DNA of 64,000 nucleotides from NCBI GenBank assembly GCA_944363575.1, contig CALVUJ010000001.1, positions 1-64,000 of the forward strand, in the 5' to 3' direction. Shown here one piece after another: positions 1-64,000 of this stretch (its first letter is position 1; every line of letters starts with the position of its first letter). Source of the stretch: an uncultured Bacilli bacterium (lineage in GTDB: Bacteria > Bacillota_I > Bacilli_A > RFN20 > DUOF01). Under the pieces are notes generated by a model. The model saw nothing but the letters and a program-made list of their open reading frames with translations. It did no database searches and had not been told where the DNA came from. The position numbers and the translations under genes were made by a program.

Positions 1-1
1 A

Positions 2-343
2 GAAATGACAGAAGCATATCAATTTAATCAATGCAGCAGAGGGATGTATGTTAGAAAAAATCAGAGTAATGTTTGCCCTACATTAACAGCTAATATGGGC
101 ACTGGAGGACATAATGTTCCGCTAATATTAGATGGCAATAGAATTAGAAAGCTAACTCCTGCAGAAACATTAAGACTTCAAGGTTTCCCTGTTGGTAACG
201 GATATCATATGCCTACACAATATAAAGGTAAAAAGTATAGCGATGCAAATTTATATAAACAAGCAGGTAATGCGGTTTCTATACCTGTTATTACATTTAT
301 TGCAAATCATCTATTAGAAGTTTTATCAGAAAATGATAAATAA
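2..343 (+). CDS. DNA (cytosine-5-)-methyltransferase, C-terminal part
   Basis: The reading frame is open to the left window edge, so only the last part of the protein is seen. It shows the end of a C5 DNA methyltransferase: RKLTPAETLRLQGFP (motif IX region, start of the second half of the target-recognition side) and QAGNAVSIPVI (motif X, which completes the AdoMet pocket). The stretch NVCPTLTANMGTGG is also typical of this family. The enzyme would methylate cytosine in a short DNA site and could belong to a restriction-modification system or a phage/ICE orphan methyltransferase; the catalytic PC motif lies outside the window. A hairpin terminator follows. The flanking DNA is full of broken genes, so this is likely part of a mobile or accessory island. 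Confidence 0.85.
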   Translation, partial: EMTEAYQFNQCSRGMYVRKNQSNVCPTLTANMGTGGHNVPLILDGNRIRKLTPAETLRLQGFPVGNGYHMPTQYKGKKYSDANLYKQAGNAVSIPVITFIANHLLEVLSENDK

Positions 344-371
344 ATAAAATACAATTAGTTTTATTCATTTT

Positions 372-390
372 GGTGCATATGCACCTTTTT
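372..390 (+). terminator. Rho-independent terminator of the methyltransferase
   Basis: A perfect palindrome GGTGCATATGCACC is followed directly by five T. As RNA it folds as GGTGC, loop AUAU, GCACC plus a U run, about 30 bases after the methyltransferase stop. Confidence 0.6.
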
Positions 391-415
391 AAGTCTAATA
401 ACGATTACTTTTCAA

Positions 416-481
416 GGGTGCTAGTAAAAATATGCTAGGGTGTTAGTAATTTTTATAAGGGGTGCCAGTGAAAAAGTAATA
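416..481 (+). repeat. Three imperfect 22-bp direct repeats
   Basis: Units start at 416, 438 and 460 with an exact 22-bp period. Each begins GGGTG(C/T)(T/C)AGT(A/G) and then has an A/T-rich part. There is no gene here. Such tandem short repeats occur at the ends of IS21-type elements and as iteron-like protein-binding sites; which one applies cannot be decided from sequence alone. Confidence 0.6.
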
Positions 482-850
482 GTTTAACGATTAGTTTTTA
501 GTGATTTTTAAATGGTCGCAAAATGGTATTACTGAGCCATATTAAATAAACTATATTGATGCGATAAGTAAAAAGATCAAAAAACTAGATAAATAGGTGC
601 TTTTGAGAAATTTGGAGTCTTGAGATAGACTCTTTTTTAATGCTCCAAATGTCCTAAAGATTTGGATACTAGTAAGGGTGTGTAAAATTGAATAAAATGG
701 ATAATTCACTGGTGTTAAAGAGTCTACTTATGTAATATTAGTGGTTACTTTATGAAGAGAAGAACAAAGTATAGTCACCTATCATATTTTCAGTTTGATA
801 TATAACTTTTGCTATGATATAATATTTTTGCTAGTGAGGAGTTGTTGGCA
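482..850. other. Gene-free stretch with decayed sequence
   Basis: No intact reading frame is present. Around 560-595 a short frame reads AISKKIKKLDK and then stops; it looks like the tail of a lost coiled-coil or recombinase-type gene, but this is too short to name. A clear terminator hairpin lies at 615-638. The strong ribosome site for the next gene (AGGAG near 837) closes the stretch. Confidence 0.4.
615..638 (+). terminator. Rho-independent terminator
   Basis: GAGTCT, loop TGAGAT, AGACTC, followed by six T. No intact gene ends just upstream, which fits the view that a gene once ended here and has been lost. Confidence 0.6.
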
Positions 851-1848
851 ATGGATAATGAAGAAAAAAAAGATTAATTGAAATATGGCAATATGTGGAT
901 GGTGTTTTGCTTTCACATAAAAAAGAAGAATTCAAAGGAGAATGGAAAAAAGAAGTGGATGATCCAATTTATCAAGCAATGCTAAAAAACATTGGAATAG
1001 GTACTATTCATAATATGTATATAGAAACTAATGAAATTCAAGATGTAGAGTATGAATATAATAAAATTATTAAATTTTTAGGAAAATATAAATATTATTA
1101 TTCACAAAAAAATAATATTAATGTTGAAGATTTAAAAATAGAGTTTATTAATTATGGTAAAACAGAATTAGTATATGTTTTAACAGAAAAGAATGGGAAA
1201 AGAGTAACTTTATTAGTTAAGCAACCTGCAGTAGAGTTTGGACAAGTAAGAAAAGAAGCTGAACTTTTAACACAATTAGATAAAACACACGATAATATAG
1301 TAGCTCCAATAGATTATTTCAAATTTGGAGATCAAGAATTATATGTTACTCCTTATATGAATCAAGCTAGATGTGTTGCTAGTTCATGTAGTTGGGGAAT
1401 ATATATTCCAGAACCTATTTATAGATTTGAATCATTTACTGAGGAGCAGAGAAGTATAGTCAATAGGTGTATGATTGCTAAATTAGTTAGTTTATATAAT
1501 TTTGAAGCTAAAACAGGAATTAGGTCTTGCAAACTAGGTGGTGGTGATTTTATGCTACCTAAAGGATGGGAAAATGAAACTCCTACTTTAGAAAATACAT
1601 TAAACAATTTATATCTAATTGCAGCAAGAGATACAATTAATTGTTCATTTGATGAGTATTTAGAAATCATTAGAAAAGAATTTTCTATAACTACCATTGA
1701 TAAAAATCAAGATGATTTAATTATTAATTTAAGAGGTAGGGTTCCAATGTCACTAGAAGATATTGAAGAAGGTATTGAATTAGGAAAGAAGATAATTTGT
1801 CAAAAAAGCAACAAAAAAGGGAGATCTACAAATACAAAAAAAAGATAA
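851..1848 (+). pseudogene. Kinase-fold-like protein, frame broken at an A8 tract
   Basis: A well-placed ATG at 851 (AGGAG site 8 bases before) encodes MDNEEKKD and then stops at TAA because of a run of eight A (864-871). With nine A the frame reads MDNEEKKRLIEIWQYVDGVL and joins the long open frame that continues to 1848, giving about 332 residues. The only start inside the long frame is a GTG at 895 with no ribosome site, so the 851 start is the original one. The middle part (a Lys in TLLVKQPA, then an acidic helix RKEAELLTQL and DNIVAPIDYF) resembles the N-lobe of protein-kinase or aminoglycoside-kinase folds, but no canonical catalytic HxDxxxxN is seen, so function is unknown. The gene is either dead, phase-variable, or rescued by slippage on the A tract; an assembly error is also possible. 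Confidence 0.6.
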
Positions 1849-1899
1849 GAGCATTTAGAAGAATAAAGTGATTATTAACGAATTGGAGCAAATCAAGGG

Positions 1900-1918
1900 A
1901 AGACAACTCGTCTTTTAT
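1900..1918 (+). terminator. Weak terminator-like hairpin
   Basis: AAGAC, loop AACTC, GTCTT followed by T-rich sequence, about 50 bases after the previous frame. The stem is only five pairs. The rest of the 1849-2128 gap shows nothing else I can name. Confidence 0.3.
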
Positions 1919-2128
1919 TGCTATTTTTAACTGTGTTTTTAATTGTTTGAAAAAAGTTATTTTCTTTCACATTTAACCTCATTTATAATTTTAAAACAAA
2001 TTGCAATAAGATGATTATTATCTTTGGAAAATAATCGCAAGATAACCTAAATTTCTACCTTTTTCTTGTCTTTTTTTATGGATATGATATCGTGATTGTA
2101 ATACATTATCATAAGGAGGAGATAATTT

Positions 2129-2768
2129 ATGAAAATAACACAAGAAGATATTAATCAATACGCAGCAAATGGTGGTGACTTGAGATATTTAACATTCGAA
2201 CAAATAGAAGCAATTCCGCAAGAATTTATTAATCAACGTGCAGCAAATGGTGGGAGTTTGGGGGATTTAGTAAAAGAACAGAGACAAGTGATTCCACAAG
2301 CGATAATAAATCAATGTGCAGCAGATGGTTGCTACTTGGGAGATTTAACAAAAAAAACAAATGCAAGCGATTCCACAAGAGTTTATTAATCAATATGCAT
2401 CAAATGGTGGTGACTTGGAAATTTTAACAAAAGCACAAAGACGAGCTATTCCTGAAGAAATAAGCAAAGCTTCAGAAGAAGGAATGGAAGCACTAGTATT
2501 ATATAGTGCAGGTAAAATAAAAAAAGAAGATTTACCAGCAAATGTTTTTCTTAATTGTTTCCTTAGAAAGAGTTTATTAGCTATTTCAAAAACTAAATTG
2601 AGACTACAATATAATCAATTATGTAAAGAACAGGGTTATACTGATTGTGTGCCTAAGGAAGTTCAAGAAAAATTTAATGAAAAACAACAAAAAATGTATA
2701 AAGAAATAAACGATATGAAAAAAGATTTATTAGAACAATATAATAAGAAAATAAATAGAAGAAAGTAG
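2129..2768 (+). pseudogene. Protein of four 26-residue repeats, frame broken at an A8 tract
   Basis: Start ATG 2129 has a perfect AAGGAGG site. The first frame (to 2389) and a second overlapping frame (2361-2768) are two halves of one gene. Removing one A from the run of eight at 2350-2357 restores LTKKQMQAIPQEFINQYA and completes a regular array. The array has four tandem 26-residue units of the form IPQEFINQRAANGGSLGDL(x7), matching a 78-bp DNA period, followed by a basic, coiled-coil-rich tail of about 110 residues. No signal peptide or membrane segment is seen. I do not recognise the family. The repaired protein would be about 212 residues. It sits directly after another gene broken at an A8 tract. 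Confidence 0.65.
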
Positions 2769-2803
2769 TGCCGCTGATAATATAAATAATTGAGGTGGTA
2801 AAT

Positions 2804-2836
2804 ATGACATTAACTGAATTCCATATGGTTTATTGA
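2804..2836 (+). other. Ten-codon micro-ORF with ribosome site (likely relic)
   Basis: A GAGGTGG site precedes ATG 2804, which encodes MTLTEFHMVY and stops at TGA. The sequence continues in the next frame as GLLIEKLCPIKI, so this looks like the head of a lost small protein with a frameshift after codon 10. A terminator follows at once. Confidence 0.35.
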
Positions 2837-2863
2837 TAGAAAAGTTATGTCCTATAAAAATAT

Positions 2864-2894
2864 GCACTGCATTAAAGCAATGTAGTGCTTTTTT
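2864..2894 (+). terminator. Strong rho-independent terminator
   Basis: GCACTGCATT, loop AAAGC, AATGTAGTGC, then six T. The ten-pair stem has one G-T pair. It closes the repeat-protein/micro-ORF unit. Confidence 0.75.
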
Positions 2895-3098
2895 ATTATA
2901 TAAACTCATGATATTAAGATTTTTTTGAGTTTATTTTTATAGTTATTAGATAATATAACTAGAAAAAATATTAACTTTAGAAAAGTTAAAATATAATACA
3001 TTTGAAGTGGCAATTATATCTAGATTATCTGAGTATTTAAAACTGAAGATGAATTGTTGAACTATTTAAATTAGATAAAAAAGTCAAAAAGTATTAAA

Positions 3099-3335
3099 TG
3101 GAACATTAATAAGGCTGAGGAGTTTGTTAAAGTTGGTATTAATTTGAAAATAATTAGAGTAGAAGAGAATGGAAAGATTAGAGAGTATATGTTATTTCCT
3201 GTGTTTAAATATACTTGATTAATAAAAGAAGAATGGGAAACTTCAGAATAGAGAAACATTTTTTTTAAAATTAATGGGAAGTATGTGTTTAATGAAATAT
3301 GTCATGTTAGATCACATGACAAGGTAAAGGGGTAA
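3099..3335 (+). pseudogene. Decayed small gene with two in-frame stops
   Basis: One frame reads as plausible protein (NKAEEFVKVGINLKIIRVEE, then GKIREYMLFPVFKYT), is cut by TGA, continues LIKEEWETSE, is cut by TAG, and continues with a further 20-25 codons to TAA. There is no start codon. It reads as a conserved soluble protein that has lost its beginning and acquired stops. Flanking sequence (2895-3098 and 3336-3573) is AT-rich with more frame-broken scraps and nothing intact. The family is unknown. Confidence 0.45.
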
Positions 3336-3573
3336 GGGTTGTGCTTTGCTCGTTCTGATAAAAAACTGGGTTATTGAGTTACACCAGGAATTGCTTTTAG
3401 TTGGATAGAGATTATATATTATCAGTGATAGAATGGTTTAGTTCAATTAAAAGAAATATTTTGATATAAAAAATATTTTAGATACGCGTTTTATCTATTG
3501 AAAAAAGTTCTAAAATGATTTTAGAAGATGATAGATTTGTGTTATAGTGTAAGCATGGGGAAGAAGGGTTAAC

Positions 3574-4080
3574 ATGAGAAAAAAGTTGTTAAGTAAGACA
3601 TATTTAAGAGATGTTGATAAGTATAGATTGAAGATTTGGTTTGATAATGATGATTATTATATTGCTTCAAAAAGAATTGAGTATATGGAAAAGCCGTTTA
3701 TAATTTCATCAGGGAAATGTTTAATGAATAATGGCTATTCGATTATTGAAGTTGTTCCAAAATATGAAAATTATTCAATGCGTGTTTATTTGGATGATCA
3801 AAATAATGTCTTACAATATTATTTTGATGTTTCTTTAGAGAATGGAGTAGATAGTGAAACGAAGATCCCATTTTATGATGACTTGTATCTTGATGTAACT
3901 ATTACTGATGGCAAAGTAACTGTTTTAGATGAAGATGAACTTGTGGAGGCTTTAAATTCTGAAACAATTTCAATAGATGCATATAATTTAGCAGTAAAAG
4001 TAAAAGAAAAATTATTAAGTGAAATTAAAAATGGGACAAATAAGTATTTAAATATTAATTTAACTGATTATTTAATTTAA
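3574..4080 (+). CDS. DUF402 family protein (predicted nucleotide phosphatase-like)
   Basis: This 168-residue soluble protein carries the DUF402 signature: YYFDVSLENG near residue 88, DLYLDVTITDGKVTVLDEDE around 105-124, and a helical tail. Known DUF402 proteins hydrolyse nucleoside di- and triphosphates using the conserved Asp/Glu cluster; activity here is inferred from the family only. Start ATG 3574 follows a GAAGAAGGG site. It is one of only two intact genes in an area of broken genes and has no operon partner. Confidence 0.75.
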   Translation: MRKKLLSKTYLRDVDKYRLKIWFDNDDYYIASKRIEYMEKPFIISSGKCLMNNGYSIIEVVPKYENYSMRVYLDDQNNVLQYYFDVSLENGVDSETKIPFYDDLYLDVTITDGKVTVLDEDELVEALNSETISIDAYNLAVKVKEKLLSEIKNGTNKYLNINLTDYLI

Positions 4081-4162
4081 GTGAAAAAATAAGAATTTTA
4101 TAGTGAAAGAAATTTTAGTTGTCATATGTGTAAAATAGTACTTTTTGTATTTAAAAAATGTT

Positions 4163-4291
4163 AAGTTAGAATATACTATTGAAGTGCGTATGGATTTTGG
4201 TAAAGATAGTCTTTGGATAAGTGCTATTGATTATAGTAAAGTAGAACATAAGGAAAAAATCGGAGAAAAGATTGAAATCGTTGATGTATAA
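4163..4291 (+). pseudogene. 5'-truncated small gene relic
   Basis: A frame without a proper start encodes KLEYTIEVRMDFGKDSLWIS and on to IVDV before TAA, which reads as the C-terminal 42 residues of a small soluble protein. The upstream half is gone. A terminator hairpin follows 7 bases after the stop, where a real gene end would have one. Family not recognised. Confidence 0.4.
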
Positions 4292-4297
4292 TAGAAG

Positions 4298-4326
4298 GAA
4301 TTATTGAATTTAGTAATTCTTTTTTT
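4298..4326 (+). terminator. Rho-independent terminator
   Basis: GAATTATT, loop GAATTT, AGTAATTC, followed by seven T. It ends the relic frame before it. Confidence 0.55.
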
Positions 4327-4445
4327 GGTATTAGAAGTAAGAGGGTGTTTCTTTTCATTGAAATAATTATAAAAAAGTTTCTAAAAGAAAAGAATAACTA
4401 TTGATGGAAGAAAAATATAAAAATTAGATGTTGAATCTTTAAAAA

Positions 4446-4569
4446 TTTATATATAATGAGTTAGTTAAAATTATAGAAAAAGTGTCTGTTGCAATAGTAG
4501 ATGAATCAATTGAATAAAAATACTGAAGTTATTGGTGATAAAATAGATAAAAAGAAAGGTAAAAGATAG
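4446..4569 (+). pseudogene. Short frame-shifted gene relic
   Basis: Two short frames fit together as one protein tail: YNELVKIIEKVSVAIVDESI, a stop, then after a shift NTEVIGDKIDKKKGKR and a stop. No start codon is present. The 4327-4627 gap around it contains nothing else nameable. Confidence 0.3.
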
Positions 4570-4627
4570 TTTGTTTAATTTCTATGCTAGATTTTTTTGT
4601 AAGTAAATTTATTGGAAGGGCTTTTGT

Positions 4628-4656
4628 TTGACAAGTAAATGTATATAAATTAGAAT
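4628..4656 (+). promoter_or_regulatory. Sigma-A promoter of the nucleotidyltransferase
   Basis: TTGACA (4628-4633), 17-bp spacer, TAGAAT (4651-4656). Transcription would begin near 4663. This rules out a start at 4661 and supports ATG 4688. Confidence 0.75.
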
Positions 4657-4687
4657 TAAGTTGTATATATTTATGAGGAGTGTGCTT

Positions 4688-5596
4688 ATGAAATATAAAA
4701 AAACATTAGTTATTATGGCTGGAGGATTAGGCAGTAGGTTTGGTGGGTTAAAGCAAATTGAACCGGTTGATGAACATAATAATTTTATTATTGATTATTC
4801 TGTTTTTGATGCTGTTAAGGCAGGTTTTGATAAGGTTGTTTTTGTAATAAAAGAAGAAAATTATAAAGTGTTTAATGAGACAATAGGAAAACGTGTGTCT
4901 AATTATGTTAATGTTAGTTATGCTTTCCAAGGGATGGATGATTACGTTTCTAGTGATGTTGACTATCATAGTAGGAAAAAGCCTTGGGGAACAGGGCATG
5001 CAGTGCTTTGTGCAAAAGATGAGATAGATGGCGATTTTGCAGTTATTAACGCAGATGATTTTTATGGGGCAGATGGGTTTAAAGTAGCTTCAAATTTCTT
5101 TGATAATAATCATGATGAGAAGAATTATGCAATTGTTTCTTATAAGGCCGGTAATACAATTACAGAAAATGGTGCAGTTAAGCGTGGGGTTTGTCATGTT
5201 GAAGATGGTTATTTAGTAGATGTTGTAGAAAGTAGCATTGAAACAAAGGATGGTAAAATTTTTGCTACACCATTAAATTCAAATGATAAAAAAGAAATCC
5301 CATTTGATTGTCTTGTTAATATGAATTTAATATGTTTTAGAAAAAATTATTTAGAAGTTTTAGAGAGTTGTTTTAAGAATTTTTTACATGATAAAAACAC
5401 TGATTTAGAAAAAGATGAGTTTTTACTATTAGGGCAACTATCTAGTGCTGTTAAGCAATTAGGAGTTAAAACTAAAGTGCTATCTACAACAGCTGTATGG
5501 CATGGTTTTACATATAAAGAAGATAAAGAAAAGGTTGTTTTGGCAATTAAAAAACTTAAAGATGATGGGGTATATCCATCATCTCTTTGGGGATAG
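4688..5596 (+). CDS. Sugar-phosphate nucleotidyltransferase family protein
   Basis: The 302-residue protein begins with the NTP-transferase nucleotide-binding loop MAGGLGSRFGGLKQIEPV (residues about 9-26). It has the WGTGHAVLCAKDEI segment near 100 and the metal-binding INADDFYG near 121. The family joins a nucleotide to a sugar 1-phosphate and makes activated sugars for glycans. The substrate cannot be read from sequence. ATG 4688 was chosen because it has a GAGGAG site and lies after the predicted transcript start, whereas an upstream TTG at 4661 does not. It is an isolated gene. Confidence 0.8.
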   Translation: MKYKKTLVIMAGGLGSRFGGLKQIEPVDEHNNFIIDYSVFDAVKAGFDKVVFVIKEENYKVFNETIGKRVSNYVNVSYAFQGMDDYVSSDVDYHSRKKPWGTGHAVLCAKDEIDGDFAVINADDFYGADGFKVASNFFDNNHDEKNYAIVSYKAGNTITENGAVKRGVCHVEDGYLVDVVESSIETKDGKIFATPLNSNDKKEIPFDCLVNMNLICFRKNYLEVLESCFKNFLHDKNTDLEKDEFLLLGQLSSAVKQLGVKTKVLSTTAVWHGFTYKEDKEKVVLAIKKLKDDGVYPSSLWG

Positions 5597-5820
5597 AATA
5601 ATTAGTCTTGCCAAATAAAGTTTTCTTTTCCTGTACCGATAGATAGTTTCGTACATTATGTCTTTCTTTAATGCTTTAAGTATTAAATTATTTTTCATTT
5701 TTATTATCCTTTATTTTTTTAGTTTTAAACCGATAAATTATTAACTTTCAAGTAGAGAGTATGATAAATTGTATCTTAAGGAATTTATGATATATTTATA
5801 TAAGAATGAGAAGGTGTATT

Positions 5821-6311
5821 ATGTTTATTTATAGAAGAGCTACATTAAAAGACTTAAATAATATTTGGGATAAAGATATTGAACAAAATAAAGATGATAA
5901 AAGATATATAAAATGGAAAGAAGAATTTATTCTAGCTAATAAAGAAGAAAAAATAGTAACGTTTGTTGTTTTAAAAGATGAAGATCCTATAGGGCAAATT
6001 TCCGTTGCTTTTGATCCTTTATGTTTGAAAGTTAAATGTAGAGATATGTGTGTGATGGTAAAGAAACAGCTCACATGATTGCATTTAGAATAGAAAAGGA
6101 ATATGAAAATCAAGGGCATATTTCAAAACTTGTTAAGATGGGGGAAGAATATGCTAAAAAGAGAGATATTAAATATTTGACAATAGGAAGTGAAGCAAAA
6201 GAAAGTAGAAATCTTGCAATTTATTTACATTTTGGTTATACAGAGTTTGTTACAAGTGTTGTTGAAGATGATTGTTTAGTTTTGTTTTATAAAAAGAGTA
6301 TATTATCGTGA
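5821..6311 (+). pseudogene. GNAT family N-acetyltransferase, frame broken at a TG repeat
   Basis: Frame one (from ATG 5821, GAGAAGG site) encodes the N-terminal GNAT half: YRRATLKDLNNIWDKDIEQN and VTFVVLKDEDPIGQISVAF (strand beta-4). After CRDMC it runs out. Frame two (6048-6311) encodes the other half, EKEYENQGHISKLVKMGEEY (the acetyl-CoA loop region in degenerate form) and SRNLAIYLHFGYTEF. The junction lies in a run of four TG units. Three units would give CRDMCDGKETAHM and one continuous protein of about 162 residues. An ATG at 5806 is in frame but overlaps the ribosome site. It ends overlapping the convergent broken JAMM gene. Confidence 0.7.
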
Positions 6312-6973
6312 ATTGGAGATATTATAGTTCCCTTTTGTATAAGCAGGTAAAGAATCTCTTTCTCCGTTGTTATACTCTATTTTTACATTAGGGAATTTAT
6401 AAAAACCTTTATTATATTCATCATATAAAACAAAGTTTAAGTCTCCACTTCCATTAAAAATGCATCCAACTGTTTGAATGGTGCCATTTTTCATTGAAGG
6501 ATGTATCTCTTGCATAATGATGTAGGCTGCCATATCTTCTAAAGAAAAGTTATCTCCATATTGACTTTTGGGATGAGTATGTCCATGGCAAACTATCTGT
6601 TTAGATAATTTATTTTTTTCTACATAATTTATAAATTTTTCTAATTTGGGAGTGATGCTAGAAAAAGAAGCTTGTTGAGTACTGATGGCATTTCCTATTA
6701 CAATATTATCAAATAAGACTGTTCCATCATTTCTTTCTTCACCAAAAAGAAAAAAGGGAACTTCTTTTCCTGTTTGGTTAGTAAAAGAATGGATTTTAGC
6801 CAAATCTTCAATTATTTCTTCAGATATACATACAACAGTTCTCTATTAACATTTTTTAAATAGAGTGGGTTTACAGGTGCTTGAGTTTTGTATTTTTTTA
6901 ACATTTCTATTGAAATGCTTTGCTCGGGTAGCATTTATAAAGTTTTGTTAAGAGCATCTTCTAAGTTAATCAT
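6303..6973 (-). pseudogene. JAMM/MPN-like metalloprotein, broken copy
   Basis: The intact C-terminal 166 codons (6303-6803) hold a JAMM-like set: Glu in KEVPFFLFG, HGHTHP, then S-x-x-D in NFSLEDMA. The 5' part is still readable on the minus strand from ATG 6973 (AGGTGAG site). It encodes MINLEDALNKTL, a TAA at codon 13, then EMLKKYKTQAPVNPLYLKNV, and a frame shift near 6840 into CISEEIIEDLAK. APVNPLY and the motif set match the intact paralogue at 34487-35182. It is therefore a dead or dying duplicate with one stop and one frameshift. Its role is unknown; JAMM proteins are usually zinc isopeptidases or peptidases. Confidence 0.6.
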
Positions 6974-7157
6974 ATAACTCACCTCTATAAAAACTATCAT
7001 GAAAAGAAAAATTTGTAAAACAACAATAAATACTATGTTAGCAAATAGTATGTTTTTACTTTGTTATAATTTGAAATATTGCCTAATTAATTGAAAATGA
7101 AAAGGGTGTGTGTAATAATTAAATTTGTAGGTAAATATTATTGAAAGGGTGGTATGT

Positions 7158-9266
7158 GTGTTAGAACTGTTTTATGTTTTAGCAATAATTGTGGCAATTG
7201 GTGCTTTTGCTTTGGCGTTCTTTTTAGCAAAGTCTGTTAAGAAGATGGAGTCAAGTAACAAGAAGATTACTAGTGTAGGTAAGATGATTAAGGAAGGAGC
7301 AAATGCTTTTTTAAAGTGTGAATTTAAGGCCTTATCAAAGTTTGTGTTGGTATTCATGGTTGTTCTTTTTGTTTTTCTTCCTAAACCTTTGTGGAAGTAT
7401 GATAGTTTTGTGGATATTTGGCCAAATTTATTAATGTCCATTGCTTATTTATTAGGAACTTGTTGTTCTGGGTTAGCAGGTAAAATTGGTATAAGTATTG
7501 CTACTACAGCAAATGTTAAGACTGCTGAGGCTGCTAAAAAAGGTATTAAACCAGCCTTTTTAGCAGGTTTTAGAGGTGGAGCAGTTATGGGTATGGCTGT
7601 TGTTGGTAGTAGTTTACTTGGTGTTACACTTTTGTTTTGGTTGGTGTATGAATTAACGGGAAGTGCAACAATTTTATTAGGCTTTAGTTTTGGTGCTAGT
7701 TCAATGGCTTTGTTTGCTAAAGCTGGTGGAGGTATATTTACAAAAACGGCTGATATTAGTGCAGATTTAGTTGGTAAAGTAGAGTTAGGTATTCCTGAAG
7801 ATGATCCTAGGAATCCAGCAGTTATCGCAGATAATGTTGGTGATAATGTTGGTGATGTAGCAGGTATGGGTGCAGATTTGTTTGATTCTAATGTGGCTTC
7901 TATAGTGGCTGCACTTGTCTTAGCAATTTCTTTAAATCCAGGTTATATACCTGTTGTGTTTTGCTATTCTGCGTTAGGTTTACTAGCATCGATTATTGGT
8001 ATTTTAATGGCTCGTATGGGTAAAAGTGGTAATCCTACTAGAGCTTTAAATAATAGTACGTATGTGACTACTGGTATCTTTTTAGTTACGACATTAATTG
8101 CAACTATCTTTTTAGATGTAAGTGGTAAATGGTATATTTGGGGTGCTTCGGTATTAGGTTTATCAGTTGGTGTAATTATTGGTATTGCTACTGATTTCTT
8201 TACTGATGATAGAAGAAAGCCTGTTCATAATGTAGCTAAAGCTTCAGAGTCAGGTCCTGCATTTACTATTCTTTCTGGTACAGCATATGGTTTTATCAGT
8301 GCTCTTCCTGCGATGTTAGGGATTGCTGTTGCTGCTTTAGGTTCTTATTTATTATGTTATCAAATTGATGGAACGACTACTTCTGGTATGTTTGGTATTT
8401 CAATGGCTGCTGTTGGTATGTTATCAATTGTAGGAATGATTATTTCTAATGATGCTTATGGGCCAATTGTTGATAATGCTAGAGGTTTAGCTGAGATGGG
8501 TGGTTTAGGTGATGATGTAATTGAGATTACTGATTCTTTAGATAGTGCTGGTAATACTGTTAAGGCTGTAACAAAAGGCTTTGCGATTGCAGCGGCAGGT
8601 TTAACAGTAATTGCTTTGCTTGGTACATTTATGAGTGAAGTTAATAGTGCTGCTATTGAGATGGGTAAGTTAGATGCTATAATAACGGGATTTGATATTA
8701 TGGATCCAGTAGTCTTCTTTGGTATTTTAATCGGTGGAGTACTTCCTGCCGTGTTCTCAGCTCTTCTTATTTTAGGAGTTAATCGTAATGCACAGCGAAT
8801 GGTTGATGAAATACATCGTCAATTTAAGGAAATACCTGGATTAAAGGAAGGTAAAGAAGGTGTTAATCCTGAGTATGAAAAGTGTATTGATATTGCTACT
8901 AAAGGAGCTTTAAAAGAATTATTGCCAGCTGGAATAACAGCAATTGGTTTAACTTTAGTTGTTGGTTTTGTTGGTGGAGTTAAGGCTATTGGTGGGTTCT
9001 TATTAGGTAATATAGTAGTAGGATTGTTCTTAGCATTATTTATGTCTAATGCTGGTGGTTTATGGGATAATACTAAAAAATATATTGAAGCAGGTCATCA
9101 TGGTGGTAAAGGTTCAGATACACATAAAGCAACGGTTGTAGGAGATACGGTAGGTGATCCATTTAAGGATACAGCAGGTCCATCTATTAATACACAGATT
9201 ACAGTTGTTTCTTTGGTGTCATCATTAACGGCTGTGATATTCCTTTCTTTCCATTTGTTTGGTTAA
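7158..9266 (+). CDS. hppA: Membrane-bound ion-translocating pyrophosphatase (K+-independent type)
   Basis: The 702-residue multi-pass membrane enzyme hydrolyses pyrophosphate and pumps H+ (or Na+) across the membrane. Visible motifs: TKTADISADLVGKVELGIPE and DNVGDNVGDVAGMGADLFDS (substrate and Mg sites, near residues 200-240), NDAYGPIVDNARGLAEMGG near 430, and C-terminal GDTVGDPFKDTAGPS. The position that sets potassium need is Lys here (GNTVKAVTKGFAI; K+-dependent enzymes have Ala), so a K+-independent enzyme is expected. GTG 7158 is preferred because a GGGTGG ribosome site lies 5 bases before it; GTG 7149 lies inside that site. A terminator follows and then a permease gene. Confidence 0.95.
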   Translation: MLELFYVLAIIVAIGAFALAFFLAKSVKKMESSNKKITSVGKMIKEGANAFLKCEFKALSKFVLVFMVVLFVFLPKPLWKYDSFVDIWPNLLMSIAYLLGTCCSGLAGKIGISIATTANVKTAEAAKKGIKPAFLAGFRGGAVMGMAVVGSSLLGVTLLFWLVYELTGSATILLGFSFGASSMALFAKAGGGIFTKTADISADLVGKVELGIPEDDPRNPAVIADNVGDNVGDVAGMGADLFDSNVASIVAALVLAISLNPGYIPVVFCYSALGLLASIIGILMARMGKSGNPTRALNNSTYVTTGIFLVTTLIATIFLDVSGKWYIWGASVLGLSVGVIIGIATDFFTDDRRKPVHNVAKASESGPAFTILSGTAYGFISALPAMLGIAVAALGSYLLCYQIDGTTTSGMFGISMAAVGMLSIVGMIISNDAYGPIVDNARGLAEMGGLGDDVIEITDSLDSAGNTVKAVTKGFAIAAAGLTVIALLGTFMSEVNSAAIEMGKLDAIITGFDIMDPVVFFGILIGGVLPAVFSALLILGVNRNAQRMVDEIHRQFKEIPGLKEGKEGVNPEYEKCIDIATKGALKELLPAGITAIGLTLVVGFVGGVKAIGGFLLGNIVVGLFLALFMSNAGGLWDNTKKYIEAGHHGGKGSDTHKATVVGDTVGDPFKDTAGPSINTQITVVSLVSSLTAVIFLSFHLFG

Positions 9267-9270
9267 AATA

Positions 9271-9294
9271 AGCCCATAGAAATATGGGCTTTTT
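9271..9294 (+). terminator. Rho-independent terminator of the pyrophosphatase
   Basis: AGCCCATA, loop GAAA, TATGGGCT, then four T. Confidence 0.85.
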
Positions 9295-9373
9295 ATTTAA
9301 TGAAAAAATATGTTATAAATGGTGGTTTAATAATTGAAAAATAAATTATAATAGTTAAGAGAGGGTTGTAATA

Positions 9374-10693
9374 ATGGTTTTAGCACTTGTTTTATTTGTA
9401 ATAATTTATATATTAATGCTTTTTTTGTCTAAATATAGGCCTTGGATTGCTTTATCTGGAGCGGCATTATTTTTAATTTTAGGTCTTTTTAAGGTATATG
9501 ATTTTACTATTTTAGATGGCTTAGGAGCAGTAGATTATAATGTTTTATTAATGATTTTAGGTACGATGGGTGTTGTGTCTTTGTTTATTAGTAGTAAAAT
9601 GCCTGCTTTTTTAGCAGAAAAGTTAATGACGAAAGTTCCTAATGTTAAGTGGGCAATAGCCGTTTTAGCTTTATTTGCGGGATTTATTAGTGCTTTTGTA
9701 GATAATGTTGCTACTGTTTTAATGGTTGCTCCAATAGGCTTAGCAATTTCAAAGAAACTTAAGATATCACCAGTACCTGTTTTGATTGCTATTGCTGTGT
9801 CATCTAATTTGCAGGGCGCTGCAACTTTAGTAGGAGATACGACGAGTATTTTACTTGGTGGTTTTGCTAATATGAATTTTCTTGATTTCTTTTGGATGAA
9901 TGGTAAACCAGGTATCTTTTTTGGTGTGCAATTGGGTGCTATTGCATCTTTATTTGTTTTGTTATTTTTATTTAGAAAAGAAAAAGAAAAAATTTCAGGA
10001 GTAGTAGAAACTAAAGTTACAGATTATTTTCCTACAATTTTAATTTTATCGATGATTGGTTTATTAATTGCAGCATCATTTATTAAAGAGCCTGTTAATG
10101 AAGTGCTTAAGGTTTTTTATAATTTAAGAAGTGGTTTGATATGTGTTGTTCTTTGTTTGATTGGTCTAATTAGAGAAGTAATTAAAAATAAGTCTTTTAA
10201 AGTTTTTAAAATAGTTGGTAAAGAAATTGATTATGATACAATTATTTTACTATTTGGTTTATTTATTATTATTGAAGGAATTAAAACGGCTGGTGTTATA
10301 GATGCAGTAGCAGATCTTTTCTTTAAAGTTTCTAACGATAATCCATTTTTGTTATATACGATTATTGTTTTTGCTTCTGTTATTTTTTCAGCTTTTATTG
10401 ATAATATACCTTATGTTGCAACAATGTTGCCTGTTGTATCTAAGATAGCTTTGCTTTTAAATGGAGGGTTAGGTATGGATCCTTATGTTTTCTATTTTGG
10501 TTTGCTTATTGGTGCAACTTTAGGAGGAAACTTAACTCCAATAGGAGCATCAGCAAATATTACAGCAATAGGTATTCTTAGAAAGAATGGAGAGGAAGTT
10601 AAAATTAAAGACTTTTTGCGTATTGGTGTTCCTTTTACTTTAGTGGCAGTTTTTGTAGGTTATGCTTACATTTGGTTAGTGTGGGGAGTTTAA
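9374..10693 (+). CDS. ArsB/NhaD/SLC13-type anion or Na+/H+ permease
   Basis: The 439-residue protein has about 11-12 membrane segments and the two inverted half-repeats of the ion-transporter superfamily. Each half carries the family hallmark: SAFVDNVATVLMVAPIGLA with SSNLQGAATLVGDTTSILLG in the first, and SAFIDNIPYVATMLPVV with GATLGGNLTPIGASANI in the second. Family members move arsenite, dicarboxylates or Na+/H+; the two D-N motifs are also seen in NhaD-like antiporters. It follows the ion-pumping pyrophosphatase but has its own terminator-separated unit, so a shared ion circuit is only an inference. ATG 9374 has a GAGGG site. Confidence 0.8.
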   Translation: MVLALVLFVIIYILMLFLSKYRPWIALSGAALFLILGLFKVYDFTILDGLGAVDYNVLLMILGTMGVVSLFISSKMPAFLAEKLMTKVPNVKWAIAVLALFAGFISAFVDNVATVLMVAPIGLAISKKLKISPVPVLIAIAVSSNLQGAATLVGDTTSILLGGFANMNFLDFFWMNGKPGIFFGVQLGAIASLFVLLFLFRKEKEKISGVVETKVTDYFPTILILSMIGLLIAASFIKEPVNEVLKVFYNLRSGLICVVLCLIGLIREVIKNKSFKVFKIVGKEIDYDTIILLFGLFIIIEGIKTAGVIDAVADLFFKVSNDNPFLLYTIIVFASVIFSAFIDNIPYVATMLPVVSKIALLLNGGLGMDPYVFYFGLLIGATLGGNLTPIGASANITAIGILRKNGEEVKIKDFLRIGVPFTLVAVFVGYAYIWLVWGV

Positions 10694-10757
10694 TTTAAAT
10701 TAAAAACAGGAAAAAAATCTATGTAATAGCAATTAAAAAGTGTATAATAATTGCTAT

Positions 10758-10831
10758 GCAGGTATAGTTTAGTGGTAGAACTCAACCTTCCCAAGGTTGC
10801 TGTGGGGGTTCGATTCCCCTTACCTGCTCCA
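10758..10831 (+). tRNA. tRNA-Gly (anticodon CCC)
   Basis: A full cloverleaf is present: acceptor GCAGGTA pairs with TACCTGC, D arm GTTT/GAAC, anticodon stem CAACC/GGTTG with loop TTCCCAA (anticodon CCC), T arm with TTCGATT loop, discriminator T and encoded CCA. A TATAAT box lies at 10742-10747. It is followed by a terminator and by an integrase relic, so its 3' end was probably an element attachment site. Confidence 0.95.
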
Positions 10832-10844
10832 TTAATAAATATTT

Positions 10845-10867
10845 ACCTAGAGAAATCTAGGTTTTTT
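10845..10867 (+). terminator. Terminator of tRNA-Gly
   Basis: ACCTAGA, loop GAAA, TCTAGGT, then T run. Confidence 0.75.
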
Positions 10868-10884
10868 AATACTCAATGAAAGCA

Positions 10885-10905
10885 TTGACAACAACTTTGA
10901 CAACA
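10885..10905 (+). repeat. Two direct copies of TTGACAACA beside the integrase relic
   Basis: Copies at 10885-10893 and 10897-10905, 12 bp apart. They lie between the tRNA 3' end and the end of the integrase relic, where integrative elements keep their arm-type integrase sites. Confidence 0.45.
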
Positions 10906-10934
10906 TTTTATTTAATTTCTAGAATAAAAACACT

Positions 10935-11070
10935 CTACAAACTATCTAATTTATTATCTACTTCATTTTTTCTATTTGGGAATACATGCACATATGTTTT
11001 CATACAAGTAGATACATCACCATGTCTTAATCGTTTAGCTACTTCACTAAAATTATAATTAATTAATTCA
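10935..11070 (-). pseudogene. Tyrosine recombinase (integrase) C-terminal relic
   Basis: The minus strand encodes NFSEVAKRLRHGDVSTCMKT and on to YVHVFPNRKNEVDNKLDSL before a TAG stop. This is the last part of a phage/ICE-type tyrosine recombinase: the RLxH box with the catalytic His region and the Tyr nucleophile in TYVHV. The N-terminal and core parts are missing. The relic points away from the tRNA-Gly whose 3' end lies about 100 bp away, the usual layout of an integrated element at a tRNA attachment site. Confidence 0.7.
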
Positions 11071-11524
11071 TATATAAGACTAGCAAGGGAACACGGAGAC
11101 AAGGGAACCCTCATGCATGAATTAGTTAAGAAATATGATTATGATGTTACAAACATAAAATATGTATGGAGTTTTTATAGAAGATATAGAGAGAAAGAAT
11201 TTGAAAATCATGGGATAGTTCGTTGTTATACAAGAGAAGTTTGAAGTTACTGTATAAGCAAGAATCCAAACTATGTCCATGTTAGAAAAATGTTAAAAAA
11301 TTATTTAGTGTTCATGGAGATGAATTGGAAGGAGCAATGTTTCATTCTGATTAAGGATATCCATATCAAATGAAGATATATCAATAAAAACTTATAGAGC
11401 ATGGTATAATTCATAGCATGTTTAGAGAAGGAAATTGTTTAGATAATTTGTCTACAGAAAGTTTTTTTGGAAGATTAAAAGAAAAAATGTATTATGAGAA
11501 AGAAGAGGGAGTTATGAATCTATA
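11068..11524 (+). mobile_element. IS3-family (IS150-like) transposase relic
   Basis: Two decayed parts are readable on the plus strand. The first is an OrfA-like helix-turn-helix segment (ARLAREHGDKGTL joined to MHELVKKYDYDVTNIKYVWS), which stops at TGA 11242. The second is the end of the OrfB DDE domain: FHSD, stop, GYPYQMKIYQ, stop, [20 protein letters not shown] and [16 protein letters not shown]. The HSD(Q)G box, SM-R-GNC-DN box and ES-FF-LK box are those of IS3-type transposases. The element is dead: it has several stops, most of OrfB is missing, and no clear terminal repeats are seen. Confidence 0.8.
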
Positions 11525-11597
11525 GTCCAAATAAATTGGGGTAACCTTACGGTTAATTTCAAACAATTAAATAACTTTTATTTTATGTAATATTATA

Positions 11598-12602
11598 CTA
11601 AATCATTCCATTTTCTTTTAACCATGTTAAGGTGTCTTGTAAGGTTTCTTGTAAGTCTCTATTTTTAAAGTTTAGTTCTCTTTTTGCTTTTTCATTAGAA
11701 AAGTTGGAATTAGATTTTAAAGTGTATAAGGAATATCTTGTGTATAATGGTGGTTGTTTTAATAAAGCGTAATATATTTCTGATAATGGGGCAGTTAACT
11801 TTGCTAGCCACATTGGGAGAATAGATTTTATCTTTTTCTTGTTTTGTATTTTACTTATAATATCTAACAATTCTTTAATTTCAACATATCTATTTGAAAG
11901 AATATAGCATTCTCCTTTTTTACCTTTACTACAAGCATTTATTATACCATTTGCGACATCTCTAACATCAACAAAATCATATCCTCCTCTTACACAAGCC
12001 TTTAATTTGCCTTTAGCAAAATCAATTATTAATTGAGTTAAATGACTACCATTAAAATCATTTGGTCCAATGATACCGGAAGGATGAACAATACAAGCAT
12101 TTAAGTTTTTTTCTTTTACCATATCTAAAACATATTTGGCTGTTTCAGCTTTCGTTTTAGCATACTGTCCTTTTACTTTAGTAGGATCAAAATCAATAGT
12201 CTCTTGCATTAACTCTTTGTTTTCTTTTTCTGTAATTGCATGAACACTACTTACGTATACTAGTTTAGCATTTATTTCTAAAACCTTAGTAATAATATTT
12301 TTTGTTCCATTTACATTTACATCATATACTTTTGGATTATATTTTGTTTTTATGTATACAATAGCAGCACAGTGTATTACATAAGTCTCTATATTTTCAT
12401 TTACTTTAAATATTTTCTCTAGTGTTTCTAGTTTAGTAACATCACCGTAATATATTTTACAATTTAATCCTTCTAAAACTTTTATATTACTGTTTGGTAA
12501 AACTAATGCTCTTATTTCATTTTCTTTATTTTTCATTAATTCTCTTATTATATTATTGCCTAAAAATCCATTAGCACCCGTTACTATATATACTCTTTTC
12601 AT
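11598..12602 (-). CDS. NAD(P)-dependent epimerase/dehydratase (extended SDR)
   Basis: The 334-residue Rossmann protein starts TGANGFLGNNIIRELM (TGxxGxxG cofactor loop). It has YGDV, HCAAIVYIKTKYNP, the SSVHAIT strand and the catalytic YAKTK near residue 147. It resembles dihydroflavonol-reductase/HpnA-type SDRs that act on sugar, lipid or small-molecule hydroxyl groups; the substrate is unknown. A GGAGTGATG site precedes ATG 12602. It is the second gene after the HD hydrolase on the same strand, 18 bases apart, so the two are probably co-transcribed. Confidence 0.8.
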   Translation of the reverse strand: MKRVYIVTGANGFLGNNIIRELMKNKENEIRALVLPNSNIKVLEGLNCKIYYGDVTKLETLEKIFKVNENIETYVIHCAAIVYIKTKYNPKVYDVNVNGTKNIITKVLEINAKLVYVSSVHAITEKENKELMQETIDFDPTKVKGQYAKTKAETAKYVLDMVKEKNLNACIVHPSGIIGPNDFNGSHLTQLIIDFAKGKLKACVRGGYDFVDVRDVANGIINACSKGKKGECYILSNRYVEIKELLDIISKIQNKKKIKSILPMWLAKLTAPLSEIYYALLKQPPLYTRYSLYTLKSNSNFSNEKAKRELNFKNRDLQETLQDTLTWLKENGMI

Positions 12603-12620
12603 AACCCATCACTCCTTTAA

Positions 12621-13466
12621 TTAAGATAAATGATATTTGTTTTTAATATCTTCTAAAAGATTTTTACGATCAGTTATTTTTTTGTTAGATATAGTTTCAA
12701 TATGCTCGTTATCATTTATTTTAATAATGAAATAGTTATTGGTAATATCTTTTAAAATAAGTTTGTTTAGATCTTTTTCAAGATTAGGATATATTTCTTT
12801 TATAATGTATTCATTGTCTATTATTGCTTGAGAAATATTGTAATAATATACTTTTTTCAAATTTATTAATTCTAATTCTAGAGCAAGTATTTTCTTTAAT
12901 TTGTTAGAAAAAGAGATGTTTTCTTCAAATAAAATATCTAATATTTTTCTTAATCTTTTAAAAATTGGTAAGTTTGGATTTTCGTTTGTAATAAGACTTT
13001 CATAAATAGAAGTGTAATACCATTTTTGTTTCTCTTCTCCACGTTTAAAAAAGGAAAAGTCTTTTTTACCTGTTTTAAAGAAATGAATCATTAAATCTTC
13101 TAAGTTATTTATTTTATCGGCACATACTATTACTTTACTTCTAAGAGATGCTGTTTTTATAGTCTCAATTGTATGTATTTTTCTTTCTTCCCAAGATAAT
13201 GATTTATCAGGCTCGCTAGCATTGTATACTAAACTAGCAATATCCTTTCCAAATTCATTTTCAATATCTTGAAAAGTGTGGGGTGTGTCTTCTACAACAT
13301 CATGTAAATATCCAGCACAAATAACATTATCATCATAATTGTATTCTTCAAGTAACATTCCTACACTAATTGGATGTATAATCATTGGCTTGTCTTTTTC
13401 ACTTTTTCTATATTGCCCTTTATGGGCTTCTATAGCATATTTTAAAGCTTTTTCTTTTATATTCAT
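12621..13466 (-). CDS. HD-domain hydrolase, RelA/SpoT (MESH1)-like
   Basis: The first 160 residues match the ppGpp-hydrolase type HD domain: ALKYAIEAHKGQYRK, PMIIHPISVGMLL, AGYLHDVVEDTPHTFQDIE (the HD pair) and VIVCADKINNLEDL (second Asp region). There is no synthetase, TGS or ACT domain. The last 110 residues are a lineage-specific helical and beta tail. Likely role: hydrolysis of (p)ppGpp or a related nucleotide in the cytosol. ATG 13466 has an AGAGGTG site. It is first in a two-gene unit with the SDR. Confidence 0.75.
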   Translation of the reverse strand: MNIKEKALKYAIEAHKGQYRKSEKDKPMIIHPISVGMLLEEYNYDDNVICAGYLHDVVEDTPHTFQDIENEFGKDIASLVYNASEPDKSLSWEERKIHTIETIKTASLRSKVIVCADKINNLEDLMIHFFKTGKKDFSFFKRGEEKQKWYYTSIYESLITNENPNLPIFKRLRKILDILFEENISFSNKLKKILALELELINLKKVYYYNISQAIIDNEYIIKEIYPNLEKDLNKLILKDITNNYFIIKINDNEHIETISNKKITDRKNLLEDIKNKYHLS

Positions 13467-13755
13467 GCGTTACACCTCTTTTATACAATTATACTTAAAA
13501 AGGTCATTTTTTTCATTAGATATAAATAACAAACTTTAAAATATGAGTTTTTATTATTATAACCATTCAATGATGGAAGAAAAATGAAAATATTAAAATT
13601 AATAGCAACGTATATATAAGTATATTATGGTCTTTTAGGTACAATTTTTTCTATATGATAGTAGATTTATAATCATAATTAATAGAACCTTAAAAATTTG
13701 TAATGACTTTAGTCTAAAAGTTTGTTAAAATTTAAAGTGGCAGGAGTGTTGCGAT

Positions 13756-15573
13756 ATGGATAAAGATTTATTAAGGGAAATGCAGAGAAATGAGATTACT
13801 AATTTCATGAATTATTTTGAGAAAAATAGATTAGATCCTAATGATGGTGATTTAATTCATCAATTAAATACTAGTATAGCAAAGGTTTTCAAAATGGAAA
13901 TGGATATTTTAGGGATTAAATTTGTGCCTAATAAAAAAAATGCTGGCGAAGTTAAACTTTTGTTTGTTAATAAAGGTAATAAATTTTTACAAGGATATTT
14001 TAAAAAAGGTTTGTTTAAATCAAAACCTGTAATAGTGTATAATATGGCTTATTTGTATTACATGCTTCAAGAATCAAATAAGAAACAAAGGATGGAATAT
14101 TGTAAAGAAATTTTTTGTGTTGTTTTTCATGAAATAGAACATTACAAACAGCTTTTATTAAGTTCTAAAGATATTAATAATAAGGATGTATATATGTATG
14201 CAAAAGATACGGCAGCATCTGATGCGGTTGTTAACGACTACTATAATATTAATTATAATGATTTATATATAGAAAATGCTGCAAATAAAGCAGGTTATGA
14301 AAGATATCTTGAAATTATGGGTGAAGATAGGGATATTAGAAATATGTTAAACATTATGAAAGGTAAACTTGCTAGTTCTTCATATAGTGATGTTTGTCGT
14401 AAAGGTAAGTATTGGAAAACAATGGAGGATAAAATAGATAGTGAACTTGTTAGAGAAAAGGTTTTTTTCAATTGCACTAGTTTTGAAAGGGAAATTTTTT
14501 TGAAAAGGTTTCCTATTTTATATAAAGAGTATAATAAAGATGGTAGTAGGAAAAGTTTGGAAACTTTGTTTAGTGATTATAGTGCGGCTTTACAAAAAGT
14601 CGTTACTAATACGGCATTAACTCGTGAGCAAAAGAAAAAAGTTCGAGATAATATTAATGAATTGTATTATTGGTTGATTTTTGTTCAATTGCAGTATAGT
14701 TCAAAGAAAGAGATTTTAGATGGATTAAGTTTGATTGGGAAGAAGCAAGCATGTGAATTGTTTGACAGGATAGATAGTTATTTTGTGAAAGATAAGGAAA
14801 GAAGACTTCGTGATTTATCATTAATGGGAAATGCGATGAAAAAACTTATAGAAAAAGAGGATAGTTATTATAGATATAACGCATATGCTTTTAATAATAA
14901 TTCTGGGAAGATATTAGTAGATGATAAGGAGATGGGCTTTACTGAGTTTGTGTCCTTGTTAGATCGTAAATTGATGCGTGTAAAAATAGAAACTGTATAT
15001 GGTGATGTTAAAAGTAAAAGGACGATGAGAGAGTTTGTTTCAGATTATATTTTTCCATATATTCCAAGAAGTGGTGTTGTATTATTGAAAGATGGGAGAA
15101 AGTTACCGGCGAAGGAGTTTGTAGAATACATAATTAATAGTTATATTAGTAAAAACGGGAAAAATCCAATTCGATTTGTTAAAGATGAGATTGAACTTAG
15201 TAATTCTTTGGAAGAGTATACTAGTAGACGTGATAAGATAGAGGAGTATGTAGAAAACAAGAGATCTGTTTTAAAAGAGATACGTGAGTATGCGGAAAAA
15301 GAATTGGATGTATATGAAAGTAATTTGAAGAAAGCATATTATTTGAGTGAGAGTTGCCATGATAGTGAAATGTGCGATAAAGTGGGTAGTTTGGTTATGC
15401 GATGTGCAAAAAAAGGAAAATTGAGTTTAAGTTTACGGGCGTTTATTAACAGAGATTTTAAAAATAACTTGCCAATTGTTTTGCGTAGTGCACGGGATAA
15501 GTTATGTTTAAAAAAGTTTGTTAGGATAGAGGAGATTTCAAGTATGCTTGAAAGTGTGGAAAGGAAAAGGTAG
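13756..15573 (+). CDS. Large uncharacterised protein with HExxH zinc-peptidase motif
   Basis: This 605-residue protein has no signal peptide or membrane segment. HEIEH at residues 125-129 sits in a hydrophobic helix (FCVVFHEIEHYKQLL). About 44 residues later YIENAANKAGYERYLE offers Glu173 as a possible third zinc ligand, as in gluzincins. The remaining 400 residues are helical, charged and of unknown fold, with long basic stretches near the C-terminus. ATG 13756 follows a GCAGGAGTG site. No family is recognised. An A8 tract at 13933-13940 lies inside the gene without breaking it. It could be a cytosolic or secreted-by-other-means peptidase; function is not assigned. Confidence 0.6.
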   Translation: MDKDLLREMQRNEITNFMNYFEKNRLDPNDGDLIHQLNTSIAKVFKMEMDILGIKFVPNKKNAGEVKLLFVNKGNKFLQGYFKKGLFKSKPVIVYNMAYLYYMLQESNKKQRMEYCKEIFCVVFHEIEHYKQLLLSSKDINNKDVYMYAKDTAASDAVVNDYYNINYNDLYIENAANKAGYERYLEIMGEDRDIRNMLNIMKGKLASSSYSDVCRKGKYWKTMEDKIDSELVREKVFFNCTSFEREIFLKRFPILYKEYNKDGSRKSLETLFSDYSAALQKVVTNTALTREQKKKVRDNINELYYWLIFVQLQYSSKKEILDGLSLIGKKQACELFDRIDSYFVKDKERRLRDLSLMGNAMKKLIEKEDSYYRYNAYAFNNNSGKILVDDKEMGFTEFVSLLDRKLMRVKIETVYGDVKSKRTMREFVSDYIFPYIPRSGVVLLKDGRKLPAKEFVEYIINSYISKNGKNPIRFVKDEIELSNSLEEYTSRRDKIEEYVENKRSVLKEIREYAEKELDVYESNLKKAYYLSESCHDSEMCDKVGSLVMRCAKKGKLSLSLRAFINRDFKNNLPIVLRSARDKLCLKKFVRIEEISSMLESVERKR

Positions 15574-15592
15574 TAAATATAGAGTGGTATGG

Positions 15593-15751
15593 ATGAAAAT
15601 TAGGACGATTGAGAAGGCTTTATTAGTAATTTGGATTTTTTAGAATCATTATCAATTTATAGAAAAATTTTATGGTAAGTCGTTTAAAACAATATATGAT
15701 AATTAGTTAAAAGAAATGAAAAAAAGAATTGCGAGTGTAAAATATAATTAA
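15593..15751 (+). pseudogene. Short decayed frame with two in-frame stops
   Basis: From ATG 15593 one frame reads MKIRTIEKALLVIWIF, TAG, NHYQFIEKFYGKSFKTIYDN, TAG, LKEMKKRIASVKYN, TAA. The composition between stops looks like protein and no shift is needed, so it seems to be a small gene hit by two nonsense changes. No family is recognised. There is no other gene in 15574-15809. Confidence 0.35.
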
Positions 15752-15809
15752 GTAGTTTTGTTGGAGTTTTTTTCATATTGTGTTATCTTTATGTTGTGGG
15801 AGTGATACT

Positions 15810-16598
15810 ATGGCAGCAGATAAAAGAGAAGAGATTGTTAAGGATTATTATAATACATATAAAGAAGATGAAAGATATGTAAATTTACATCGTAAGGTGG
15901 AGTTTATTACTACTTTAACGTACATTGAAAAGTTTGCTAAAAAGGGGTGCAAAGTGCTAGAGCTAGGGGCAGGAACAGGAGCGTATTCTATTTCTCTTGC
16001 TAAGAAAGGATATAAAGTAGAAGCATTAGATTTTAGTGAACATAATTTAGAGATGTTAAAGACTAGTAGTGAGAAAGTTAAAAATTTGAGTGTTAGGCAA
16101 GCTGATGCGGTTGATTTGGGGTTATATGCAGATGAGTTATTTGATGTTACGTTATCTTTAGGGCCTATGTATCATATTTTTAATGAGAAGGATCGTAAAA
16201 AGGCTATTCATGAAGCAATTAGGGTTACTAAAAAAGGTGGGATAGTTATTTTTTCTTATCTTACTAATGATGCTATTTTTGCTAGGTATATGGTGCAGAA
16301 AGGGAATATAAGTAAATATAAGAGTTTATGTGATGCTGATTTTAATTTTAAGCCATTGCAGGAAGAGATTTTCTATTCAACAAATGTTAAAGATTTTGAA
16401 AAATTGTTTGAAAATGAAGATGTTACGAAAGTTATGGCTGTATCGGCGGATGGGTTATCTGAGATATTAGCAGAGTCTATTGATAAGTTTAGTGAAAATG
16501 AATTTAATGTGTATATGGCTTATCATTTAGCTCGATGTGAAAGGGAAGAGTTATTTGGATATACGGCTCATATGTTATATATTTGTAAGAAAAATTAA
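15810..16598 (+). CDS. Class I SAM-dependent methyltransferase
   Basis: The 262-residue protein has the AdoMet loop KVLELGAGTGAYSISLAKKG near residue 50, an acidic strand end EALDFSEHNLEML, and the motif II/III region LSLGPMYHIFNEKDRKKAIH plus RVTKKGGIVIFSYL. It belongs to the UbiE/COQ5-like methyltransferase type; the substrate is unknown. ATG 15810 has a GGGAGTG site. An in-frame GTG at 15780 has none, so it was not used. It lies 20 bases before gpsA and may share its transcript. Confidence 0.8.
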   Translation: MAADKREEIVKDYYNTYKEDERYVNLHRKVEFITTLTYIEKFAKKGCKVLELGAGTGAYSISLAKKGYKVEALDFSEHNLEMLKTSSEKVKNLSVRQADAVDLGLYADELFDVTLSLGPMYHIFNEKDRKKAIHEAIRVTKKGGIVIFSYLTNDAIFARYMVQKGNISKYKSLCDADFNFKPLQEEIFYSTNVKDFEKLFENEDVTKVMAVSADGLSEILAESIDKFSENEFNVYMAYHLARCEREELFGYTAHMLYICKKN

Positions 16599-16618
16599 CT
16601 TTTACAGGAGATGAAATA

Positions 16619-17584
16619 GTGAAGAATATTACCGTTATAGGTTGTGGTAGATGGGGTAGTTTTATTGCTTATTATTTAGATATGATAGGTAAGAATGTTA
16701 CTTTGTATGGTAGGGAAAGCTCTAGTGATTTTATGCGTTTTAAAGAGACAAGGACTAATGGTAAAGTAGTGTTAAAAGAATCTTTAATATTGGAAAGTAA
16801 TCTTGATAAAGCATTGGAGAATGATACGATTGTTATTTCTATTAATTCACAAGGATTAAGGGGATTAATGGAAGAAATAAAAGATAAAGATGTAAAAAAG
16901 AAGACTTTTATTTTATGTATGAAGGGATTAGAGATTTCAACAGGTAAAAGATTAAGTGAAGTTGTTAAAGAGTTTATGGGAGAAGATTGTAGAGTAGCTG
17001 TGTGGATTGGCCCAGGTCATGTAGAGGAGTTTGTAAAGGGTGTACCTAATTGTATGGTTATCGATTCTAGCATTAGTGAATTAAAAAAAGAACTCGTAGA
17101 AGAGTTTTCTAGCAGACTTATTCGTTTTTACTATGGTAGCGATTTAATTGGTAATGAAATTGGTGCGGCGAGTAAGAATGTTATTGGAATAGCAGCGGGT
17201 ATGTTAGATGGTTTAGGGTTATCTTCTCTTAAAGGGGCTTTAATGTCTAGGGGTACAATTGAAATATCTAGGTTTATTAAGGCTATGGGAGGTAAAGAAA
17301 TATCTGCTTATGGGCTATGTCATTTAGGAGATTATGAAGCTACTGTGTTTAGTGAGCATAGTCATAATCGAATGTTTGGAGAATTGTATGTAAAAAAAGA
17401 AAAGTATAATAGTCTAGCAGAAGGCTATTATACGGTTAAAGCGATGATGAAAATAGCAAAAGATAAAAATATTGAGTTACCTATATGTGAAACCGTTTAT
17501 AATATTCTTTATGAAAATAAAGATCCACTTGAATCATTAAATAAGTTATTTTTAAGAAGTATCAAAAATGAGTTTTTAGTGTAG
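16619..17584 (+). CDS. gpsA: Glycerol-3-phosphate dehydrogenase [NAD(P)+]
   Basis: The 321-residue protein reduces dihydroxyacetone phosphate to glycerol 3-phosphate for phospholipid synthesis. It shows the N-terminal dinucleotide fold ITVIGCGRWGSFIAYYLD, the NSQGLR and CMKGLE strands, WIGPGHVEEF, and the catalytic-domain IGAASKNVIGIAAGMLDGLG with its catalytic Lys. The usual GLGD box is present as LCHLGDYEATVFSEHSHNR, which is a divergent form. Start is GTG 16619 with a CAGGAGATG site. Its last 9 bases overlap the end of the convergent amidotransferase. Confidence 0.85.
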   Translation: MKNITVIGCGRWGSFIAYYLDMIGKNVTLYGRESSSDFMRFKETRTNGKVVLKESLILESNLDKALENDTIVISINSQGLRGLMEEIKDKDVKKKTFILCMKGLEISTGKRLSEVVKEFMGEDCRVAVWIGPGHVEEFVKGVPNCMVIDSSISELKKELVEEFSSRLIRFYYGSDLIGNEIGAASKNVIGIAAGMLDGLGLSSLKGALMSRGTIEISRFIKAMGGKEISAYGLCHLGDYEATVFSEHSHNRMFGELYVKKEKYNSLAEGYYTVKAMMKIAKDKNIELPICETVYNILYENKDPLESLNKLFLRSIKNEFLV

Positions 17585-18208
17585 TTTGCAGTGATTTAAA
17601 AAATCATTGAAGATAAGTTTTGCATTATTATCATAAGAATACATGATTTCAGGGTGAAATTGCACACCGAGCATGTATTTTTTATTTTTTACTTTAATAG
17701 CTTCAATGATATTATCACAGGTTGCTTCAATTGTGTATTTACGATCACTTGTTAAATGATATTTATGTCTACTATTTACGGGAATTGTTTCCTGTTTTAG
17801 TAAGTTATACAAGTATCCTTTTTTATTTAGTTCAATAGAGTGTAAATAAGAAGCATTCATATCAAAATGACTTAAGTTATTTAAGGGCTTAATTCCTTTT
17901 TTATTAAAGTAAGAGCCTAATTCTTGCATTCCTAAACATATTCCTAATAAAGGTATATCATTTTTATAACAATAATCAATAATAAACATATCTATTTCAC
18001 TAATTTCATTTCCTCCAGGAAGAATGAAACCATCAATATCTTTTATTAACTCAAGAATATTTTCTTGATGTTTTTTTAGGGATAATGCGCTATCGATGTA
18101 TATTGGGAAATGTTCTTTATTAATTATGTTTAAATAAGTAAAAGGAATGCCATTTGTTTGAACATCACTTTTAGAAGTAATGTTTCTTGTTAAAATACCA
18201 ATTTTCAT
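17576..18208 (-). CDS. Class I glutamine amidotransferase / gamma-glutamyl hydrolase-like (peptidase C26)
   Basis: The 210-residue protein has the nucleophile elbow PLLGICLGMQELG (Cys), DGFILPGGNEISEID upstream, and the His-Glu pair in VQFHPEIMYSYD. It resembles PuuD-type gamma-glutamyl-GABA hydrolases and stand-alone amidotransferases that cut gamma-glutamyl bonds. ATG 18208 has a GGTGA site five bases before it; ATG 18220 is in frame but lies upstream of that site. It is convergent with gpsA. Confidence 0.75.
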   Translation of the reverse strand: MKIGILTRNITSKSDVQTNGIPFTYLNIINKEHFPIYIDSALSLKKHQENILELIKDIDGFILPGGNEISEIDMFIIDYCYKNDIPLLGICLGMQELGSYFNKKGIKPLNNLSHFDMNASYLHSIELNKKGYLYNLLKQETIPVNSRHKYHLTSDRKYTIEATCDNIIEAIKVKNKKYMLGVQFHPEIMYSYDNNAKLIFNDFLNHCKLH

Positions 18209-18289
18209 ATATTTCACCATTAAAAAGATATGTAAATAAGGTATTGTTTAGAATTGTTTTACATAATTTTTTAATAATGAGGTGGTTAT

Positions 18290-18517
18290 GTGCGACTTAG
18301 TGAATTAAAAAGAAATGAAAAAGGAGAAGTTATTAGAATAAGTAATGATAATAAAAGGTTAAGAAGAAGGATGTTGGATATGGGAGTAACAAAAGGTGTT
18401 GTTATTAAGGTTAGGAGGATAGCACCTTTAGGTGATCCTATTAGTTTAGAGTTAAGAGGGTATGAACTTTGTTTAAGGAAAAGAGAGTTAGATAATATTG
18501 AGGTTAATAGGCTATGA
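18290..18517 (+). CDS. feoA: Ferrous iron transport protein A
   Basis: The 75-residue SH3-like protein reads VIRISNDNKRLRRRMLDMGV and VIKVRRIAPLGDPISLELRG, the FeoA pattern. FeoA sits at the cytosolic side of FeoB and supports Fe2+ uptake. Start is GTG 18290 with a GAGGTGG site. It overlaps feoB by 4 bases (ATGA), a tight operon. Confidence 0.9.
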   Translation: MRLSELKRNEKGEVIRISNDNKRLRRRMLDMGVTKGVVIKVRRIAPLGDPISLELRGYELCLRKRELDNIEVNRL

Positions 18518-20361
18518 AAATAGTTTTAGTTGGTAATCAAAATTGTGGTAAAACGAGTTTGTTTAATGTGCTTACTAAAGAACATCAAAAGGTTGGTAAT
18601 TGGCCTGGGGTTACAGTTTGTAAAAGAAGTGGGATAATTGAAGGTAGTAGTGATGAGTTAACTGATTTACCTGGTCTTTATTCTATGTATGCGTATAGTG
18701 AGGAAGAGAAAATAACTAGAGAGTATCTTTTAAAGGAAGAGATAGATTTAATTATTAATGTGATTGATGTTACTTCGATTGAAAGAAGTTTGTATTTGAC
18801 AATGCAATTAAGGAGTTTGGATATTCCTTTGATTGTGGTTTTTAATATGATTGATTTATTGGGTAAAGAAGGAATTGAAATTGATTTTAAGAAGTTAGAG
18901 AAGGAGCTAGGTGTTAAAGTAGTAGGGGTTTCATCTTTAAAGAGGATGGGGATAGAGACTTTGAAGGAAGTTATAAAGGGTAGTTATAGAAAAGATAAGA
19001 TTTATTGTTTTGATAAAGTGATTGAAGATAGAATAGAAAAGATTAGTGAACGTTATAGTAAACATTCATATTTTTATAGTTTGGAGTTTTTAGAAGAAGA
19101 TGGTTTTGATGAAGTGATTGCTAGTGAAAGATATGCTTATATAGAGAAAGTGATGGGTAGTTGTTTTAAAAAAGAGAAGAAAAAGAGTGTTAGTGATAGG
19201 TTAGATGAAGTGTTTTTAAATAGGTGGTTAGCAATACCTATTTTTGTTTTAGTTATGTTTATGGTTTTTTATTTATCTATAGAAATAGGAGGGTGTTTTA
19301 GTAATAAAATCGGTGATTATTTTATTAATGGGTGTAGGCAAAGTGTGCGTTTTTTTCTAGATAGTGTAGGGGTTTCTAGTTGGTTAGTTAGTTTAGTAGT
19401 AGATGGGGTGATACAAGGAGTGGGATTTGTTTTATTGTTTGTGCCTCAGTTAATGATATTGTTTTTTTTAATGGCTATTTTAGAGATGAGTGGGTATATG
19501 TCTAGGATTGCTTTTTTCTTAGATATGCTTTTTAAGAAAGTTGGTTTAAGTGGGAAGACAATAGTTCCTTTTATTGTTGGGTGTGGGTGTAGTGTTCCGG
19601 CGATTATGGCAACGAGGATTATTGAAAATAAAAAGGAGAGGGAAAGAGCGATTATTCTTACACCTTTTATTCCTTGTAGTGCTAAATTGCCAATTATTAT
19701 CTTGTTTTCAAGTTATTTTTTTAGTAATTATTTTGCGTTAGTTTGCGTTTCTTTTTATGTGTTAGCCGTTTTAATTATATTGGCTTTAGCATTTGTCTTT
19801 AAAAAATATTTAGATAATGAAGAAGACACTACTTATATTAGTGAATTACCTAAATATAAAATTCCTAGTTTTAAATATGTTTGTAGGGAAACTTTGGAAA
19901 AAACGTTTTCTTTTATTAATAGAGCAGGTTCCATTATTTTTGTTTCCTCTATCGTAATTTGGTTTTTGTTATCCTTTTCTTTGCATTTTGAGTATGGTGT
20001 TAAAGTGGAAGATAGCATTTTGGCTAGTATTGGCAAGAGTATAGCTTGGTTTTTTTATCCGTTTTTAGGTAGAACTAGTTGGGAGGCAGCGATTAGTTCA
20101 CTTCAAGGGTTAATAGCGAAGGAACAGGTAGTTAGTTCTTTATCAATTATTGGAAATATTAAAAATCTTTTTAATCCTGTTTCAGCATATGCGTTTGTTG
20201 CTTTTAACTTGTTTAGTATTCCTTGCATGGGGAGTGTAAGTGCTATGAAAAGGGAGTTTGTGAGTAGTAAAAAAGTGTTGTTAGTTATGGGAGTTGAGCT
20301 TTTAGTTGCGTGGTTAATAGCTACTTTTATTTATATGATTAGTATCTTAATAGGAGGTTAA
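18514..20361 (+). CDS. feoB: Ferrous iron transporter B
   Basis: The 615-residue protein has an N-terminal GTPase domain with G1 GNQNCGKTSLFN, the GVT switch in WPGVTVCK, G3 DLPGLYSM and G4 NMID. It is followed by a helical spacer and a membrane part with the two Gate motifs (VPFIVGCGCSVPAIMATRII and the matching second repeat ending GSVSAMKREF). It imports Fe2+ across the cytoplasmic membrane. It lies in the feoA-feoB-small protein operon. The C-terminal FeoC-like part of proteobacteria is absent, as usual for Bacillota. Confidence 0.95.
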   Translation: MKIVLVGNQNCGKTSLFNVLTKEHQKVGNWPGVTVCKRSGIIEGSSDELTDLPGLYSMYAYSEEEKITREYLLKEEIDLIINVIDVTSIERSLYLTMQLRSLDIPLIVVFNMIDLLGKEGIEIDFKKLEKELGVKVVGVSSLKRMGIETLKEVIKGSYRKDKIYCFDKVIEDRIEKISERYSKHSYFYSLEFLEEDGFDEVIASERYAYIEKVMGSCFKKEKKKSVSDRLDEVFLNRWLAIPIFVLVMFMVFYLSIEIGGCFSNKIGDYFINGCRQSVRFFLDSVGVSSWLVSLVVDGVIQGVGFVLLFVPQLMILFFLMAILEMSGYMSRIAFFLDMLFKKVGLSGKTIVPFIVGCGCSVPAIMATRIIENKKERERAIILTPFIPCSAKLPIIILFSSYFFSNYFALVCVSFYVLAVLIILALAFVFKKYLDNEEDTTYISELPKYKIPSFKYVCRETLEKTFSFINRAGSIIFVSSIVIWFLLSFSLHFEYGVKVEDSILASIGKSIAWFFYPFLGRTSWEAAISSLQGLIAKEQVVSSLSIIGNIKNLFNPVSAYAFVAFNLFSIPCMGSVSAMKREFVSSKKVLLVMGVELLVAWLIATFIYMISILIGG

Positions 20362-20364
20362 AAT

Positions 20365-20472
20365 ATGGCGGATATTATTGTTTTTGGAGGGTTAGTGTTA
20401 ATTTTTGTTTTTATAAGGAAAAAGAGAAAAAAATGTTGCAATAATTTAAATTGCAAGCAATGTAAGAGGTGA
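20365..20472 (+). CDS. FeoB-associated Cys-rich membrane protein
   Basis: This 35-residue protein was found by reading the gap after feoB. ATG 20365 follows a TAGGAGG site that overlaps the feoB end. It has one membrane helix (IIVFGGLVLIFVFI), a basic KKRKKK-like junction, then CC-x4-C-x2-C at the cytosolic end. This is the layout of the small FeoB-associated Cys-rich proteins found right after feoB in Bacillota, which probably handle or sense iron at the transporter. Naming rests on this layout and position. Confidence 0.75.
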   Translation: MADIIVFGGLVLIFVFIRKKRKKCCNNLNCKQCKR

Positions 20473-20478
20473 TACATT

Positions 20479-20940
20479 ATGATTACGAACGAGGAGTATG
20501 AGGAGTTTAAAAAGATTGTAGTAGAGATTATTAATAATGATTCTTTTAAGAAAATGAGGGAAATTAAGCAACATCGTTTTACTAATTGTTATGAACATAG
20601 TATTAATGTGGCAACGAAGTGTTTTATCTTTGCTAAGAAAAGAAAAATGAAAATAGATGTTAAGTCTTTGGTTAGAGGAGCTTTATTGCATGATTTTTAT
20701 TTGTATGATTGGCGAGAGGATAAAAAGAAATTTTTTAGTCATAGTTATATGCATCCTTATGTAGCTTTGGAAAATTCAAGAAAAGAGTTTGGGGAATTAA
20801 ATGATATTGAAGTAGATATTATTTTGTCACATATGTGGCCTTTGACTTTTTTTAAATTTCCTAAATATAAAGAATCTTTTTTAGTGTGTTTTAGTGATAA
20901 AATATGTGCGATTAGGGAGTTATTTGGTAAAATATCTTAG
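20479..20940 (+). CDS. HD-domain phosphohydrolase
   Basis: The 153-residue protein has CYEHSINVATKCFIFAKK (first His), RGALLHDFYLYDW (HD pair), HSYMHPYVALENS and DIILSHMWPLTF (further metal-site His residues). Such small HD proteins hydrolyse phosphate esters of nucleotides or related compounds; the substrate is unknown. It starts 6 bases after the FeoB companion gene and may be co-transcribed with the feo operon. Confidence 0.75.
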   Translation: MITNEEYEEFKKIVVEIINNDSFKKMREIKQHRFTNCYEHSINVATKCFIFAKKRKMKIDVKSLVRGALLHDFYLYDWREDKKKFFSHSYMHPYVALENSRKEFGELNDIEVDIILSHMWPLTFFKFPKYKESFLVCFSDKICAIRELFGKIS

Positions 20941-20949
20941 GTGAAAGTA

Positions 20950-21789
20950 ATGAAGAAAAAGGTTATTATAGTTAGTTTAGTTTTGCTTTTTTTTGTTTTA
21001 GTTGTTGGTAGTGTTTTGTTAATTAAGAAGTTTAATGATAAAGAAGAGAACGTTTTAGGTGTTTGGTGGTGGAATGATGAATTAGGTAATGAATATTTGG
21101 AGTTTGCTAGTGAAAATAATATTAGTGAAATTTATTATTGCTCTTCTAAATTTAATGAAGAGACTAATGAATTTATTAGGAAAGCTAATAGTAAAGGGAT
21201 GAAAGTTTTTTGGTTAGCAGGAGAGTATGAATGGATTGAAAATTATAGTAATCTTGAAAAAGCGATTGAAGAGTATTTAATTTATCAAAATAATTATAAG
21301 TATGTATTTGAGGGGATACATTTAGATATAGAGCCTCATCAACATCCTGAATTTGAAAGTAAGAGAAATGAGCTAATTACAAAGTTTGTAGGGCTTACGT
21401 ATTATTTGAAAGATAATTATTCTTCTTTATATATAGAGTATGACTTGCCTTTTTGGTTAGATGATGTGGTTACTTATGATGGTGTTAGTAAGGAAGCATT
21501 TAAGCATGTTATGGATACTTCTAGTAGGGTCACTTTGATGAGTTATCGTGATAGTGCTGAGAAGATATATGATGTTTCTAAAGAAGAGATTGAGTATGCT
21601 AAAGAGATAGGTAAGAATTTGAATTTAGGGGTAGAAACAGAGAGTGAAGAAGGAGATAATGTATCGTTTATGGAAGAGGGAAAGGAATATATGCATGAGC
21701 AATTAAGGTTATTGAAAGAAAAAATCCCAAAAGGATATGGGATTGTTATACATCATATATATACGTATTATCATTTAAAGAATAATTGA
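20950..21789 (+). CDS. Membrane-anchored TIM-barrel protein, glycosidase-like
   Basis: The 279-residue protein has an N-terminal membrane anchor (VIIVSLVLLFFVLVVGSVLL) and an outside domain. The domain begins LGVWWWNDELGN and shows the strand YVFEGIHLDIEPHQHPEF, whose D-x-E at a strand end resembles the catalytic spot of GH18-type or related barrel hydrolases. Later strands (IEYDLPFWLDD, RVTLMSYRDSA, LNLGVETE) fit a TIM barrel. It may act on cell-wall or environmental glycans; this is inference. ATG 20950 has an AGGTGA site overlapping the stop of the HD gene; GTG 20941 lies inside it. Confidence 0.65.
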   Translation: MKKKVIIVSLVLLFFVLVVGSVLLIKKFNDKEENVLGVWWWNDELGNEYLEFASENNISEIYYCSSKFNEETNEFIRKANSKGMKVFWLAGEYEWIENYSNLEKAIEEYLIYQNNYKYVFEGIHLDIEPHQHPEFESKRNELITKFVGLTYYLKDNYSSLYIEYDLPFWLDDVVTYDGVSKEAFKHVMDTSSRVTLMSYRDSAEKIYDVSKEEIEYAKEIGKNLNLGVETESEEGDNVSFMEEGKEYMHEQLRLLKEKIPKGYGIVIHHIYTYYHLKNN

Positions 21790-21825
21790 TAAGATTAAAA
21801 TGAAAAAAAAGAGAGGGTGAAAGGT

Positions 21826-22074
21826 ATGCAAAATAGAGATTTTTTAATAGAATATGCCAAAATTTTAGATGAGATGGAGAACTTACAAAGTGTATTTTCT
21901 AAGATTCAAGAAAAAACGGAAAAGTTAAGAGAAATGTATTATAAGGGGTATGATAAAGAAGAGGTAGAAGCAATGGTTAAGAAAAATGAAAAAGAATATG
22001 CGACTTTATTATTGAAATTTAAAAAATTGAATGAGAGAGCTAAAATTTTAAAAGAGAAAATAGATAGCGAGTAG
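21826..22074 (+). CDS. Small coiled-coil protein
   Basis: The 82-residue protein is almost fully helical and charged, with heptad-like patterning (LIEYAKILDEMENLQSVFSK and LLLKFKKLNERAKILKEKI). There is no membrane segment. A GAGAGGGTG site precedes ATG 21826. No family is recognised. It is convergent with the broken leucine-rich-repeat gene, 4 bases away. Confidence 0.55.
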   Translation: MQNRDFLIEYAKILDEMENLQSVFSKIQEKTEKLREMYYKGYDKEEVEAMVKKNEKEYATLLLKFKKLNERAKILKEKIDSE

Positions 22075-22078
22075 TCTG

Positions 22079-24584
22079 TTATTGATTTTTTTTGATGTTT
22101 TGATTTTTCCAAATGATATATTGTTCATTAGAACTATCTCCTAAATAGGTATGTTCATCTGTTCCATAATTAATTGCTTGATATAATTCTAGTGATTTAT
22201 TTTTGTGTTTTTTTATTTGCTTGTTGAGATCATTTAAATGCATTCCTACCGTTATTGTTTTAAGTGGTTTATCTTTATTTTCTTCATTGTATTTTTCGGC
22301 AAATGATTTAACTGCTAATTCATATTTCTTATATATTAATTCTTTATCTTCTTCACTAACATTAATATTAACTTCAACATTATTACATACCCCATATCTT
22401 TCATTTCTATTTATATATAATGTTGATTTAGCTATTATCTCACCTTTATTATTCTTTATTACAATGTTTTGTACATCTGGATGCACAATACTTGCCCGCA
22501 TTATCCCATATCCAGTTCCTTCAAGATGTGCACAACAGGAGCATAATTTCCCTAAAATAAAATTAATTGGTGAATCTTTAGATAACAATTCAAAAGTAAA
22601 TTTTTTATTTGCTAGTTCTGTAATTGTTGATAAGGTGTCTTTATTAATATCATTAATTTCTTTTTTATAATCTTCAATTGTTTTAAAAAGATCTGTTTCT
22701 TTTAAATGATTATTTAAGATGTGGTTTGGAGTATTGTTTTCCATTCTTTCTTGGTTTATTTTAATGGCATTGTTAAAAGAAGCTTGTCTAGAAAAATAAG
22801 GAGCAATTGTTTCTGCGATAGGTCTAGTTTCTTCATTAATTCCAGCAAACTTATTTTTAATAAAATAATCTTTACATTTTTCTACGGTTACTAATAATTG
22901 CCTTTGATTTCCTTTATTTGAAGTATGTGCTTTTTCAATTTTTTTAAATTCATTATAACATCTAGCGATAAATCCAGACTGTTTTCTTTCTTCTTCTAAT
23001 AATTTTTCAAAATTATTTTTATCTAAGAAGAATTTAGTAAAATTAGGATTAAATTCATTAAATTCCATGCTATCAAACATTGTATGTATTTTATCAAAAG
23101 ATAATTTTATTTGAGTTAGGGCATTCGTTATGAATTCTTCTATTTTTTGAGCGTAATCTATAGTTATTTCTATTTCATTTCCTGATTTTGTTTTTCTTTT
23201 TTTGGTAATTGGCTGTAGAAATCCACCTAAATTATAATAAAATTTTATAAAATCATTAAAGCTTTTTTCTTTAAGTTTATCGTTAATATGAATTTTATTA
23301 AAAAATTTCATGTTTTTATTTTTAACGAAATTTAAGAAGTTTTCTTTATTTAATTGTGTACATAAATAATTATAAACTTTAAATAGTGTTTCTTTATTAC
23401 TAGCATTATTATATTCTTCTAAAAAAATATTTTTTTCTTTCCAATGAATAATAATTAAACGATTTAAAATTTCATTATCACTAATTTCTATTTTTTCTCC
23501 AGTTATATTAGGATTATTAGTTAGATGAAAGTAGTTTTCGTTTTTTATAATGTATTGGAAGTTTTCAAAGGGAATAGCATGTTCTCCAATGTTTGTTATA
23601 TTTTTTGAAAGGGTCATTTCTTTTAGGGAGTTGCATCCATAAAAAGCATCTTGTTCTATACTTGTTACGTTATTTGGAATGGCTATTTCTTTTAATGAAG
23701 TGCAATCAAAAAAAGAAAAGGCACTTATGTTTGTTATTTTTTTTGAGAGTACTATTTTTCGTGCAGATGAGCATGTGAAAAAGGCACTTTTACCTATATT
23801 TGTTACACTGTCAGGAATAATTATTTCTTGTAAAGAAGTGCAATCAGAGAAAGCTTCATCACCAATACTAGTTACATCAGTTGGAATGGTTATTTTTTTT
23901 AGTGAAGAACATTTAGAAAAAGCATTATTGCCTATATTTGTAAGATTTTTTGGAATAATTATTTTTTTTTAATTATTAGCAGTTGAAAAAAGCATTTTGT
24001 TCTATACTTGTTACATTTTGGGGAATAATTATTTCTTGTAAAGAGGTGCAATTATAAAAAGTTCCTTGACTTATATTTGTTATTTTTTCTGGTAATTTTA
24101 TTTTTTTTAAAGAAGAGCAATTATAAAAAGCGTAATTTCCGATACTTTTTATTTTTTTAGGAAGCATAATAGCTTTTAATGATTTACAAAGGCGAAATGT
24201 TTCATCATTTATTTTATCTATATATATAGGAATAGTTATCTTTTTTAATGATTTACAGTTAGAGAAAGCACTATTACCAATACTAGTTATGCTTTTTGGA
24301 ATAGTTATTTTTTTTAATGACCCACAATAAAAACAAGAATGGTCACCGAGAGTTGTTACTCCTTTTAAAATTGTCATTTTTTGTAACGATGCACACGCAT
24401 AAAAAGCATAATTTTCTATGTTTGTTATGCTTCCAGGAATAATTATTTCTTTTAATTCATGGCAATCAGAAAAAGCACGATAACGTATTGTTACGATAGA
24501 TTTCCAAAACTCTTTTGGATTACTTTTTAGAAAACCTATGTCACTATCAGTGACTTTTATTAGAGAACCATTTACTTTTTTCAT
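22079..24584 (-). pseudogene. BspA-like leucine-rich-repeat protein, split by stops and an A9 tract
   Basis: The first part (ATG 24584 to TAA 23976) is an LRR_5/BspA array with units like LKKITIPKSITSIGNSAFSN. The array continues past the break in another frame (LKKIIIPKNLTNIGNNAFSK and later units to about 23580). It then runs into a 490-residue C-terminal region ending at 22079. The break has two tandem TAA codons (23973-23978) and a run of nine A (complement of 23962-23970) where eight would restore frame, so slippage alone cannot repair it. The C-terminal region has a CSCCAHLEGTGYGIM box and HPDVQNIVIKNNKGEIIAKS; I do not recognise it. There is no signal peptide. A second product could start at ATG 23617. 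Confidence 0.75.
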
Positions 24585-24835
24585 TCTGTTACACCAACTT
24601 ATTCATATTATATCATGATAAGATATAATGTGAAGAAGAAATTTTTTTACAAAAATAAATCTTTTGTTTTTTTGAATTAATTATGAGTTTTATTTGAAAA
24701 GAGTGTATGTATTTTTAGTGTATTGTTTTTTGGAAGAATTTAAAATTTAGTTTTTAATATTTGCGTTAACTAGATTTTGTTAGTAAAAAATTATTTGGTA
24801 ATATTAATTAGATTAGAATAAAATTTTGATTATCG

Positions 24836-24863
24836 TTTACAAATTTTATAAAAATGATATAAT
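24836..24863 (+). promoter_or_regulatory. Promoter of the T-box/leuS operon
   Basis: TTTACA (24836-24841), 16-bp spacer, TATAAT (24858-24863). The 24585-24835 stretch upstream holds nothing else I can name. Confidence 0.65.
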
Positions 24864-24869
24864 TGTCGT

Positions 24870-25100
24870 ATCTGCGATGAAGAAGAGTAGTACTTATTGA
24901 TTTTAAAATAGAGATCTAGTGGTTGGTGGAAACTGGAATAAATAGATAGGGAACTTGCTTTGGAGCAATGTGTGTGATAAGCATGCATCGTTAACTGCGT
25001 TAAAGTAATTAAGGGCATAGATTTTCTATGAAGTAGGATGGTACCGCTTTGTATATACAGAGTTCCTATATTTTTGGAGTTTTTTATACAAGGAGGACAA
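24870..25100 (+). promoter_or_regulatory. T-box leader, probable leucine specifier CUU
   Basis: The leader has the ordered T-box parts. These are GATGAAGAAGAGTAGTA at the stem I base, the AG-bulge/GNUG region (GAGATCTAGTGGTTGGTGGA), GGGAACTTGC with CTT at 24954-24956 in the specifier position, and the invariant AGGATGGTACCGC at 25035-25047. A T-rich run near 25074-25085 then gives a weak terminator. Uncharged tRNA-Leu would bind the specifier and the T-box bulge and allow read-through into the PH-domain gene and leuS. The specifier call fits the downstream leuS. Confidence 0.85.
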
Positions 25101-25101
25101 A

Positions 25102-25746
25102 ATGAAAAAGATTGATGAAAATTATTTTAAAGTTGTAAATAATAAGAAAATTTGCGAAATAGAAGATGTTTTAGAGCAAGATGAGCATATTTTATGGAGA
25201 GATAAGCCACATAAGAAGTCTTATGTTTGGTCAAACTTTTTTTCTTTATTGCCAATTGCACTTATATGGTTAGTGGCTGATTCTTTTTTTATTTGGATGA
25301 TGATTAGTTCTGGTGCATTTGAAGAAATGGATGCTTTTTTCATTGTATTTATAATAGCTTTTTTTCTGCTTCATTTAATGCCTGTATGGATTTGGATTAG
25401 TTCTGTGGCTAAAGCGAAGTTAGAGCATAAAAATATTGAGTATGTTTTTACTGAAAAAAGGATTATTATTAGGAGTGGAATTATTGGAATTGATATTCAA
25501 TCGGTTTATTATAGTGATATTGAATCGGTAAATCTCAAAGTAGGTTTAATTGATAAGATTTATAAAGTAGGAGATGTTTATCTTGTTGCTAGTAATGGTA
25601 AGTATGTTTTGTTTGATATAAAGAATCCTTATGATATAACAAGTAAACTGCAAAAGATTACATTAGATATTAAAGCTGATATTTATTATCCAAATGCCTA
25701 TAGGCCAACGGAGAATAAAGGATATAACACTAAATATAAGGGGTGA
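25102..25746 (+). CDS. PH-domain (bPH2/YdbS-type) membrane protein
   Basis: The 214-residue protein has a soluble start (DEHILWRDKPHKKSYVW), two membrane helices (about residues 45-65 and 75-100), then a bacterial PH-like domain: EYVFTEKRIIIRSGIIGIDI, YYSDIESVNLKVGLIDKIYK, GDVYLVASNGKYVLFDI. Bacterial PH2 proteins are linked to membrane stress and antimicrobial tolerance, but the role here is unknown. It lies between the leucine T-box and leuS with a 4-base gap, so it is co-controlled by leucine charging. Confidence 0.8.
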   Translation: MKKIDENYFKVVNNKKICEIEDVLEQDEHILWRDKPHKKSYVWSNFFSLLPIALIWLVADSFFIWMMISSGAFEEMDAFFIVFIIAFFLLHLMPVWIWISSVAKAKLEHKNIEYVFTEKRIIIRSGIIGIDIQSVYYSDIESVNLKVGLIDKIYKVGDVYLVASNGKYVLFDIKNPYDITSKLQKITLDIKADIYYPNAYRPTENKGYNTKYKG

Positions 25747-25750
25747 AATA

Positions 25751-28165
25751 ATGAGTTATAATTTTAAAAAAACAGAAGAAAAGTGGCAAAAATATTGGTC
25801 TGAGCATCATAGTTTTGAAGCTATTAATGGCGGGGATAAACCTCCGTATTATATTTTAGTAGAGTTTCCTTATCCATCAGGGTCAGGGTTACACGTTGGG
25901 CATGTTAGAAGTTATACTGCTCAAGATGCTTTAGCAAGGATGAAAAGAATGCAAGGGTTTAATGTTTTGTATCCAATGGGTTGGGATGCTTTTGGGGCAC
26001 CTGCAGAGCAATATGCGATTAAAAATCATATTCATCCAAAAGATGCAGTAAAAGAAAATATTAAAACTTTTAAAAAGCAAATGCAGACGTTAGGTTTTTC
26101 TTTTGATTGGAACAGAGAATTTTCAACAACGGATCCAGAGTATTATAAATGGACACAATGGCAATTTTTACAGTTTTATAAACATAATATGGCTTATAAG
26201 GATTCTGTTTCTGTTAACTGGTGTCCTAATTGTAAGACTGTTTTATCTAATGAAGATGCAGCTGGAGGAGTATGTGAAAGATGTGGTTGCGAAGTTGTTC
26301 AAAAAGAAAAAGAACAATGGATGCTTAGAATGGGTGATTATGCAGAAGATTTGTTGAAGGGGTTAGATGATACTAATTTTGCTGATAAAGTTAAGTTAGG
26401 GCAAATAAACTGGATTGGGAAGTCTAGTGGTGTTGAAGTAGATATTAATATAGTAGGTGGAGGAAAGTTTTCAATTTTTACGACTTGTATTGAGACTATT
26501 TATGGTATTACTTTCTTTGTTATTGCTCCAGATGGAAAATTAATTAAAGAGTTAATGCCTAGGATAGAAAACAAGGAAGAAGTTATGGCTTATATTAATG
26601 AAACAGCTAAGAAATCTAATATGGATAGGACGGAGTTAAATAAAGGGAAAAGTGGATGTCTTGTTAAGGGAATTAAGGCAATTAATCCTGTAAATGGTAA
26701 GGAAGTTCCTGTCTTTTTAGGGGATTTTGTTTTGGGTAATTATGGTACAGGTGCCGTTATGGCTGTTCCTAGTCATGATCAAAGAGATTTTGAGTATGCA
26801 AAAGAGCATAATATTGAAATGATTCAAGTTATTTCAGGTAGAGATGTTAGTGAAGCTGCTTTTGAGAAGCATGATTATTTAGGTAAGGGTTGCAAACTTA
26901 TTAATTCAGGAGAGTTTGATGGGTTAACTGTTGAAGAAGCAAAGAAGAAGATTACGGAGAAATTAGTTAAAGAAGGTATTGCTAGGGAAGTAAATAATTA
27001 TAAGATGAGAGATTGGATTTTTTCACGTCAAAGATTTTGGGGTGAGCCTATTCCGATGATTTATTGTAAGAAGTGTGGATGGCAACCAATGAAGGAAGAA
27101 GACTTACCACTTGTTTTACCTGATGTAGCAGAGTATGAACCTACGGAGAGTGGTGAAAGTCCACTTGCTAATATTAGTGATTGGGTTAATACTACTTGTC
27201 CTAAGTGTGGGGGTCCTGCGAAAAGAGAAACTGATACAATGCCTAACTGGGCTGGTTCAAGCTGGTATTTCTTGCGTTTTATGGATGCTAGAAATGATAA
27301 AGAGTTTGCTAGTATGGAGGCTATGAAGTATTGGAATAAAGTTGATTGGTATAATGGTGGAATGGAACATACGGCGAGACATTTATTGTATGCTAGATTT
27401 TGGGTTCAGTTCTTGTATAATATTGGGTTAGTTCCTAATAAAGAAATGATTTGGACTCGTGTTAGTCATGGGATGGTTTTAGGTTCTAATAATGAGAAGA
27501 TGAGTAAGTCTAAGGGTAATGTTATTAATCCTGATGATATTGTTAATGAGTATGGAGCGGATACTTTAAGGGTATATGAAATGTTTATGGGGGATTATGA
27601 ACAAGATGCACCTTGGAGTACAGATTCTTTAAAAGGTTGTAAAAGATTTATTGATAAAGTTATTAGATTATATGATAAGGTAAATGATAAAGAAGGATAT
27701 AGTAAAGATTTAGAGTCTCTTCAACATAAGACAATTAAGAAGATTACTAATGATTTGGTAACAATGGCTTATAATACGGCTGTTTCTGCACTTATGATTT
27801 TAGTTAATGCTTATGAAGATAAAGATAGTGTTACTAAAGAAGATTATCATTTGCTTCTTACTTTATTAGATCCTTTAGCACCTCATATTAGCGAAGAGTT
27901 AAATGAAAAATTAGGTTATAAACCTCTATGTGAGTCTAGTTGGCCAGTTTATGATGAAAGTAAGACCGTTGATAATGAACTAGAGATTGCTGTACAGGTT
28001 AATGGTAAGCTTAGGGGGACAATTAAAATTAGAAAAGATGAGGATGATGAGGTAGTTAAGAAGATTGCTTTTGATGTAGAGAATGTAAAGCATAATATTG
28101 AGGGTAAAGAAATTAAGAAGGTTATTGTAGTTAAGAATAAGATAGTTAATATTGTTGCAATTTAA
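25751..28165 (+). CDS. leuS: Leucine--tRNA ligase
   Basis: The 804-residue class I synthetase charges tRNA-Leu. It has the HIGH-type box PYPSGSGLHVGHVRSY near residue 40, a zinc-type knot WCPNCKTVLSNEDA with CERCGC, the editing domain around 220-400, a second knot CKKCGW/CPKCGG, and the KMSKS box NEKMSKSKGN near 580. The anticodon-binding C-terminal domain is complete. ATG 25751 has a GGGGTGA site; a 57-base upstream extension overlaps the previous gene and was rejected. Regulation is by the upstream leucine T-box. Confidence 0.97.
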   Translation: MSYNFKKTEEKWQKYWSEHHSFEAINGGDKPPYYILVEFPYPSGSGLHVGHVRSYTAQDALARMKRMQGFNVLYPMGWDAFGAPAEQYAIKNHIHPKDAVKENIKTFKKQMQTLGFSFDWNREFSTTDPEYYKWTQWQFLQFYKHNMAYKDSVSVNWCPNCKTVLSNEDAAGGVCERCGCEVVQKEKEQWMLRMGDYAEDLLKGLDDTNFADKVKLGQINWIGKSSGVEVDINIVGGGKFSIFTTCIETIYGITFFVIAPDGKLIKELMPRIENKEEVMAYINETAKKSNMDRTELNKGKSGCLVKGIKAINPVNGKEVPVFLGDFVLGNYGTGAVMAVPSHDQRDFEYAKEHNIEMIQVISGRDVSEAAFEKHDYLGKGCKLINSGEFDGLTVEEAKKKITEKLVKEGIAREVNNYKMRDWIFSRQRFWGEPIPMIYCKKCGWQPMKEEDLPLVLPDVAEYEPTESGESPLANISDWVNTTCPKCGGPAKRETDTMPNWAGSSWYFLRFMDARNDKEFASMEAMKYWNKVDWYNGGMEHTARHLLYARFWVQFLYNIGLVPNKEMIWTRVSHGMVLGSNNEKMSKSKGNVINPDDIVNEYGADTLRVYEMFMGDYEQDAPWSTDSLKGCKRFIDKVIRLYDKVNDKEGYSKDLESLQHKTIKKITNDLVTMAYNTAVSALMILVNAYEDKDSVTKEDYHLLLTLLDPLAPHISEELNEKLGYKPLCESSWPVYDESKTVDNELEIAVQVNGKLRGTIKIRKDEDDEVVKKIAFDVENVKHNIEGKEIKKVIVVKNKIVNIVAI

Positions 28166-28188
28166 AAGGTACGTTTGTGCCTTTTTTT
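28165..28188 (+). terminator. Rho-independent terminator of leuS
   Basis: AAAGGTAC, loop GTTT, GTGCCTTT continuing into a T run, directly at the leuS stop. Confidence 0.75.
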
Positions 28189-28273
28189 ATTATTTATTTA
28201 AAAATAAGGTTTGTTTTGACAAAAAAAGGGTTTTTATGACATGCTTTTTTTGTATGATTGCTTTGGTGATGTT

Positions 28274-28453
28274 ATGAAAGTTAAAGCATTTGATGCGAAT
28301 CATGAGTTAGATTTAGAAGATAAGATAAATAATTTTTTAAAGAATATTAAAGAGGATAAAGTGGTAGATATTAAGTATTGTGTTGATGTTGAAGCTTTGA
28401 TAGATAGAGAACAAATCTATTGTTTTAGTGCATTAGTTATTTATAAAGATTAA
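28274..28453 (+). CDS. Cse60-like small sporulation protein
   Basis: The 59-residue protein MKVKAFDANHELDLEDKINN, then VVDIKYCVDVEA and CFSALVIY, follows the pattern of Cse60, a small protein made under sigma-E in Bacillus sporulation. In many genomes it occurs as a general small protein of unknown action. ATG 28274 has a TTGGTGATG site. An upstream frame extension to 28241 lacks one. Confidence 0.55.
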   Translation: MKVKAFDANHELDLEDKINNFLKNIKEDKVVDIKYCVDVEALIDREQIYCFSALVIYKD

Positions 28454-28484
28454 TTTTTGTGATAATATCAAGTAGGTGATTGTT

Positions 28485-28970
28485 ATGTATCGAAGGTATA
28501 TTATAATTGGTGTTGTTTTCTTTTTGCTTGTGGGAGCTTATTTTTTGTTTTTTTATGATCGTGATAATGATAGAGAATATGAAAAATGTTATGATTCATT
28601 AGTAGAGAGAGAGAGTTATGAAGATAATTTAGTATGGGTTAGTTTGAGTATTGATGAAATTAAAGAAGAGGAGAATTATAGTTATATAATTACTTTAGAT
28701 AATGTTATTAGTAGGCAAAATGATGTTAAGATTTTGGTAGTTAATAGTAATTGTAAGAAAGATAAGATAGAGTATTTTCCTAGTTTTGGAGTTGTAGATA
28801 ATAAGGGGTATAGTTTAGTTTTAAGTGGTGAAGAGACTGGAGAAAAGGAAGTTAAGGGAGTTAATTTAACTATTTTAGATAGTGATAAAATAGAGTATTT
28901 ACTTATTTATTTTAAGGGTAATGGTATAGAGCAATTTGTAAGAATTAAAGTTTCTAATTATTTGGTTTAG
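28485..28970 (+). CDS. Membrane-anchored extracytoplasmic protein of unknown function
   Basis: The 161-residue protein has one N-terminal helix (YIIIGVVFFLLVGAYFLFFY) and an outside domain rich in beta strands (WVSLSIDEIKEEENYSYIIT, GVNLTILDSDKIEYLLIYF). It has two Cys residues that could pair. No family is recognised. ATG 28485 follows AGTAGGTGA. Confidence 0.55.
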   Translation: MYRRYIIIGVVFFLLVGAYFLFFYDRDNDREYEKCYDSLVERESYEDNLVWVSLSIDEIKEEENYSYIITLDNVISRQNDVKILVVNSNCKKDKIEYFPSFGVVDNKGYSLVLSGEETGEKEVKGVNLTILDSDKIEYLLIYFKGNGIEQFVRIKVSNYLV

Positions 28971-28997
28971 AATATGTTAATATAAGGAGAGATGCTT

Positions 28998-29891
28998 ATG
29001 ATATACGATGATGCGTTAGAAATTATTGGTAGTACTCCACTTGTTAAACTTTCTAAAATAGTAGAAAAATATGAACTTAAGGGAGAGATTTATGCGAAGG
29101 TTGAGTACTATTCACCAGGGTTATCTAAGAAGGATAGGATAGCAAAATACATAATAGAGAAGGCTATTAGGGAGAATAAATTAAAGAAAGGTCAAACGGT
29201 TATTGAACAGACATCAGGGAATACTGGTATTGGGTTAGCACTTGTTTGTTCCATTTTAGGGTATCCTTTTATTGCTGTTATGTCTGAGGGTAATAGCATA
29301 GAGCGGGTTAAAATGATTGAAGCTTTTGGTGGTAAAGTAGAGATAGTGAAACAAAAAAGTAAACATACTGGAGTTTCTAAAGATGATATGGATTTAGTAG
29401 AAAGAAGATTTAAAGAGTTAACAAAAGAGTTAAATGCTTTTCCTGTTAGCCAGTTTAGTAATGAAGATAATGCATGGGCACATTATTATGGGACTGGTAA
29501 AGAAATATTAGATGATTTGAAAGATGTTGATGTGTTTGTAGATTTTGTAGGAACAGGTGGTTCTTTTGTTGGTATTTCTCAAAGGCTTAAAGAGGATTGT
29601 GATTGTTTGTGTTATAAAGTGATTCCTGATAAAGAGAGTCATAGTATTCAAGGTGGGGGTTATTTTAAAGAAATACCTTTCGAAGAAGAGGATTTATGTG
29701 ATGGTGAAATAGTTGTTAGTAGTGAAGAGGCTAAGGAAGGGATGGAGGAATTAGCTAAGGTTGGTTTATATGCTGGTATTAGTAGTGGTGCTAATTTAAT
29801 GGGAGCACTTAAAGTTTTAAAAAATAATCCTAATAAGAAAGTTGTTATTTTGCTTAATGATGTTGGACTTAAGTATCTTTCGGTAATGTAA
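28998..29891 (+). CDS. PLP-dependent cysteine synthase family protein
   Basis: The 297-residue fold-type II PLP enzyme has the PLP-lysine region YSPGLSKKDRIAKYI, substrate loop EQTSGNTGIGLAL, phosphate-binding VGTGGSFVGIS and GISSGANLMGALK. These match O-acetylserine sulfhydrylase/cystathionine beta-synthase relatives. The usual NPxxSVKDR is altered to SPGLSKKDR, so substrate choice is uncertain. ATG 28998 is preferred since AGGAGA lies 7 bases before it; ATG 28992 is too close. No sulfur-metabolism genes are adjacent. Confidence 0.8.
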   Translation: MIYDDALEIIGSTPLVKLSKIVEKYELKGEIYAKVEYYSPGLSKKDRIAKYIIEKAIRENKLKKGQTVIEQTSGNTGIGLALVCSILGYPFIAVMSEGNSIERVKMIEAFGGKVEIVKQKSKHTGVSKDDMDLVERRFKELTKELNAFPVSQFSNEDNAWAHYYGTGKEILDDLKDVDVFVDFVGTGGSFVGISQRLKEDCDCLCYKVIPDKESHSIQGGGYFKEIPFEEEDLCDGEIVVSSEEAKEGMEELAKVGLYAGISSGANLMGALKVLKNNPNKKVVILLNDVGLKYLSVM

Positions 29892-29948
29892 AAAAAAGAT
29901 TGAAAATTTATATGTGGTGCGTGTATAATTGATGTAGGAGGTAGTTTT

Positions 29949-30314
29949 ATGAACGAGGAACAGATTGAAAATAGAATAAGAGAATATTATAAGGGTATAG
30001 TTTATGAAAAATATTCAGAGGAAGAAAGAGATGTTGTGTATAATAGAACAATTGAGGATGTTTTAGTGACTTTGATTCCGTATGCTAAAAATGATAATTA
30101 TTGGTGGGAAGAAAAAAGTGAAAAAATGGCTTATTATCAATTGCATACGAATTTGTTTGTTGTTAGACATCAAGATTTTAAGAAGTATTATCATAAATTA
30201 ATGGGAGAGAAGTTTGATTCTGAAATATTCTCTGATGGGGGACGTTTAAAAGAAACTTTAAATAAAGCACATGATAGGTATAATCAAATTTGCCAAAAAC
30301 AAAAGAAAAGATAG
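29949..30314 (+). CDS. Hypothetical protein
   Basis: The 121-residue soluble protein is helical and charged, with an aromatic centre (AKNDNYWWEEKSEKMAYYQL) and a basic tail. No family is recognised. A GTAGGAGG-type site precedes ATG 29949, and a terminator follows, so it is a single-gene unit. Confidence 0.5.
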   Translation: MNEEQIENRIREYYKGIVYEKYSEEERDVVYNRTIEDVLVTLIPYAKNDNYWWEEKSEKMAYYQLHTNLFVVRHQDFKKYYHKLMGEKFDSEIFSDGGRLKETLNKAHDRYNQICQKQKKR

Positions 30315-30323
30315 TAATAAATA

Positions 30324-30349
30324 AAAAGCCAGATTTGCTGGTTTTTTTT
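30324..30349 (+). terminator. Rho-independent terminator
   Basis: AAAAGCCAG, loop ATTTG, CTGGTTTT with a T run. Confidence 0.7.
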
Positions 30350-30427
30350 ATGTTTTTTTGTCTCTTTAATGGATTATTGGTGTTATTTAGGGTATTATTT
30401 TTATAGATTATATTAGGAGTGATTCAA

Positions 30428-31084
30428 ATGAGACTTAGAAAAAAGGCATGGGCTAAACCATTAATTGATGATTATACAGATCGTATTGTTATTACTAAAC
30501 TAGATTTTTTGACTAATCCTATTAGAGATGTTTTTAAAAATAATAATAAGTTGGTTTTGGAGATTGGTACTGGTAAGGGAGATTTTATTTGTGGGCTTGC
30601 TAGTAGGAATCCTAATGTTAATTTTATAGGGATTGAGCAGGTTGAAACGGTGCTTGCAATTGCTTTAAAGAAAGTTATAGATCAAGAGTTAAGAAATATT
30701 AAGCTAATTAGAGTTAATGCAAATGAGATGCTTAATATGTTTGATACTAAAGAGATTGATGTTATTCGTTTAAACTTTTCTGATCCTTGGCCTAAATCTA
30801 GACATGAAGATAGAAGGCTTACTTCTCCAGAGTTTTTAAAAATGTATCATAATATTTTACATGATGATGGGTGTTTAATTTTTAAGACAGATAATAGGGA
30901 ATTTTTTGATTATAGTGTAGAGATGCTTAAGGAGAACGGTTGGGTTTTAGAAGATGTTAATTATAATTATCCTTTAACAGAGAATAATGAAGATGTACCT
31001 ACTGAATATGAGAAGAAGTTTAGAAATATGGGTATGCCTATTCATTATTTAAAAGCTGTTAAGGGGGATAAAAATGGGGCTTAA
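30428..31084 (+). CDS. trmB: tRNA (guanine-N7-)-methyltransferase
   Basis: The 218-residue enzyme methylates G46 in the variable loop of tRNAs. Motifs: LVLEIGTGKGDFICGLASRN (AdoMet loop), NFIGIEQ, IRLNFSDPWPKSRHEDRRLT (the diagnostic DPWPK-HxxRR box) and FKTDNREFFDYS. ATG 30428 has a TAGGAGTG site. It overlaps the following M42 peptidase by 11 bases. Confidence 0.95.
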   Translation: MRLRKKAWAKPLIDDYTDRIVITKLDFLTNPIRDVFKNNNKLVLEIGTGKGDFICGLASRNPNVNFIGIEQVETVLAIALKKVIDQELRNIKLIRVNANEMLNMFDTKEIDVIRLNFSDPWPKSRHEDRRLTSPEFLKMYHNILHDDGCLIFKTDNREFFDYSVEMLKENGWVLEDVNYNYPLTENNEDVPTEYEKKFRNMGMPIHYLKAVKGDKNGA

Positions 31085-32108
31085 TTTTAATTTGTTAAAA
31101 AAAGTGTGTGAGTGTAATTCTATTAGTGGGGATGAACAGAGTTTAGTTAGTTTAATTAAAGAATATTATAAAGAATATAGTGATGAAATTATTTATGATA
31201 ATTTAGGGAGTATGGTGGCACTTAAAAAGAGTAGAAATAAAAATGCTAAAAAGGTGCTTGTTTTAGCACATGCTGATGAAGTTGGTTTTATGGTTAGTGG
31301 GGTAGATAATAATGGTGATATTAGGGTTAATCCAATTGGAGGGATAAATCCTAATATTTTGTTAGGTGATAGAGTGGTTTTAAAAAGTAGTGATAATAAG
31401 TTGTATAGGGGAATAGTTAGTAATAGTAGTGTAGTAGATGGTATTAAAGATATTCGTTTCAATTTTGGTTTTGATAGTAAGGAAGAAGTTTTGAAAAATA
31501 ATATTGAAATAGGTAATAGTGTTTGTTTTGATAGAGAAACAATTAAAATAAATAAAAAAAGAATAGTGTCTAAGGCATTAGATAATCGTTATGGGTGTTT
31601 TTTGAGTATTGAATTGTTAAAAGAGTTAAAAGATGTTGAGTTAGATGTGGATTTATATGTGGGTGTTAGTGTTCAAGAAGAAGTTGGGTGTCGAGGGGCT
31701 TTAACGATTACAAATAAAGTTTGTCCTGATATGGCAATTGTTTTAGATTGTTCTCCATGTGATGAGAAAAATAAAAATGGTATTTTAGGAAAAGGAGTAC
31801 TATTAAGAGTTAAAGATGCAAATATGTTAGCATTTAGATCTTTGATTAATTATCAAAAAGAAATGTGTAAAAAAGCGAAGGTTCCATGTCAATATTTTGT
31901 TTCTTATGGGGGAACAGATGCAGGAATGATTCATAAAAGTTTTAATGGTATTCTTACTTTGACGCATTGTATATGTGCAAAAAATATTCATACTTCCTCT
32001 TCAATGATAGATGTTAATGATTATAATAGTGCTAAAAAATCTTTAATTTATATGCTTAAAGATTTGCATGAGGAAAGAATTGAAAATTTTAAAATGGGAA
32101 ATAGATAA
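31074..32108 (+). CDS. M42 family metallo-aminopeptidase
   Basis: The 344-residue cytosolic peptidase of the glutamyl/deblocking aminopeptidase group shows the di-metal ligands in order: LAHADEVGFMV (His), KALDNRYGCF (bridging Asp), VSVQEEVGCRGA (catalytic Glu and ligand Glu), AIVLDCSP (Asp) and TLTHCICAKNIHTSSSMID (His). The insertion domain with GDRVVLKSSDN lies between. It overlaps trmB, so the two are translated together. Confidence 0.9.
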   Translation: MGLNFNLLKKVCECNSISGDEQSLVSLIKEYYKEYSDEIIYDNLGSMVALKKSRNKNAKKVLVLAHADEVGFMVSGVDNNGDIRVNPIGGINPNILLGDRVVLKSSDNKLYRGIVSNSSVVDGIKDIRFNFGFDSKEEVLKNNIEIGNSVCFDRETIKINKKRIVSKALDNRYGCFLSIELLKELKDVELDVDLYVGVSVQEEVGCRGALTITNKVCPDMAIVLDCSPCDEKNKNGILGKGVLLRVKDANMLAFRSLINYQKEMCKKAKVPCQYFVSYGGTDAGMIHKSFNGILTLTHCICAKNIHTSSSMIDVNDYNSAKKSLIYMLKDLHEERIENFKMGNR

Positions 32109-32178
32109 AGAGTTTTTATATTAGTTGTTAATAGAAAAATTTAATGATTTTTATAATTAAAATTAATTTTTAAATTTT

Positions 32179-32207
32179 AAAAAGATACGTTTTTTTCTTA
32201 TCTTTTT
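32179..32207 (+). terminator. Terminator-like hairpin
   Basis: AAAAAGATA, A/T loop, TATCTTTTT. It is A/T-rich but long. Confidence 0.5.
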
Positions 32208-32334
32208 AGTATGGGTAGTTTGTTTTTGTGGTTCTTTAGTTAATTTTATTGTTACTTAGTTTTGTATTATAGTTTAGATAATATAGATTAATATTTTTAA
32301 AAAGTGTTATAATTGTTGTGGGAGTGTTAGTGGT

Positions 32335-32949
32335 ATGAGAAGAAGTAAGGTATTGGAATATACTAAATATAGAGAGAATTACGATTTTAAATTTAAAGAG
32401 TTAGAGATTAGTAATGATTGTATATATGTTGATGGATGTTTAGTAGAAGATGCGGAGAAGAAATATGCAGAGGGAGATACTTTTTTGAATATTGGTTATA
32501 AGTTGAAGAATAGTAGTTCTAGTGTGTTGTCTAATTTGTATCCGATTAGTTTTATTTTTAAAGGGAAAAGAGTTAATAGTATTGAAGGAGTTTTACAGAG
32601 TTTAAAATATGATGATAAGAACTTGCAAAATGTTATTTTAAAGTATCATGGCATGGATGCTTATAATACTAGGGGTGCTAATTCTAGTGATTTTTGGGGT
32701 GAAAAAGGGCTTTTATATTGGCAGGGTAAGCCTATGAAAAGAGATAGTCAAGAGTATCAAGTGTTCTTAGATGAGTTGTATTTGTCTGTTAGTAAAAATC
32801 CTTTGTATAGAAAATGTTTATTAGCTACTGGTGATAAGTATTTGTTACATCATTTTGGTAAAGATAATATCAATGAAACGGTTTTAACGAGATTTGAATT
32901 TGAGCAGAGAATAAATAGTTTAAGGGAGTATTTAAAAGAAAATGATTGA
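32335..32949 (+). CDS. NADAR/YbiA-like domain protein
   Basis: In this 204-residue protein the second half follows the NADAR (YbiA) pattern. It has LSNLYPISFIFKGKRVNSIE as the opening strand and helix, LQSLKYDD, GLLYWQGKPMKRDSQEYQVF and the end block PLYRKCLLATGDKYLLHHF. Known NADAR proteins act on ADP-ribose-linked or riboflavin-related compounds, some removing ADP-ribose from DNA guanine. The first 60 residues are a separate beta-rich part. The match is from pattern memory and is divergent (Leu for Phe in LSNFY, Val-Leu for the usual His-Ala). It overlaps the next gene by 8 bases. Confidence 0.5.
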   Translation: MRRSKVLEYTKYRENYDFKFKELEISNDCIYVDGCLVEDAEKKYAEGDTFLNIGYKLKNSSSSVLSNLYPISFIFKGKRVNSIEGVLQSLKYDDKNLQNVILKYHGMDAYNTRGANSSDFWGEKGLLYWQGKPMKRDSQEYQVFLDELYLSVSKNPLYRKCLLATGDKYLLHHFGKDNINETVLTRFEFEQRINSLREYLKEND

Positions 32950-33733
32950 TAAAGGTATTACGTTTTTTTTCGGCTATGATATAGAAATAGATAAGAGGGC
33001 TAAGATGATTAAAGATGCAGGGTTTACTAGTGTTATAACATGTGCAGATAAGAAATTTAATTCTCAAAGTAATAAAATATCTAAGCAGGTAAAGGTCATA
33101 AGAAAATATGGATTAAAACTATCAAGTTTGCATATGCGATATGATTCTAAAGAGTTGCCTTTTTTATGGGAGAATGGTAAGTTAGGAGAGAAAGTAAAAC
33201 GTAAATTAATTAAAGATATTAAGATAGCTAAGAAATATGGGTTTACTTGTGTAGTTACTCATTTAGTGGGAAAATATTCTTTAGTTGGGGAAAGAAGGAT
33301 TAAAGAAATATTAAGGTATTGTGAAAAAGTAAAAATTCCCTTGGCTGTAGAGAATTTAAATGTTAATAAAGAATTAATATTTAAAACTTTTGAAAATGTT
33401 AATAGTGAAATGTTAAAATTTTGCTATGATTCTGGGCATCAAAATGTTTGGAATAAAGAAGTGGATTTTTTAAGTTGCTTTGGGTATAAATTAGGGGCAT
33501 TACATTTGCATGATAATGATGGAAAGAAAGATGAGCATACTTTAACAATGTGTGGGGGAACTATAAATTGGGATAGTGTGGCTAAAAGGCTTGCTAAATG
33601 TAGTGAAGTAAGTTTAGATTACGAATTGTTTGTTAGAAGAGATTATGAAATGAGTGCAGAGCAATTTTTAAAAGAAGTTTTTAAACAAGCAAATAATCTT
33701 GAATGTTTAATTGAGAGTTATAGAACTAATTAA
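32942..33733 (+). CDS. Sugar phosphate isomerase/epimerase-like TIM-barrel protein
   Basis: The 263-residue protein follows the xylose-isomerase-like (AP endonuclease family 2) pattern: KMIKDAGFTSVITCADKKF, SSLHMRYD, CVVTHLVGKYS, IPLAVENLN (metal Glu), KFCYDSGHQNVW (Asp, His) and ALHLHDNDGKKDEHTLTMCG (His, Asp, His), then a Glu strand VSLDYELF. Metal ligands all appear present. Likely a sugar or sugar-phosphate isomerase. It is translationally coupled to the NADAR-like gene. Confidence 0.8.
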   Translation: MIDKGITFFFGYDIEIDKRAKMIKDAGFTSVITCADKKFNSQSNKISKQVKVIRKYGLKLSSLHMRYDSKELPFLWENGKLGEKVKRKLIKDIKIAKKYGFTCVVTHLVGKYSLVGERRIKEILRYCEKVKIPLAVENLNVNKELIFKTFENVNSEMLKFCYDSGHQNVWNKEVDFLSCFGYKLGALHLHDNDGKKDEHTLTMCGGTINWDSVAKRLAKCSEVSLDYELFVRRDYEMSAEQFLKEVFKQANNLECLIESYRTN

Positions 33734-33746
33734 GAAGGAAAATAAA

Positions 33747-33771
33747 AGCAATTTTTATTTGCTATTTTTTT
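33747..33771 (+). terminator. Terminator-like hairpin
   Basis: AGCAA, loop TTTTTAT, TTGCT, then A and a T run. Confidence 0.5.
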
Positions 33772-33907
33772 ATTAGCACGAGTCGTTATTGATACATTGT
33801 TTATGAGGTGTAATTAAATAAGTTTTGTTGGTAAAATAAATTATTAAATATTTTATAGGAAATTATTTTTTTCTATGCTAAAATTAACTTGTATGAGGTG
33901 ATGCTCT

Positions 33908-34486
33908 GTGAAGATATTATATGTTACCAATAGTGAAAAAAAAGTAAAAGAATTAAAAGATGTGTTCAAAAAGAACCTTGATGTAGCAACGATAGATTCT
34001 TTGTTTGATTTGGAATATGATGTGTCTTTTTCTTTTGTGACAAAAGATTTGGAGGAAAGTGCTCATAAAAAAGCTCAAATTGTTTGGAGAAAAGAAAAAG
34101 AAAATTATGATTATGTTATAGCTGATGCTTATGGATTATTTTCTGAGTATGCTCCTAATGTCTTAGGGGTGGAGTCAGATACATGGTGGCCAGGAACACA
34201 AAGAGATCGAAGTGAAGCTTTAGTTAATTTATTTAATGGAGTTAAAGATAGAGAAATTTATTATAAATCAGTATTTGTAGCTATAGATAAAAAGGGTAGT
34301 GCGAAAGTAGCAGAAGGGTATACTTATGGCTATTTAGCTAAAAGGGTAAAAGAAAGAAATGGAGAAGGATATGATTCAGTGTTTATTGCTGATGATGGTA
34401 GGTATATGTCACATCATACTCCAGCAGAAATTAGTAATTTAAGTGCTAGGATAGCTGCTTTAAATTCTTTAGCGGAAAAATTATAA
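33908..34486 (+). CDS. Divergent Ham1/RdgB-like non-canonical purine NTP pyrophosphatase
   Basis: The 192-residue protein begins ILYVTNSEKKVKELKDVFKK (the TxNxxKxxE start of the ITPase fold). It has ESAHKKAQIVW, VIADAYGLFSEYAPNVLGVE in the place of the DDSGL...PGVxS block, RSEALVNLFNGVKDREIYYK and SNLSARIAALNSL at the end. The family removes dITP/XTP from the nucleotide pool. The central block is altered (ADAYGLF for xDDSGLx), so this may be a side branch with another substrate. Start is GTG 33908 with a GAGGTGATG site. Its stop abuts the convergent JAMM gene with no gap. Confidence 0.7.
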   Translation: MKILYVTNSEKKVKELKDVFKKNLDVATIDSLFDLEYDVSFSFVTKDLEESAHKKAQIVWRKEKENYDYVIADAYGLFSEYAPNVLGVESDTWWPGTQRDRSEALVNLFNGVKDREIYYKSVFVAIDKKGSAKVAEGYTYGYLAKRVKERNGEGYDSVFIADDGRYMSHHTPAEISNLSARIAALNSLAEKL

Positions 34487-35182
34487 TTAATTATCACAAT
34501 TTTTATAACTATCAAGAAGGATGTATTCCTTCTTTTTTTTCTTTAAATAAACTTTGGTTACTTTTCTAAAAGTCTCAGTGTTTAAATCATAATATATAAA
34601 GTTGTAATCTCTAGAAATGGATTTCATTAAAGAGAATACTTTATTATTATATGATTGGTCATAAAAAATATTGTAACTTAGATAAAATAAGTGACAGCAT
34701 AAATCTGCGATAGAATAATTATAAGATATTTTCCCTGTGAAAGGATGGGTATGTCCTAAGCATATTACCTTATTAGTCATATTATCTTCTAAAAAAACTT
34801 GCATCCTTAAATAAAGGAAATCATCTAGTTTTTCAAAGGTAGCACTGGCTTCTTTTAATTTATCAAAGTTACAATATATATCATCAAAAACAATAGCACC
34901 TCCTTTAGTTTCATAACCATATAAAATAAAAGGAACTTCTTTTTTATGCTTAATATTGTATTGGTCAATTGTCTCTAAAGCATCATAGACATTTTCTTCT
35001 AAAACAATAGAGTGTTTTATATCAATGGGTTGAAAATATAAAGGATTTACAGGAGCACTATAAATATCATCGCTATTTTTGCTATGTAAGTGATATTTTA
35101 TTTTGTTATAAAAATAGTCTTTATTAGGATCTATTTCTAATAAAGATTTTAAAATATGATTTTTATTTTCTTCTCTTCCCAT
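34487..35182 (-). CDS. JAMM/MPN-like metalloprotein, intact paralogue
   Basis: The 231-residue soluble protein has the JAMM-like set: Glu in KKEVPFILYGYETKGG, strand AIVFDDIYC, VICLGHTHPFTGKISYNYSI with the two His, and S-x-x-D in YSIADLCCHLF. The His-to-Ser spacing is longer than the classic seven residues. The N-terminal 50 residues end in APVNPLYFQPID, a stretch shared with the broken copy at 6303-6973. JAMM proteins are zinc hydrolases of isopeptide or peptide bonds. No sulfur-carrier or ubiquitin-like gene is adjacent, so the substrate is unknown. Confidence 0.6.
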   Translation of the reverse strand: MGREENKNHILKSLLEIDPNKDYFYNKIKYHLHSKNSDDIYSAPVNPLYFQPIDIKHSIVLEENVYDALETIDQYNIKHKKEVPFILYGYETKGGAIVFDDIYCNFDKLKEASATFEKLDDFLYLRMQVFLEDNMTNKVICLGHTHPFTGKISYNYSIADLCCHLFYLSYNIFYDQSYNNKVFSLMKSISRDYNFIYYDLNTETFRKVTKVYLKKKKKEYILLDSYKNCDN

Positions 35183-35201
35183 AATTTCACCATTTTAATT
35201 A

Positions 35202-35216
35202 TAACTTAATAAGTTA
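35202..35216. promoter_or_regulatory. 15-bp dyad between divergent genes
   Basis: TAACTTA-A-TAAGTTA is a perfect inverted repeat with one central base. It lies between the divergent JAMM gene and methyltransferase gene, 18 bp before a TATAAT box (35234-35239). This is a possible repressor site. Confidence 0.4.
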
Positions 35217-35255
35217 AAATAAAAAATAAATGCTATAATAAAAAAGGTGAATAAA

Positions 35256-35834
35256 ATGAATTTAATGGAGAAAATGGAAAAGTACGCAAGTGATAATTAT
35301 GTGCCTATTGCTAGGAAAGATAATATAGAATATCTAAAAAGACTTATTGAAAAAGAGAAATTATATAATATTTTAGAATTGGGTAGTGCGATTGGATATA
35401 GTGCGATTTGTATGGCGAGTGTTAGTGATAAAGTTAGGGTTACAACAATTGAAAGAAATGAGAAATTGTATAATGAAGCAGTTAGAAATATAAGGGATGC
35501 AAAAATGGATGAGAGAATTAAAATTATATGTGATGATATCTTTAATGTAGATATTAAAGGTAAATATGATTTAGTGTTTATTGATGCTGCGAAGGCACAA
35601 TATATTAAATTTTTTGAAAAGGTTAGTAATTGTTTGAGTGAAAATGGTGTTATTGTTTCGGATAATATTGATTTGTTAGATTTGCAAAGATTAACTGATA
35701 GTAAAAGAAGTAAAAAAATAGTGGAAAAGATGAAAGTCTATAAAGAATATTTAGAAAAGTTGGATAATTATGAAACGGAGTTTTTAAGTATTGGTGATGG
35801 TTTTGCTGTTACTAGGAAAAAAATTAAATTATGA
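35256..35834 (+). CDS. O-methyltransferase family 3 (TrmR-like)
   Basis: The 192-residue SAM enzyme has ILELGSAIGYSAICMASVSD, a second strand with VTTIERNEKLYNEAVRN, KYDLVFIDAAKAQYIKFFE (metal-binding Asp region) and NGVIVSDNIDL. This pattern is that of Bacillus YrrM/TrmR, which methylates 5-hydroxyuridine at tRNA wobble position 34, and of related catechol-type enzymes. ATG 35256 has an AAGGTGA site. Confidence 0.75.
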   Translation: MNLMEKMEKYASDNYVPIARKDNIEYLKRLIEKEKLYNILELGSAIGYSAICMASVSDKVRVTTIERNEKLYNEAVRNIRDAKMDERIKIICDDIFNVDIKGKYDLVFIDAAKAQYIKFFEKVSNCLSENGVIVSDNIDLLDLQRLTDSKRSKKIVEKMKVYKEYLEKLDNYETEFLSIGDGFAVTRKKIKL

Positions 35835-35858
35835 TGATAAAAAAAGTATCTTACCTTT

Positions 35859-36716
35859 TTATTTTTTTCTGCGTTCTTCAATCATTTTAACAAACCATTC
35901 AACCATATTAGGGTCAGTATGCGAAAAAAATGAACTTTCTTTTTTATCTAAACTTGCCATGATTTTCATGTCTTCTTCATCCAAATAAAAATCAAAAACA
36001 TTAAAATTTTCTTCCATTCTATCTTTGTGAGTAGATTTTGGTATAACAATAATTCCGCGTTGTAATTGCCATCTTAAAATTACTTGGGCTATTGTTTTAT
36101 TGTGCTTTTTAGCAATTTTTTCAATAGTGGGATTAGTGAATAAGCCTCCTCTTCCTTCGCCAAAAGGTGCCCATCCTTCAATTTGAACACCATATTTTTC
36201 CATCCATGCTTGGGCTTCTATTTGTTGATTATGTGGATGTGTTTCTACTTGATTTATCATAGGTTTGATATTCGCAAAACTGCAAAGGTCTACCATTCTA
36301 TCTGGATAAAAATTGGATATACCTATCGCTCTAATTTTTCCTTCTTTATAAAGTTCTTCAAGAGCTTTCCATGCTCCATAGTAATCATTAAAAGGTTGAT
36401 GTAATAAGACAAGGTCAATATAATTTGTTTGTAATTTTTTTAATGATTCTTCAATTGATTTTTTACATTTTTCGTAACCATAATGGTCAATCCATACTTT
36501 TGTTGTAAGAAAAATTTCTTCTCGTGGTATGCTAGATTTCTTTATTGCCTTTCCTACTTCTTCTTCATTAAAATAGCTTTGAGCTGTATCAATATGTCTA
36601 TATCCAACACTTAATGCATCAAGGACGCATCTTTCACATTCTTCCTTTGAAATTTGATAAACACCATATCCAAGTTGGGGCATCATAACCCCATTATATA
36701 ATTTTCTATATTCCAT
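35859..36716 (-). CDS. Aldo/keto reductase
   Basis: The 285-residue TIM-barrel NADPH oxidoreductase has GYRHIDTAQSYFNEEEVGKA (Asp, Tyr of the tetrad), IFLTTKVWIDHYGYE (Lys, then His later), IDLVLLHQPFNDYYGAW, GISNFYPDRM, QVETHPHNQQIEA and IPKSTHKDRMEENFNVFDF. It is of the YtbE/2,5-diketogluconate reductase type. ATG 36716 has an AAGGAGG site inside the end of the flavodoxin gene, so the pair is one operon under the divergent MerR regulator. Confidence 0.9.
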   Translation of the reverse strand: MEYRKLYNGVMMPQLGYGVYQISKEECERCVLDALSVGYRHIDTAQSYFNEEEVGKAIKKSSIPREEIFLTTKVWIDHYGYEKCKKSIEESLKKLQTNYIDLVLLHQPFNDYYGAWKALEELYKEGKIRAIGISNFYPDRMVDLCSFANIKPMINQVETHPHNQQIEAQAWMEKYGVQIEGWAPFGEGRGGLFTNPTIEKIAKKHNKTIAQVILRWQLQRGIIVIPKSTHKDRMEENFNVFDFYLDEEDMKIMASLDKKESSFFSHTDPNMVEWFVKMIEERRKK

Positions 36717-36717
36717 G

Positions 36718-37179
36718 TTATTCCTCCTTAATAAATTTAATATGTTCTTTTGCATTTTTATTGAACAAACCTTGCTTAACATTTAATGCTTGTGTAATTT
36801 CTTTTAAATCTTTTAAAGAATTATCGACATATTTAGGATCATTAGTATAACTATTTTCAAATAAAATAATTTTTCCTTTATAATCTGTATGTTCTTTAAT
36901 AAATGTTCCTATTGGCATTGGAAAGGTATACCACCAGATTGGGAAAAATAATAAAATTTTATCATAAGCATTTATATCAACATTCAATTTTTTTATTTCA
37001 GGATAAATTTTCTTTTCCCATTCTTCTTTTGCTTCTTTATAAGCACAGGTATTGTAATCCTTAGAGTAAGAGTTTTTTCTTTCAATTCTAGCAACATCAA
37101 AATTAAATTCCTTATTTATTTCTTCAATAAGTGTTTTTGTGTTGTTTGAATAAGAAAAGTATAAAATAAGTGTTTTCAT
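36718..37179 (-). CDS. Flavodoxin
   Basis: The 153-residue FMN protein has LILYFSYSNNTKTLIEEINK (phosphate loop), DKILLFFPIWWYTFPMPIGT (isoalloxazine-binding Trp loop) and IILFENSYTNDP. It is a long-loop-free flavodoxin of the NAD(P)H-quinone-reductase-like group. Start ATG 37179 follows AAGGAGA. It is first in the operon with the aldo/keto reductase and carries low-potential electrons to a reductase. Confidence 0.85.
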   Translation of the reverse strand: MKTLILYFSYSNNTKTLIEEINKEFNFDVARIERKNSYSKDYNTCAYKEAKEEWEKKIYPEIKKLNVDINAYDKILLFFPIWWYTFPMPIGTFIKEHTDYKGKIILFENSYTNDPKYVDNSLKDLKEITQALNVKQGLFNKNAKEHIKFIKEE

Positions 37180-37194
37180 ATCATTCTCCTTAAC

Positions 37195-37256
37195 TTGACA
37201 CAATCTTTTTTGTTGTGTTAATATCATTTTATAACTCGATAGTTACTAACGGGCAA
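37195..37256. promoter_or_regulatory. Divergent promoters with MerR-type operator dyad
   Basis: Plus strand: TTGACA (37195-37200), 18-bp spacer, TAATAT (37219-37224), leading to the MerR gene. The dyad ACACAA-N9-TTGTGT (37198-37203, 37213-37218) fills the spacer, the classical place for a MerR operator. Minus strand: TTGCCC (complement of 37251-37256), 17 bp, TATAAA (complement of 37228-37233), leading to flavodoxin; the dyad would lie just after its start point. Confidence 0.55.
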
Positions 37257-37299
37257 ATGTTTTGTTAAAAAATAAAAAAAAGTGATATGGAGGGAAAAA

Positions 37300-37701
37300 A
37301 TGTATACGATGCAAGAATGTTGTGAACTAACAGGGATTAGTTACTATACTTTAAAATATTACTGTAATGAAGGGCTTGTTCCAAATGTTAAAAGAGATAA
37401 AAATAATAATTATCGATTATTTGATGAAAATGATGTTAATTGGATAAAGAGTTTGATTTGTTTAAAGAAATGCGGGTTTTCTCTTAAAGATATGCATAAG
37501 TATATTGATTTGTGTTTGCAAGGAAAATCAACTATTTTAGAGAGAAAGCAAATGCTTTTAAAACAGCGAAAACATATTGAAAATCATATTGTTTCATTGC
37601 AAGATACTCTTAATTTTATTGATAATAAAAATAAACTGTATGATAAATTTCTTTCAGGAGAAATGGAGTATTATTCTTATTTAGTTAAGCCTAAAAAATA
37701 A
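37300..37701 (+). CDS. MerR family transcriptional regulator
   Basis: The 133-residue protein has the N-terminal winged helix YTMQECCELTGISYYTLKYY, then NNYRLFDENDVNWIKSLICL, followed by the dimer coiled coil (QMLLKQRKHIENHIVSLQDT). There is no Cys metal site in a C-terminal loop, so it is likely of the redox/aldehyde or small-molecule type. ATG 37300 has a GGAGGG site. It is divergent from flavodoxin and aldo/keto reductase, its likely targets. Confidence 0.85.
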   Translation: MYTMQECCELTGISYYTLKYYCNEGLVPNVKRDKNNNYRLFDENDVNWIKSLICLKKCGFSLKDMHKYIDLCLQGKSTILERKQMLLKQRKHIENHIVSLQDTLNFIDNKNKLYDKFLSGEMEYYSYLVKPKK

Positions 37702-37760
37702 GGATAGTAGTGTTTTTTATTTTAAAGTGTTATTTGTGTGTAAAATAAAGATATTTCTGC

Positions 37761-37789
37761 TTGCATTAAGTTAAATATTGGGGTATATT
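37761..37789 (+). promoter_or_regulatory. Promoter of rpsO
   Basis: TTGCAT (37761-37766), 17-bp spacer, TATATT (37784-37789). Confidence 0.6.
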
Positions 37790-37795
37790 ATATGT

Positions 37796-37869
37796 GCGTC
37801 TATTTCTAGGTTTTGAGAATCTCCAACTTATTACTTGGATATAGATAAGAGGAAGAAAGGAGAAAGAAT
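37796..37869 (+). promoter_or_regulatory. Structured rpsO leader (possible S15 autoregulation site)
   Basis: The about 75-base leader has nested pairings: TCTAT (37799-37803 area) with ATAGA before the ribosome site, and CCAA/TTGG inside. S15 often binds its own mRNA leader. Here only position and pairing support it. The ribosome site AAAGGAG is at the end. Confidence 0.4.
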
Positions 37870-38139
37870 ATGACAATTACAAAGCAAAAGACTGCTCAAT
37901 TAGTTAAAAAGTTTGGTGCTAGTGAAAAGGATACTGGTAATCCTTCAGTTCAAGTTGCTATTTTAACTACTAGAATTAATGCTTTAACAGAGCATTTAAG
38001 AGAGCACAAAAATGATAAACATTCTCGTAGAGGTTTACTTAAGATGGTTAGTAAACGTAGAAGTTTATTAGATTACATTAAAAATAAGAATGCTGAAGAG
38101 TATTTAAGTTTGATTAATGAATTAAATATTAGAAAATAG
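37870..38139 (+). CDS. rpsO: 30S ribosomal protein S15
   Basis: The 89-residue protein has the S15 signature: [51 protein letters not shown]. It binds the central domain of 16S rRNA early in assembly. An AAAGGAG site precedes ATG 37870. Full family length. Confidence 0.98.
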
Positions 38140-38161
38140 GTATAGAAATATACCTTTTTTT
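38139..38161. terminator. Terminator shared by rpsO and the deacetylase
   Basis: GGTATA, loop GAAA, TATACC, seven T. It starts in the rpsO stop codon and reaches the end of the convergent gene. Confidence 0.75.
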
Positions 38162-38933
38162 ATACTTTTACGTGTTTGATAATGTGTGATGAAGAAGTTA
38201 AAGGTTCAAAATGATAGTTATAAGATAATAGTTTTTCAATTAGGGATGGTAAGGCAGCAGTAGTAGCGGGTTTGTGTATATCATCGTGCATGAGTACTGT
38301 TTGATAATAGTGCTTGTTGTTTTCGTTTCTTTTTAAGGAAGTGATAGCGTTACTTAATACTTTGCTTGGCTCGTTTTTTACATATGAGTCTAAAGTATCT
38401 ACATTCCAATCAGCATGAACAAATCCTTTTTCATTTAATTCTTGAATAATGGATTTTATTAGTGCTTTACTAGCTATAGTATTAGATGATCCACCAGGAA
38501 AACGGTAAATAGCAGGAGTAATACCTGTAACTTTTTTTATCCAATTCAAGCATTTATAAAAGTCTTTTAAATAGTTTTCTTTAGATGAGTATATATAACT
38601 ATAATCATGTTCATATGAATGAATTGCAAGTTGGTGTCCTGCTTGCACTATTTTTACTAATAAGTCATTTTTTAGTTTATAAGAAGGACCTACGACAAAG
38701 AAGGTGGCTTTAATGTTGTATTTATCTAGAATATCTAGTATTTTTTCAGTGTTATTAGAGGGGCCATCATCAAAAGTTAAATAAGCTATTTTGTCATAAG
38801 TTTCAACTGTATTTGATACTTGTTCTTGGCTTTTTTGGTTATTTTTTAATGTGTAAAAATAGACGCAACTTGTAATAGCTAAAGATATGAATATTAGAGA
38901 AATAAAAGTAATTTTTAGTTTTCTTTTTAGCAT
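38160..38933 (-). CDS. Membrane-anchored polysaccharide deacetylase (NodB domain)
   Basis: The 257-residue protein has an N-terminal membrane anchor (ITFISLIFISLAITSCVYFY; a Cys follows Ser-Thr but it is not a clean lipobox). The NodB domain outside the cell has the TFDDGPS metal/catalytic Asp pair, IHSYEHDYS (HxxxH zinc ligands), YRFPGGSSN and VLMHDDIHKP. It likely removes acetyl groups from peptidoglycan or another surface glycan and could serve growth or spore cortex work. Confidence 0.9.
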   Translation of the reverse strand: MLKRKLKITFISLIFISLAITSCVYFYTLKNNQKSQEQVSNTVETYDKIAYLTFDDGPSNNTEKILDILDKYNIKATFFVVGPSYKLKNDLLVKIVQAGHQLAIHSYEHDYSYIYSSKENYLKDFYKCLNWIKKVTGITPAIYRFPGGSSNTIASKALIKSIIQELNEKGFVHADWNVDTLDSYVKNEPSKVLSNAITSLKRNENNKHYYQTVLMHDDIHKPATTAALPSLIEKLLSYNYHFEPLTSSSHIIKHVKV

Positions 38934-39056
38934 ATAAATATCACCATCTAGATTATTTTTTACATGATTATTAAAAAAATACTTATTTGTTGTTGTTTTG
39001 TTGAATTGAATGTTATTAAAATGTTAAAATTTATAAGGAAAAGTGGTGAATTTTAA

Positions 39057-41648
39057 GTGTCAAAAGAAGTGAAAGAAGAAAAGGTAACAAATGAAAGCCA
39101 AGTTGATGAAAGTGCTAAAAAAACATCACAAATTAAGAGAATGAGTGGAGAAACTCAAGAAATATCAACGATAGGTGCGACACGTTTTCGTACGGATTTA
39201 AAAAGAGGATTAACAGATGAGCAAGTACAGACTCGTATTGAAGAAGGGCTTGTTAATAAAACAGGAAGAGGTAGTACGAAGACTATTTTACAAATTATTT
39301 TATCTAATGTTTTAACAATTTTTAACTTGATTACTTTTGCGGTAGCAGTATGGTTAATTTCTGTTGGAGCATTTAAAGATTTATTTTTTATGGTTATTGT
39401 TTCGGCGAATATAATTGTAGGTATAGTGCAAGAAATTAGGGCTAAGAAAACCATTGATAAGTTATCTTTGTTATCATCTCCGACTGCTGTTGTTATTCGT
39501 AATGGTAGGCAGTTAGAGATACCTGTTGATCAGATTGTTCTTGATGACTTATTAGTTCTTAGTGCGGGGAAGCAGGTTTGTGCTGATTGTATTTTAAAGG
39601 AAGGCGGAGTAGAAGTTAATGAGTCTTTATTAACTGGTGAGTCTGATGCGTTAGTTAAGAAAGTTGGTTCTTCTTTGTTTTCTGGTAGTTTTGTTGTTTC
39701 TGGAACTTGTAAAGCGAAGGTTGAAAAAATTGGCGGGGATAGTTATATCGAAAAATTATCTAAGCAAGCTAAAGTTTATAAAAAACCTCAGTCTAAAATA
39801 TTAAAATCACTAAATTTAATTATACGAACAGTGTTATTGCTTGTTGTTCCTATTACTATATGTTTGTTTTTGATTCAACAAGATTATTATGAGGAAATGG
39901 GAATTTTAGCAGGGGAAACATTATCTAACTATGAAATTTATGTGTCTACTGTTAAGTCTACGGCAGCATCTATTATTGCTATGATACCATCAGGATTATT
40001 TTTAACGACAAGTGTTGCGTTAGCTATAAGTGTTATAAGGCTAGCTAAAAATAATACTTTAGTGCAAGAATTGTATTGTATTGAAATGTTAGCAAGAGTT
40101 AATGTGTTATGTTTAGATAAAACAGGTACGATTACTGATGGTTCGATGACTGTTAAAGGAATTGAAGAAATTAAAAATGAAACTGGTTTAACTATTAAGC
40201 AAATTATTGCTTTAATGTTAGGTAGTTTGAATGATGGTAATATGACTTCTGTTGCTTTAGAGAAGGAGTTTGGTAAAGCTAAAAGAGTTAGTCCTCTTTT
40301 TGTTGTTCCTTTTTCAAGTGCTAGGAAGTTTAGTGCGGTAACATTAGAAAAATATGGTACTTTCTTTTTAGGTGCTCCTGAATTTATTTTGAAAAAGGAC
40401 TATGAATTAGTTAAGCCTAGTGTTGATAAATATGCTAAAAAGGGATATAGGGTATTACTTATAGGTCATAATAAAGGTGCACTTAAAAGCCAAGAAGATG
40501 CAACTAAATTGAAGGCTGAACCATTAGCTTTAATACTTATAGAGGATACTATTAGGCCAGATGCTATTGAGACAATTGAGTATTTTAAAAATAGTGGTGT
40601 GGAAGTTAAAGTAATATCTGGTGATAATCCACTTACTGTTTCAATGGTTGCTAAAAGGGCAGGAATTGAAAAATCAGAAAAATATATTAGTCTTGATAGA
40701 GTTAGTGATGATAAGATACCTGAAATTGCAGATCAATATACAGTATTTGGTAGAGTTACTCCTAATCAAAAGAAAATATTAGTTTCAGCTCTTAAAAGTA
40801 AAGGTAATACAGTAGCAATGACTGGTGATGGTGTTAATGATATTTTGGCATTAAAAGAGGCTGATTGTAGTATTGCTATGGCTAGTGGTAGTGAAGCTGC
40901 TCGTAATGTTTCTCATTTAGTGTTACTTGATTCTAATTTTTCTTCTATGCCTAAGGTTGTTCAAGAAGGAAGAAGGGTTATTAATAATATACAAAAAGTA
41001 GCTACTTTGTTTTTAACTAAGACTATTTTTTCATTCTTATTATCTTTGATTATTATTTTGGCTAATTTCATTTTTGATGTTCAAATGTCATTCCCAATTA
41101 AATTAAATCAGTTAATGATAATTGATTTCTTAGCTGTGGGTATTCCAGCGTTTGTGTTGGCGTTTGAGTCTAATAATAATATGATAAAAGGTAATTTCTT
41201 GCTCAATGTTTTAAAAACAGCTTTACCTGGAGCATTAGTAGTAGTTATTTATTGTGTTACGATATTTTCATTTAGAAATAGTTTGAATATTACATCTGAT
41301 GCTGTTTCTACGATGTCGATTATAGTAGCAGCATATACTTGTTTGATGGTTTTATATAGAGTGTGTATTCCGTTTAATTTACTTAGAAGAATTTTGTTTG
41401 GGGCGATGTTTACGATTTATTTGTTATGTATTTTCAATGGTACTATTAATGATTTCTTAGAACTAGTTCCTTTAGATGTTCCTCAAGTTTTATTAGTTTT
41501 ATTATTGATTGTTTTAACTAATACATTATTAGATTTCTTTACTGAATTTCCTGCGAAAGTTTCTTCATCTATAATTGAAAAGTTAAAATTTAAAAAGATT
41601 AGAATAGTACTAGTAGAAAAAGATAAAGTATTAAAAGAGAAAAAGTGA
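39057..41648 (+). CDS. P-type cation-transporting ATPase, CtpE-like
   Basis: The 863-residue pump has the TGES actuator loop (LLTGESDAL), the [14 protein letters not shown] ion-binding helix, the phosphorylation site [11 protein letters not shown], and [20 protein letters not shown]. It has a soluble N-terminus of about 80 residues and about ten membrane helices. The order IPSGL...[14 protein letters not shown] before DKTGT resembles mycobacterial CtpE, a calcium uptake ATPase; the ion is inferred. Start is GTG 39057. It overlaps the next frame at ATGA and precedes glyA. Confidence 0.85.
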
Positions 41649-41662
41649 TAGGAGGGGTAAGG

Positions 41663-42886
41663 ATGGATATAGAATTGAGAGAACTTTTGAGTATAGAGAA
41701 AAGAAGGCAAAAGAATACAATTGAATTAATTGCTTCGGAAAACTATACTTCTAGAAGTGTTAGAAAATTAGTGGGAAGTATTTTTACTAATAAGTATGCA
41801 GAGGGATATCCATCAAATAGATATTATGGAGGATGTGTGGTTGTTGATAAGGTTGAAAATTTAGCAAGAGAGAGATTAATAACATTATTTAAGGCTACTG
41901 GTTATCATGCGAACGTTCAACCACATTCTGGTTCTCAAGCTAATATGGCTGTTTATAAGGCTGTGTTAGAGATTGGTGATACGATTTTATCAATGGATCT
42001 TAATAGTGGCGGGCATTTATCTCATGGTAGCCCAGTTAGTTTTAGTGGGAAAGAGTATAATATTATTTCTTATGGGTTAAATGATAGCGAACTTATTGAT
42101 TATGAAGATATGCTTGAAAAAACTAAAAAATATAAACCTAAGTTAATTGTAGTGGGTGCTAGTAGTTATACTAGAATTATTGATTTTGCTAAATGTAAGG
42201 AAATTGCTGATAGTGTTAATGCTTATTTGATGTGTGATATTGCTCATATTGCTGGGTTAGTAGTAGCGGGGTTACATCCTAGTCCTGTTGGGTATGCTGA
42301 TTTTATTACTAGTACTACTCATAAAACATTGAGAGGTCCTAGAGGTGGGTTTATTCTTTGTAAAGAGGAGTATAGCGAGTTGATTGATAAAGCGGTATTT
42401 CCAGGTATCCAAGGTGGTCCTTTAATGCATGTTATTGCAGGTAAGGCTCAATGTTTTTATGAAGCATCTAAGCTTAAATTTAGGGAATATCAAATGCAAA
42501 TTGTTAGAAATGTTAAGGCAATGGAAAAAATTTTTTTAGAGAATAATGTTAAGTTAGTGAGTGGTGGTTCTGATAATCACATGTTACTAATAAATGTTAA
42601 AGATTCTTTTGGGATAACTGGTAAAGAAGCTGAACAAATATTAGATGATATAGGTGTTGCTTGTAATAAAAATATGATAGCTTTTGATACAGCGAAGGCT
42701 AGTGTTACATCTGGTATTAGAATTGGTACACCAGCGATGACCACAAAAGGGTTTAAAGAAAGTGATTTTGAGGAAGTAGCAAAGATTATTATTTGTGCTT
42801 TAAGTGGAAGACAACGAAAAGAAGACTTAATAGATAGGGTAGAAAAATTGTTGCATAAATGGAGATTTTCTTCTTTTAATTGGTGA
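41663..42886 (+). CDS. glyA: Serine hydroxymethyltransferase
   Basis: The 407-residue PLP enzyme interconverts serine and glycine and loads tetrahydrofolate with one-carbon units. It has [65 protein letters not shown] and the PLP-lysine box [17 protein letters not shown] 41663 has an AGGAGGGG site; the in-frame ATG at 41645 overlaps the previous gene and was rejected. It is operon-like with the upstream ATPase and downstream trmL. Confidence 0.95.
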
Positions 42887-42891
42887 GAAAA

Positions 42892-43404
42892 ATGATTAAT
42901 GTAGTTTTGTTTGAGCCTGAGAAACCTTTAAATACAGGTAATATTATGAGGACTTGTGTGGCTAGTGGGTGTAAGTTGCATATTATTGGGCCTTTAACAT
43001 ATAAGATTGATGATAAGGGATTAAAAAGAGCGGGGATGGATTATTTAAAAGATGTTCATTATAACTATTATGATAGTTATGAAGATTTTTTGTGTGCTAA
43101 TAATAATCCTAAGATTTTTTATATTACTAGATATGGTAAAAAAGCTCCTAGTGAGATTAATTTTAAAGAGATTAAGGAAGATATTTATGTGATGTTTGGA
43201 AAAGAGAGCACGGGTATTCCTAAAGATATTTTAAAGGAGCATTTAGACTATTGTTTTAGAATACCGATGTTAGAGGGAATAAGGAGTCTTAATTTGTCTA
43301 ATTGCGTAGCAATTGTAGTTTATGAAATATTGAGACAAAGAGAGTATGAGGGATTATCTAAGGTAGAGACTATAAAAGGGGAAAATTATTTAGAAAAAAA
43401 CTAA
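42892..43404 (+). CDS. trmL: tRNA (cytidine(34)-2'-O)-methyltransferase
   Basis: The 170-residue SPOUT enzyme has VLFEPEKPLNTGNIMRTCVA, LHIIGPLTYKIDDKGLKRAG, VMFGKESTGIPKDIL and the knot RIPMLEGIRSLNLSNCVAIV. It methylates the ribose of wobble position 34 in some leucine tRNAs. ATG 42892 has a GGTGAG site that includes the glyA stop. Confidence 0.92.
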   Translation: MINVVLFEPEKPLNTGNIMRTCVASGCKLHIIGPLTYKIDDKGLKRAGMDYLKDVHYNYYDSYEDFLCANNNPKIFYITRYGKKAPSEINFKEIKEDIYVMFGKESTGIPKDILKEHLDYCFRIPMLEGIRSLNLSNCVAIVVYEILRQREYEGLSKVETIKGENYLEKN

Positions 43405-43498
43405 CATTTATTGTTAACATAAATTTAATTAATTGATAGTTGTTATTTGTTGTGATAAAATATCTTTGTATATATTTGGTTCAGGTGGTGAGTAACAT

Positions 43499-46400
43499 AT
43501 GTATAATTGGTTGAAAAAGCATAAAATAGGTAAAATTATATCTTTTATTTTAATTATTGTGTTTTCAATTAACTTAGTAGGCTGTGATGAACCTAATAGT
43601 GTTCCTCCGGGGTTAGATGGGGGAGGAATTGAGAATTTATCTGTTGGTGTAGGAGAAAATATTAATGGTTATACGGTGTATCCAGAGTCTACTTTTGATC
43701 CTATGTCAGAGGAATTATATTATGGATATTTGTTAAGTTATCGTAGTTTTATATTAGTTGTAGTTCCTGGAGTTGGAGATGGTAGTGAAGATAATCCTTA
43801 TACAGTTTCTAACCCAGATAATTATTTATTTAGATATGCTCAATATGGTGTTTATAAGTTTGATGAACAAATAGGTGATTTTGTAGATAAAGATAAAAAA
43901 TTATTAATGTACTATGTTACTGTTCAGGAATTAAGAAGTTGGTTTATTAATTCTCATGAGGATGATAATTTTATGAGTAATGCTGTAGAATTTCATAGTT
44001 CTGATGTAGATGTGGCTAAGCCTAGTAGATTTAAATGTGAAAATTTAGTTAATTATACGGGAGGTTTAAATGCCGAAGATTTTTGTGGAACGTATGGAAA
44101 TGATCAATATAATGGTGGGATTATTAATAATTCAACGGGTCTTTTTAACGATTCGATAAAAGGTGGTATGATTTTATTTTTTGGTGCTAGTTCTATTGCG
44201 GGGTATATAACTTATGATGATATAGTAAATAATACAAGTTCTCAATTAGCTAATGAGTTAGATAATGTAGGCTATTATGACTACGTTAATGAAGGGTTTG
44301 ATTATAGTGAGATGTTAGAAGGTGGTAGTGGAGAATATATTAGAAATCAATTATATGATATATATGATGCTACTACGGAGCATGCAAAAGAGCAAATTAA
44401 TAATAGTTTATCGGACGTATCTAGCCTTAGTGATGATTTAAAAAGTTCTATTATTTCGGCTTATACTGAATACTATTTGGTGGGTACAAAAGGATTGGAA
44501 AGATTAAAGAGAACTTATGAATTGCTAGAGAGATCATTAATAGAAGATGCAAAAAATGATCCTAATTTACGTAATATTAGTGCATATACTATAAATGTTA
44601 TTAAGGAAAAGTATAGGTCTCTTTCTTCTAGTGATGAAAAATATCTTGCTTTATATGAGGTTTGTAGTATGTTTTCAAAATTCAAAGAATCAGCAAAAGA
44701 TGAAGCTTTTGATATTAAATTCTCTTTCTCTTTATATAGTAGGGTTGTTGATATTACTGATTATTCAGATATTAGTAGTACGCTTAGTACTGGTGAACAA
44801 TACACTAGTATTATAGGTTATGATTTGAAAAATGAAAGTTCTCGAAATAATCTTTTGTTTGATGAAGCATATAAATTATCTAACGGGCAAAGTGATGAAG
44901 GAGATTATTTATTGTTAATAACAGCTGATGGATTTACTCTTGATAGAGGGTCAGAGGATGAACAAATCTTTTTAGGAGCTTCCGATATGTTTGGTTCAGG
45001 ATTGTTGCAAGAACTAGTTAGAATGGATTCTTGTCCTAATGCAACAATTGCAGCACAGATGTATAATATGCTTGCTGAATTAAAGGTAGCTATTGGTAGT
45101 GCTTTGGCTGTTTCTGGTGCTATTGCAGTTACAGCATCTGCTATTGGTCTTACCATTGCTTCGGTTATTGGAAAATTAGCGGCTTTTTCTTTAGCTACTC
45201 CTGTTCCTGGTGGAAGAATTGTTGCTCTTGTTTTAGCTGGTATAGCAGGATTGATTACTCTTGGAGTAGGAATATATACACTTGTTGATGGACTTAAAGA
45301 CAAAAGTCGTATTAAAGGACTTGGTGCATCTGAGGAAAATTATTGTAAAACTTACGTTGCAACAGTTAAGGAGTTACTTAATACTTTTTCATTACCTATA
45401 CCTGTATATCATTACGAAATTCCTAAAGATGAAAATGTTGATCAAGGCTTAAGTATTAATTACTGTGTGCAAGGTGAATATGATTCTGATATAGGAAAGT
45501 GCGTTGAATATACTAATGATGGAATTCTTGTTTCTGAGACTTATCCTATTAGTATTCCAATGTACTTCTATGCAGATAATGATCAAAGCGAAAAATTATC
45601 TTTACCGGGGGCTCCAATGTTAATGTACTTTAGAGAAAATAAATTAGTAGATTATATATATGGGGCAGCTACTCCAGAGTTTATTGTAGAAATGCTTAGA
45701 ATATGGGGAGTTCTAGCATTTAGAGAGATTGTTTATTCTTCTGCAATTGATGGGAATAGAGCTACTATTACTAGGACTTCCAATACAACAGCTAATACAA
45801 TTGAGGTTAAAGAATATAGGTATTGCTTTACATTGGATTATGGTATGAATTTATATGGTGATGATGTTAATGAAAGTTATTGTTATTACAATGGTAATAC
45901 TTTTGTACAGAAAAGCGATGGTGCTAGTGATATGATAAATTCAGGTAGTTCGATGGTTGTAGACTTTAGTAGTGATGTTTTGAGTGGGCTTAAAGAATCT
46001 TTAAGTCAGAGATATAATAATGAAAATTATCTTGGAGAAAAGGAACAATATAAGTATTTAAAGATAAAGGATGAGTATATTGAAGATATAGAAGATGTAG
46101 ATGTTAGTGATTTTACATGTGATATAACTAGTCCTAATTTTAGTGATAAATCTTATGGTATTGATGGAGAGGGAAATATTTATTATTGTGGCGTTGAAGA
46201 AAATGCTGATGGTAGTCATGTTAATAAAATTAAAAATATTGCTAGGATAAAAGATAACAATAGAGCAGCATTAGAAGCAGAATTACTTGAACAAGGTATA
46301 TCTTTGTTTGATTTCTTAGAATATTTGAAAGGTAACAAGATTTTTGTAGGCGAGGAAATTAAAGTATCTGATTTATATTTTACTGTAACATTTAAAGATG

Positions 46401-46672
46401 AGCCTCAAGCACAAAATGAAGATGGAAAATTATTATATTATAGAAGTGGTACATTGTTTGGATGGGGCGATGGTTATAAATGGAAAGAAAAAGATAAAGT
46501 AAGTGATAACTCAGAGTTTAGACCTGTTGGAATTGATGAGGCAGCAGGTACTACTAAAGAAGATGAAGTTGTTAATGATTCTTATAATTATTTTTCTGCT
46601 AGTGCGAGATATGGTGAAGTTTATATTAAAATTAATGAAAATGGTGAGATATTAGTTGATATTAAAAGGTAA
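43499..46672 (+). CDS. Very large lipoprotein with internal membrane hairpin, function unknown
   Basis: This 1057-residue protein has the N-terminal lipoprotein signal IISFILIIVFSINLVGC, with Cys29 as the lipid site. Residues about 30-525 form a helical and beta-rich outside part (YDDIVNNTSSQLANELDNVG, long helices around 285-385). Residues about 530-605 are strongly hydrophobic, with two long Gly/Ala-rich helices joined by PVPGGR. After that come about 450 more residues with several Cys. The ribosome site GGTGAG is clear. No family is recognised. The hairpin resembles membrane-inserting segments of pore-forming proteins; this is inference only. The next gene is a SHOCT membrane protein 17 bases on, a likely partner. 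Confidence 0.7.
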   Translation: MYNWLKKHKIGKIISFILIIVFSINLVGCDEPNSVPPGLDGGGIENLSVGVGENINGYTVYPESTFDPMSEELYYGYLLSYRSFILVVVPGVGDGSEDNPYTVSNPDNYLFRYAQYGVYKFDEQIGDFVDKDKKLLMYYVTVQELRSWFINSHEDDNFMSNAVEFHSSDVDVAKPSRFKCENLVNYTGGLNAEDFCGTYGNDQYNGGIINNSTGLFNDSIKGGMILFFGASSIAGYITYDDIVNNTSSQLANELDNVGYYDYVNEGFDYSEMLEGGSGEYIRNQLYDIYDATTEHAKEQINNSLSDVSSLSDDLKSSIISAYTEYYLVGTKGLERLKRTYELLERSLIEDAKNDPNLRNISAYTINVIKEKYRSLSSSDEKYLALYEVCSMFSKFKESAKDEAFDIKFSFSLYSRVVDITDYSDISSTLSTGEQYTSIIGYDLKNESSRNNLLFDEAYKLSNGQSDEGDYLLLITADGFTLDRGSEDEQIFLGASDMFGSGLLQELVRMDSCPNATIAAQMYNMLAELKVAIGSALAVSGAIAVTASAIGLTIASVIGKLAAFSLATPVPGGRIVALVLAGIAGLITLGVGIYTLVDGLKDKSRIKGLGASEENYCKTYVATVKELLNTFSLPIPVYHYEIPKDENVDQGLSINYCVQGEYDSDIGKCVEYTNDGILVSETYPISIPMYFYADNDQSEKLSLPGAPMLMYFRENKLVDYIYGAATPEFIVEMLRIWGVLAFREIVYSSAIDGNRATITRTSNTTANTIEVKEYRYCFTLDYGMNLYGDDVNESYCYYNGNTFVQKSDGASDMINSGSSMVVDFSSDVLSGLKESLSQRYNNENYLGEKEQYKYLKIKDEYIEDIEDVDVSDFTCDITSPNFSDKSYGIDGEGNIYYCGVEENADGSHVNKIKNIARIKDNNRAALEAELLEQGISLFDFLEYLKGNKIFVGEEIKVSDLYFTVTFKDEPQAQNEDGKLLYYRSGTLFGWGDGYKWKEKDKVSDNSEFRPVGIDEAAGTTKEDEVVNDSYNYFSASARYGEVYIKINENGEILVDIKR

Positions 46673-46689
46673 GAAAGGTGGTAATTGCA

Positions 46690-47283
46690 GTGAAAACGAA
46701 ACTTGTTACTAGAAGAGGGGAAAGTAAAGAGTTATCTTTAATATTTTCATGGGGGTATTTTTGTTTTGGACCTTTCTATTATTTAAAATATAAAATGATT
46801 TTTAGGTTTTTGCTATTGCTAATTATTTATGTTTTTGGTATATGGAAGCAATGTGGTAGTTATTTAGTGGATTTGTTAGTTTCATGGGGAGCTAATGAAA
46901 AATATGTTTCTTTTCTTGAATGGCCTGGTGAGCATTATTGGGTTACTATTGGTGTTATTGTAGGTTTACATATTGTTATTAGTTTTATTACTCCTAGAGT
47001 TATTATTAATTACTTATTACATAAAAAAGGTTTCCTTCCTTATAGCGAAATAGATGCTCAGATATTAGTTAAGTATTCATTGGCTAAAGTTGGTACTTTG
47101 TGTTTTTTAGGTAATTTTAAAACAATACATGGTGTGCAAGGTAAAATAAAGATTGAAAATGATGCTGAGTTAAGTAAAAAACTTGATGAGTTAGCTCAAT
47201 TATTAAAAGAAGGTATGATTACCAAAGATGAGTATAATACCAAACGAGCAGAAGCATTGATGAATGTTTCAAATAAAAAGTAA
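46690..47283 (+). CDS. Membrane protein with SHOCT domain
   Basis: The 197-residue protein starts at GTG 46690 (AGAAAGGTGG site). It has three membrane helices (about residues 35-60, 75-110 with gap) after a short soluble start resembling DUF2628-type proteins (SWGYFCFGPFYYLKYKMIFR). It ends in a SHOCT oligomerisation domain, LDELAQLLKEGMITKDEYNT. SHOCT pieces serve protein-protein contact. It is co-directional with the giant lipoprotein. Confidence 0.65.
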   Translation: MKTKLVTRRGESKELSLIFSWGYFCFGPFYYLKYKMIFRFLLLLIIYVFGIWKQCGSYLVDLLVSWGANEKYVSFLEWPGEHYWVTIGVIVGLHIVISFITPRVIINYLLHKKGFLPYSEIDAQILVKYSLAKVGTLCFLGNFKTIHGVQGKIKIENDAELSKKLDELAQLLKEGMITKDEYNTKRAEALMNVSNKK

Positions 47284-47303
47284 TCGTTGAGATTACTTTT
47301 TTT
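47279..47303. terminator. Bidirectional terminator between SHOCT gene and polC
   Basis: AGTAATC, loop GTTGA, GATTACT, T run. It overlaps both gene ends. Confidence 0.75.
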
Positions 47304-50300
47304 AAAATAGTTCAAGTTCTAATTGATTTTTTGGTTGAAGATCTTTCAAGACTCCAAGTTTTTCAAGCATTTTGATATTAGTGCCATTTAGTTGAGTTCT
47401 ATTAGTTAAGTCTTCAATTGAAATGAATTCGCCGTTTTTTCTTGCTTCTACGACTGAGTTGGCAACAGATTCTCCTAATCCATCAATAGAGCTAAAAGGA
47501 GGAATTAAAGCATTGTTTTCGTAATCTACGACAAAGTTTTTAGCTTCTGATTTGTATAAGTCAATATTAGAAAATTTAAATCCTCTAGCAGTCATTTCAA
47601 TAGCACTTTCTAATGTTATTAATAAATTTTCTTCTTTATTTGATACATCTTTAGCAGTACTAAAGTTAGCTTTTCTTGATTGAATGTCTAGGAAACGTGA
47701 TTTAATAGCTTCTTTTCCTTTAATCATTGTTTCTATATCATAAGCATCGCATCTAGTAGAAAAATATACAGCATAGTACTCTAAAGGTTTGTAAACTTTA
47801 TACCAAGCAACTCTCATTGCCATTGTAACATAAGCAACGGCGTGTGCCTTAGGAAACATGTATTTAATTTTTTTACATGATGCAATATACCAATCAGGAA
47901 CATTATTTTTTTTCATTTCTTCTTCAAATTCTGGTGATAGTCCTTTTCCTTTACGAACAGCTTCCATAATTTTAAAAGATAATGAAGATTCTATTCCTTT
48001 ATTAATTAAATAACCCATGATATCATCACGACAACCAATAACTTCCATTAATTTACAAGTTTTATTATTGATTAAAGTTTGGGCATTACCATTCCATACA
48101 TCAGTACCATGTGATAATCCTGATATTTGCACTAGTTCTGCGAAAGTTTGTGGTTTAGCTTCTAAAACCATCTTTTTAACGAAGTTTGTTCCAAATTCAG
48201 GGATTCCTATAACACCATTTTCATTTAAAATATCTTCTTTAGTAACTCCAAGAGCCTCACAACTAGTAAATAGAGAAAGTACTTTTTTATCACTACAAGA
48301 TATATCTTTTGGGTTTATTCCAGTTAAATCATAAAGCATTTTTAAGGCTGTAGGGTCAACATGTCCTAAAATATCTAGCTTTAAAACATTATCATGAATA
48401 GCATGGAAATCAAAGTGAGTTGTTTTCCAGTTTGCATCTAATGAATCAGCAGGATATTGAATAGGAGTAAAATCATAAACGTCCATATAATTAGGAATGA
48501 CAATAATTCCTCCAGGATGTTGACCTGTTGTTCTTTTAACACCTTCACAACCAATTGATAATCTTCTCATTTCAGCTTTTCTAACTTGATTTTCTTTACC
48601 TATTTCTTCTAAATATCCTTTTACATAACCATAAGCTGTTTTTTCGGCGACAGTTCCAATAGTTCCTGCTCGATAAACATTTTCTTCACCAAATAAGACT
48701 TTAGTGTAATCATGTGCTTTAGCTTGATAATCTCCAGAAAAGTTCAAATCAATATCTGGTACTTTATCTCCCTTAAAACCTAAAAAGGTTTCAAAAGGAA
48801 TGTTTTGTCCTTCTCCTCGTAGAATCATCCCACAATGAGGACATACTTTTTCTGGCAAATCATAACCACTATAAATATTAGGGTCAGTTACAAACTCGCA
48901 ATACTTACAATTGTCGCAAATGTAATGAGGAGCAAGAGCGTTTACTTCAGTGATACCTGTTAAGTGAGCAACCAATGAAGAACCTACTGAACCCCTAGAT
49001 CCTACTATATATCCATCTTCGTTAGATTTCTTTACTAATTTATGAGCGATATAGTACATAACAGCAAAACCATTACCTATAATGCTATTTAATTCTTTTT
49101 CCACTCTATTTTTAACTATATCTGGTAAATTTTCTCCATATAGTTTATGAGCTGTTTCCCAACATATTCTAGTTAACTCTTCTTTATCATTTTCCATTTT
49201 AGGAGAATAAGTCCCATCTTTTAAAGGAATGACTTTTTCAATTTTATTGGCAATTAAATTAGAATTGGTAACTACTATTTCATAGGCTAGATCTTTATCT
49301 AAAAAATCAAAGGCTTTTAGCATTTCATCCGTTGTTCTTAAATGTTGATTTGGATTTTCTTTAATTCTTTTTTTGAAATCATATAAGGGATGATGTTTAC
49401 CTCCAATTGCTTGGGCTGTTATGTAAACATCTCTAAAAATCTTTTGCTTTGGATTTACATAGTGAGCATCACTAGTGGCTACGACTGGTATTTTTAATTC
49501 TTTTCCTGCTTCTATAATGAATTTGATAATGGTTTTTAGTGTTTCTTGATTATCAATAGAATTAGTATCAATTAAATATGAATAGTTATCTAATGGCTGA
49601 ACTTCTAAAAAGTCATAGAAAGAAGCAACTTCTAGTAAATCTTCATAGTTTCTAGTTGATGCTATGTCAAAAACCTCTCCTTTTGAACAAGCACTGCCTA
49701 TTAAAAAGTTTTCTCTAAAACTTTCTAGTATTTTTCTTGGTATTAAAGGAACTTCGTTATAATATTCAATGTTTGATTTAGATACTAACTTATATAAATC
49801 TTTTATTCCTTGTTGATTTTTTACAAGAATATTAACATGAAATGGTCTTTTCTTTAAATTATTGGTATCTTGTAGTGTTTCTATTTCATGATGCTTTTTG
49901 ATATTTTTATTGGTGGTTAATTCATGTAGCATTATTTCAAACACATTAGCTAAAACCTGAGCATCATAATCAGCACGGTGGGCTACTTCTTCATCATATT
50001 CAATATTAAACCTTCTAGCGACACTTCCTAAAGTATGAGAACGGTGATCACTATACAAATATCTAGATAAAGGTAAAGTATCAATAATTGGGTTCGTTAA
50101 TTTTGGAAAGCCTAGTTTAGAAATGGCTTCTTTGATAAAAGAAACATCAAAAATAGCATTATGAGCTACTAGAATACAATCTTTACTAAATTCTAAAAAT
50201 TGTGCTAAAGCCTCTTCTAATTTAGGAGCATTTTTGACCATATCATTAGTAATATTAGTTAAATTTGTAGTAAAGGCACTTAGTTCTTTTCGTGGTTTAA

Positions 50301-51603
50301 CAAAAGTTTGGAAAGTATCTAATTGCATTCCATTTTTCATTTTAACAGCACCAATTTCAATGATATCTTCGAGCCTAGATGATAAACCTGTTGTCTCTAA
50401 GTCAAAAGATACGTAAGTAGCAGTTTCTAGGTCTACATTACTAGGATTCATTATATGTTTATTGTGTTCTTCAATGACATAAGCTTCTAATCCATAAATT
50501 ACTTTTATATCTTTTCCTTTAGAGGCATTATTAGCATCAGGGTAAGCTTGCACTACACCATGATCAGTAATGGCAATGGCACTATGCCCCCATTCAATAG
50601 CTTGTTTAATATAATCACTTGCATCTACTACACCATCCATATTAGACATTTTAGTATGGGTATGTAATTCTACTCTTTTAACTTCAGCATTATCATATAT
50701 TTTTTCATCTACTTCTATTTTTTCCATTGTTGAAGCAGTTAAAACGTCTTCTTTTTCATAGTTATCATAACTTACACTACCCTTTATTTTTACCCAATCG
50801 CCTTTTTTAAAACTTTTCAATAACTCTCTATTTAAACGAGAACTTTCAAAACCTTTTACACTTATTGAATCATTGTAGTCTGTTATGTAATAACTCATTA
50901 TTAATTTGTTGTTGTATTCTTTTTCTTCAATAGCAAAGATTTTGCCAGAAACTAAAACATTTTTATCATTTGATTTTAATGAACATATTTCTATTTCATC
51001 TTCTGGATGAACATAATAATCGTTTTTGATTCCTGCTGTTTCATAGTGAATTTCCTTTTTAGTTTGTTCACTATTTTTTTCAATTATTCTATTAATTTCA
51101 CTTTGAAATTCTTTACTTATATCTATAGTTTCTTTTTTATTGTGAACGAATTCTACTATTTTATTTATTCCTAAAGTATTAAAAATGTTTTGAAACTCTT
51201 TTTTATAGGTTAAAAAAGAATCTTTTTGCATTTCGCTAGGAAAAATAAAGTTAATTTTATCTTTTATTATTTCAATATCTATATTTTTAATAGATTGGAA
51301 CATAGCGATATTTTGATATTTTTTTAAGGTAACTTCTTCATAAATTTTTTTAATATACGTAGAATTGATTAAGGTATCATGTTGAATAATGTTTATATTA
51401 AAATTATATTTTTTACTTCTTTTTATATCTTCTATAACAAAATAAATTAAAGGGTTACACAAATCATTAAATGTAATATCAATAATAAATTTTTTTGTTG
51501 ATGTTATATAAGTTGCATTTTGTAAGATACCATTTTTAAATAAATTTATTTGTTCATCATTTAATTCTAGGTTAGTAAGAAAATCTTTTAGTTTAGTGTC
51601 CAT
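47302..51603 (-). CDS. polC: DNA polymerase III PolC-type alpha subunit
   Basis: This 1433-residue replicative polymerase is of the Gram-positive type. Order: N-terminal helical and OB-fold part (about 1-300), PHP domain (VELHTHTKMSNMDGVVDAS, IAITDHGVV), inserted DEDD exonuclease (VSFDLETTGLSSRLEDIIEI near 400, HRADYDAQV), then palm with PDIDLNFSGDYQ and the zinc-like CDNCKYC/CPHCG, and the fingers and tail. ATG 51603 has an AGGTGA site, preferred over ATG 51615. It is last in the rpsB-to-polC operon. Confidence 0.97.
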   Translation of the reverse strand: MDTKLKDFLTNLELNDEQINLFKNGILQNATYITSTKKFIIDITFNDLCNPLIYFVIEDIKRSKKYNFNINIIQHDTLINSTYIKKIYEEVTLKKYQNIAMFQSIKNIDIEIIKDKINFIFPSEMQKDSFLTYKKEFQNIFNTLGINKIVEFVHNKKETIDISKEFQSEINRIIEKNSEQTKKEIHYETAGIKNDYYVHPEDEIEICSLKSNDKNVLVSGKIFAIEEKEYNNKLIMSYYITDYNDSISVKGFESSRLNRELLKSFKKGDWVKIKGSVSYDNYEKEDVLTASTMEKIEVDEKIYDNAEVKRVELHTHTKMSNMDGVVDASDYIKQAIEWGHSAIAITDHGVVQAYPDANNASKGKDIKVIYGLEAYVIEEHNKHIMNPSNVDLETATYVSFDLETTGLSSRLEDIIEIGAVKMKNGMQLDTFQTFVKPRKELSAFTTNLTNITNDMVKNAPKLEEALAQFLEFSKDCILVAHNAIFDVSFIKEAISKLGFPKLTNPIIDTLPLSRYLYSDHRSHTLGSVARRFNIEYDEEVAHRADYDAQVLANVFEIMLHELTTNKNIKKHHEIETLQDTNNLKKRPFHVNILVKNQQGIKDLYKLVSKSNIEYYNEVPLIPRKILESFRENFLIGSACSKGEVFDIASTRNYEDLLEVASFYDFLEVQPLDNYSYLIDTNSIDNQETLKTIIKFIIEAGKELKIPVVATSDAHYVNPKQKIFRDVYITAQAIGGKHHPLYDFKKRIKENPNQHLRTTDEMLKAFDFLDKDLAYEIVVTNSNLIANKIEKVIPLKDGTYSPKMENDKEELTRICWETAHKLYGENLPDIVKNRVEKELNSIIGNGFAVMYYIAHKLVKKSNEDGYIVGSRGSVGSSLVAHLTGITEVNALAPHYICDNCKYCEFVTDPNIYSGYDLPEKVCPHCGMILRGEGQNIPFETFLGFKGDKVPDIDLNFSGDYQAKAHDYTKVLFGEENVYRAGTIGTVAEKTAYGYVKGYLEEIGKENQVRKAEMRRLSIGCEGVKRTTGQHPGGIIVIPNYMDVYDFTPIQYPADSLDANWKTTHFDFHAIHDNVLKLDILGHVDPTALKMLYDLTGINPKDISCSDKKVLSLFTSCEALGVTKEDILNENGVIGIPEFGTNFVKKMVLEAKPQTFAELVQISGLSHGTDVWNGNAQTLINNKTCKLMEVIGCRDDIMGYLINKGIESSLSFKIMEAVRKGKGLSPEFEEEMKKNNVPDWYIASCKKIKYMFPKAHAVAYVTMAMRVAWYKVYKPLEYYAVYFSTRCDAYDIETMIKGKEAIKSRFLDIQSRKANFSTAKDVSNKEENLLITLESAIEMTARGFKFSNIDLYKSEAKNFVVDYENNALIPPFSSIDGLGESVANSVVEARKNGEFISIEDLTNRTQLNGTNIKMLEKLGVLKDLQPKNQLELELF

Positions 51604-51619
51604 ACTGCTAATCACCTAC

Positions 51620-52738
51620 CTAAAAGAGTGTAATAACATCTTTTATTGTTACTACTATCATTAAACCAAATAAGAAAATCAAACCAGCCATATTAATAAT
51701 ACTTTCAATTTTTGGATTGAATTTTTTGTTTGTGATAGTTTCTCCAATTGAAATGAAAAAGCGGGCCCCATCTAGTCCTGGGATTGGTAAAAGATTGAAA
51801 AATCCTAGGTTAACAGAGATGATGGCTAAGAACCAAATATATGATAAAAATCCTTGGCTTGCCATTTGAGCGGATATAGCATACACTTGAACAGGGCCAC
51901 CAACTTGATTGAACCCTTCTTTAGTAAATAAGGAACCAATAGCTTGAAACATTAAAACGATAATTTCTCCAAAAGTTTTAAAAGTTAAACCAATTCCTTC
52001 AAAGAAACCAGGTGTTTTTAAAAAGAAGCCAATTCCAAATATTTCAGCAGTTTCTGATTCAGCATTATATGTTCTAGTTAAAGTAGCGGTTTTTTGTTCA
52101 TTTTCATGTAGGTAATTGATAGTTAATTCTTGTGTTTTATTAGCAGAATTAGGAACTTCTTTATTAACTATTTCTATTAACTCACTAATAGTGGAAACGT
52201 TGCAAGTTTCTTCAATACAGCTGGAATAAATTATTTCATCATTTTCTTTTATAACGTTACTACTAACAGAAATAATTTTATCTCCTGTTCTTAATCCTGC
52301 TTCATAAGCAATTGATTCATTACTAATTGTAAAACGGTTATCATTGCTATTAACACCACTTGCAAAAATATAAATAGCAATTAAAATGATTGCAAAAACA
52401 AAATTGAAGGTAACACCAGCGATTGTAATAATAGCTCTTTTCCATGGCTTTATACCATTAATTGTCCTTTCAGGAGGAATGTTTAATTTTTGCTCTTCTT
52501 CATCATCTTGAACTTCACCAGCCATTGCGACGTATCCTCCGATTGGTAAATATCTTAAAGAGTATTTAGTTTCAGGATCTTTTTTGAATTTTTTACTTAC
52601 AATTGCAGGTCCCATTCCTAAAGAAAACTCCAAACAATATACTTTAAATAATTTAGCAAATAAAAAATGGCCTAATTCATGAATAAAAATTAATAGGGAT
52701 AGCGCTATTAAAAATAATAATAAATTTAAGATAAACAT
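51620..52738 (-). CDS. rseP: Site-2 zinc metalloprotease RseP
   Basis: The 372-residue membrane protease has HELGHFLFAKL (HExxH in the first helix), a PDZ domain around AYEAGLRTGDKIISVSSNVI, and FFNLLPIPGLDGARF (the second metal-ligand motif). It cuts membrane-spanning regulators such as anti-sigma factors. It lies 15 bases after cdsA and 16 before polC. Confidence 0.93.
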   Translation of the reverse strand: MFILNLLLFLIALSLLIFIHELGHFLFAKLFKVYCLEFSLGMGPAIVSKKFKKDPETKYSLRYLPIGGYVAMAGEVQDDEEEQKLNIPPERTINGIKPWKRAIITIAGVTFNFVFAIILIAIYIFASGVNSNDNRFTISNESIAYEAGLRTGDKIISVSSNVIKENDEIIYSSCIEETCNVSTISELIEIVNKEVPNSANKTQELTINYLHENEQKTATLTRTYNAESETAEIFGIGFFLKTPGFFEGIGLTFKTFGEIIVLMFQAIGSLFTKEGFNQVGGPVQVYAISAQMASQGFLSYIWFLAIISVNLGFFNLLPIPGLDGARFFISIGETITNKKFNPKIESIINMAGLIFLFGLMIVVTIKDVITLF

Positions 52739-52753
52739 GTAAACACCCTTTCT

Positions 52754-53596
52754 TTATAATAATGTCATAAACAAAATTTGAAATATAATACAATTAAAGC
52801 ATAAACTATCAATTCGATCAGTTAACCCACCGTGTCCAGGTAATAGATTTCCAAAATCTTTAACTTCATAACTTCTTTTTATCATACTGAATACTAAATC
52901 TCCTATTTGGCCAACGATAGTTAAAACGAAGGCAAGTAATAATACTTTAAATGGTTCGTTGACTACTAATGATGAATTATATGCTAGATTTAAGAAATTA
53001 GTAGTTCCTTCGTTAGTGAAAATAGGGAAGAAAATGTTAAAGATAAAAGAAATTACTAAAGCACAAATAATACCTCCAATAGATCCTTCAATAGATTTTT
53101 TAGGTGAAATTCTTTCATTTAGACGATGTTTACCAAATTTAGAACCTATAAACAAAGCAAAGATATCTACTGAACAAGTTGTTATGACTACAAATGCTAA
53201 GGCATTAGCGTTATCGTTAATTGATCTAATGTATAGTAAACTTTGACTAAATAAGTTCATTAAGATAACAAATAAACTTAAAAAGGTAGCTTCTTTAAAG
53301 TCTAATTTTTCATACCATAAAGCTATTAAATAATAAATAAAGATTGGTAGAAAAATTAACCAATAAGATGTTTGAAGGGAATTAGCAGGATAAAAATAAT
53401 GGTATAGTGTTGTTCCTGTGATTAGAATAATGGTTAATATTTTGATTAATGGATGATGCTTTTTTAGATTAGTTATTTCATATCCTACTCCACCTAATAA
53501 TAATATTATGCCAATTAGGTAAGGGATATTACCTAGTAATAATAAAGGTATAACAATTAAACCAATTAATAAACCAGTGATTATTCTTTTCTTCAT
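52754..53596 (-). CDS. cdsA: Phosphatidate cytidylyltransferase
   Basis: The 280-residue multi-pass enzyme makes CDP-diacylglycerol for phospholipids. It ends with the CDS signature VKDFGNLLPGHGGLTDRIDS, and also shows GSKFGKHRLNERISPKKSIE. An intrinsic terminator precedes it in the operon, so it may have some separate transcription. uppS, usually just before it, is absent here. Confidence 0.92.
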   Translation of the reverse strand: MKKRIITGLLIGLIVIPLLLLGNIPYLIGIILLLGGVGYEITNLKKHHPLIKILTIILITGTTLYHYFYPANSLQTSYWLIFLPIFIYYLIALWYEKLDFKEATFLSLFVILMNLFSQSLLYIRSINDNANALAFVVITTCSVDIFALFIGSKFGKHRLNERISPKKSIEGSIGGIICALVISFIFNIFFPIFTNEGTTNFLNLAYNSSLVVNEPFKVLLLAFVLTIVGQIGDLVFSMIKRSYEVKDFGNLLPGHGGLTDRIDSLCFNCIIFQILFMTLL

Positions 53597-53680
53597 CTAC
53601 AATTCCTCCAAACTCTTTAATAATAATACCATAAATTAGCTTAATAGTAACGCTAAAATAATAAATTATTTTAACATAAC

Positions 53681-53703
53681 AAAAGGAGTATTTAATACTC
53701 CCT
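53681..53703 (-). terminator. Terminator after frr
   Basis: On the minus strand GGGAGTATT/AATACTCC with T run, 30 bases after the frr stop. Confidence 0.65.
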
Positions 53704-53732
53704 TATATTTTATGATAATCTTTAAACAATTA

Positions 53733-54278
53733 TTAGATACTCATGATATCTTTTTCTTTATTTTTAGCAATAGTGTCAATTTTCTTTATGAATTCATCAG
53801 TAAGTTTTTGAACATTATCTTCAAAGCCTTTTTTAGCATCTTCAGAAACTTCTTTATTCTTTTTAATAGTGTCATTAGCATCTCTACGAATGTTTCTAAT
53901 AACAACTTTAGCATCTTCACAATAACGAGATACTTGTTTACATAATTCTTTTCTTCTTTCTTCAGTTAAAGCAGGAATAATAATTCTTATAACAGTTCCA
54001 TCATTATTAGGAGTTAATCCTAAATTAGCTTCAACGATAGCCTTTTCTATTTCTTTTAAAGTGCTTTTATCATAAGCTTTAATTAATAACATTCTAGGTT
54101 CAGGTATAGAAATAGAAGCTACTTGATTTAATGGTGTTTTAAAACCATAATACATAACTTCTACTCTATCAAGGATACTAGCACTAGCAATACCTGTTCT
54201 TACTGTAGATAGTTCACTTTCGTATGAATCAATTGATTTTGACATTTTTGCTTTTGTGTTTTCAATTAAATTATCCAT
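53733..54278 (-). CDS. frr: Ribosome recycling factor
   Basis: The 181-residue protein has VRTGIASASILDRVEVMYYG, PLNQVASISIPEPRMLLIKA, NDGTVIRIIIPALTEERRKE and the helix ending RRDANDTIKKNKE. It splits post-termination ribosomes with EF-G. It is one base downstream of pyrH. Full family length. Confidence 0.97.
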   Translation of the reverse strand: MDNLIENTKAKMSKSIDSYESELSTVRTGIASASILDRVEVMYYGFKTPLNQVASISIPEPRMLLIKAYDKSTLKEIEKAIVEANLGLTPNNDGTVIRIIIPALTEERRKELCKQVSRYCEDAKVVIRNIRRDANDTIKKNKEVSEDAKKGFEDNVQKLTDEFIKKIDTIAKNKEKDIMSI

Positions 54279-54279
54279 T

Positions 54280-55002
54280 TTACATTTCCTCTCCTACAAA
54301 GGTTCCTATTTCTTGACCTTTGACAACGTTAATTATAGCATCTTTTTCATCCATATTAAAGATTATTAAATTAATTTTATTACTTTGACATAATGTAACA
54401 GCATTTAAATCAATAACCTCTAGTTTTTTATATAAAATTTCATCATAAGAAATCTTATCATATTTAACAGCATCTTTATATTTATTAGGATCTTTATTAT
54501 ATACTCCATCTACACCATTTTTAGCCATTAAAATTACATCGGCTTTCATTTCACTTGCTCTTAATGCTGAAGCAGTATCGGTAGAGAAGTATGGGTTACC
54601 TGTTCCTCCAGCAAAGATAACAACTTTTTTATTAGATAAATGTTTTAAAGCTTTTAAATAGATGTAAGGCTCGCAAACTTGATTAATGTTAATAGCACTC
54701 ATAACAACATTAGCTACTCCTAAAGCATCTAAAACGGCTTTAAAAGCAAGTGAATTAAAGATAGTAGCTACCATACCCATGTAATCAGCAGGGGTTCTCT
54801 CAATAGATAATTCTTCACAATATTTACCCCTAAAGATATTACCTCCACCAATAACAATTCCTATTTCTACACCATTTTCTACTAAAGTTTTAACTTGCTT
54901 TCCTACTTCAAACATAACATCTTTATTTAAAACTTTGCTAGATTTTTCTTCACCCATTAAAGCTTCGCCACTTAACTTAAGTAAAATCCTATTATATTTC
55001 AT
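54280..55002 (-). CDS. pyrH: UMP kinase
   Basis: The 240-residue amino-acid-kinase-fold enzyme makes UDP from UMP. It has ILLKLSGEALMG, VIGGGNIFRG, DYMGMVATIFNSLA, FAGGTGNPYFSTDTASALRA and KNGVDGVYNKDPNKY. It follows tsf after a hairpin (55021-55045), so some read-through is expected. Confidence 0.96.
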   Translation of the reverse strand: MKYNRILLKLSGEALMGEEKSSKVLNKDVMFEVGKQVKTLVENGVEIGIVIGGGNIFRGKYCEELSIERTPADYMGMVATIFNSLAFKAVLDALGVANVVMSAININQVCEPYIYLKALKHLSNKKVVIFAGGTGNPYFSTDTASALRASEMKADVILMAKNGVDGVYNKDPNKYKDAVKYDKISYDEILYKKLEVIDLNAVTLCQSNKINLIIFNMDEKDAIINVVKGQEIGTFVGEEM

Positions 55003-55020
55003 AATATAGTTCCTCCTATT

Positions 55021-55045
55021 AAAAAGACGCTCACAAGAGCATCTT
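55021..55045 (-). terminator. Intra-operon terminator/attenuator between tsf and pyrH
   Basis: Minus strand AAGATGCTC, loop TTGT, GAGCGTCTT with T run. It would lower expression of pyrH and later genes relative to rpsB-tsf. Confidence 0.7.
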
Positions 55046-55049
55046 AAAA

Positions 55050-55937
55050 TTATTTTCCTACTTGATTCATAACTTCTTCAGCAAAGTTATCTTCTCTTTT
55101 TTGTAATCCTTCACCAACAGCATATCTAACAAATTTAGTAACAGTAGCACTATATTGTTTAAGATATTTACTAACACTTATACTAGGATCTTTAACAAAT
55201 GGTTGTTCTACTAAACTGATTTCGGCTTTCCATTTATTAATTTTTCCTTCTAAAATCTTTTGAAGTGCTGCTTCAGGTTTATCTTTTAATTTTTCATCAT
55301 TTTGAGCAGCCATTGTTTGGATATGTAATTCTTTTTCTGTTTCTTCTGCAGGAATATCAGTAGTATTTACATATAAAGGGCTAGAAGCAGCAATATGCAT
55401 AGCTACATCCTTAGCAATATCAGTTCTATCAGTGTTTGTTACAATACATACAGCACCAATTTTTCCACCCATGTGTAGGTAGCTTCCAAATGAATCGTTG
55501 CTAGTTTTTTCTAATAAAGTAACTCTTCTTAAAGTTAATTTTTCACCAATAGTAGCAGTGTTAGCTACGATAGCATCGTTAACAGTAGCACCATTTAATG
55601 GAGCCTTTAAAGCTTCTTCTAAAGTTGTTGCTTTTGCTTTTAATGCAGCAGTTGCAATCTCATTAACAAAATTAATGAATTTTTCATTTTTTGCTACGAA
55701 ATCAGTTTCAGAATTTACTTCACATATTAAAGCATAATTTCCTTCAGTAGCAATTGTAGTTAAGCCTTCAGCAGCTATTCTATCAGCTTTTTTTGCAGCT
55801 TTAGCAATCCCTTTTTCTCTTAACCAATCACTAGCCTTATCAATATCAGCATTACATTCAACAAGAGCTTTTTTACAATCTAGCATTCCAGCACCTGTTC
55901 TTTCACGTAAATTTTTGATTAATTCAGTAGTTATCAT
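55050..55937 (-). CDS. tsf: Elongation factor Ts
   Basis: The 295-residue protein has the UBA-like start LIKNLRERTGAGMLDCKKAL, the EF-Ts box INFVNEIATAA near DFVAKNEKF, and core repeats. It reloads EF-Tu with GTP. It follows rpsB with a 2-base gap. Confidence 0.97.
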   Translation of the reverse strand: MITTELIKNLRERTGAGMLDCKKALVECNADIDKASDWLREKGIAKAAKKADRIAAEGLTTIATEGNYALICEVNSETDFVAKNEKFINFVNEIATAALKAKATTLEEALKAPLNGATVNDAIVANTATIGEKLTLRRVTLLEKTSNDSFGSYLHMGGKIGAVCIVTNTDRTDIAKDVAMHIAASSPLYVNTTDIPAEETEKELHIQTMAAQNDEKLKDKPEAALQKILEGKINKWKAEISLVEQPFVKDPSISVSKYLKQYSATVTKFVRYAVGEGLQKREDNFAEEVMNQVGK

Positions 55938-55939
55938 GA

Positions 55940-56767
55940 TTATCCCTCCATTTTTTCTTCTTTAACTTCTTCTTTTTTCTCTTGTTCTAAAGCTTCTTGC
56001 ATTGAAACTTCACCTTCAGCATCAGGAGTGTATGCTATTACTGGTTGACCTCCCTTAGCTTCTACTACAGCATCTGCCATAACTGATACAAGTAATTTAA
56101 TAGACTTTGTAGCATCATCGTTACCAGGAAGAATGTAGTCAACATCATCTGGATCACTATTAGTATCAACAATACCAAATACAGGTATATTTAACTTTCT
56201 AGCTTCTAAAACAGCATTGTGTTCTAAACGAGGATCTACAACAAAAATAGCATTAGGTACTCTTCTCATTTCTTTAATTCCACCTAAGTTCTTTTCTAAT
56301 TTTTCAGCTTCTCTTTTTAAACCGATAACTTCAATCTTAGGTAAAATGTCAAATGTACCATTTTCTTCCATCTTTTCTATATCTTTTAATCTTTTAATAC
56401 TTTTTTGAATTGTTTTAAAGTTAGTCATTGTTCCACCTAACCATCTATTAGTTACGTAGAATGATCCACTTCTTAAAGCTTCTTCTCTAATAATTTCTTG
56501 AGATGTTCTTTTTGTTCCAACAAATAAAACTTTTCCACCATCTTCAACGATTTTCTTTAAAGCATTATAAGCTTCTTCAATCTTAACTGCTGATTTTTCT
56601 AAATCGATGATATAGATACCATTTCTAGCAGTGTAGATATATTTTTTCATTTTAGGATTCCAACGTCTAGTTTGATGTCCAAAATGAACGCCTGCTTCTA
56701 ATAATTTTCTAGTAGTAATAACTGGAGCAGTTTCAGTTTGTACTACGTTTGCACTTTCTTCACTCAT
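55940..56767 (-). CDS. rpsB: 30S ribosomal protein S2
   Basis: The 275-residue protein has [60 protein letters not shown] and [18 protein letters not shown], plus an acidic C-terminal tail. It is the first gene of the operon. Confidence 0.98.
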
Positions 56768-56925
56768 TAGTAAAGTCCTCCCTTTCGTTTTTCCTCCATC
56801 AACTACTTTTTCTCACTCTTAATCTGGCACCTTTGCCTAAGAGCACTTGAGAAATTGACCATTGATGTGTGTATTAGTTGTTTTACAACCTTGTGTATTC
56901 TAGCATATATTTAAGTTTGGTTCAA
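56768..56925 (-). promoter_or_regulatory. rpsB operon promoter and structured leader
   Basis: Minus strand: TTGAAC (complement of 56920-56925), 17 bp, TAGAAT (complement of 56897-56902). The about 120-base leader contains CTCTTA...TAAGAG pairing around GGCAAAGGTGCC, a possible S2-binding or attenuation element. The ribosome site is AAAGGGAGG. Confidence 0.6.
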
Positions 56926-56992
56926 GGTATTAATTATATTAATTTTATGCACGGGACAATAGTTTAGTGCATATATTTTAATGGTGATATAT

Positions 56993-57352
56993 ATGGATAA
57001 ATTAGAAGAGTTTAAAAGTTTTATTAAGGATAAACCTTTTTTAAAAAGGAAAGTAGATAATAAGGAGACTACTTGGCAAAGTTTATATGAGACGTATGAT
57101 TTATTTGGCGAAGAGGCAGATGTTTTTAAGGAAGAGAGAAATGTTAACGAGACTACAGTTAATAATGTAAACAACAACAATAATAATGGGAGTATATTAA
57201 AGATGCTAGAAGGGGTTAATTTGGATAAGATTAGTGAAAATTTAGAAGGAATGAAAAAAATATTAGGGGTGCTTGGAGAATTTACGAGGAAAGAAGATCC
57301 TAAAGTTACTAGAAGGTCGATGCCTAGGACTCCAAGGAGGTATGATGATTAA
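56993..57352 (+). CDS. ylbD: YlbD-like putative spore coat protein
   Basis: The 119-residue protein begins MDKLEEFKSFIKDKPFLKRK and then TTWQSLYETYDLFGEE, the start pattern of YlbD coat proteins. It is followed by an Asn-rich linker (NNVNNNNNNG), an amphipathic helix and a basic Arg/Pro tail. The assignment is helped by ylbE and ylbF following in order, as in Bacillus. ATG 56993 has a GGTGA site. Confidence 0.65.
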   Translation: MDKLEEFKSFIKDKPFLKRKVDNKETTWQSLYETYDLFGEEADVFKEERNVNETTVNNVNNNNNNGSILKMLEGVNLDKISENLEGMKKILGVLGEFTRKEDPKVTRRSMPRTPRRYDD

Positions 57353-57567
57353 TGAGAAGTAATGTAGTGGCTATTTTAGATAAAGATCCTGATTATTGGA
57401 AATTTTTAAGAGAGAAGCCATATTGGCATCGTGTTTTAAGTGTTGATAGCAGTAAAATTAGAGATTTTTTAGAAGATTATAAGGTAACGAGAAGGAAAAG
57501 GTTTATTGATAAGGTTGAAGATACATCTAATTTATTAACGATAGTGCAAGCAATGATGGAGGAGTAA
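57352..57567 (+). CDS. ylbE: YlbE-like protein
   Basis: The 71-residue protein VVAILDKDPDYWKFLREKPY with WHRVLSVDS and ...LLTIVQAMMEE follows the YlbE-like family pattern (FIRxxPxWYRxL and the C-terminal QAMM). Its start overlaps the ylbD stop (TAATG). The AGGAGG site lies inside ylbD. Function is unknown; it is a conserved neighbour of ylbD and ylbF. Confidence 0.65.
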   Translation: MRSNVVAILDKDPDYWKFLREKPYWHRVLSVDSSKIRDFLEDYKVTRRKRFIDKVEDTSNLLTIVQAMMEE

Positions 57568-57614
57568 CTATTGTTATTTAATAATTATTTTTGTATAATC
57601 TTCAGGGTGATTTT

Positions 57615-57986
57615 ATGAATAATAGTGATATTCTAGTTTTAACATATGAATTAAAAGATAAAATTAAAGAGAGTAGTTTTTATTTAGATTTAAAAGAGAA
57701 AGAAAAGAGCATGTTAGAAGATGATGAATGCTTTAAACTTTTGAGCGAGTATCAAAAAGTTCAAGAAGAGTATAATGAGGCTAAAAGGTTTGAAAAATAT
57801 GGTGGGAAAGTAGAGGAAAGATTGAAAGAACTTAGTGAAATAAAGTATAGGGTAGATGAAAATGAATTAGTAAAGGCATATAATTTAGCATATAAAACGA
57901 TGGTTAAGGAGTTAAAGAAAATAGAAAAGATTGTTTTTAAAGATATTATTGAAGAGAGAAGAAAATTAGTGATAGAAGAAGAGTAA
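57615..57986 (+). CDS. ylbF: YlbF/YmcA-family regulator
   Basis: The 123-residue helical protein has ILVLTYELKDKIKESSFYLD, LLSEYQKVQEEYNEAKRFEK and LVKAYNLAYKTMVKELKKIE. YlbF-type proteins form a complex that steers RNase Y and affects sporulation and competence in Bacillus. ATG 57615 has an AGGGTGA site. Its 3' end overlaps the convergent ylbJ by 41 bases. Confidence 0.7.
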   Translation: MNNSDILVLTYELKDKIKESSFYLDLKEKEKSMLEDDECFKLLSEYQKVQEEYNEAKRFEKYGGKVEERLKELSEIKYRVDENELVKAYNLAYKTMVKELKKIEKIVFKDIIEERRKLVIEEE

Positions 57987-58881
57987 ATATTGATATTATT
58001 AGGCGATTAGTGATGAATTGTTTAGTGTTTAGTTTGGCATCTTCAATAAAAAGTGAAGCTTGCATGATTGATGAAAGTCCTGAAAAAGGAAGAATGAAAC
58101 TTAATAGAATTGTTTTGTATTTAAAGGATGATTTAGATAATTTTATTGAGGGCATAGAAAATTCAATTAGACCTTGGAAAAAATAGGAATAATTATTAGA
58201 AATTATGTTTTGAATTATTAAACAAGGGATACTGAAAATGACAATAATTCCTAGAATATTTATTAGAGTATTAAAAGATATTTTTATAGTTTCTTGAAGG
58301 GATTTGATTAGATTAAAGTTAGTTAATTTTAATTTGATTATTTGGAGTGTTTCTTTGAAGGTAAGAAGATAGTTTTCTTCTTTTTTTACCTTAAAAGAAG
58401 ATAAATAAAGGAAAGAAAAACTTGTTAGATACAAGGATAATATTAGAAAAATAAATTGATTTAAAGTAAGATTAGGTTTTAAAATTGCAAATAAAAAACT
58501 AAAAGAAGGAAAGAAAATGTAGTTTATTAATCTTTGGGCTTCATTTTTTGTTATTTCATTATTTTTTAACATTATAGAGGTAAAAATAGCGCTGCTTGGG
58601 AATCCATTTAACAGTGATATTAAAATGATACTGGCTCCTTTACCACTTATTTTAAATAAAGGATAACTGATGTATTGAAAGAAGTAAGCGATTAGGTCAA
58701 TGATGCCTAATTTGATGATTAATTGATTAAGGATTAAGAAAGGTAAAAGGGCTGGTAATATAGTTTTAGAGAAAGTTAGTAAGGTTTTTGCCGTAGAATA
58801 ATTTATTTCTTTTATGTTAATAAGGGAATAAATCATAAAAATAAAGAAGAAAAGAAGAAAAATTAGGTTGATTTTTTTCAT
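57946..58881 (-). CDS. ylbJ: Sporulation integral membrane protein YlbJ
   Basis: The 311-residue protein has about eight membrane helices and nucleoside-recognition (Gate-like) motifs: LPALLPFLILNQLI and LLNGFPSSAIFTSIMLKNNE, and later FILPFSGLSSIMQASLFI. In Bacillus YlbJ is made under sigma-E and is needed for spore cortex formation. Its place beside ylbD-F supports the call. ATG 58881 has a GGTGA site; the 66-base upstream extension lacks one. Confidence 0.75.
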   Translation of the reverse strand: MKKINLIFLLFFFIFMIYSLINIKEINYSTAKTLLTFSKTILPALLPFLILNQLIIKLGIIDLIAYFFQYISYPLFKISGKGASIILISLLNGFPSSAIFTSIMLKNNEITKNEAQRLINYIFFPSFSFLFAILKPNLTLNQFIFLILSLYLTSFSFLYLSSFKVKKEENYLLTFKETLQIIKLKLTNFNLIKSLQETIKISFNTLINILGIIVIFSIPCLIIQNIISNNYSYFFQGLIEFSMPSIKLSKSSFKYKTILLSFILPFSGLSSIMQASLFIEDAKLNTKQFITNRLIISIFTLLLSLIFFSLQ

Positions 58882-58941
58882 AGTTTCACCATTAAAGTTT
58901 ATTATTTTGGAGACTAAATAATGATAATAGGTTAAATGACT

Positions 58942-58970
58942 ACACAAAAAAGTTTTTTATACATACATTA
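58942..58970 (+). promoter_or_regulatory. Sigma-K-like sporulation promoter of the coat gene
   Basis: CATACATTA (58962-58970) matches the sigma-K -10 form CATANNNTA, with AC at the -35 (58942-58944) about 17 bp before. No sigma-A-like pair is seen upstream of the coat gene. Confidence 0.5.
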
Positions 58971-58995
58971 GATTGAAAGAAGGAGGGATTATCCC

Positions 58996-59277
58996 ATGAA
59001 TCAAAATATGAATACAGGATGCGGCTGCAACAATCAATGCCCATGTCCACCACTTGAACCAATTGTTATGCCATGCAGAACATGCACAATTACTAGATGT
59101 TTTCCTATTGAACAACCAGTAATTTGTCCTACACACATTCATAGAGTAAATAGATACGTACCTGTTCCAAGATATTATCAAACTAGCAGTACTAGTGAAG
59201 AAACAGTATGTCCTGGACAAGCAGCTCAAGGTATCACTGGCAACGTAGGTCAAACTGGCGACTTCAACATGCAATAA
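58996..59277 (+). CDS. CotD-like spore coat protein
   Basis: The 93-residue Cys/Pro-rich protein has TGCGCNNQCPCPP, then PIVMPCRTCTITRCFPIEQP, VICPTHIHRVNRYVPVPRYY. The order P-I-V...C/T...I-C-P-T-H-I-H...N-x-x-x-P resembles inner coat protein CotD. Many Cys suit cross-linking in the coat. AAGGAGGG precedes ATG 58996 and a sigma-K-like promoter lies upstream, so late mother-cell expression is expected. Confidence 0.6.
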   Translation: MNQNMNTGCGCNNQCPCPPLEPIVMPCRTCTITRCFPIEQPVICPTHIHRVNRYVPVPRYYQTSSTSEETVCPGQAAQGITGNVGQTGDFNMQ

Positions 59278-59303
59278 CATTATAAAGATATTACTTCTTT
59301 TAT

Positions 59304-59334
59304 AATCGCTGGGTTTTATAGCTCAGCGATTTTT
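59304..59334 (+). terminator. Terminator of the coat gene
   Basis: AATCGCTGGG, loop, CTCAGCGATT and T run. It overlaps the end of the convergent gene. Confidence 0.75.
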
Positions 59335-59765
59335 ATATACTTTAAAAAGTTATCGTAATTGCCATTATATATCTCTTTTATGGTTATTAAGGTATTTGTT
59401 TGAATTAATGATAAGTACCATTTTTTATTTATAGAATCATAGTTTACTAAATATGAAGTGTTATTTTTAAAGTGAAAATAAAAGATATAATCAGAGTTTT
59501 CTAATGAGTATTCTAATTTAAAGTTTTTTAGTTTTTGGGAAATGATTTTTATAATGTTTTCCGTTTCTATATTATTTATGTAGTATTGATTTTTTAATAA
59601 GTCTTTTTTTATTTTTTTGTAGTCTTTTTTAGTTAATTTAGTTTTGTTAATTAAGTTATTTATGTTTGTTTTGTTTACAAATGAAAAATTATTGTGTAAC
59701 AAGTAATCTTTTAAAAGATTAGTATAGTTTTCAATGTGCTTATTTTTTAAATTTTTTTCGTTCAT
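59316..59765 (-). CDS. Hypothetical protein
   Basis: The 149-residue, Lys/Asn-rich protein has a helical first half (KLTKKDYKKIKKDLLKNQYY) and a beta-rich end (SDYIFYFHFKNNTSYLVNYD). There is no signal peptide or membrane helix. No family is recognised. Composition is more A-rich than neighbours. Confidence 0.45.
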   Translation of the reverse strand: MNEKNLKNKHIENYTNLLKDYLLHNNFSFVNKTNINNLINKTKLTKKDYKKIKKDLLKNQYYINNIETENIIKIISQKLKNFKLEYSLENSDYIFYFHFKNNTSYLVNYDSINKKWYLSLIQTNTLITIKEIYNGNYDNFLKYIKIAEL

Positions 59766-59914
59766 CCATATTCCTCAATCTAATTTTAAAGATATTGTAA
59801 TCTATTGTTAACAAAATTTCAATAAAAGAAAGTTCTTTTTATAATAGATTTAGGTCTATTTTAGATGTGCTTATTAGAAGATAATTATTATAATTTAGAA
59901 GAGGATTTGGGAGT

Positions 59915-60313
59915 ATGAAAATTGATATTAATTTATTGTTTAAGGATGCTAAATATCGTGGTGAATGTTTAGTCTTTTTAAGAAAAGAGAAAGGTTATAA
60001 GCAAAATGAACTTGCTAGAATAATGGATATGAAGCCGGGTACTTTATGGGCTTGGGAGAAGGGCACGGTTGATTTTACGATGGGGAAGTTTGGTAAGGTG
60101 CTTGCTGCTCTTGATATTAATTTGCTTCAATACATTGATACTGATTATGTTACTACAAATGATGAAATTGAAATTAAAGTGTTTTGGGAATTTGTTAATA
60201 CTTTAATACGTAATAAGCAATGGAAGAATAATGGTAAAGAGATTGAAAGTGCTAAGTTTGAAATGTGTAAGGAGTTAGTTAATTTAGTTACAAATTATGT
60301 AGATAAAATATAA
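59915..60313 (+). CDS. XRE-type helix-turn-helix protein
   Basis: The 132-residue protein has one HTH_3 domain (LVFLRKEKGYKQNELARIMD, then GTLWAWEKGTVDF) at residues about 18-55 and a helical C-terminal half with no known effector domain. It is a probable DNA-binding regulator; target unknown. It precedes bofA by 32 bases and could share its transcript. Confidence 0.7.
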   Translation: MKIDINLLFKDAKYRGECLVFLRKEKGYKQNELARIMDMKPGTLWAWEKGTVDFTMGKFGKVLAALDINLLQYIDTDYVTTNDEIEIKVFWEFVNTLIRNKQWKNNGKEIESAKFEMCKELVNLVTNYVDKI

Positions 60314-60345
60314 TTGTGGTATAATAATAGTAGGATGTGATGTGG

Positions 60346-60594
60346 ATGCTAAAAGAAATTTTAATTTATTTAGGGGTTGCTATTGTTTTTCTTGTTATTT
60401 TAAAAATATTTAAGATTAAATGGAAGTTTATTATTAGTTTATTAATTAATATTTTAGTTGGAGGAATAGTGCTATTTTTGGTTAATTATATTCCAGGGGT
60501 TACTTTGGAAATTAATGCTTTAAATGCCCTGTTTGTGGGAATTTTAGGAGTTCCTGCCGTTATTATTTTGCTCATTTATTATTTTGTTAAATAA
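60346..60594 (+). CDS. bofA: Pro-sigma-K processing inhibitor BofA-like
   Basis: The 82-residue membrane protein has helices IYLGVAIVFLVILKIFKI, FIISLLINILVGGIVLFLVN and a C-terminal FVGILGVPAVIILLIYY, the BofA layout including NxxxGxxxLxxxN and LGxPxVxxLL. BofA holds the SpoIVFB protease inactive until pro-sigma-K must be cut. Start is uncertain among GTG 60337, ATG 60340 and ATG 60346; AGGATG spacing favours the last. Confidence 0.75.
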   Translation: MLKEILIYLGVAIVFLVILKIFKIKWKFIISLLINILVGGIVLFLVNYIPGVTLEINALNALFVGILGVPAVIILLIYYFVK

Positions 60595-60597
60595 AAT

Positions 60598-60628
60598 AAA
60601 CTACAAATTAATTTGTAGTTTTTTTTTG
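60598..60628 (+). terminator. Terminator of bofA
   Basis: AAACTACAAAT, loop TA, ATTTGTAGTTT and T run. Confidence 0.8.
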
Positions 60629-60641
60629 CTTTTTTCAAGTA

Positions 60642-60677
60642 TTGACTTTACCTTTTTTTTATACTAGTATTACTAGT
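60642..60677 (+). promoter_or_regulatory. Promoter with overlapping dyad operator
   Basis: TTGACT (60642-60647), 17 bp, TAGTAT (60665-60670). ACTAGT-ATT-ACTAGT (60663-60677) is a perfect dyad over the -10 box and start point, suited to a repressor. Confidence 0.5.
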
Positions 60678-60703
60678 GTTGTTTTATGAAAGAAGGTTTT
60701 AGT

Positions 60704-62104
60704 ATGAATTATGATGTGATAATTATTGGAGCGGGGCCTTCGGGTATCTTTTGTGCTTATGAATTAAAGAAATGTAATAAGAATTTAAAAGTTTTAATTG
60801 TTGAAAAGGGAAGATCTATTGATAAGAGAATTTGTCCTAAAAGAAAGACTTTAAAGTGTGTTAATTGTAGTCCTTGTGCAATTACTACTGGTTTTGCAGG
60901 AGCAGGGGCTTTTAGTGATGGTAAATTGTCTTTATCTCCAGATGTGGGAGGAAATCTTCCTGAAATTTTAGGTTATCAAAAAACAATTGATTTGATTAAA
61001 GAGACAGATGATATTTATTTAAGTTTTGGTGCTGATAGTAAGGTATATGGGATTGATAAAGAAAGAGAAATAGAAGAAATAAGGAAGAAGGCTATTAAGG
61101 CTAATTTGAAACTTGTTGAATGTCCTATTAGGCATTTGGGTACTGAAGAGGGTTATAAAATATATAGTAGGATTCAAGAATATTTGTTAAATGAAGGTGT
61201 TGAAATTGTTTTTAATACGATGGTTAAAGATTTAATTATTGAAGATGGAGAAGTTAAGGGAATTGCTACTGAAAAAGATGAGTATTATGCTAGTGAAGTG
61301 GTTAGTGCTGTGGGTAGAGAAGGTGCAGAATGGTTCTATAATATTTGTAAAAAGCATAATATTGAAACAGAAGTGGGTACAGTAGATATTGGTGTGAGAG
61401 TTGAAGTTAGAGATGAAGTAATGGAAGAGTTGAATAAGAATTTATATGAGGCTAAGTTAGTTTATCATACACCTACTTTTGATGATAAGGTGAGGACTTT
61501 TTGTACTAATCCATCTGGTGAAGTGGCGACAGAGTATTATGATAATGGTTTAGCAGTAGTAAATGGACATGCTTATAAGTCTAAGGAATATAAGACGCAT
61601 AATACTAATTTTGCATTGTTAGTTTCTAAAAATTTTACGAGTCCATTTAAAGAACCTATTGAATATGGTAAAAAGATTGCAGAACTTAGTAATTTATTGT
61701 GTGATGGTAAAATTTTAGTTCAAACTTTGGGTGATTTTAAAAAGGGTAGGAGAACTACTGATGAAAGATTATGTAGAAATAATATTATTCCAACATTAAA
61801 AGATGCTGTTCCAGGAGATTTGTCGTTAGTTTTTCCTCATCGTATTATGGTTGATATTATTGAAATGATAGATGCTTTAGATGTAATTAGTCCTGGTATT
61901 GCTAGTGATGAGACTTTGTTATATGGAGTAGAAGTTAAGTTTTATTCTAATAAAGTGTTAACAGATGATAATTTTGAAACTAGTATTAAGGGGTTAAGAG
62001 CAATTGGTGATGGGGCATCTGTTACTAGGGGTTTAATGCAGGCTTCGGCGAATGGATTAAGTGTAGCTAGAAGTATTATTGAAAGGATGAAAAAGGGTGA
62101 GTAA
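60704..62104 (+). CDS. FAD-dependent oxidoreductase (COG2509-type)
   Basis: The 466-residue flavoprotein has the N-terminal dinucleotide fold DVIIIGAGPSGIFCAYELKK, KVLIVEKGRSIDKR, a Cys cluster (CPKRKTLKCVNCSPC), GFAGAGAFSDGKLSLS and the C-terminal FAD loop RAIGDGASVTRGLMQASANG. This is the uncharacterised FAD dehydrogenase group found in many Bacillota; substrate unknown. The Cys cluster C-x7-C-x2-C-x2-C might bind a metal or Fe-S centre. ATG 60704 has an AGAAGG site. It overlaps the next gene by 8 bases. Confidence 0.85.
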   Translation: MNYDVIIIGAGPSGIFCAYELKKCNKNLKVLIVEKGRSIDKRICPKRKTLKCVNCSPCAITTGFAGAGAFSDGKLSLSPDVGGNLPEILGYQKTIDLIKETDDIYLSFGADSKVYGIDKEREIEEIRKKAIKANLKLVECPIRHLGTEEGYKIYSRIQEYLLNEGVEIVFNTMVKDLIIEDGEVKGIATEKDEYYASEVVSAVGREGAEWFYNICKKHNIETEVGTVDIGVRVEVRDEVMEELNKNLYEAKLVYHTPTFDDKVRTFCTNPSGEVATEYYDNGLAVVNGHAYKSKEYKTHNTNFALLVSKNFTSPFKEPIEYGKKIAELSNLLCDGKILVQTLGDFKKGRRTTDERLCRNNIIPTLKDAVPGDLSLVFPHRIMVDIIEMIDALDVISPGIASDETLLYGVEVKFYSNKVLTDDNFETSIKGLRAIGDGASVTRGLMQASANGLSVARSIIERMKKGE

Positions 62105-62768
62105 AAGCTATAGTAAAGAGTTGCCTAACTATACAAAAGGGGAAGAGTTATTTAATGCTATTTCACATATTGTTGGTGGTGCTTTTGGAATTGTAGCATT
62201 AGTTATCGGTTTAATAGTTGCTTCGATTCACAGTGATGCTTATGGGGTAGTTAGTATGGCGATTTATGGCTCTTCAATGGTCTTATTGTATACAATGAGT
62301 GCTATTTATCATTTTTTAAGAAGGAATAAGGCCAAAAAAGTTTTTCGGATATTTGATCATTGTACTATTTATCTTTTAATTGCGGGTACGTATACTCCGT
62401 TTTGCTTAGTTACGTTAAGAGAAGCTAGTGGATGGGGTTGGACTTTATTTGGAATAGTTTGGTTTTTTGCTATTTTAGGTATCGTGTTTAATGCAATTAA
62501 TATGCATAAGCCGATTATTAAGGTGCTTAGTATGGTGTGTTATATATGTATGGGATGGTGTATTGTAGTAGCCTTGGGTCCTTTATTAGATAATTTACCT
62601 ATGAAAGGATTTGTGTGGTTGTTAATTGGTGGCATTATGTATACGATAGGTGCTATTTTTTATATGATTGGTGCAAAGAAGAAATATATTCATTCAGTAT
62701 GGCATTTATTTGTTTTAGCAGGAACTATTTTTCAATTTATTAGTATTTTGCTTTATGTCTTAATGTGA
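62097..62768 (+). CDS. Hemolysin III / PAQR family membrane protein
   Basis: The 223-residue protein has seven membrane helices and the family His/Asp/Ser residues: NAISHIVGGAFGIVAL, SAIYHFL, FDHCTIYLLIAGTYTPF and YIHSVWHLFVLAG (HxxxH). In Bacillus YqfA/TrhA-type members affect membrane fluidity and may be zinc hydrolases. Start is GTG 62097, overlapping the FAD gene. Confidence 0.9.
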   Translation: MSKSYSKELPNYTKGEELFNAISHIVGGAFGIVALVIGLIVASIHSDAYGVVSMAIYGSSMVLLYTMSAIYHFLRRNKAKKVFRIFDHCTIYLLIAGTYTPFCLVTLREASGWGWTLFGIVWFFAILGIVFNAINMHKPIIKVLSMVCYICMGWCIVVALGPLLDNLPMKGFVWLLIGGIMYTIGAIFYMIGAKKKYIHSVWHLFVLAGTIFQFISILLYVLM

Positions 62769-62801
62769 TTTTGCTAAAATAAGATAAAGGAGGGAAATAT
62801 G

Positions 62802-63287
62802 ATGGCAAAAAAGGGAAGCTCATCTAGTAATGCAGGTTTAGTGAAGAAAGGAATAGCTTTATTGTGCTCTGTTGTTACATTTATCTTTTTCTTTTTAGAA
62901 ATGATTTCTGTTGTGTTTGTTAGTGAACTTGCAGGAAAAAGTGACAGCGAAGGAGTAAAAGTTAGTGATCTTCTATTTAACAGCGATTATGAGAGCATAA
63001 GAGAAAGTTTTTCTACAACAACAATTGTTTTATGGATTTCTTTTATTCTTGTAATTGTAGCTATGGTTTTAGCAATTCTTTCTTTTGTTATGAAAAAAGG
63101 ATCTTTGTTTGCTAAACTTGGTAGTTTATCATTATTGGTTGGTTTGCTATTAATGTTTATTATCAATTTTGATAGAGTAGGTGGAGAACTTTTAACAACT
63201 TTTTATACTAACGTTTCAGTACTTTATTTTGTGGCATTAGTGCTATCATTAGTTAGTGTTGGAGTTACATTTACATTGAAAAAATAG
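62802..63287 (+). CDS. Four-helix membrane protein (first of tandem pair)
   Basis: The 161-residue protein has four membrane helices (about residues 17-40, 74-100, 105-125, 137-158). A loop of about 35 residues between helices 1 and 2 carries the pattern SEGVKVSDLLFNSDYESIRE. ATG 62802 has an AAAGGAGGG site at good spacing. It resembles the next gene in layout; no family is recognised. Confidence 0.6.
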   Translation: MAKKGSSSSNAGLVKKGIALLCSVVTFIFFFLEMISVVFVSELAGKSDSEGVKVSDLLFNSDYESIRESFSTTTIVLWISFILVIVAMVLAILSFVMKKGSLFAKLGSLSLLVGLLLMFIINFDRVGGELLTTFYTNVSVLYFVALVLSLVSVGVTFTLKK

Positions 63288-63307
63288 GTGATTTGTTTTT
63301 GAATAAA

Positions 63308-63335
63308 AAAAGTCCAATTAAAACGGGCTTTTTTT
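63308..63335 (+). terminator. Terminator between the tandem paralogues
   Basis: AAAGTCC, loop AATTAAAAC, GGGCTTT and T run. Confidence 0.65.
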
Positions 63336-63368
63336 ATATTTTTAAAAATATTAATTAGGAGAGATACT

Positions 63369-63878
63369 ATGAAAAAAATAACAAATAAGGAGTTAGTTTT
63401 AGCCAAGAAAATAATTGGTTTAGCATGTGCTTTGTTATGCCTTTTATTAATGTTTTTAAACGTATTTAATTATACTTCTAGTACAAGTGTTTCTGGTGGA
63501 GATAATGTAACGTGGAGTGATGGGGCTTCTTTAATTTCTTTTTTGGTTAGTGAGAATGTAGAAGTGTTGGATGCTACGATTAAAAGTTTAAGAAATATGT
63601 TTGATTTTTCTTATGTTATGATGTGGATTGCTTTTTGTTTAATTATTGTTAGTATTTTATTTTTGATTGGTGGTTTATTCACTAATAAGGGTTTAATTAG
63701 TAAGATTGGTAGTATTATTTTGGTTGTAGCAATGGTGTGTATTCTTGTTACTAGTTTTGAAGATTTTAAAGTAGGTAATACAGTTATATATTTGTCTGTT
63801 TTTACTTTCCCTTATATTATTTCTTTATGTTTAAGTGGGGTTGGGTTATTTTCAACAATTACTTTAAAAGATAAATAA
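63369..63878 (+). CDS. Four-helix membrane protein (second of tandem pair)
   Basis: The 169-residue protein has the same layout as its neighbour: basic start, helix 1 (KKIIGLACALLCLLLMFLNV), an outside loop with NVTWSDGASLISFLVSENVE, then three helices and a short Lys-rich end. Both share K(K/G)IIGLxCxL-like starts and a G-S/T-W/K-D-L-type loop, so they look like diverged duplicates. TTAGGAGAG precedes ATG 63369. Confidence 0.6.
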   Translation: MKKITNKELVLAKKIIGLACALLCLLLMFLNVFNYTSSTSVSGGDNVTWSDGASLISFLVSENVEVLDATIKSLRNMFDFSYVMMWIAFCLIIVSILFLIGGLFTNKGLISKIGSIILVVAMVCILVTSFEDFKVGNTVIYLSVFTFPYIISLCLSGVGLFSTITLKDK

Positions 63879-63902
63879 ATGTTTGAAGGTTAAAAAAATA
63901 TA

Positions 63903-63930
63903 TTGTAAACTATTGTTAATATGTTAAAAT
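63903..63930 (+). promoter_or_regulatory. Promoter of the last gene
   Basis: TTGTAA, 16 bp, TAAAAT. Confidence 0.45.
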
Positions 63931-63947
63931 GTTTGTAGGTGATTTAA

Positions 63948-64000
63948 ATGTATAGTTTTGTTAAAGAAAATGAAAATGTTAAAATTATGAGTGATAATTC
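63948..64000 (+). CDS. Start of a gene running off the window
   Basis: ATG 63948 has a TAGGTGA site 6 bases before and encodes MYSFVKENENVKIMSDN before the window ends. Too short to name. Confidence 0.5.
   Translation, partial: MYSFVKENENVKIMSDN

Follow-up and report, generated by a model that had tools for sequence, protein, structure and literature searches.

A split LRR gene in an uncultured Bacilli genome as the probable remnant of a probably cytosolic LRR-linker-GNAT-like protein

On the minus strand of the 64,000-nucleotide stretch analysed here (the window, from the genome of an uncultured Bacilli bacterium), one gene consists of an LRR_5 array followed by a linker and then by a C-terminal core, and it is interrupted by a frameshift together with stop codons. 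The same order runs uninterrupted in relatives, and the core constitutes a family of its own. We favour, with a probability of about 0.6, the reading that the window gene represents a broken copy of a gene for an LRR-linker-GNAT-like protein, which is probably cytosolic. The LRR part is already known, and the fold of the core probably is as well. The LRR-core fusion and the loop-less core family with its CC pair are unnamed in the libraries searched (Pfam, NCBIfam, PHROGs and PADLOC). No paper on an LRR-GNAT fusion was found by title in the literature searched; subscription journals fell mostly outside it, so this absence is not proven.

The gene and its break

The N half is an ORF of 202 aa (24584-23976, minus strand), which starts at ATG 24584 according to the ORF list and its translation and closes on two consecutive TAA codons with first bases at 23978 and 23975. 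The C half, with LRRs followed by the C-terminal part, is open on the same strand from 23968 to 22082, that is over 629 codons, with its stop at 22079; the chance of such an opening, calculated from base composition, is about 3.6e-28. Both halves carry LRR_5 (PF13306) matches, with 220.9 and 133.6 bits compared with a curated cut-off of 27.7 (E 4.8e-66 for the N half and 4.6e-39 for the LRR part of the C half). The two halves do not share a reading frame (mod-3 classes 2 and 1). Between them, an A9 tract occupies positions 23962-23970, downstream of the N-frame stops in mRNA sense. A separate TAA, at 23971, closes the C-half frame and shares two bases with the start of the tract. Because the N-frame stops precede the A9 tract and the C-frame TAA overlaps its start, one slip at the tract cannot join the halves. 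The original prediction had described a tandem TAA pair and an A9 tract dividing two LRR halves; all of these elements are present, within 23962-23978, and the frame shift comes in addition to what had been stated.

The LRR part of the C half covers about residues 1-132 (23573-23968, phmmer range), and 497 residues are left after it, in agreement with the open C-terminal part of 490 residues proposed earlier. The stretches CSCCAH and HPDVQNIVIKNNKGEIIAKS, which had been singled out in this part, are both found in the translation of the C half, where a second lesion was not seen. The linker (22610-23572) comes out as mostly helical in the model of the 483-aa C part, whose confidence is too low for conclusions on this region. 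Towards its end it shows conservation among the LRR relatives, and an alignment of 18 LRR-type linkers yields the pattern F..I...tSnkG.qR.LkvT...c..y....kF. The GNAT-like core follows at 22079-22609 (176 aa plus the stop), with its CC pair and its GEIIAKS, NNVE, VG and Y-GDS-Q stretches.

The gene sits between an 85-aa gene with no Pfam match and a bacterial PH-domain gene (25102-25746) led by a T-box (Rfam RF00230, 24868-25070). The next gene, 25694-28165, was recognised by eye and is taken to be leuS; as the T-box lies ahead of both the PH-domain gene and leuS, one leader may serve the two. None of eight neighbour proteins of the window gene matches the 14 kb around the related gene L068 in another genome (G002), and thus no synteny was found between these two places. 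The scanned neighbours gave no clear sign of a defence-island setting, looking household-like (class I tRNA synthetase, glycerophosphotransferases, dicarboxylate symporter) or being unmatched; a PADLOC scan of 10 neighbours of four loci gave one weak LmuB match (E 3.7e-4).

The C-terminal core and its likely fold

The C-terminal domain had been called unfamiliar, a claim staked on a search of this domain alone, and the libraries bear this out. For the 483-aa C part, Pfam returned only sub-cut-off rows, NCBIfam and PHROGs gave no match at E 1, and in PDB sequence searches no row was better than E 0.066. No PADLOC match was obtained at E 0.1 with the 629-aa C half, nor with the related proteins L004, L002 and L003. 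The unfamiliarity may not extend to the fold, as models and profile point to a diverged GNAT-like fold.

The AlphaFold2 model of the 176-aa core, built from four sequences, has a pLDDT of 61.2 and a pTM of 0.58. It comprises a strand, two helices, three strands, a helix, a strand and a helix. Compared with the PDB by Foldseek, it gave 16 matches out of 629 at E <=0.001, of which 15 are named acetyltransferases and one (4f6a) bears no function in its title; the TM values are mostly 0.3-0.4. Acetyltransferases also account for most of the 50 rows listed by VIA-align, with a best Z of 7.5, although Z values under 8 may reflect a common arrangement of elements. In a second model, of the 483-aa part (pLDDT 45.3, from two of the same sequences), residues 307-435 retrieved mostly GNAT matches, the best with a Z of 8.9 and an rmsd of 2.9 over 89 residues. 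The two models rest on four and two sequences, respectively, those of the window and L004 being common to both.

A profile of 34 core rows, chosen with near-duplicates and weak matches omitted, was compared by hhalign with 23 GNATs, used out of 29 matches in four genomes of the window's bacterial family. The score of 27.3, with a stated probability of 24%, lies above those of all 200 column shuffles (at most 15.9), of the reversed profile (9.7) and of an unrelated PcfJ profile (12.3). It was 25.8 (probability 15%) before gap columns were removed and 23.3 (8%) with a smaller alignment of 10 rows. The similarity runs from strand 2 to strand 5. The acetyl-CoA pyrophosphate loop, searched in its simple form [RQ]xxGx[GA], is found at the strand 4-helix 3 junction in none of the 34 rows, the pattern occurring away from the junction in seven of them. 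Conserved residues include Cys26 (34/34), Cys25 (32/34), Asn/Asp76 (34/34) and Glu79 (31/34).

The core resembles the GNAT superfamily in the modelled order of strands and helices, in the fold matches of both low-confidence models, in the profile similarity and in a conserved Glu at the strand-4 position, where several GNATs keep a base. It differs from it by the loop missing at the junction, by the invariant cysteine and by the lack of a Pfam GNAT match. Taken together, models and profiles support a GNAT-like fold devoid of the usual acetyl-CoA loop. Because of this absent loop, the low profile probability and the weak models, the core is termed GNAT-like here and is not filed as a GNAT acetyltransferase. 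With the PcfJ family (PF14284), the likeness consists of a Cys followed by strands, and a PcfJ-like phage protein ranks 14th among weak viral fold matches. A PcfJ identity was rejected, with an hhalign probability of 0.2% against four PcfJ proteins and PF14284 absent from the matches listed at E 1 for the C part of the window gene.

Relatives, distribution and turnover

Counting the window genome, the core occurs in 2 of 279 genomes of the order and in 6 of 392 genomes of the phylum sample. One other family of the class has it frequently, in 76 of 291 sampled genomes. Two relatives, L002 (776 aa, uninterrupted) and L003, are both found in one of four genomes of the window's bacterial family. 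L004, from a Clostridia MAG, is an uninterrupted protein of 652 aa that reaches 39% in its best segment by protein search; the window core is its sister in the core tree (support 99/96). No second copy of the C part was found in the window genome, for which a single further LRR_5 match is listed, within a frame of 1224 aa (G000:C2:14488-14697).

Fifty-two core proteins, chosen mostly from the stronger matches, were inspected (40 retrieved stretches, with L004, L015 and the window). LRR_5 arrays are present in 21 of them, the window C half included. In 18 of these 21 proteins the core is followed by 1-25 residues before the C-terminus; in the three L133 copies, 235-237 residues follow. Among the other 31 proteins, eight were scanned with Pfam and none had a match above cut-off; L116, counted with these non-LRR proteins, is cut at a contig end and is placed among the LRR type in the core tree. 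A single origin of all 21 LRR-bearing cores was rejected by an AU test (p 0.0026), in which long branches are in play and L116 counts as non-LRR. A protein of about 340 aa directly follows a large non-LRR core protein at eight loci (L049, L050, L051, L052, L053, L055, L056 and L058), and shorter relatives of it occur at L054, L060 and L126. The one member scanned shows sub-cut-off similarity to aldehyde dehydrogenase (PF00171, 18.9 versus 23 bits, E 6e-4).

Besides L004 and L002, uninterrupted LRR relatives are found at L062 (two), L063 (two), L065, L117, L119 (two), L120, L121, L125-L127 and L133 (three). LRR members stand in tandem at L062, L063, L119, L124 and L133. A start codon before or at the LRR head, in the frame of the core, is present in 19 of the 20 other LRR members. 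The exception, L124:3144-5609 (G856:C55, in another family), contains one in-frame TAA within its LRR array. With the window, this makes 2 interrupted genes out of 21, a count in which, among the other LRR members, the upstream stretch was inspected for further cut-off LRRs at L124 only. As for location, hydropathy shows no signal-peptide-like start in the window N half or in any other LRR member, the best 19-residue mean in the first 60 residues being 0.33 for the window and at most 1.29 for the other LRR rows. The LRR-linker-GNAT-like protein is probably cytosolic.

The core is also present in three Microcystis phage records. One of them was read as ORF68L of MaMV-DC (AGR48633.1; L015:2528-4618, KF356199.1 57108-59201), which lies two genes from ORF70, a gene termed holin-like in a paper (PMC12843271). 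The ORF68L core is 26.7% identical to P0003, 37.3% to L010 over 66 residues and 19% to the window core. Unlike the window protein, ORF68L has no LRR match, and it is annotated as a hypothetical protein. Pattern scans of IMG/VR confirmed no relative with the bacterial queries and gave four contigs with the Microcystis phage protein as query; Butyrivibrio virus Ceridwen showed a weak partial match (E 0.04). A phage or plasmid origin of the window gene was rejected, its C part being unmatched in 50,697 phage and 72,556 plasmid records.

At L133:2012-11490 (G885:C1), three LRR-GNAT-like genes in tandem share, close to the 3-prime end, a stretch of 1.2 kb with 100% DNA identity. In the first 1.6 kb, which encode the LRRs and the linker, the identity of copy 1 to the two other copies is 51-71% (up to column 1600), and that between copies 2 and 3 is 80-93%. 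This triplet suggests a variable sensor set on a constant effector. The pattern agrees with recombination by which the effector end stays uniform and the sensor end is free to change, as seen at one locus of a draft genome. A broader interpretation, which we offer as tentative and rather doubtful, would extend this to the small-genome relatives as a whole. They would possess a large, fast-varying family of intracellular receptor-like proteins, in which a GNAT-like effector, loop-less and marked by the invariant cysteine, stays constant and carries variable LRR or other long N-terminal sensors. Gene conversion would keep the effector uniform and the sensor would diversify, following a logic like that of NLR immune receptors, and the window copy would be a casualty of this turnover.

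Competing readings and what the family may mean

The original prediction had left two possibilities for the window gene, expression of the C-terminal part alone from ATG 23617 or recent breakage. The second fits better, because 19 of the 20 other LRR-bearing proteins inspected run on in the core frame from the LRR head and the C half is clean. That the breakage is recent is deduced from this clean C half, the genomes searched holding no second one of the genus. A separate working gene, made of a few LRRs, the linker and the core and starting at ATG 23617 (23615-23617) or at an uncommon start, appears unlikely. The 629 codons still open would agree with it, as would the short LRR arrays of some relatives (residues 13-141 in L004 and 33-116 in L126). 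The proposed codon is indeed the first ATG, GTG or TTG of the C-half frame, but it lies inside the last LRRs and a start there costs 117 open residues. Separate expression from it finds little in the promoter-like sites. By consensus matching, the region has 28 of them versus 24.9 expected in shuffles (sd 5.4), which is not above chance, and the internal ones on the gene strand match at 9 of 12 positions. The best site, of the extended -10 type (TTCACA, 16 nt, TG, TATAAT; 24607-24634, minus strand; 11/12), lies 22 bases upstream of ATG 24584 and would feed the N half. No ribosome site is clear by eye at ATG 23617, though the same is true of ATG 24584.

An error of assembly or sequencing, or a minority strain allele, would leave the gene intact in the living population. 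The break coincides with one of only two 9-base A/T runs in the 64 kb, the longest of the window, and the genome assembly consists of 26 contigs with a completeness of about 91%, both of which lend this some weight. We nevertheless hold it to be improbable: with N-frame stops ahead of the A9 tract and a C-frame stop overlapping its start, the break amounts to more than a change in run length, and the other long ORFs of the window (823, 863, 1057 and 1437 aa) are open. The A-rich LRR repeats, with 5.2 A/T runs of at least 7 bases per kb in the gene versus 1.7 in the window, could also invite programmed recoding or phase variation, by which frameshifting or slippage would link the halves in a fraction of the population. 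This excess of runs is partly due to the gene being richer in A+T (24.3% G+C in the C half versus 28.8% in the window). The interrupted gene at L124 offers a second case in favour, but the stops of the window gene would demand no fewer than two shifts, and the uninterrupted state of the other 19 of 20 LRR members inspected speaks against such a mechanism, which is very unlikely. Hardly credible, finally, is the view that the gene encodes a BspA-like surface adhesin of the ordinary kind, whose C-terminal part would be unrelated. In its favour are LRR_5 and a similarity to the adhesin HupY that is weak and far under cut-off (78.5 versus 1250 bits). The original label of BspA-like is justified for the LRR array itself, which resembles those of BspA-type proteins (PF13306), and should not be taken to mean a surface adhesin: no secretion signal was seen by hydropathy, the C-terminus is a fused GNAT-like core, and this core is a conserved domain that also exists without LRRs and in phages.

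Under the favoured reading of a disrupted copy, the window gene would be a young pseudogene, with replication slippage in the A-rich LRR repeats as the probable cause. It would yield at most the short LRR fragment of 202 aa, and the C half would be little translated. In the intact relatives, the LRR array may bind a specific partner, upon which the core would transfer a group of the acyl or aminoacyl type, or bind such a donor. The candidate site consists of the invariant cysteine and of two conserved positions, Asn/Asp and Glu, in the strand that precedes the missing loop.

What had been an unknown domain becomes a defined family for which a fold is likely, the conserved residues are clear and intact members are available for testing. 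About one in four sampled genomes of one family of the class carries its core, which still has no name in the libraries searched. If the loop-less GNAT-like fold is active, it would imply an unusual transferase chemistry, and if the LRR ends are under diversification, a receptor-like system would exist in bacteria known mostly from their genomes.

Follow-up and report, generated by a model that had tools for sequence, protein, structure and literature searches.

Genes and features downstream of trmL

The window (the whole 64,000 nucleotide stretch of DNA that was analysed) is from an uncultured Bacilli bacterium of the gut. Directly downstream of a trmL-like gene, and on the same strand, it carries the gene for a very large lipoprotein (referred to below as the giant), which is followed by the gene for a SHOCT membrane protein. 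The features of this region are:

42880..43404, + strand: trmL-like tRNA methyltransferase gene, the syntenic anchor (68-69% identical to the genes of genomes G001 and G002; present in 45 of 58 relatives)
43433..43461, + strand: promoter-like site TTGATA-17-TAAAAT with TG extension (a consensus match only, at 10 of 12 positions)
43499..46672, + strand: giant lipoprotein gene (ORF, 1057 aa; the G001 ortholog, L021:4431-6908, has 825 aa)
43499..43585, + strand: signal peptide and lipobox LVGC29 (read from the sequence; the Cys is aligned in G001)
43703..44215, + strand: N-terminal module, aa 69-239 (alignment of three family members)
44903..44923, + strand: strand DYLLLIT, aa 469-475 (identical in G001; aligns with beta-1 of short thioredoxin lipoproteins)
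45056..45313, + strand: Gly/Ala-rich hydrophobic hairpin, aa 520-605 (hydrophobicity, shuffles; helices in both AlphaFold models)
45566..45703, + strand: putative cis-Pro/beta3-beta4/helix region, aa 690-735 (resembles a thioredoxin lipoprotein of G053)
45806..46669, + strand: C-terminal region, aa 770-1057 (no match)
46690..47283, + strand: SHOCT membrane protein gene, 197 aa (Pfam SHOCT, E=2e-5; related to the G001 neighbour)
47277..47303, + strand: terminator-like hairpin with T run, after the SHOCT gene (RNA fold -8.9 kcal/mol, z=-4.3)

The promoter-like site lies 37 bases 5' of the start of the giant and is the sole top-scoring plus strand site between positions 42800 and 47500. The terminator-like hairpin falls below the G-C threshold of the terminator scan; in G001, a T-run hairpin is likewise found 3' of the SHOCT gene (-13.7, z=-7.4). 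Because a promoter-like site precedes the two genes and a terminator-like hairpin follows them, the giant and SHOCT genes look like one two-gene transcription unit.

The N-terminus of the giant reads ...FSINLVGC29, which we take as signal peptide and lipobox. The strongest internal hydrophobic stretches are residues 574-594 and 535-558, and these coincide with the two helices of the hairpin (at about 535-558 and 574-595). Gly and Ala account for 30% of residues 520-605 compared to 14% over the whole protein, and the hydrophobicity of the hairpin over 70 residues was matched by none of 2000 shuffles. The loop between the helices is short and positively charged (K559...R573), which favours a cytoplasmic location of the loop, with both halves of the giant outside. 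The combination of a lipid anchor at Cys29 with a Gly/Ala-rich double helix at about 530-605, inserted into the membrane with both halves of the protein outside, had been proposed in an earlier note on this DNA; lipobox, hydrophobicity, shuffles, and loop charge agree with it, so that at the sequence level the giant has a double anchor. The note's alternative of a pore-forming segment gained no positive support. In the G001 ortholog, the hairpin corresponds to residues 383-424 and is Gly-rich. One Cys precedes and one follows the hairpin in both orthologs (Cys512 and Cys616 in the window, Cys368 and Cys443 in G001). A CxxC motif is absent from all 1057 residues of the giant.

The SHOCT protein has two membrane helices and a tail which ends in the SHOCT motif (24.6 bits, just under the Pfam cut-off of 27); the motif is also matched in 9 of 11 aligned relatives. 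This layout is shared with SHOCT-domain membrane proteins (PF09851; PMC3581485), in which the short motif is found C-terminal to membrane helices; a function of SHOCT was only hypothesised in PMC3581485. The tail should face the cytoplasm, and the loop outside is short. We found no conserved Cys pair in the helices. A likeness to DUF2628 was considered and rejected, as none of 11 members matches that domain. The preferred start is the GTG at 46690, which is 17 bases past the stop codon of the giant, the distance given in the earlier note. An in-frame GTG at 46678 is disfavoured because it is located within the Shine-Dalgarno sequence AAAGGTGG, and the N-terminus resulting from position 46690 agrees with that of the relative.

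Occurrence of the gene block and family searches

The linkage of the giant with the SHOCT gene, which the earlier note had singled out as a point where its proposal might fail, is kept in a second genus of the family. This genome, G001, is a Bacilli MAG from sheep rectum and carries trmL, the 825-aa hairpin lipoprotein, and the SHOCT gene in the order and orientation seen in the window. When aligned, the giants are 28% identical (BLAST E=7e-11 for a C-terminal block and 4e-10 for an N-terminal block); the SHOCT proteins are 49% identical. The genes flanking the block differ: glyA and polC in the window, a cell-wall-hydrolase-like gene and plsY/gyrB in G001.

A scan of genome contigs with the SHOCT pair returned G001 only. 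The linkage was observed in just two genomes, both of a single family. SHOCT proteins occur order-wide; outside the family they adjoin other genes (e.g. truB-ribF or a nudix gene), and a giant lipoprotein is their neighbour in this family only. Four genomes represent the family. The SHOCT gene is present in just the two which have a hairpin giant, and was not found in the other two (G002 and G003), where a hairpin giant is lacking. This co-occurrence (n=4) is suggestive of the SHOCT gene tracking the hairpin giant. In G002, a lipoprotein gene follows trmL but runs off the contig after 275 aa; no hairpin is seen in this visible part, and its absence from the complete protein is not certain since the contig ends.

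The giant and SHOCT genes might be chance neighbours with unrelated functions, sharing a transcript by descent only. The small sample, with the pair in two genomes from a family of four, leaves some room for this. The block has, however, been kept across two genera at the given levels of divergence while its flanks differ, and the two family genomes without hairpin giant yielded no SHOCT gene. We consider mere adjacency distinctly improbable.

No family could be assigned to the giant, in agreement with the earlier note. Scans against Pfam, NCBIfam, PADLOC, and PHROGs gave only noise, and a PDB profile search with the two giants (window and G001) gave no match. The C-terminal region (aa 770-1057) is without match in profile, family, and PDB searches. 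A profile built from both giants retrieved nothing further from 279 genomes of the order; the search of viral contigs and the scan of genome contigs with the giant as query were also negative. An internal duplication was not significant when assessed by hhalign. Several matches were rejected. In a sample of 395 genomes from the class, the single match (E=7e-4) covers the hairpin only and was judged compositional. The best PHROG matches of the G001 giant and its match to LeoB are all on the Gly/Ala hairpin and also look compositional.

The hairpin invites comparison with glycine-zipper hairpin domains (PF13488, PF13441) and with zipper toxins such as TelE and EsxX. For Gly-zipper_Omp, where the cut-off is 25, the G001 hairpin reaches 22.3 bits (PF13488 E=1.3e-4, under cut-off). 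The hairpin of the window giant does not match PF13488, and no toxin delivery module accompanies it. Glycine-zipper membrane toxins with immunity proteins are known (PMC10434224, PMC12744356). On this basis, the hairpin could be a pore-forming glycine zipper, the giant an antibacterial toxin that acts on contact, and the SHOCT protein the matching immunity protein. We find this extremely improbable: the giant is lipid-anchored and has neither an LXG nor any other secretion module, it is a single-copy protein without a repertoire of tips, and a SHOCT family which occurs order-wide in the absence of giants is not a dedicated immunity protein.

Probable relation to trmL-linked thioredoxin lipoproteins

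A short lipoprotein with a CxxC motif is encoded directly after trmL, on the same strand, in 13 of 27 relatives examined (our count), often overlapping trmL by a few bases. The lipid-modified Cys, the CxxC motif, and the proline at the cis-Pro position are invariant in these proteins, and a profile built from them finds thioredoxins and disulfide isomerases in the PDB. Among the best-scoring thioredoxin lipoproteins across the order, most adjoin trmL. The nearest NCBIfam model for the CxxC thioredoxin lipoproteins of this lineage is that of PedC/BrcD-type thiol-disulfide isomerases (TIGR01295); all scores are far under its cut-off (120 bits), and the giant is not matched. There are also families in which trmL converges with the gene for a membrane-anchored, thioredoxin-like CxxC protein (L042:2047-2652, L048:2044-2619, L066:739-1416, L067:611-1333), so that trmL and thioredoxin-like genes are neighbours in more than one arrangement.

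The giant shares with the trmL-linked thioredoxin lipoproteins (e.g. L058, L062, L097) the lipobox, the position directly downstream of trmL on the same strand, and a local similarity in the cis-Pro/beta3-beta4 segment. It differs from them in size (1057 aa compared to 143-267 aa), in the lack of CxxC, and in having a hairpin and a large C-terminal region. The local similarity was detected when the giant was compared to 58 relatives at E<=0.001: the sole match is the trmL-linked CGHC lipoprotein of G053, with 41% identity across 46 aa (E=9.4e-6, calculated for one genome) in the cis-Pro/beta3-beta4 segment (GAPMLMYFRENKLVDYIYG in the giant, GVPVTMIFEKGKMVDYIYG in G053). In a local database, this lipoprotein was again the first match outside G001, and shuffled proteins gave no match.

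This sole match coincides exactly with the lipoprotein gene in the syntenic slot; for a random gene of G053, we put the odds of that at roughly 1 in 1300. This argues against the giant being a surface lipoprotein (adhesin, binding protein, or receptor) which is unrelated to thioredoxins, arose or was inserted here, uses its hairpin as a second anchor, and resembles the G053 protein by convergence. Such an origin would fit the non-significant profile, fold, and family matches and the low confidence of the structure models. The profile of thioredoxin lipoproteins does not score significantly against the giant (0.3 bits; hhalign probability about 3%). The full-length AlphaFold model has a mean pLDDT of 27.9. 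A cropped model, built with thioredoxin rows in the alignment and therefore partly circular, reaches a pLDDT of 48.1. Its secondary-structure elements follow one another as in a thioredoxin, and the hairpin falls within alpha-1, which we do not take as proof; when this model was submitted to Foldseek, several thioredoxins were near the top, all with E>1 and with those rows having been part of the model's alignment. A second point against an unrelated lipoprotein comes from G002. The N-terminus of its lipoprotein scores 13.3 bits with the thioredoxin-lipoprotein profile (shuffle maximum 8.0; part of the score is from the signal peptide), and its segment KESFILLTTSSRGSGDYC resembles the thioredoxin beta-1/active-site segment with the first Cys missing. 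By its sequence, it looks like an intermediate between a short thioredoxin lipoprotein and the giant. Overall, we regard an unrelated origin as somewhat unlikely.

When thioredoxin lipoproteins are aligned to residues 455-780 of the giant, beta-1 corresponds to DYLLLIT, beta-2 to IPVYHYEI, and beta3-beta4 to the segment matched by G053; the hairpin is positioned within alpha-1, with a helix after it. The stretch from beta-1 to the Cys is far longer in the giant than in thioredoxin, which speaks against this assignment. DYLLLIT is a possible beta-1 of a second thioredoxin-like module. The N-terminal module has a helix (MSEELY) followed by the strands SFILVVV, LLMYYV, and MILFF, and is a possible degenerate thioredoxin fold, the first of two. 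After its first strand, G001 and G002 have a CX7C motif, which has been lost in the window giant. The module arrangement and the Cys pairing were read from just two or three sequences and do not amount to proof.

The giant occupies the slot of the thioredoxin lipoproteins after trmL and is locally similar to one of them, which points to descent from such a protein rather than to a wholly new system. Thioredoxin ancestry is likely, not proven. More specifically, the giant is most likely a lineage-specific expansion of the trmL-linked lipoprotein, from which CxxC has disappeared and to which a membrane hairpin has been added. The suggestion of a new surface system made in the earlier note has to be revised: the slot is order-wide, and SHOCT proteins are found across the order in unrelated contexts.

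Putative function and redox setting

We infer the following arrangement, which in our judgement has an even chance of being correct. The giant would descend, much enlarged, from the short thioredoxin lipoprotein encoded after trmL in related families. It is lipid-anchored outside the cell and probably consists of two thioredoxin-like modules and a unique C-terminal region. In module 2, the hairpin would be inserted between beta-1 and the rest of alpha-1, the classical CxxC having been lost. By re-entering the membrane, it would leave both halves outside and hold the giant twice. The hairpin would be the only part of the giant able to meet the SHOCT protein, and its two helices may pack against the two SHOCT helices to form a small helix bundle. 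The pair may then provide a scaffold or receptor on the extracytoplasmic side, either non-catalytic or weakly redox-active, which is coupled across the membrane to an adaptor inside. An exchange of redox chemistry for physical coupling by placing the hairpin between the Cys positions, with the outside domain signalling to or being held by the cytoplasmic SHOCT tail, is a quite doubtful reading.

DsbD/CcdA-type proteins (PF02683) were not detected in six genomes of the order (G000, G001, G002, G003, G053, G043), while 10 of 14 controls were positive. This is relevant to a comparison with Etrx1 and Etrx2 from Streptococcus pneumoniae, which also belong to the thioredoxin family, come from a Firmicute, and are lipid-anchored at the surface on the extracytoplasmic side; CcdA and SpMsrAB2 are their partners in redox pathways (PMC3914529). 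Unlike these, the giant is devoid of CxxC and its genome is without detectable CcdA/DsbD_TM. One could argue that the giant is itself redox-active, with C512/C616 (C368/C443 in G001) forming a split active-site pair, the hairpin carrying electrons or signals, and the SHOCT protein replacing CcdA/DsbD. The location of one Cys on either side of the hairpin in both orthologs is compatible with this, as is the absence of PF02683 despite many CxxC lipoproteins. We nevertheless judge it very improbable, as the SHOCT helices have no conserved Cys pair, only two sequences underlie the Cys pairing, and the giant lacks CxxC.

The six genomes carry many extracytoplasmic CxxC proteins. In G003, four consecutive thioredoxin-type lipoproteins of 452, 542, 538, and 518 aa are encoded (C3:53134-59772; L090:5135-11773), three of which have two CxxC motifs each; the next gene (L090:11878-13167) codes for a lipoprotein that appears ApbE-like by eye. 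G000, the genome to which the window belongs, has a tandem thioredoxin-like lipoprotein with CGGC and CSDC (C24; L081:811-1836), a thioredoxin-like lipoprotein with a single CYGC (C9; L087:1450-1989), and a membrane-anchored thioredoxin-like protein with CVYC (C6; L077:1288-1944). A lipoprotein of about 225-245 aa adjoins thioredoxin lipoproteins in G000 (L087:1964-2701) and G001 (L078:822-1499) and has a conserved VMCGGGGYA.MT, reminiscent of a rhodanese-like active-site loop.

The giant is unusual, is retained together with its partner within a very small clade, and most probably descends from a type of protein that is already known. If our interpretation is true, a small surface thioredoxin has grown about sixfold, its catalytic motif has gone, and a second anchor now holds it in the membrane. 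A SHOCT protein, whose motif is common in bacteria and uncertain in function, would moreover have a partner that can be tested. The many CxxC lipoproteins, in genomes where DsbD/CcdA was not detected, raise the question of how this lineage powers its extracytoplasmic thiols.
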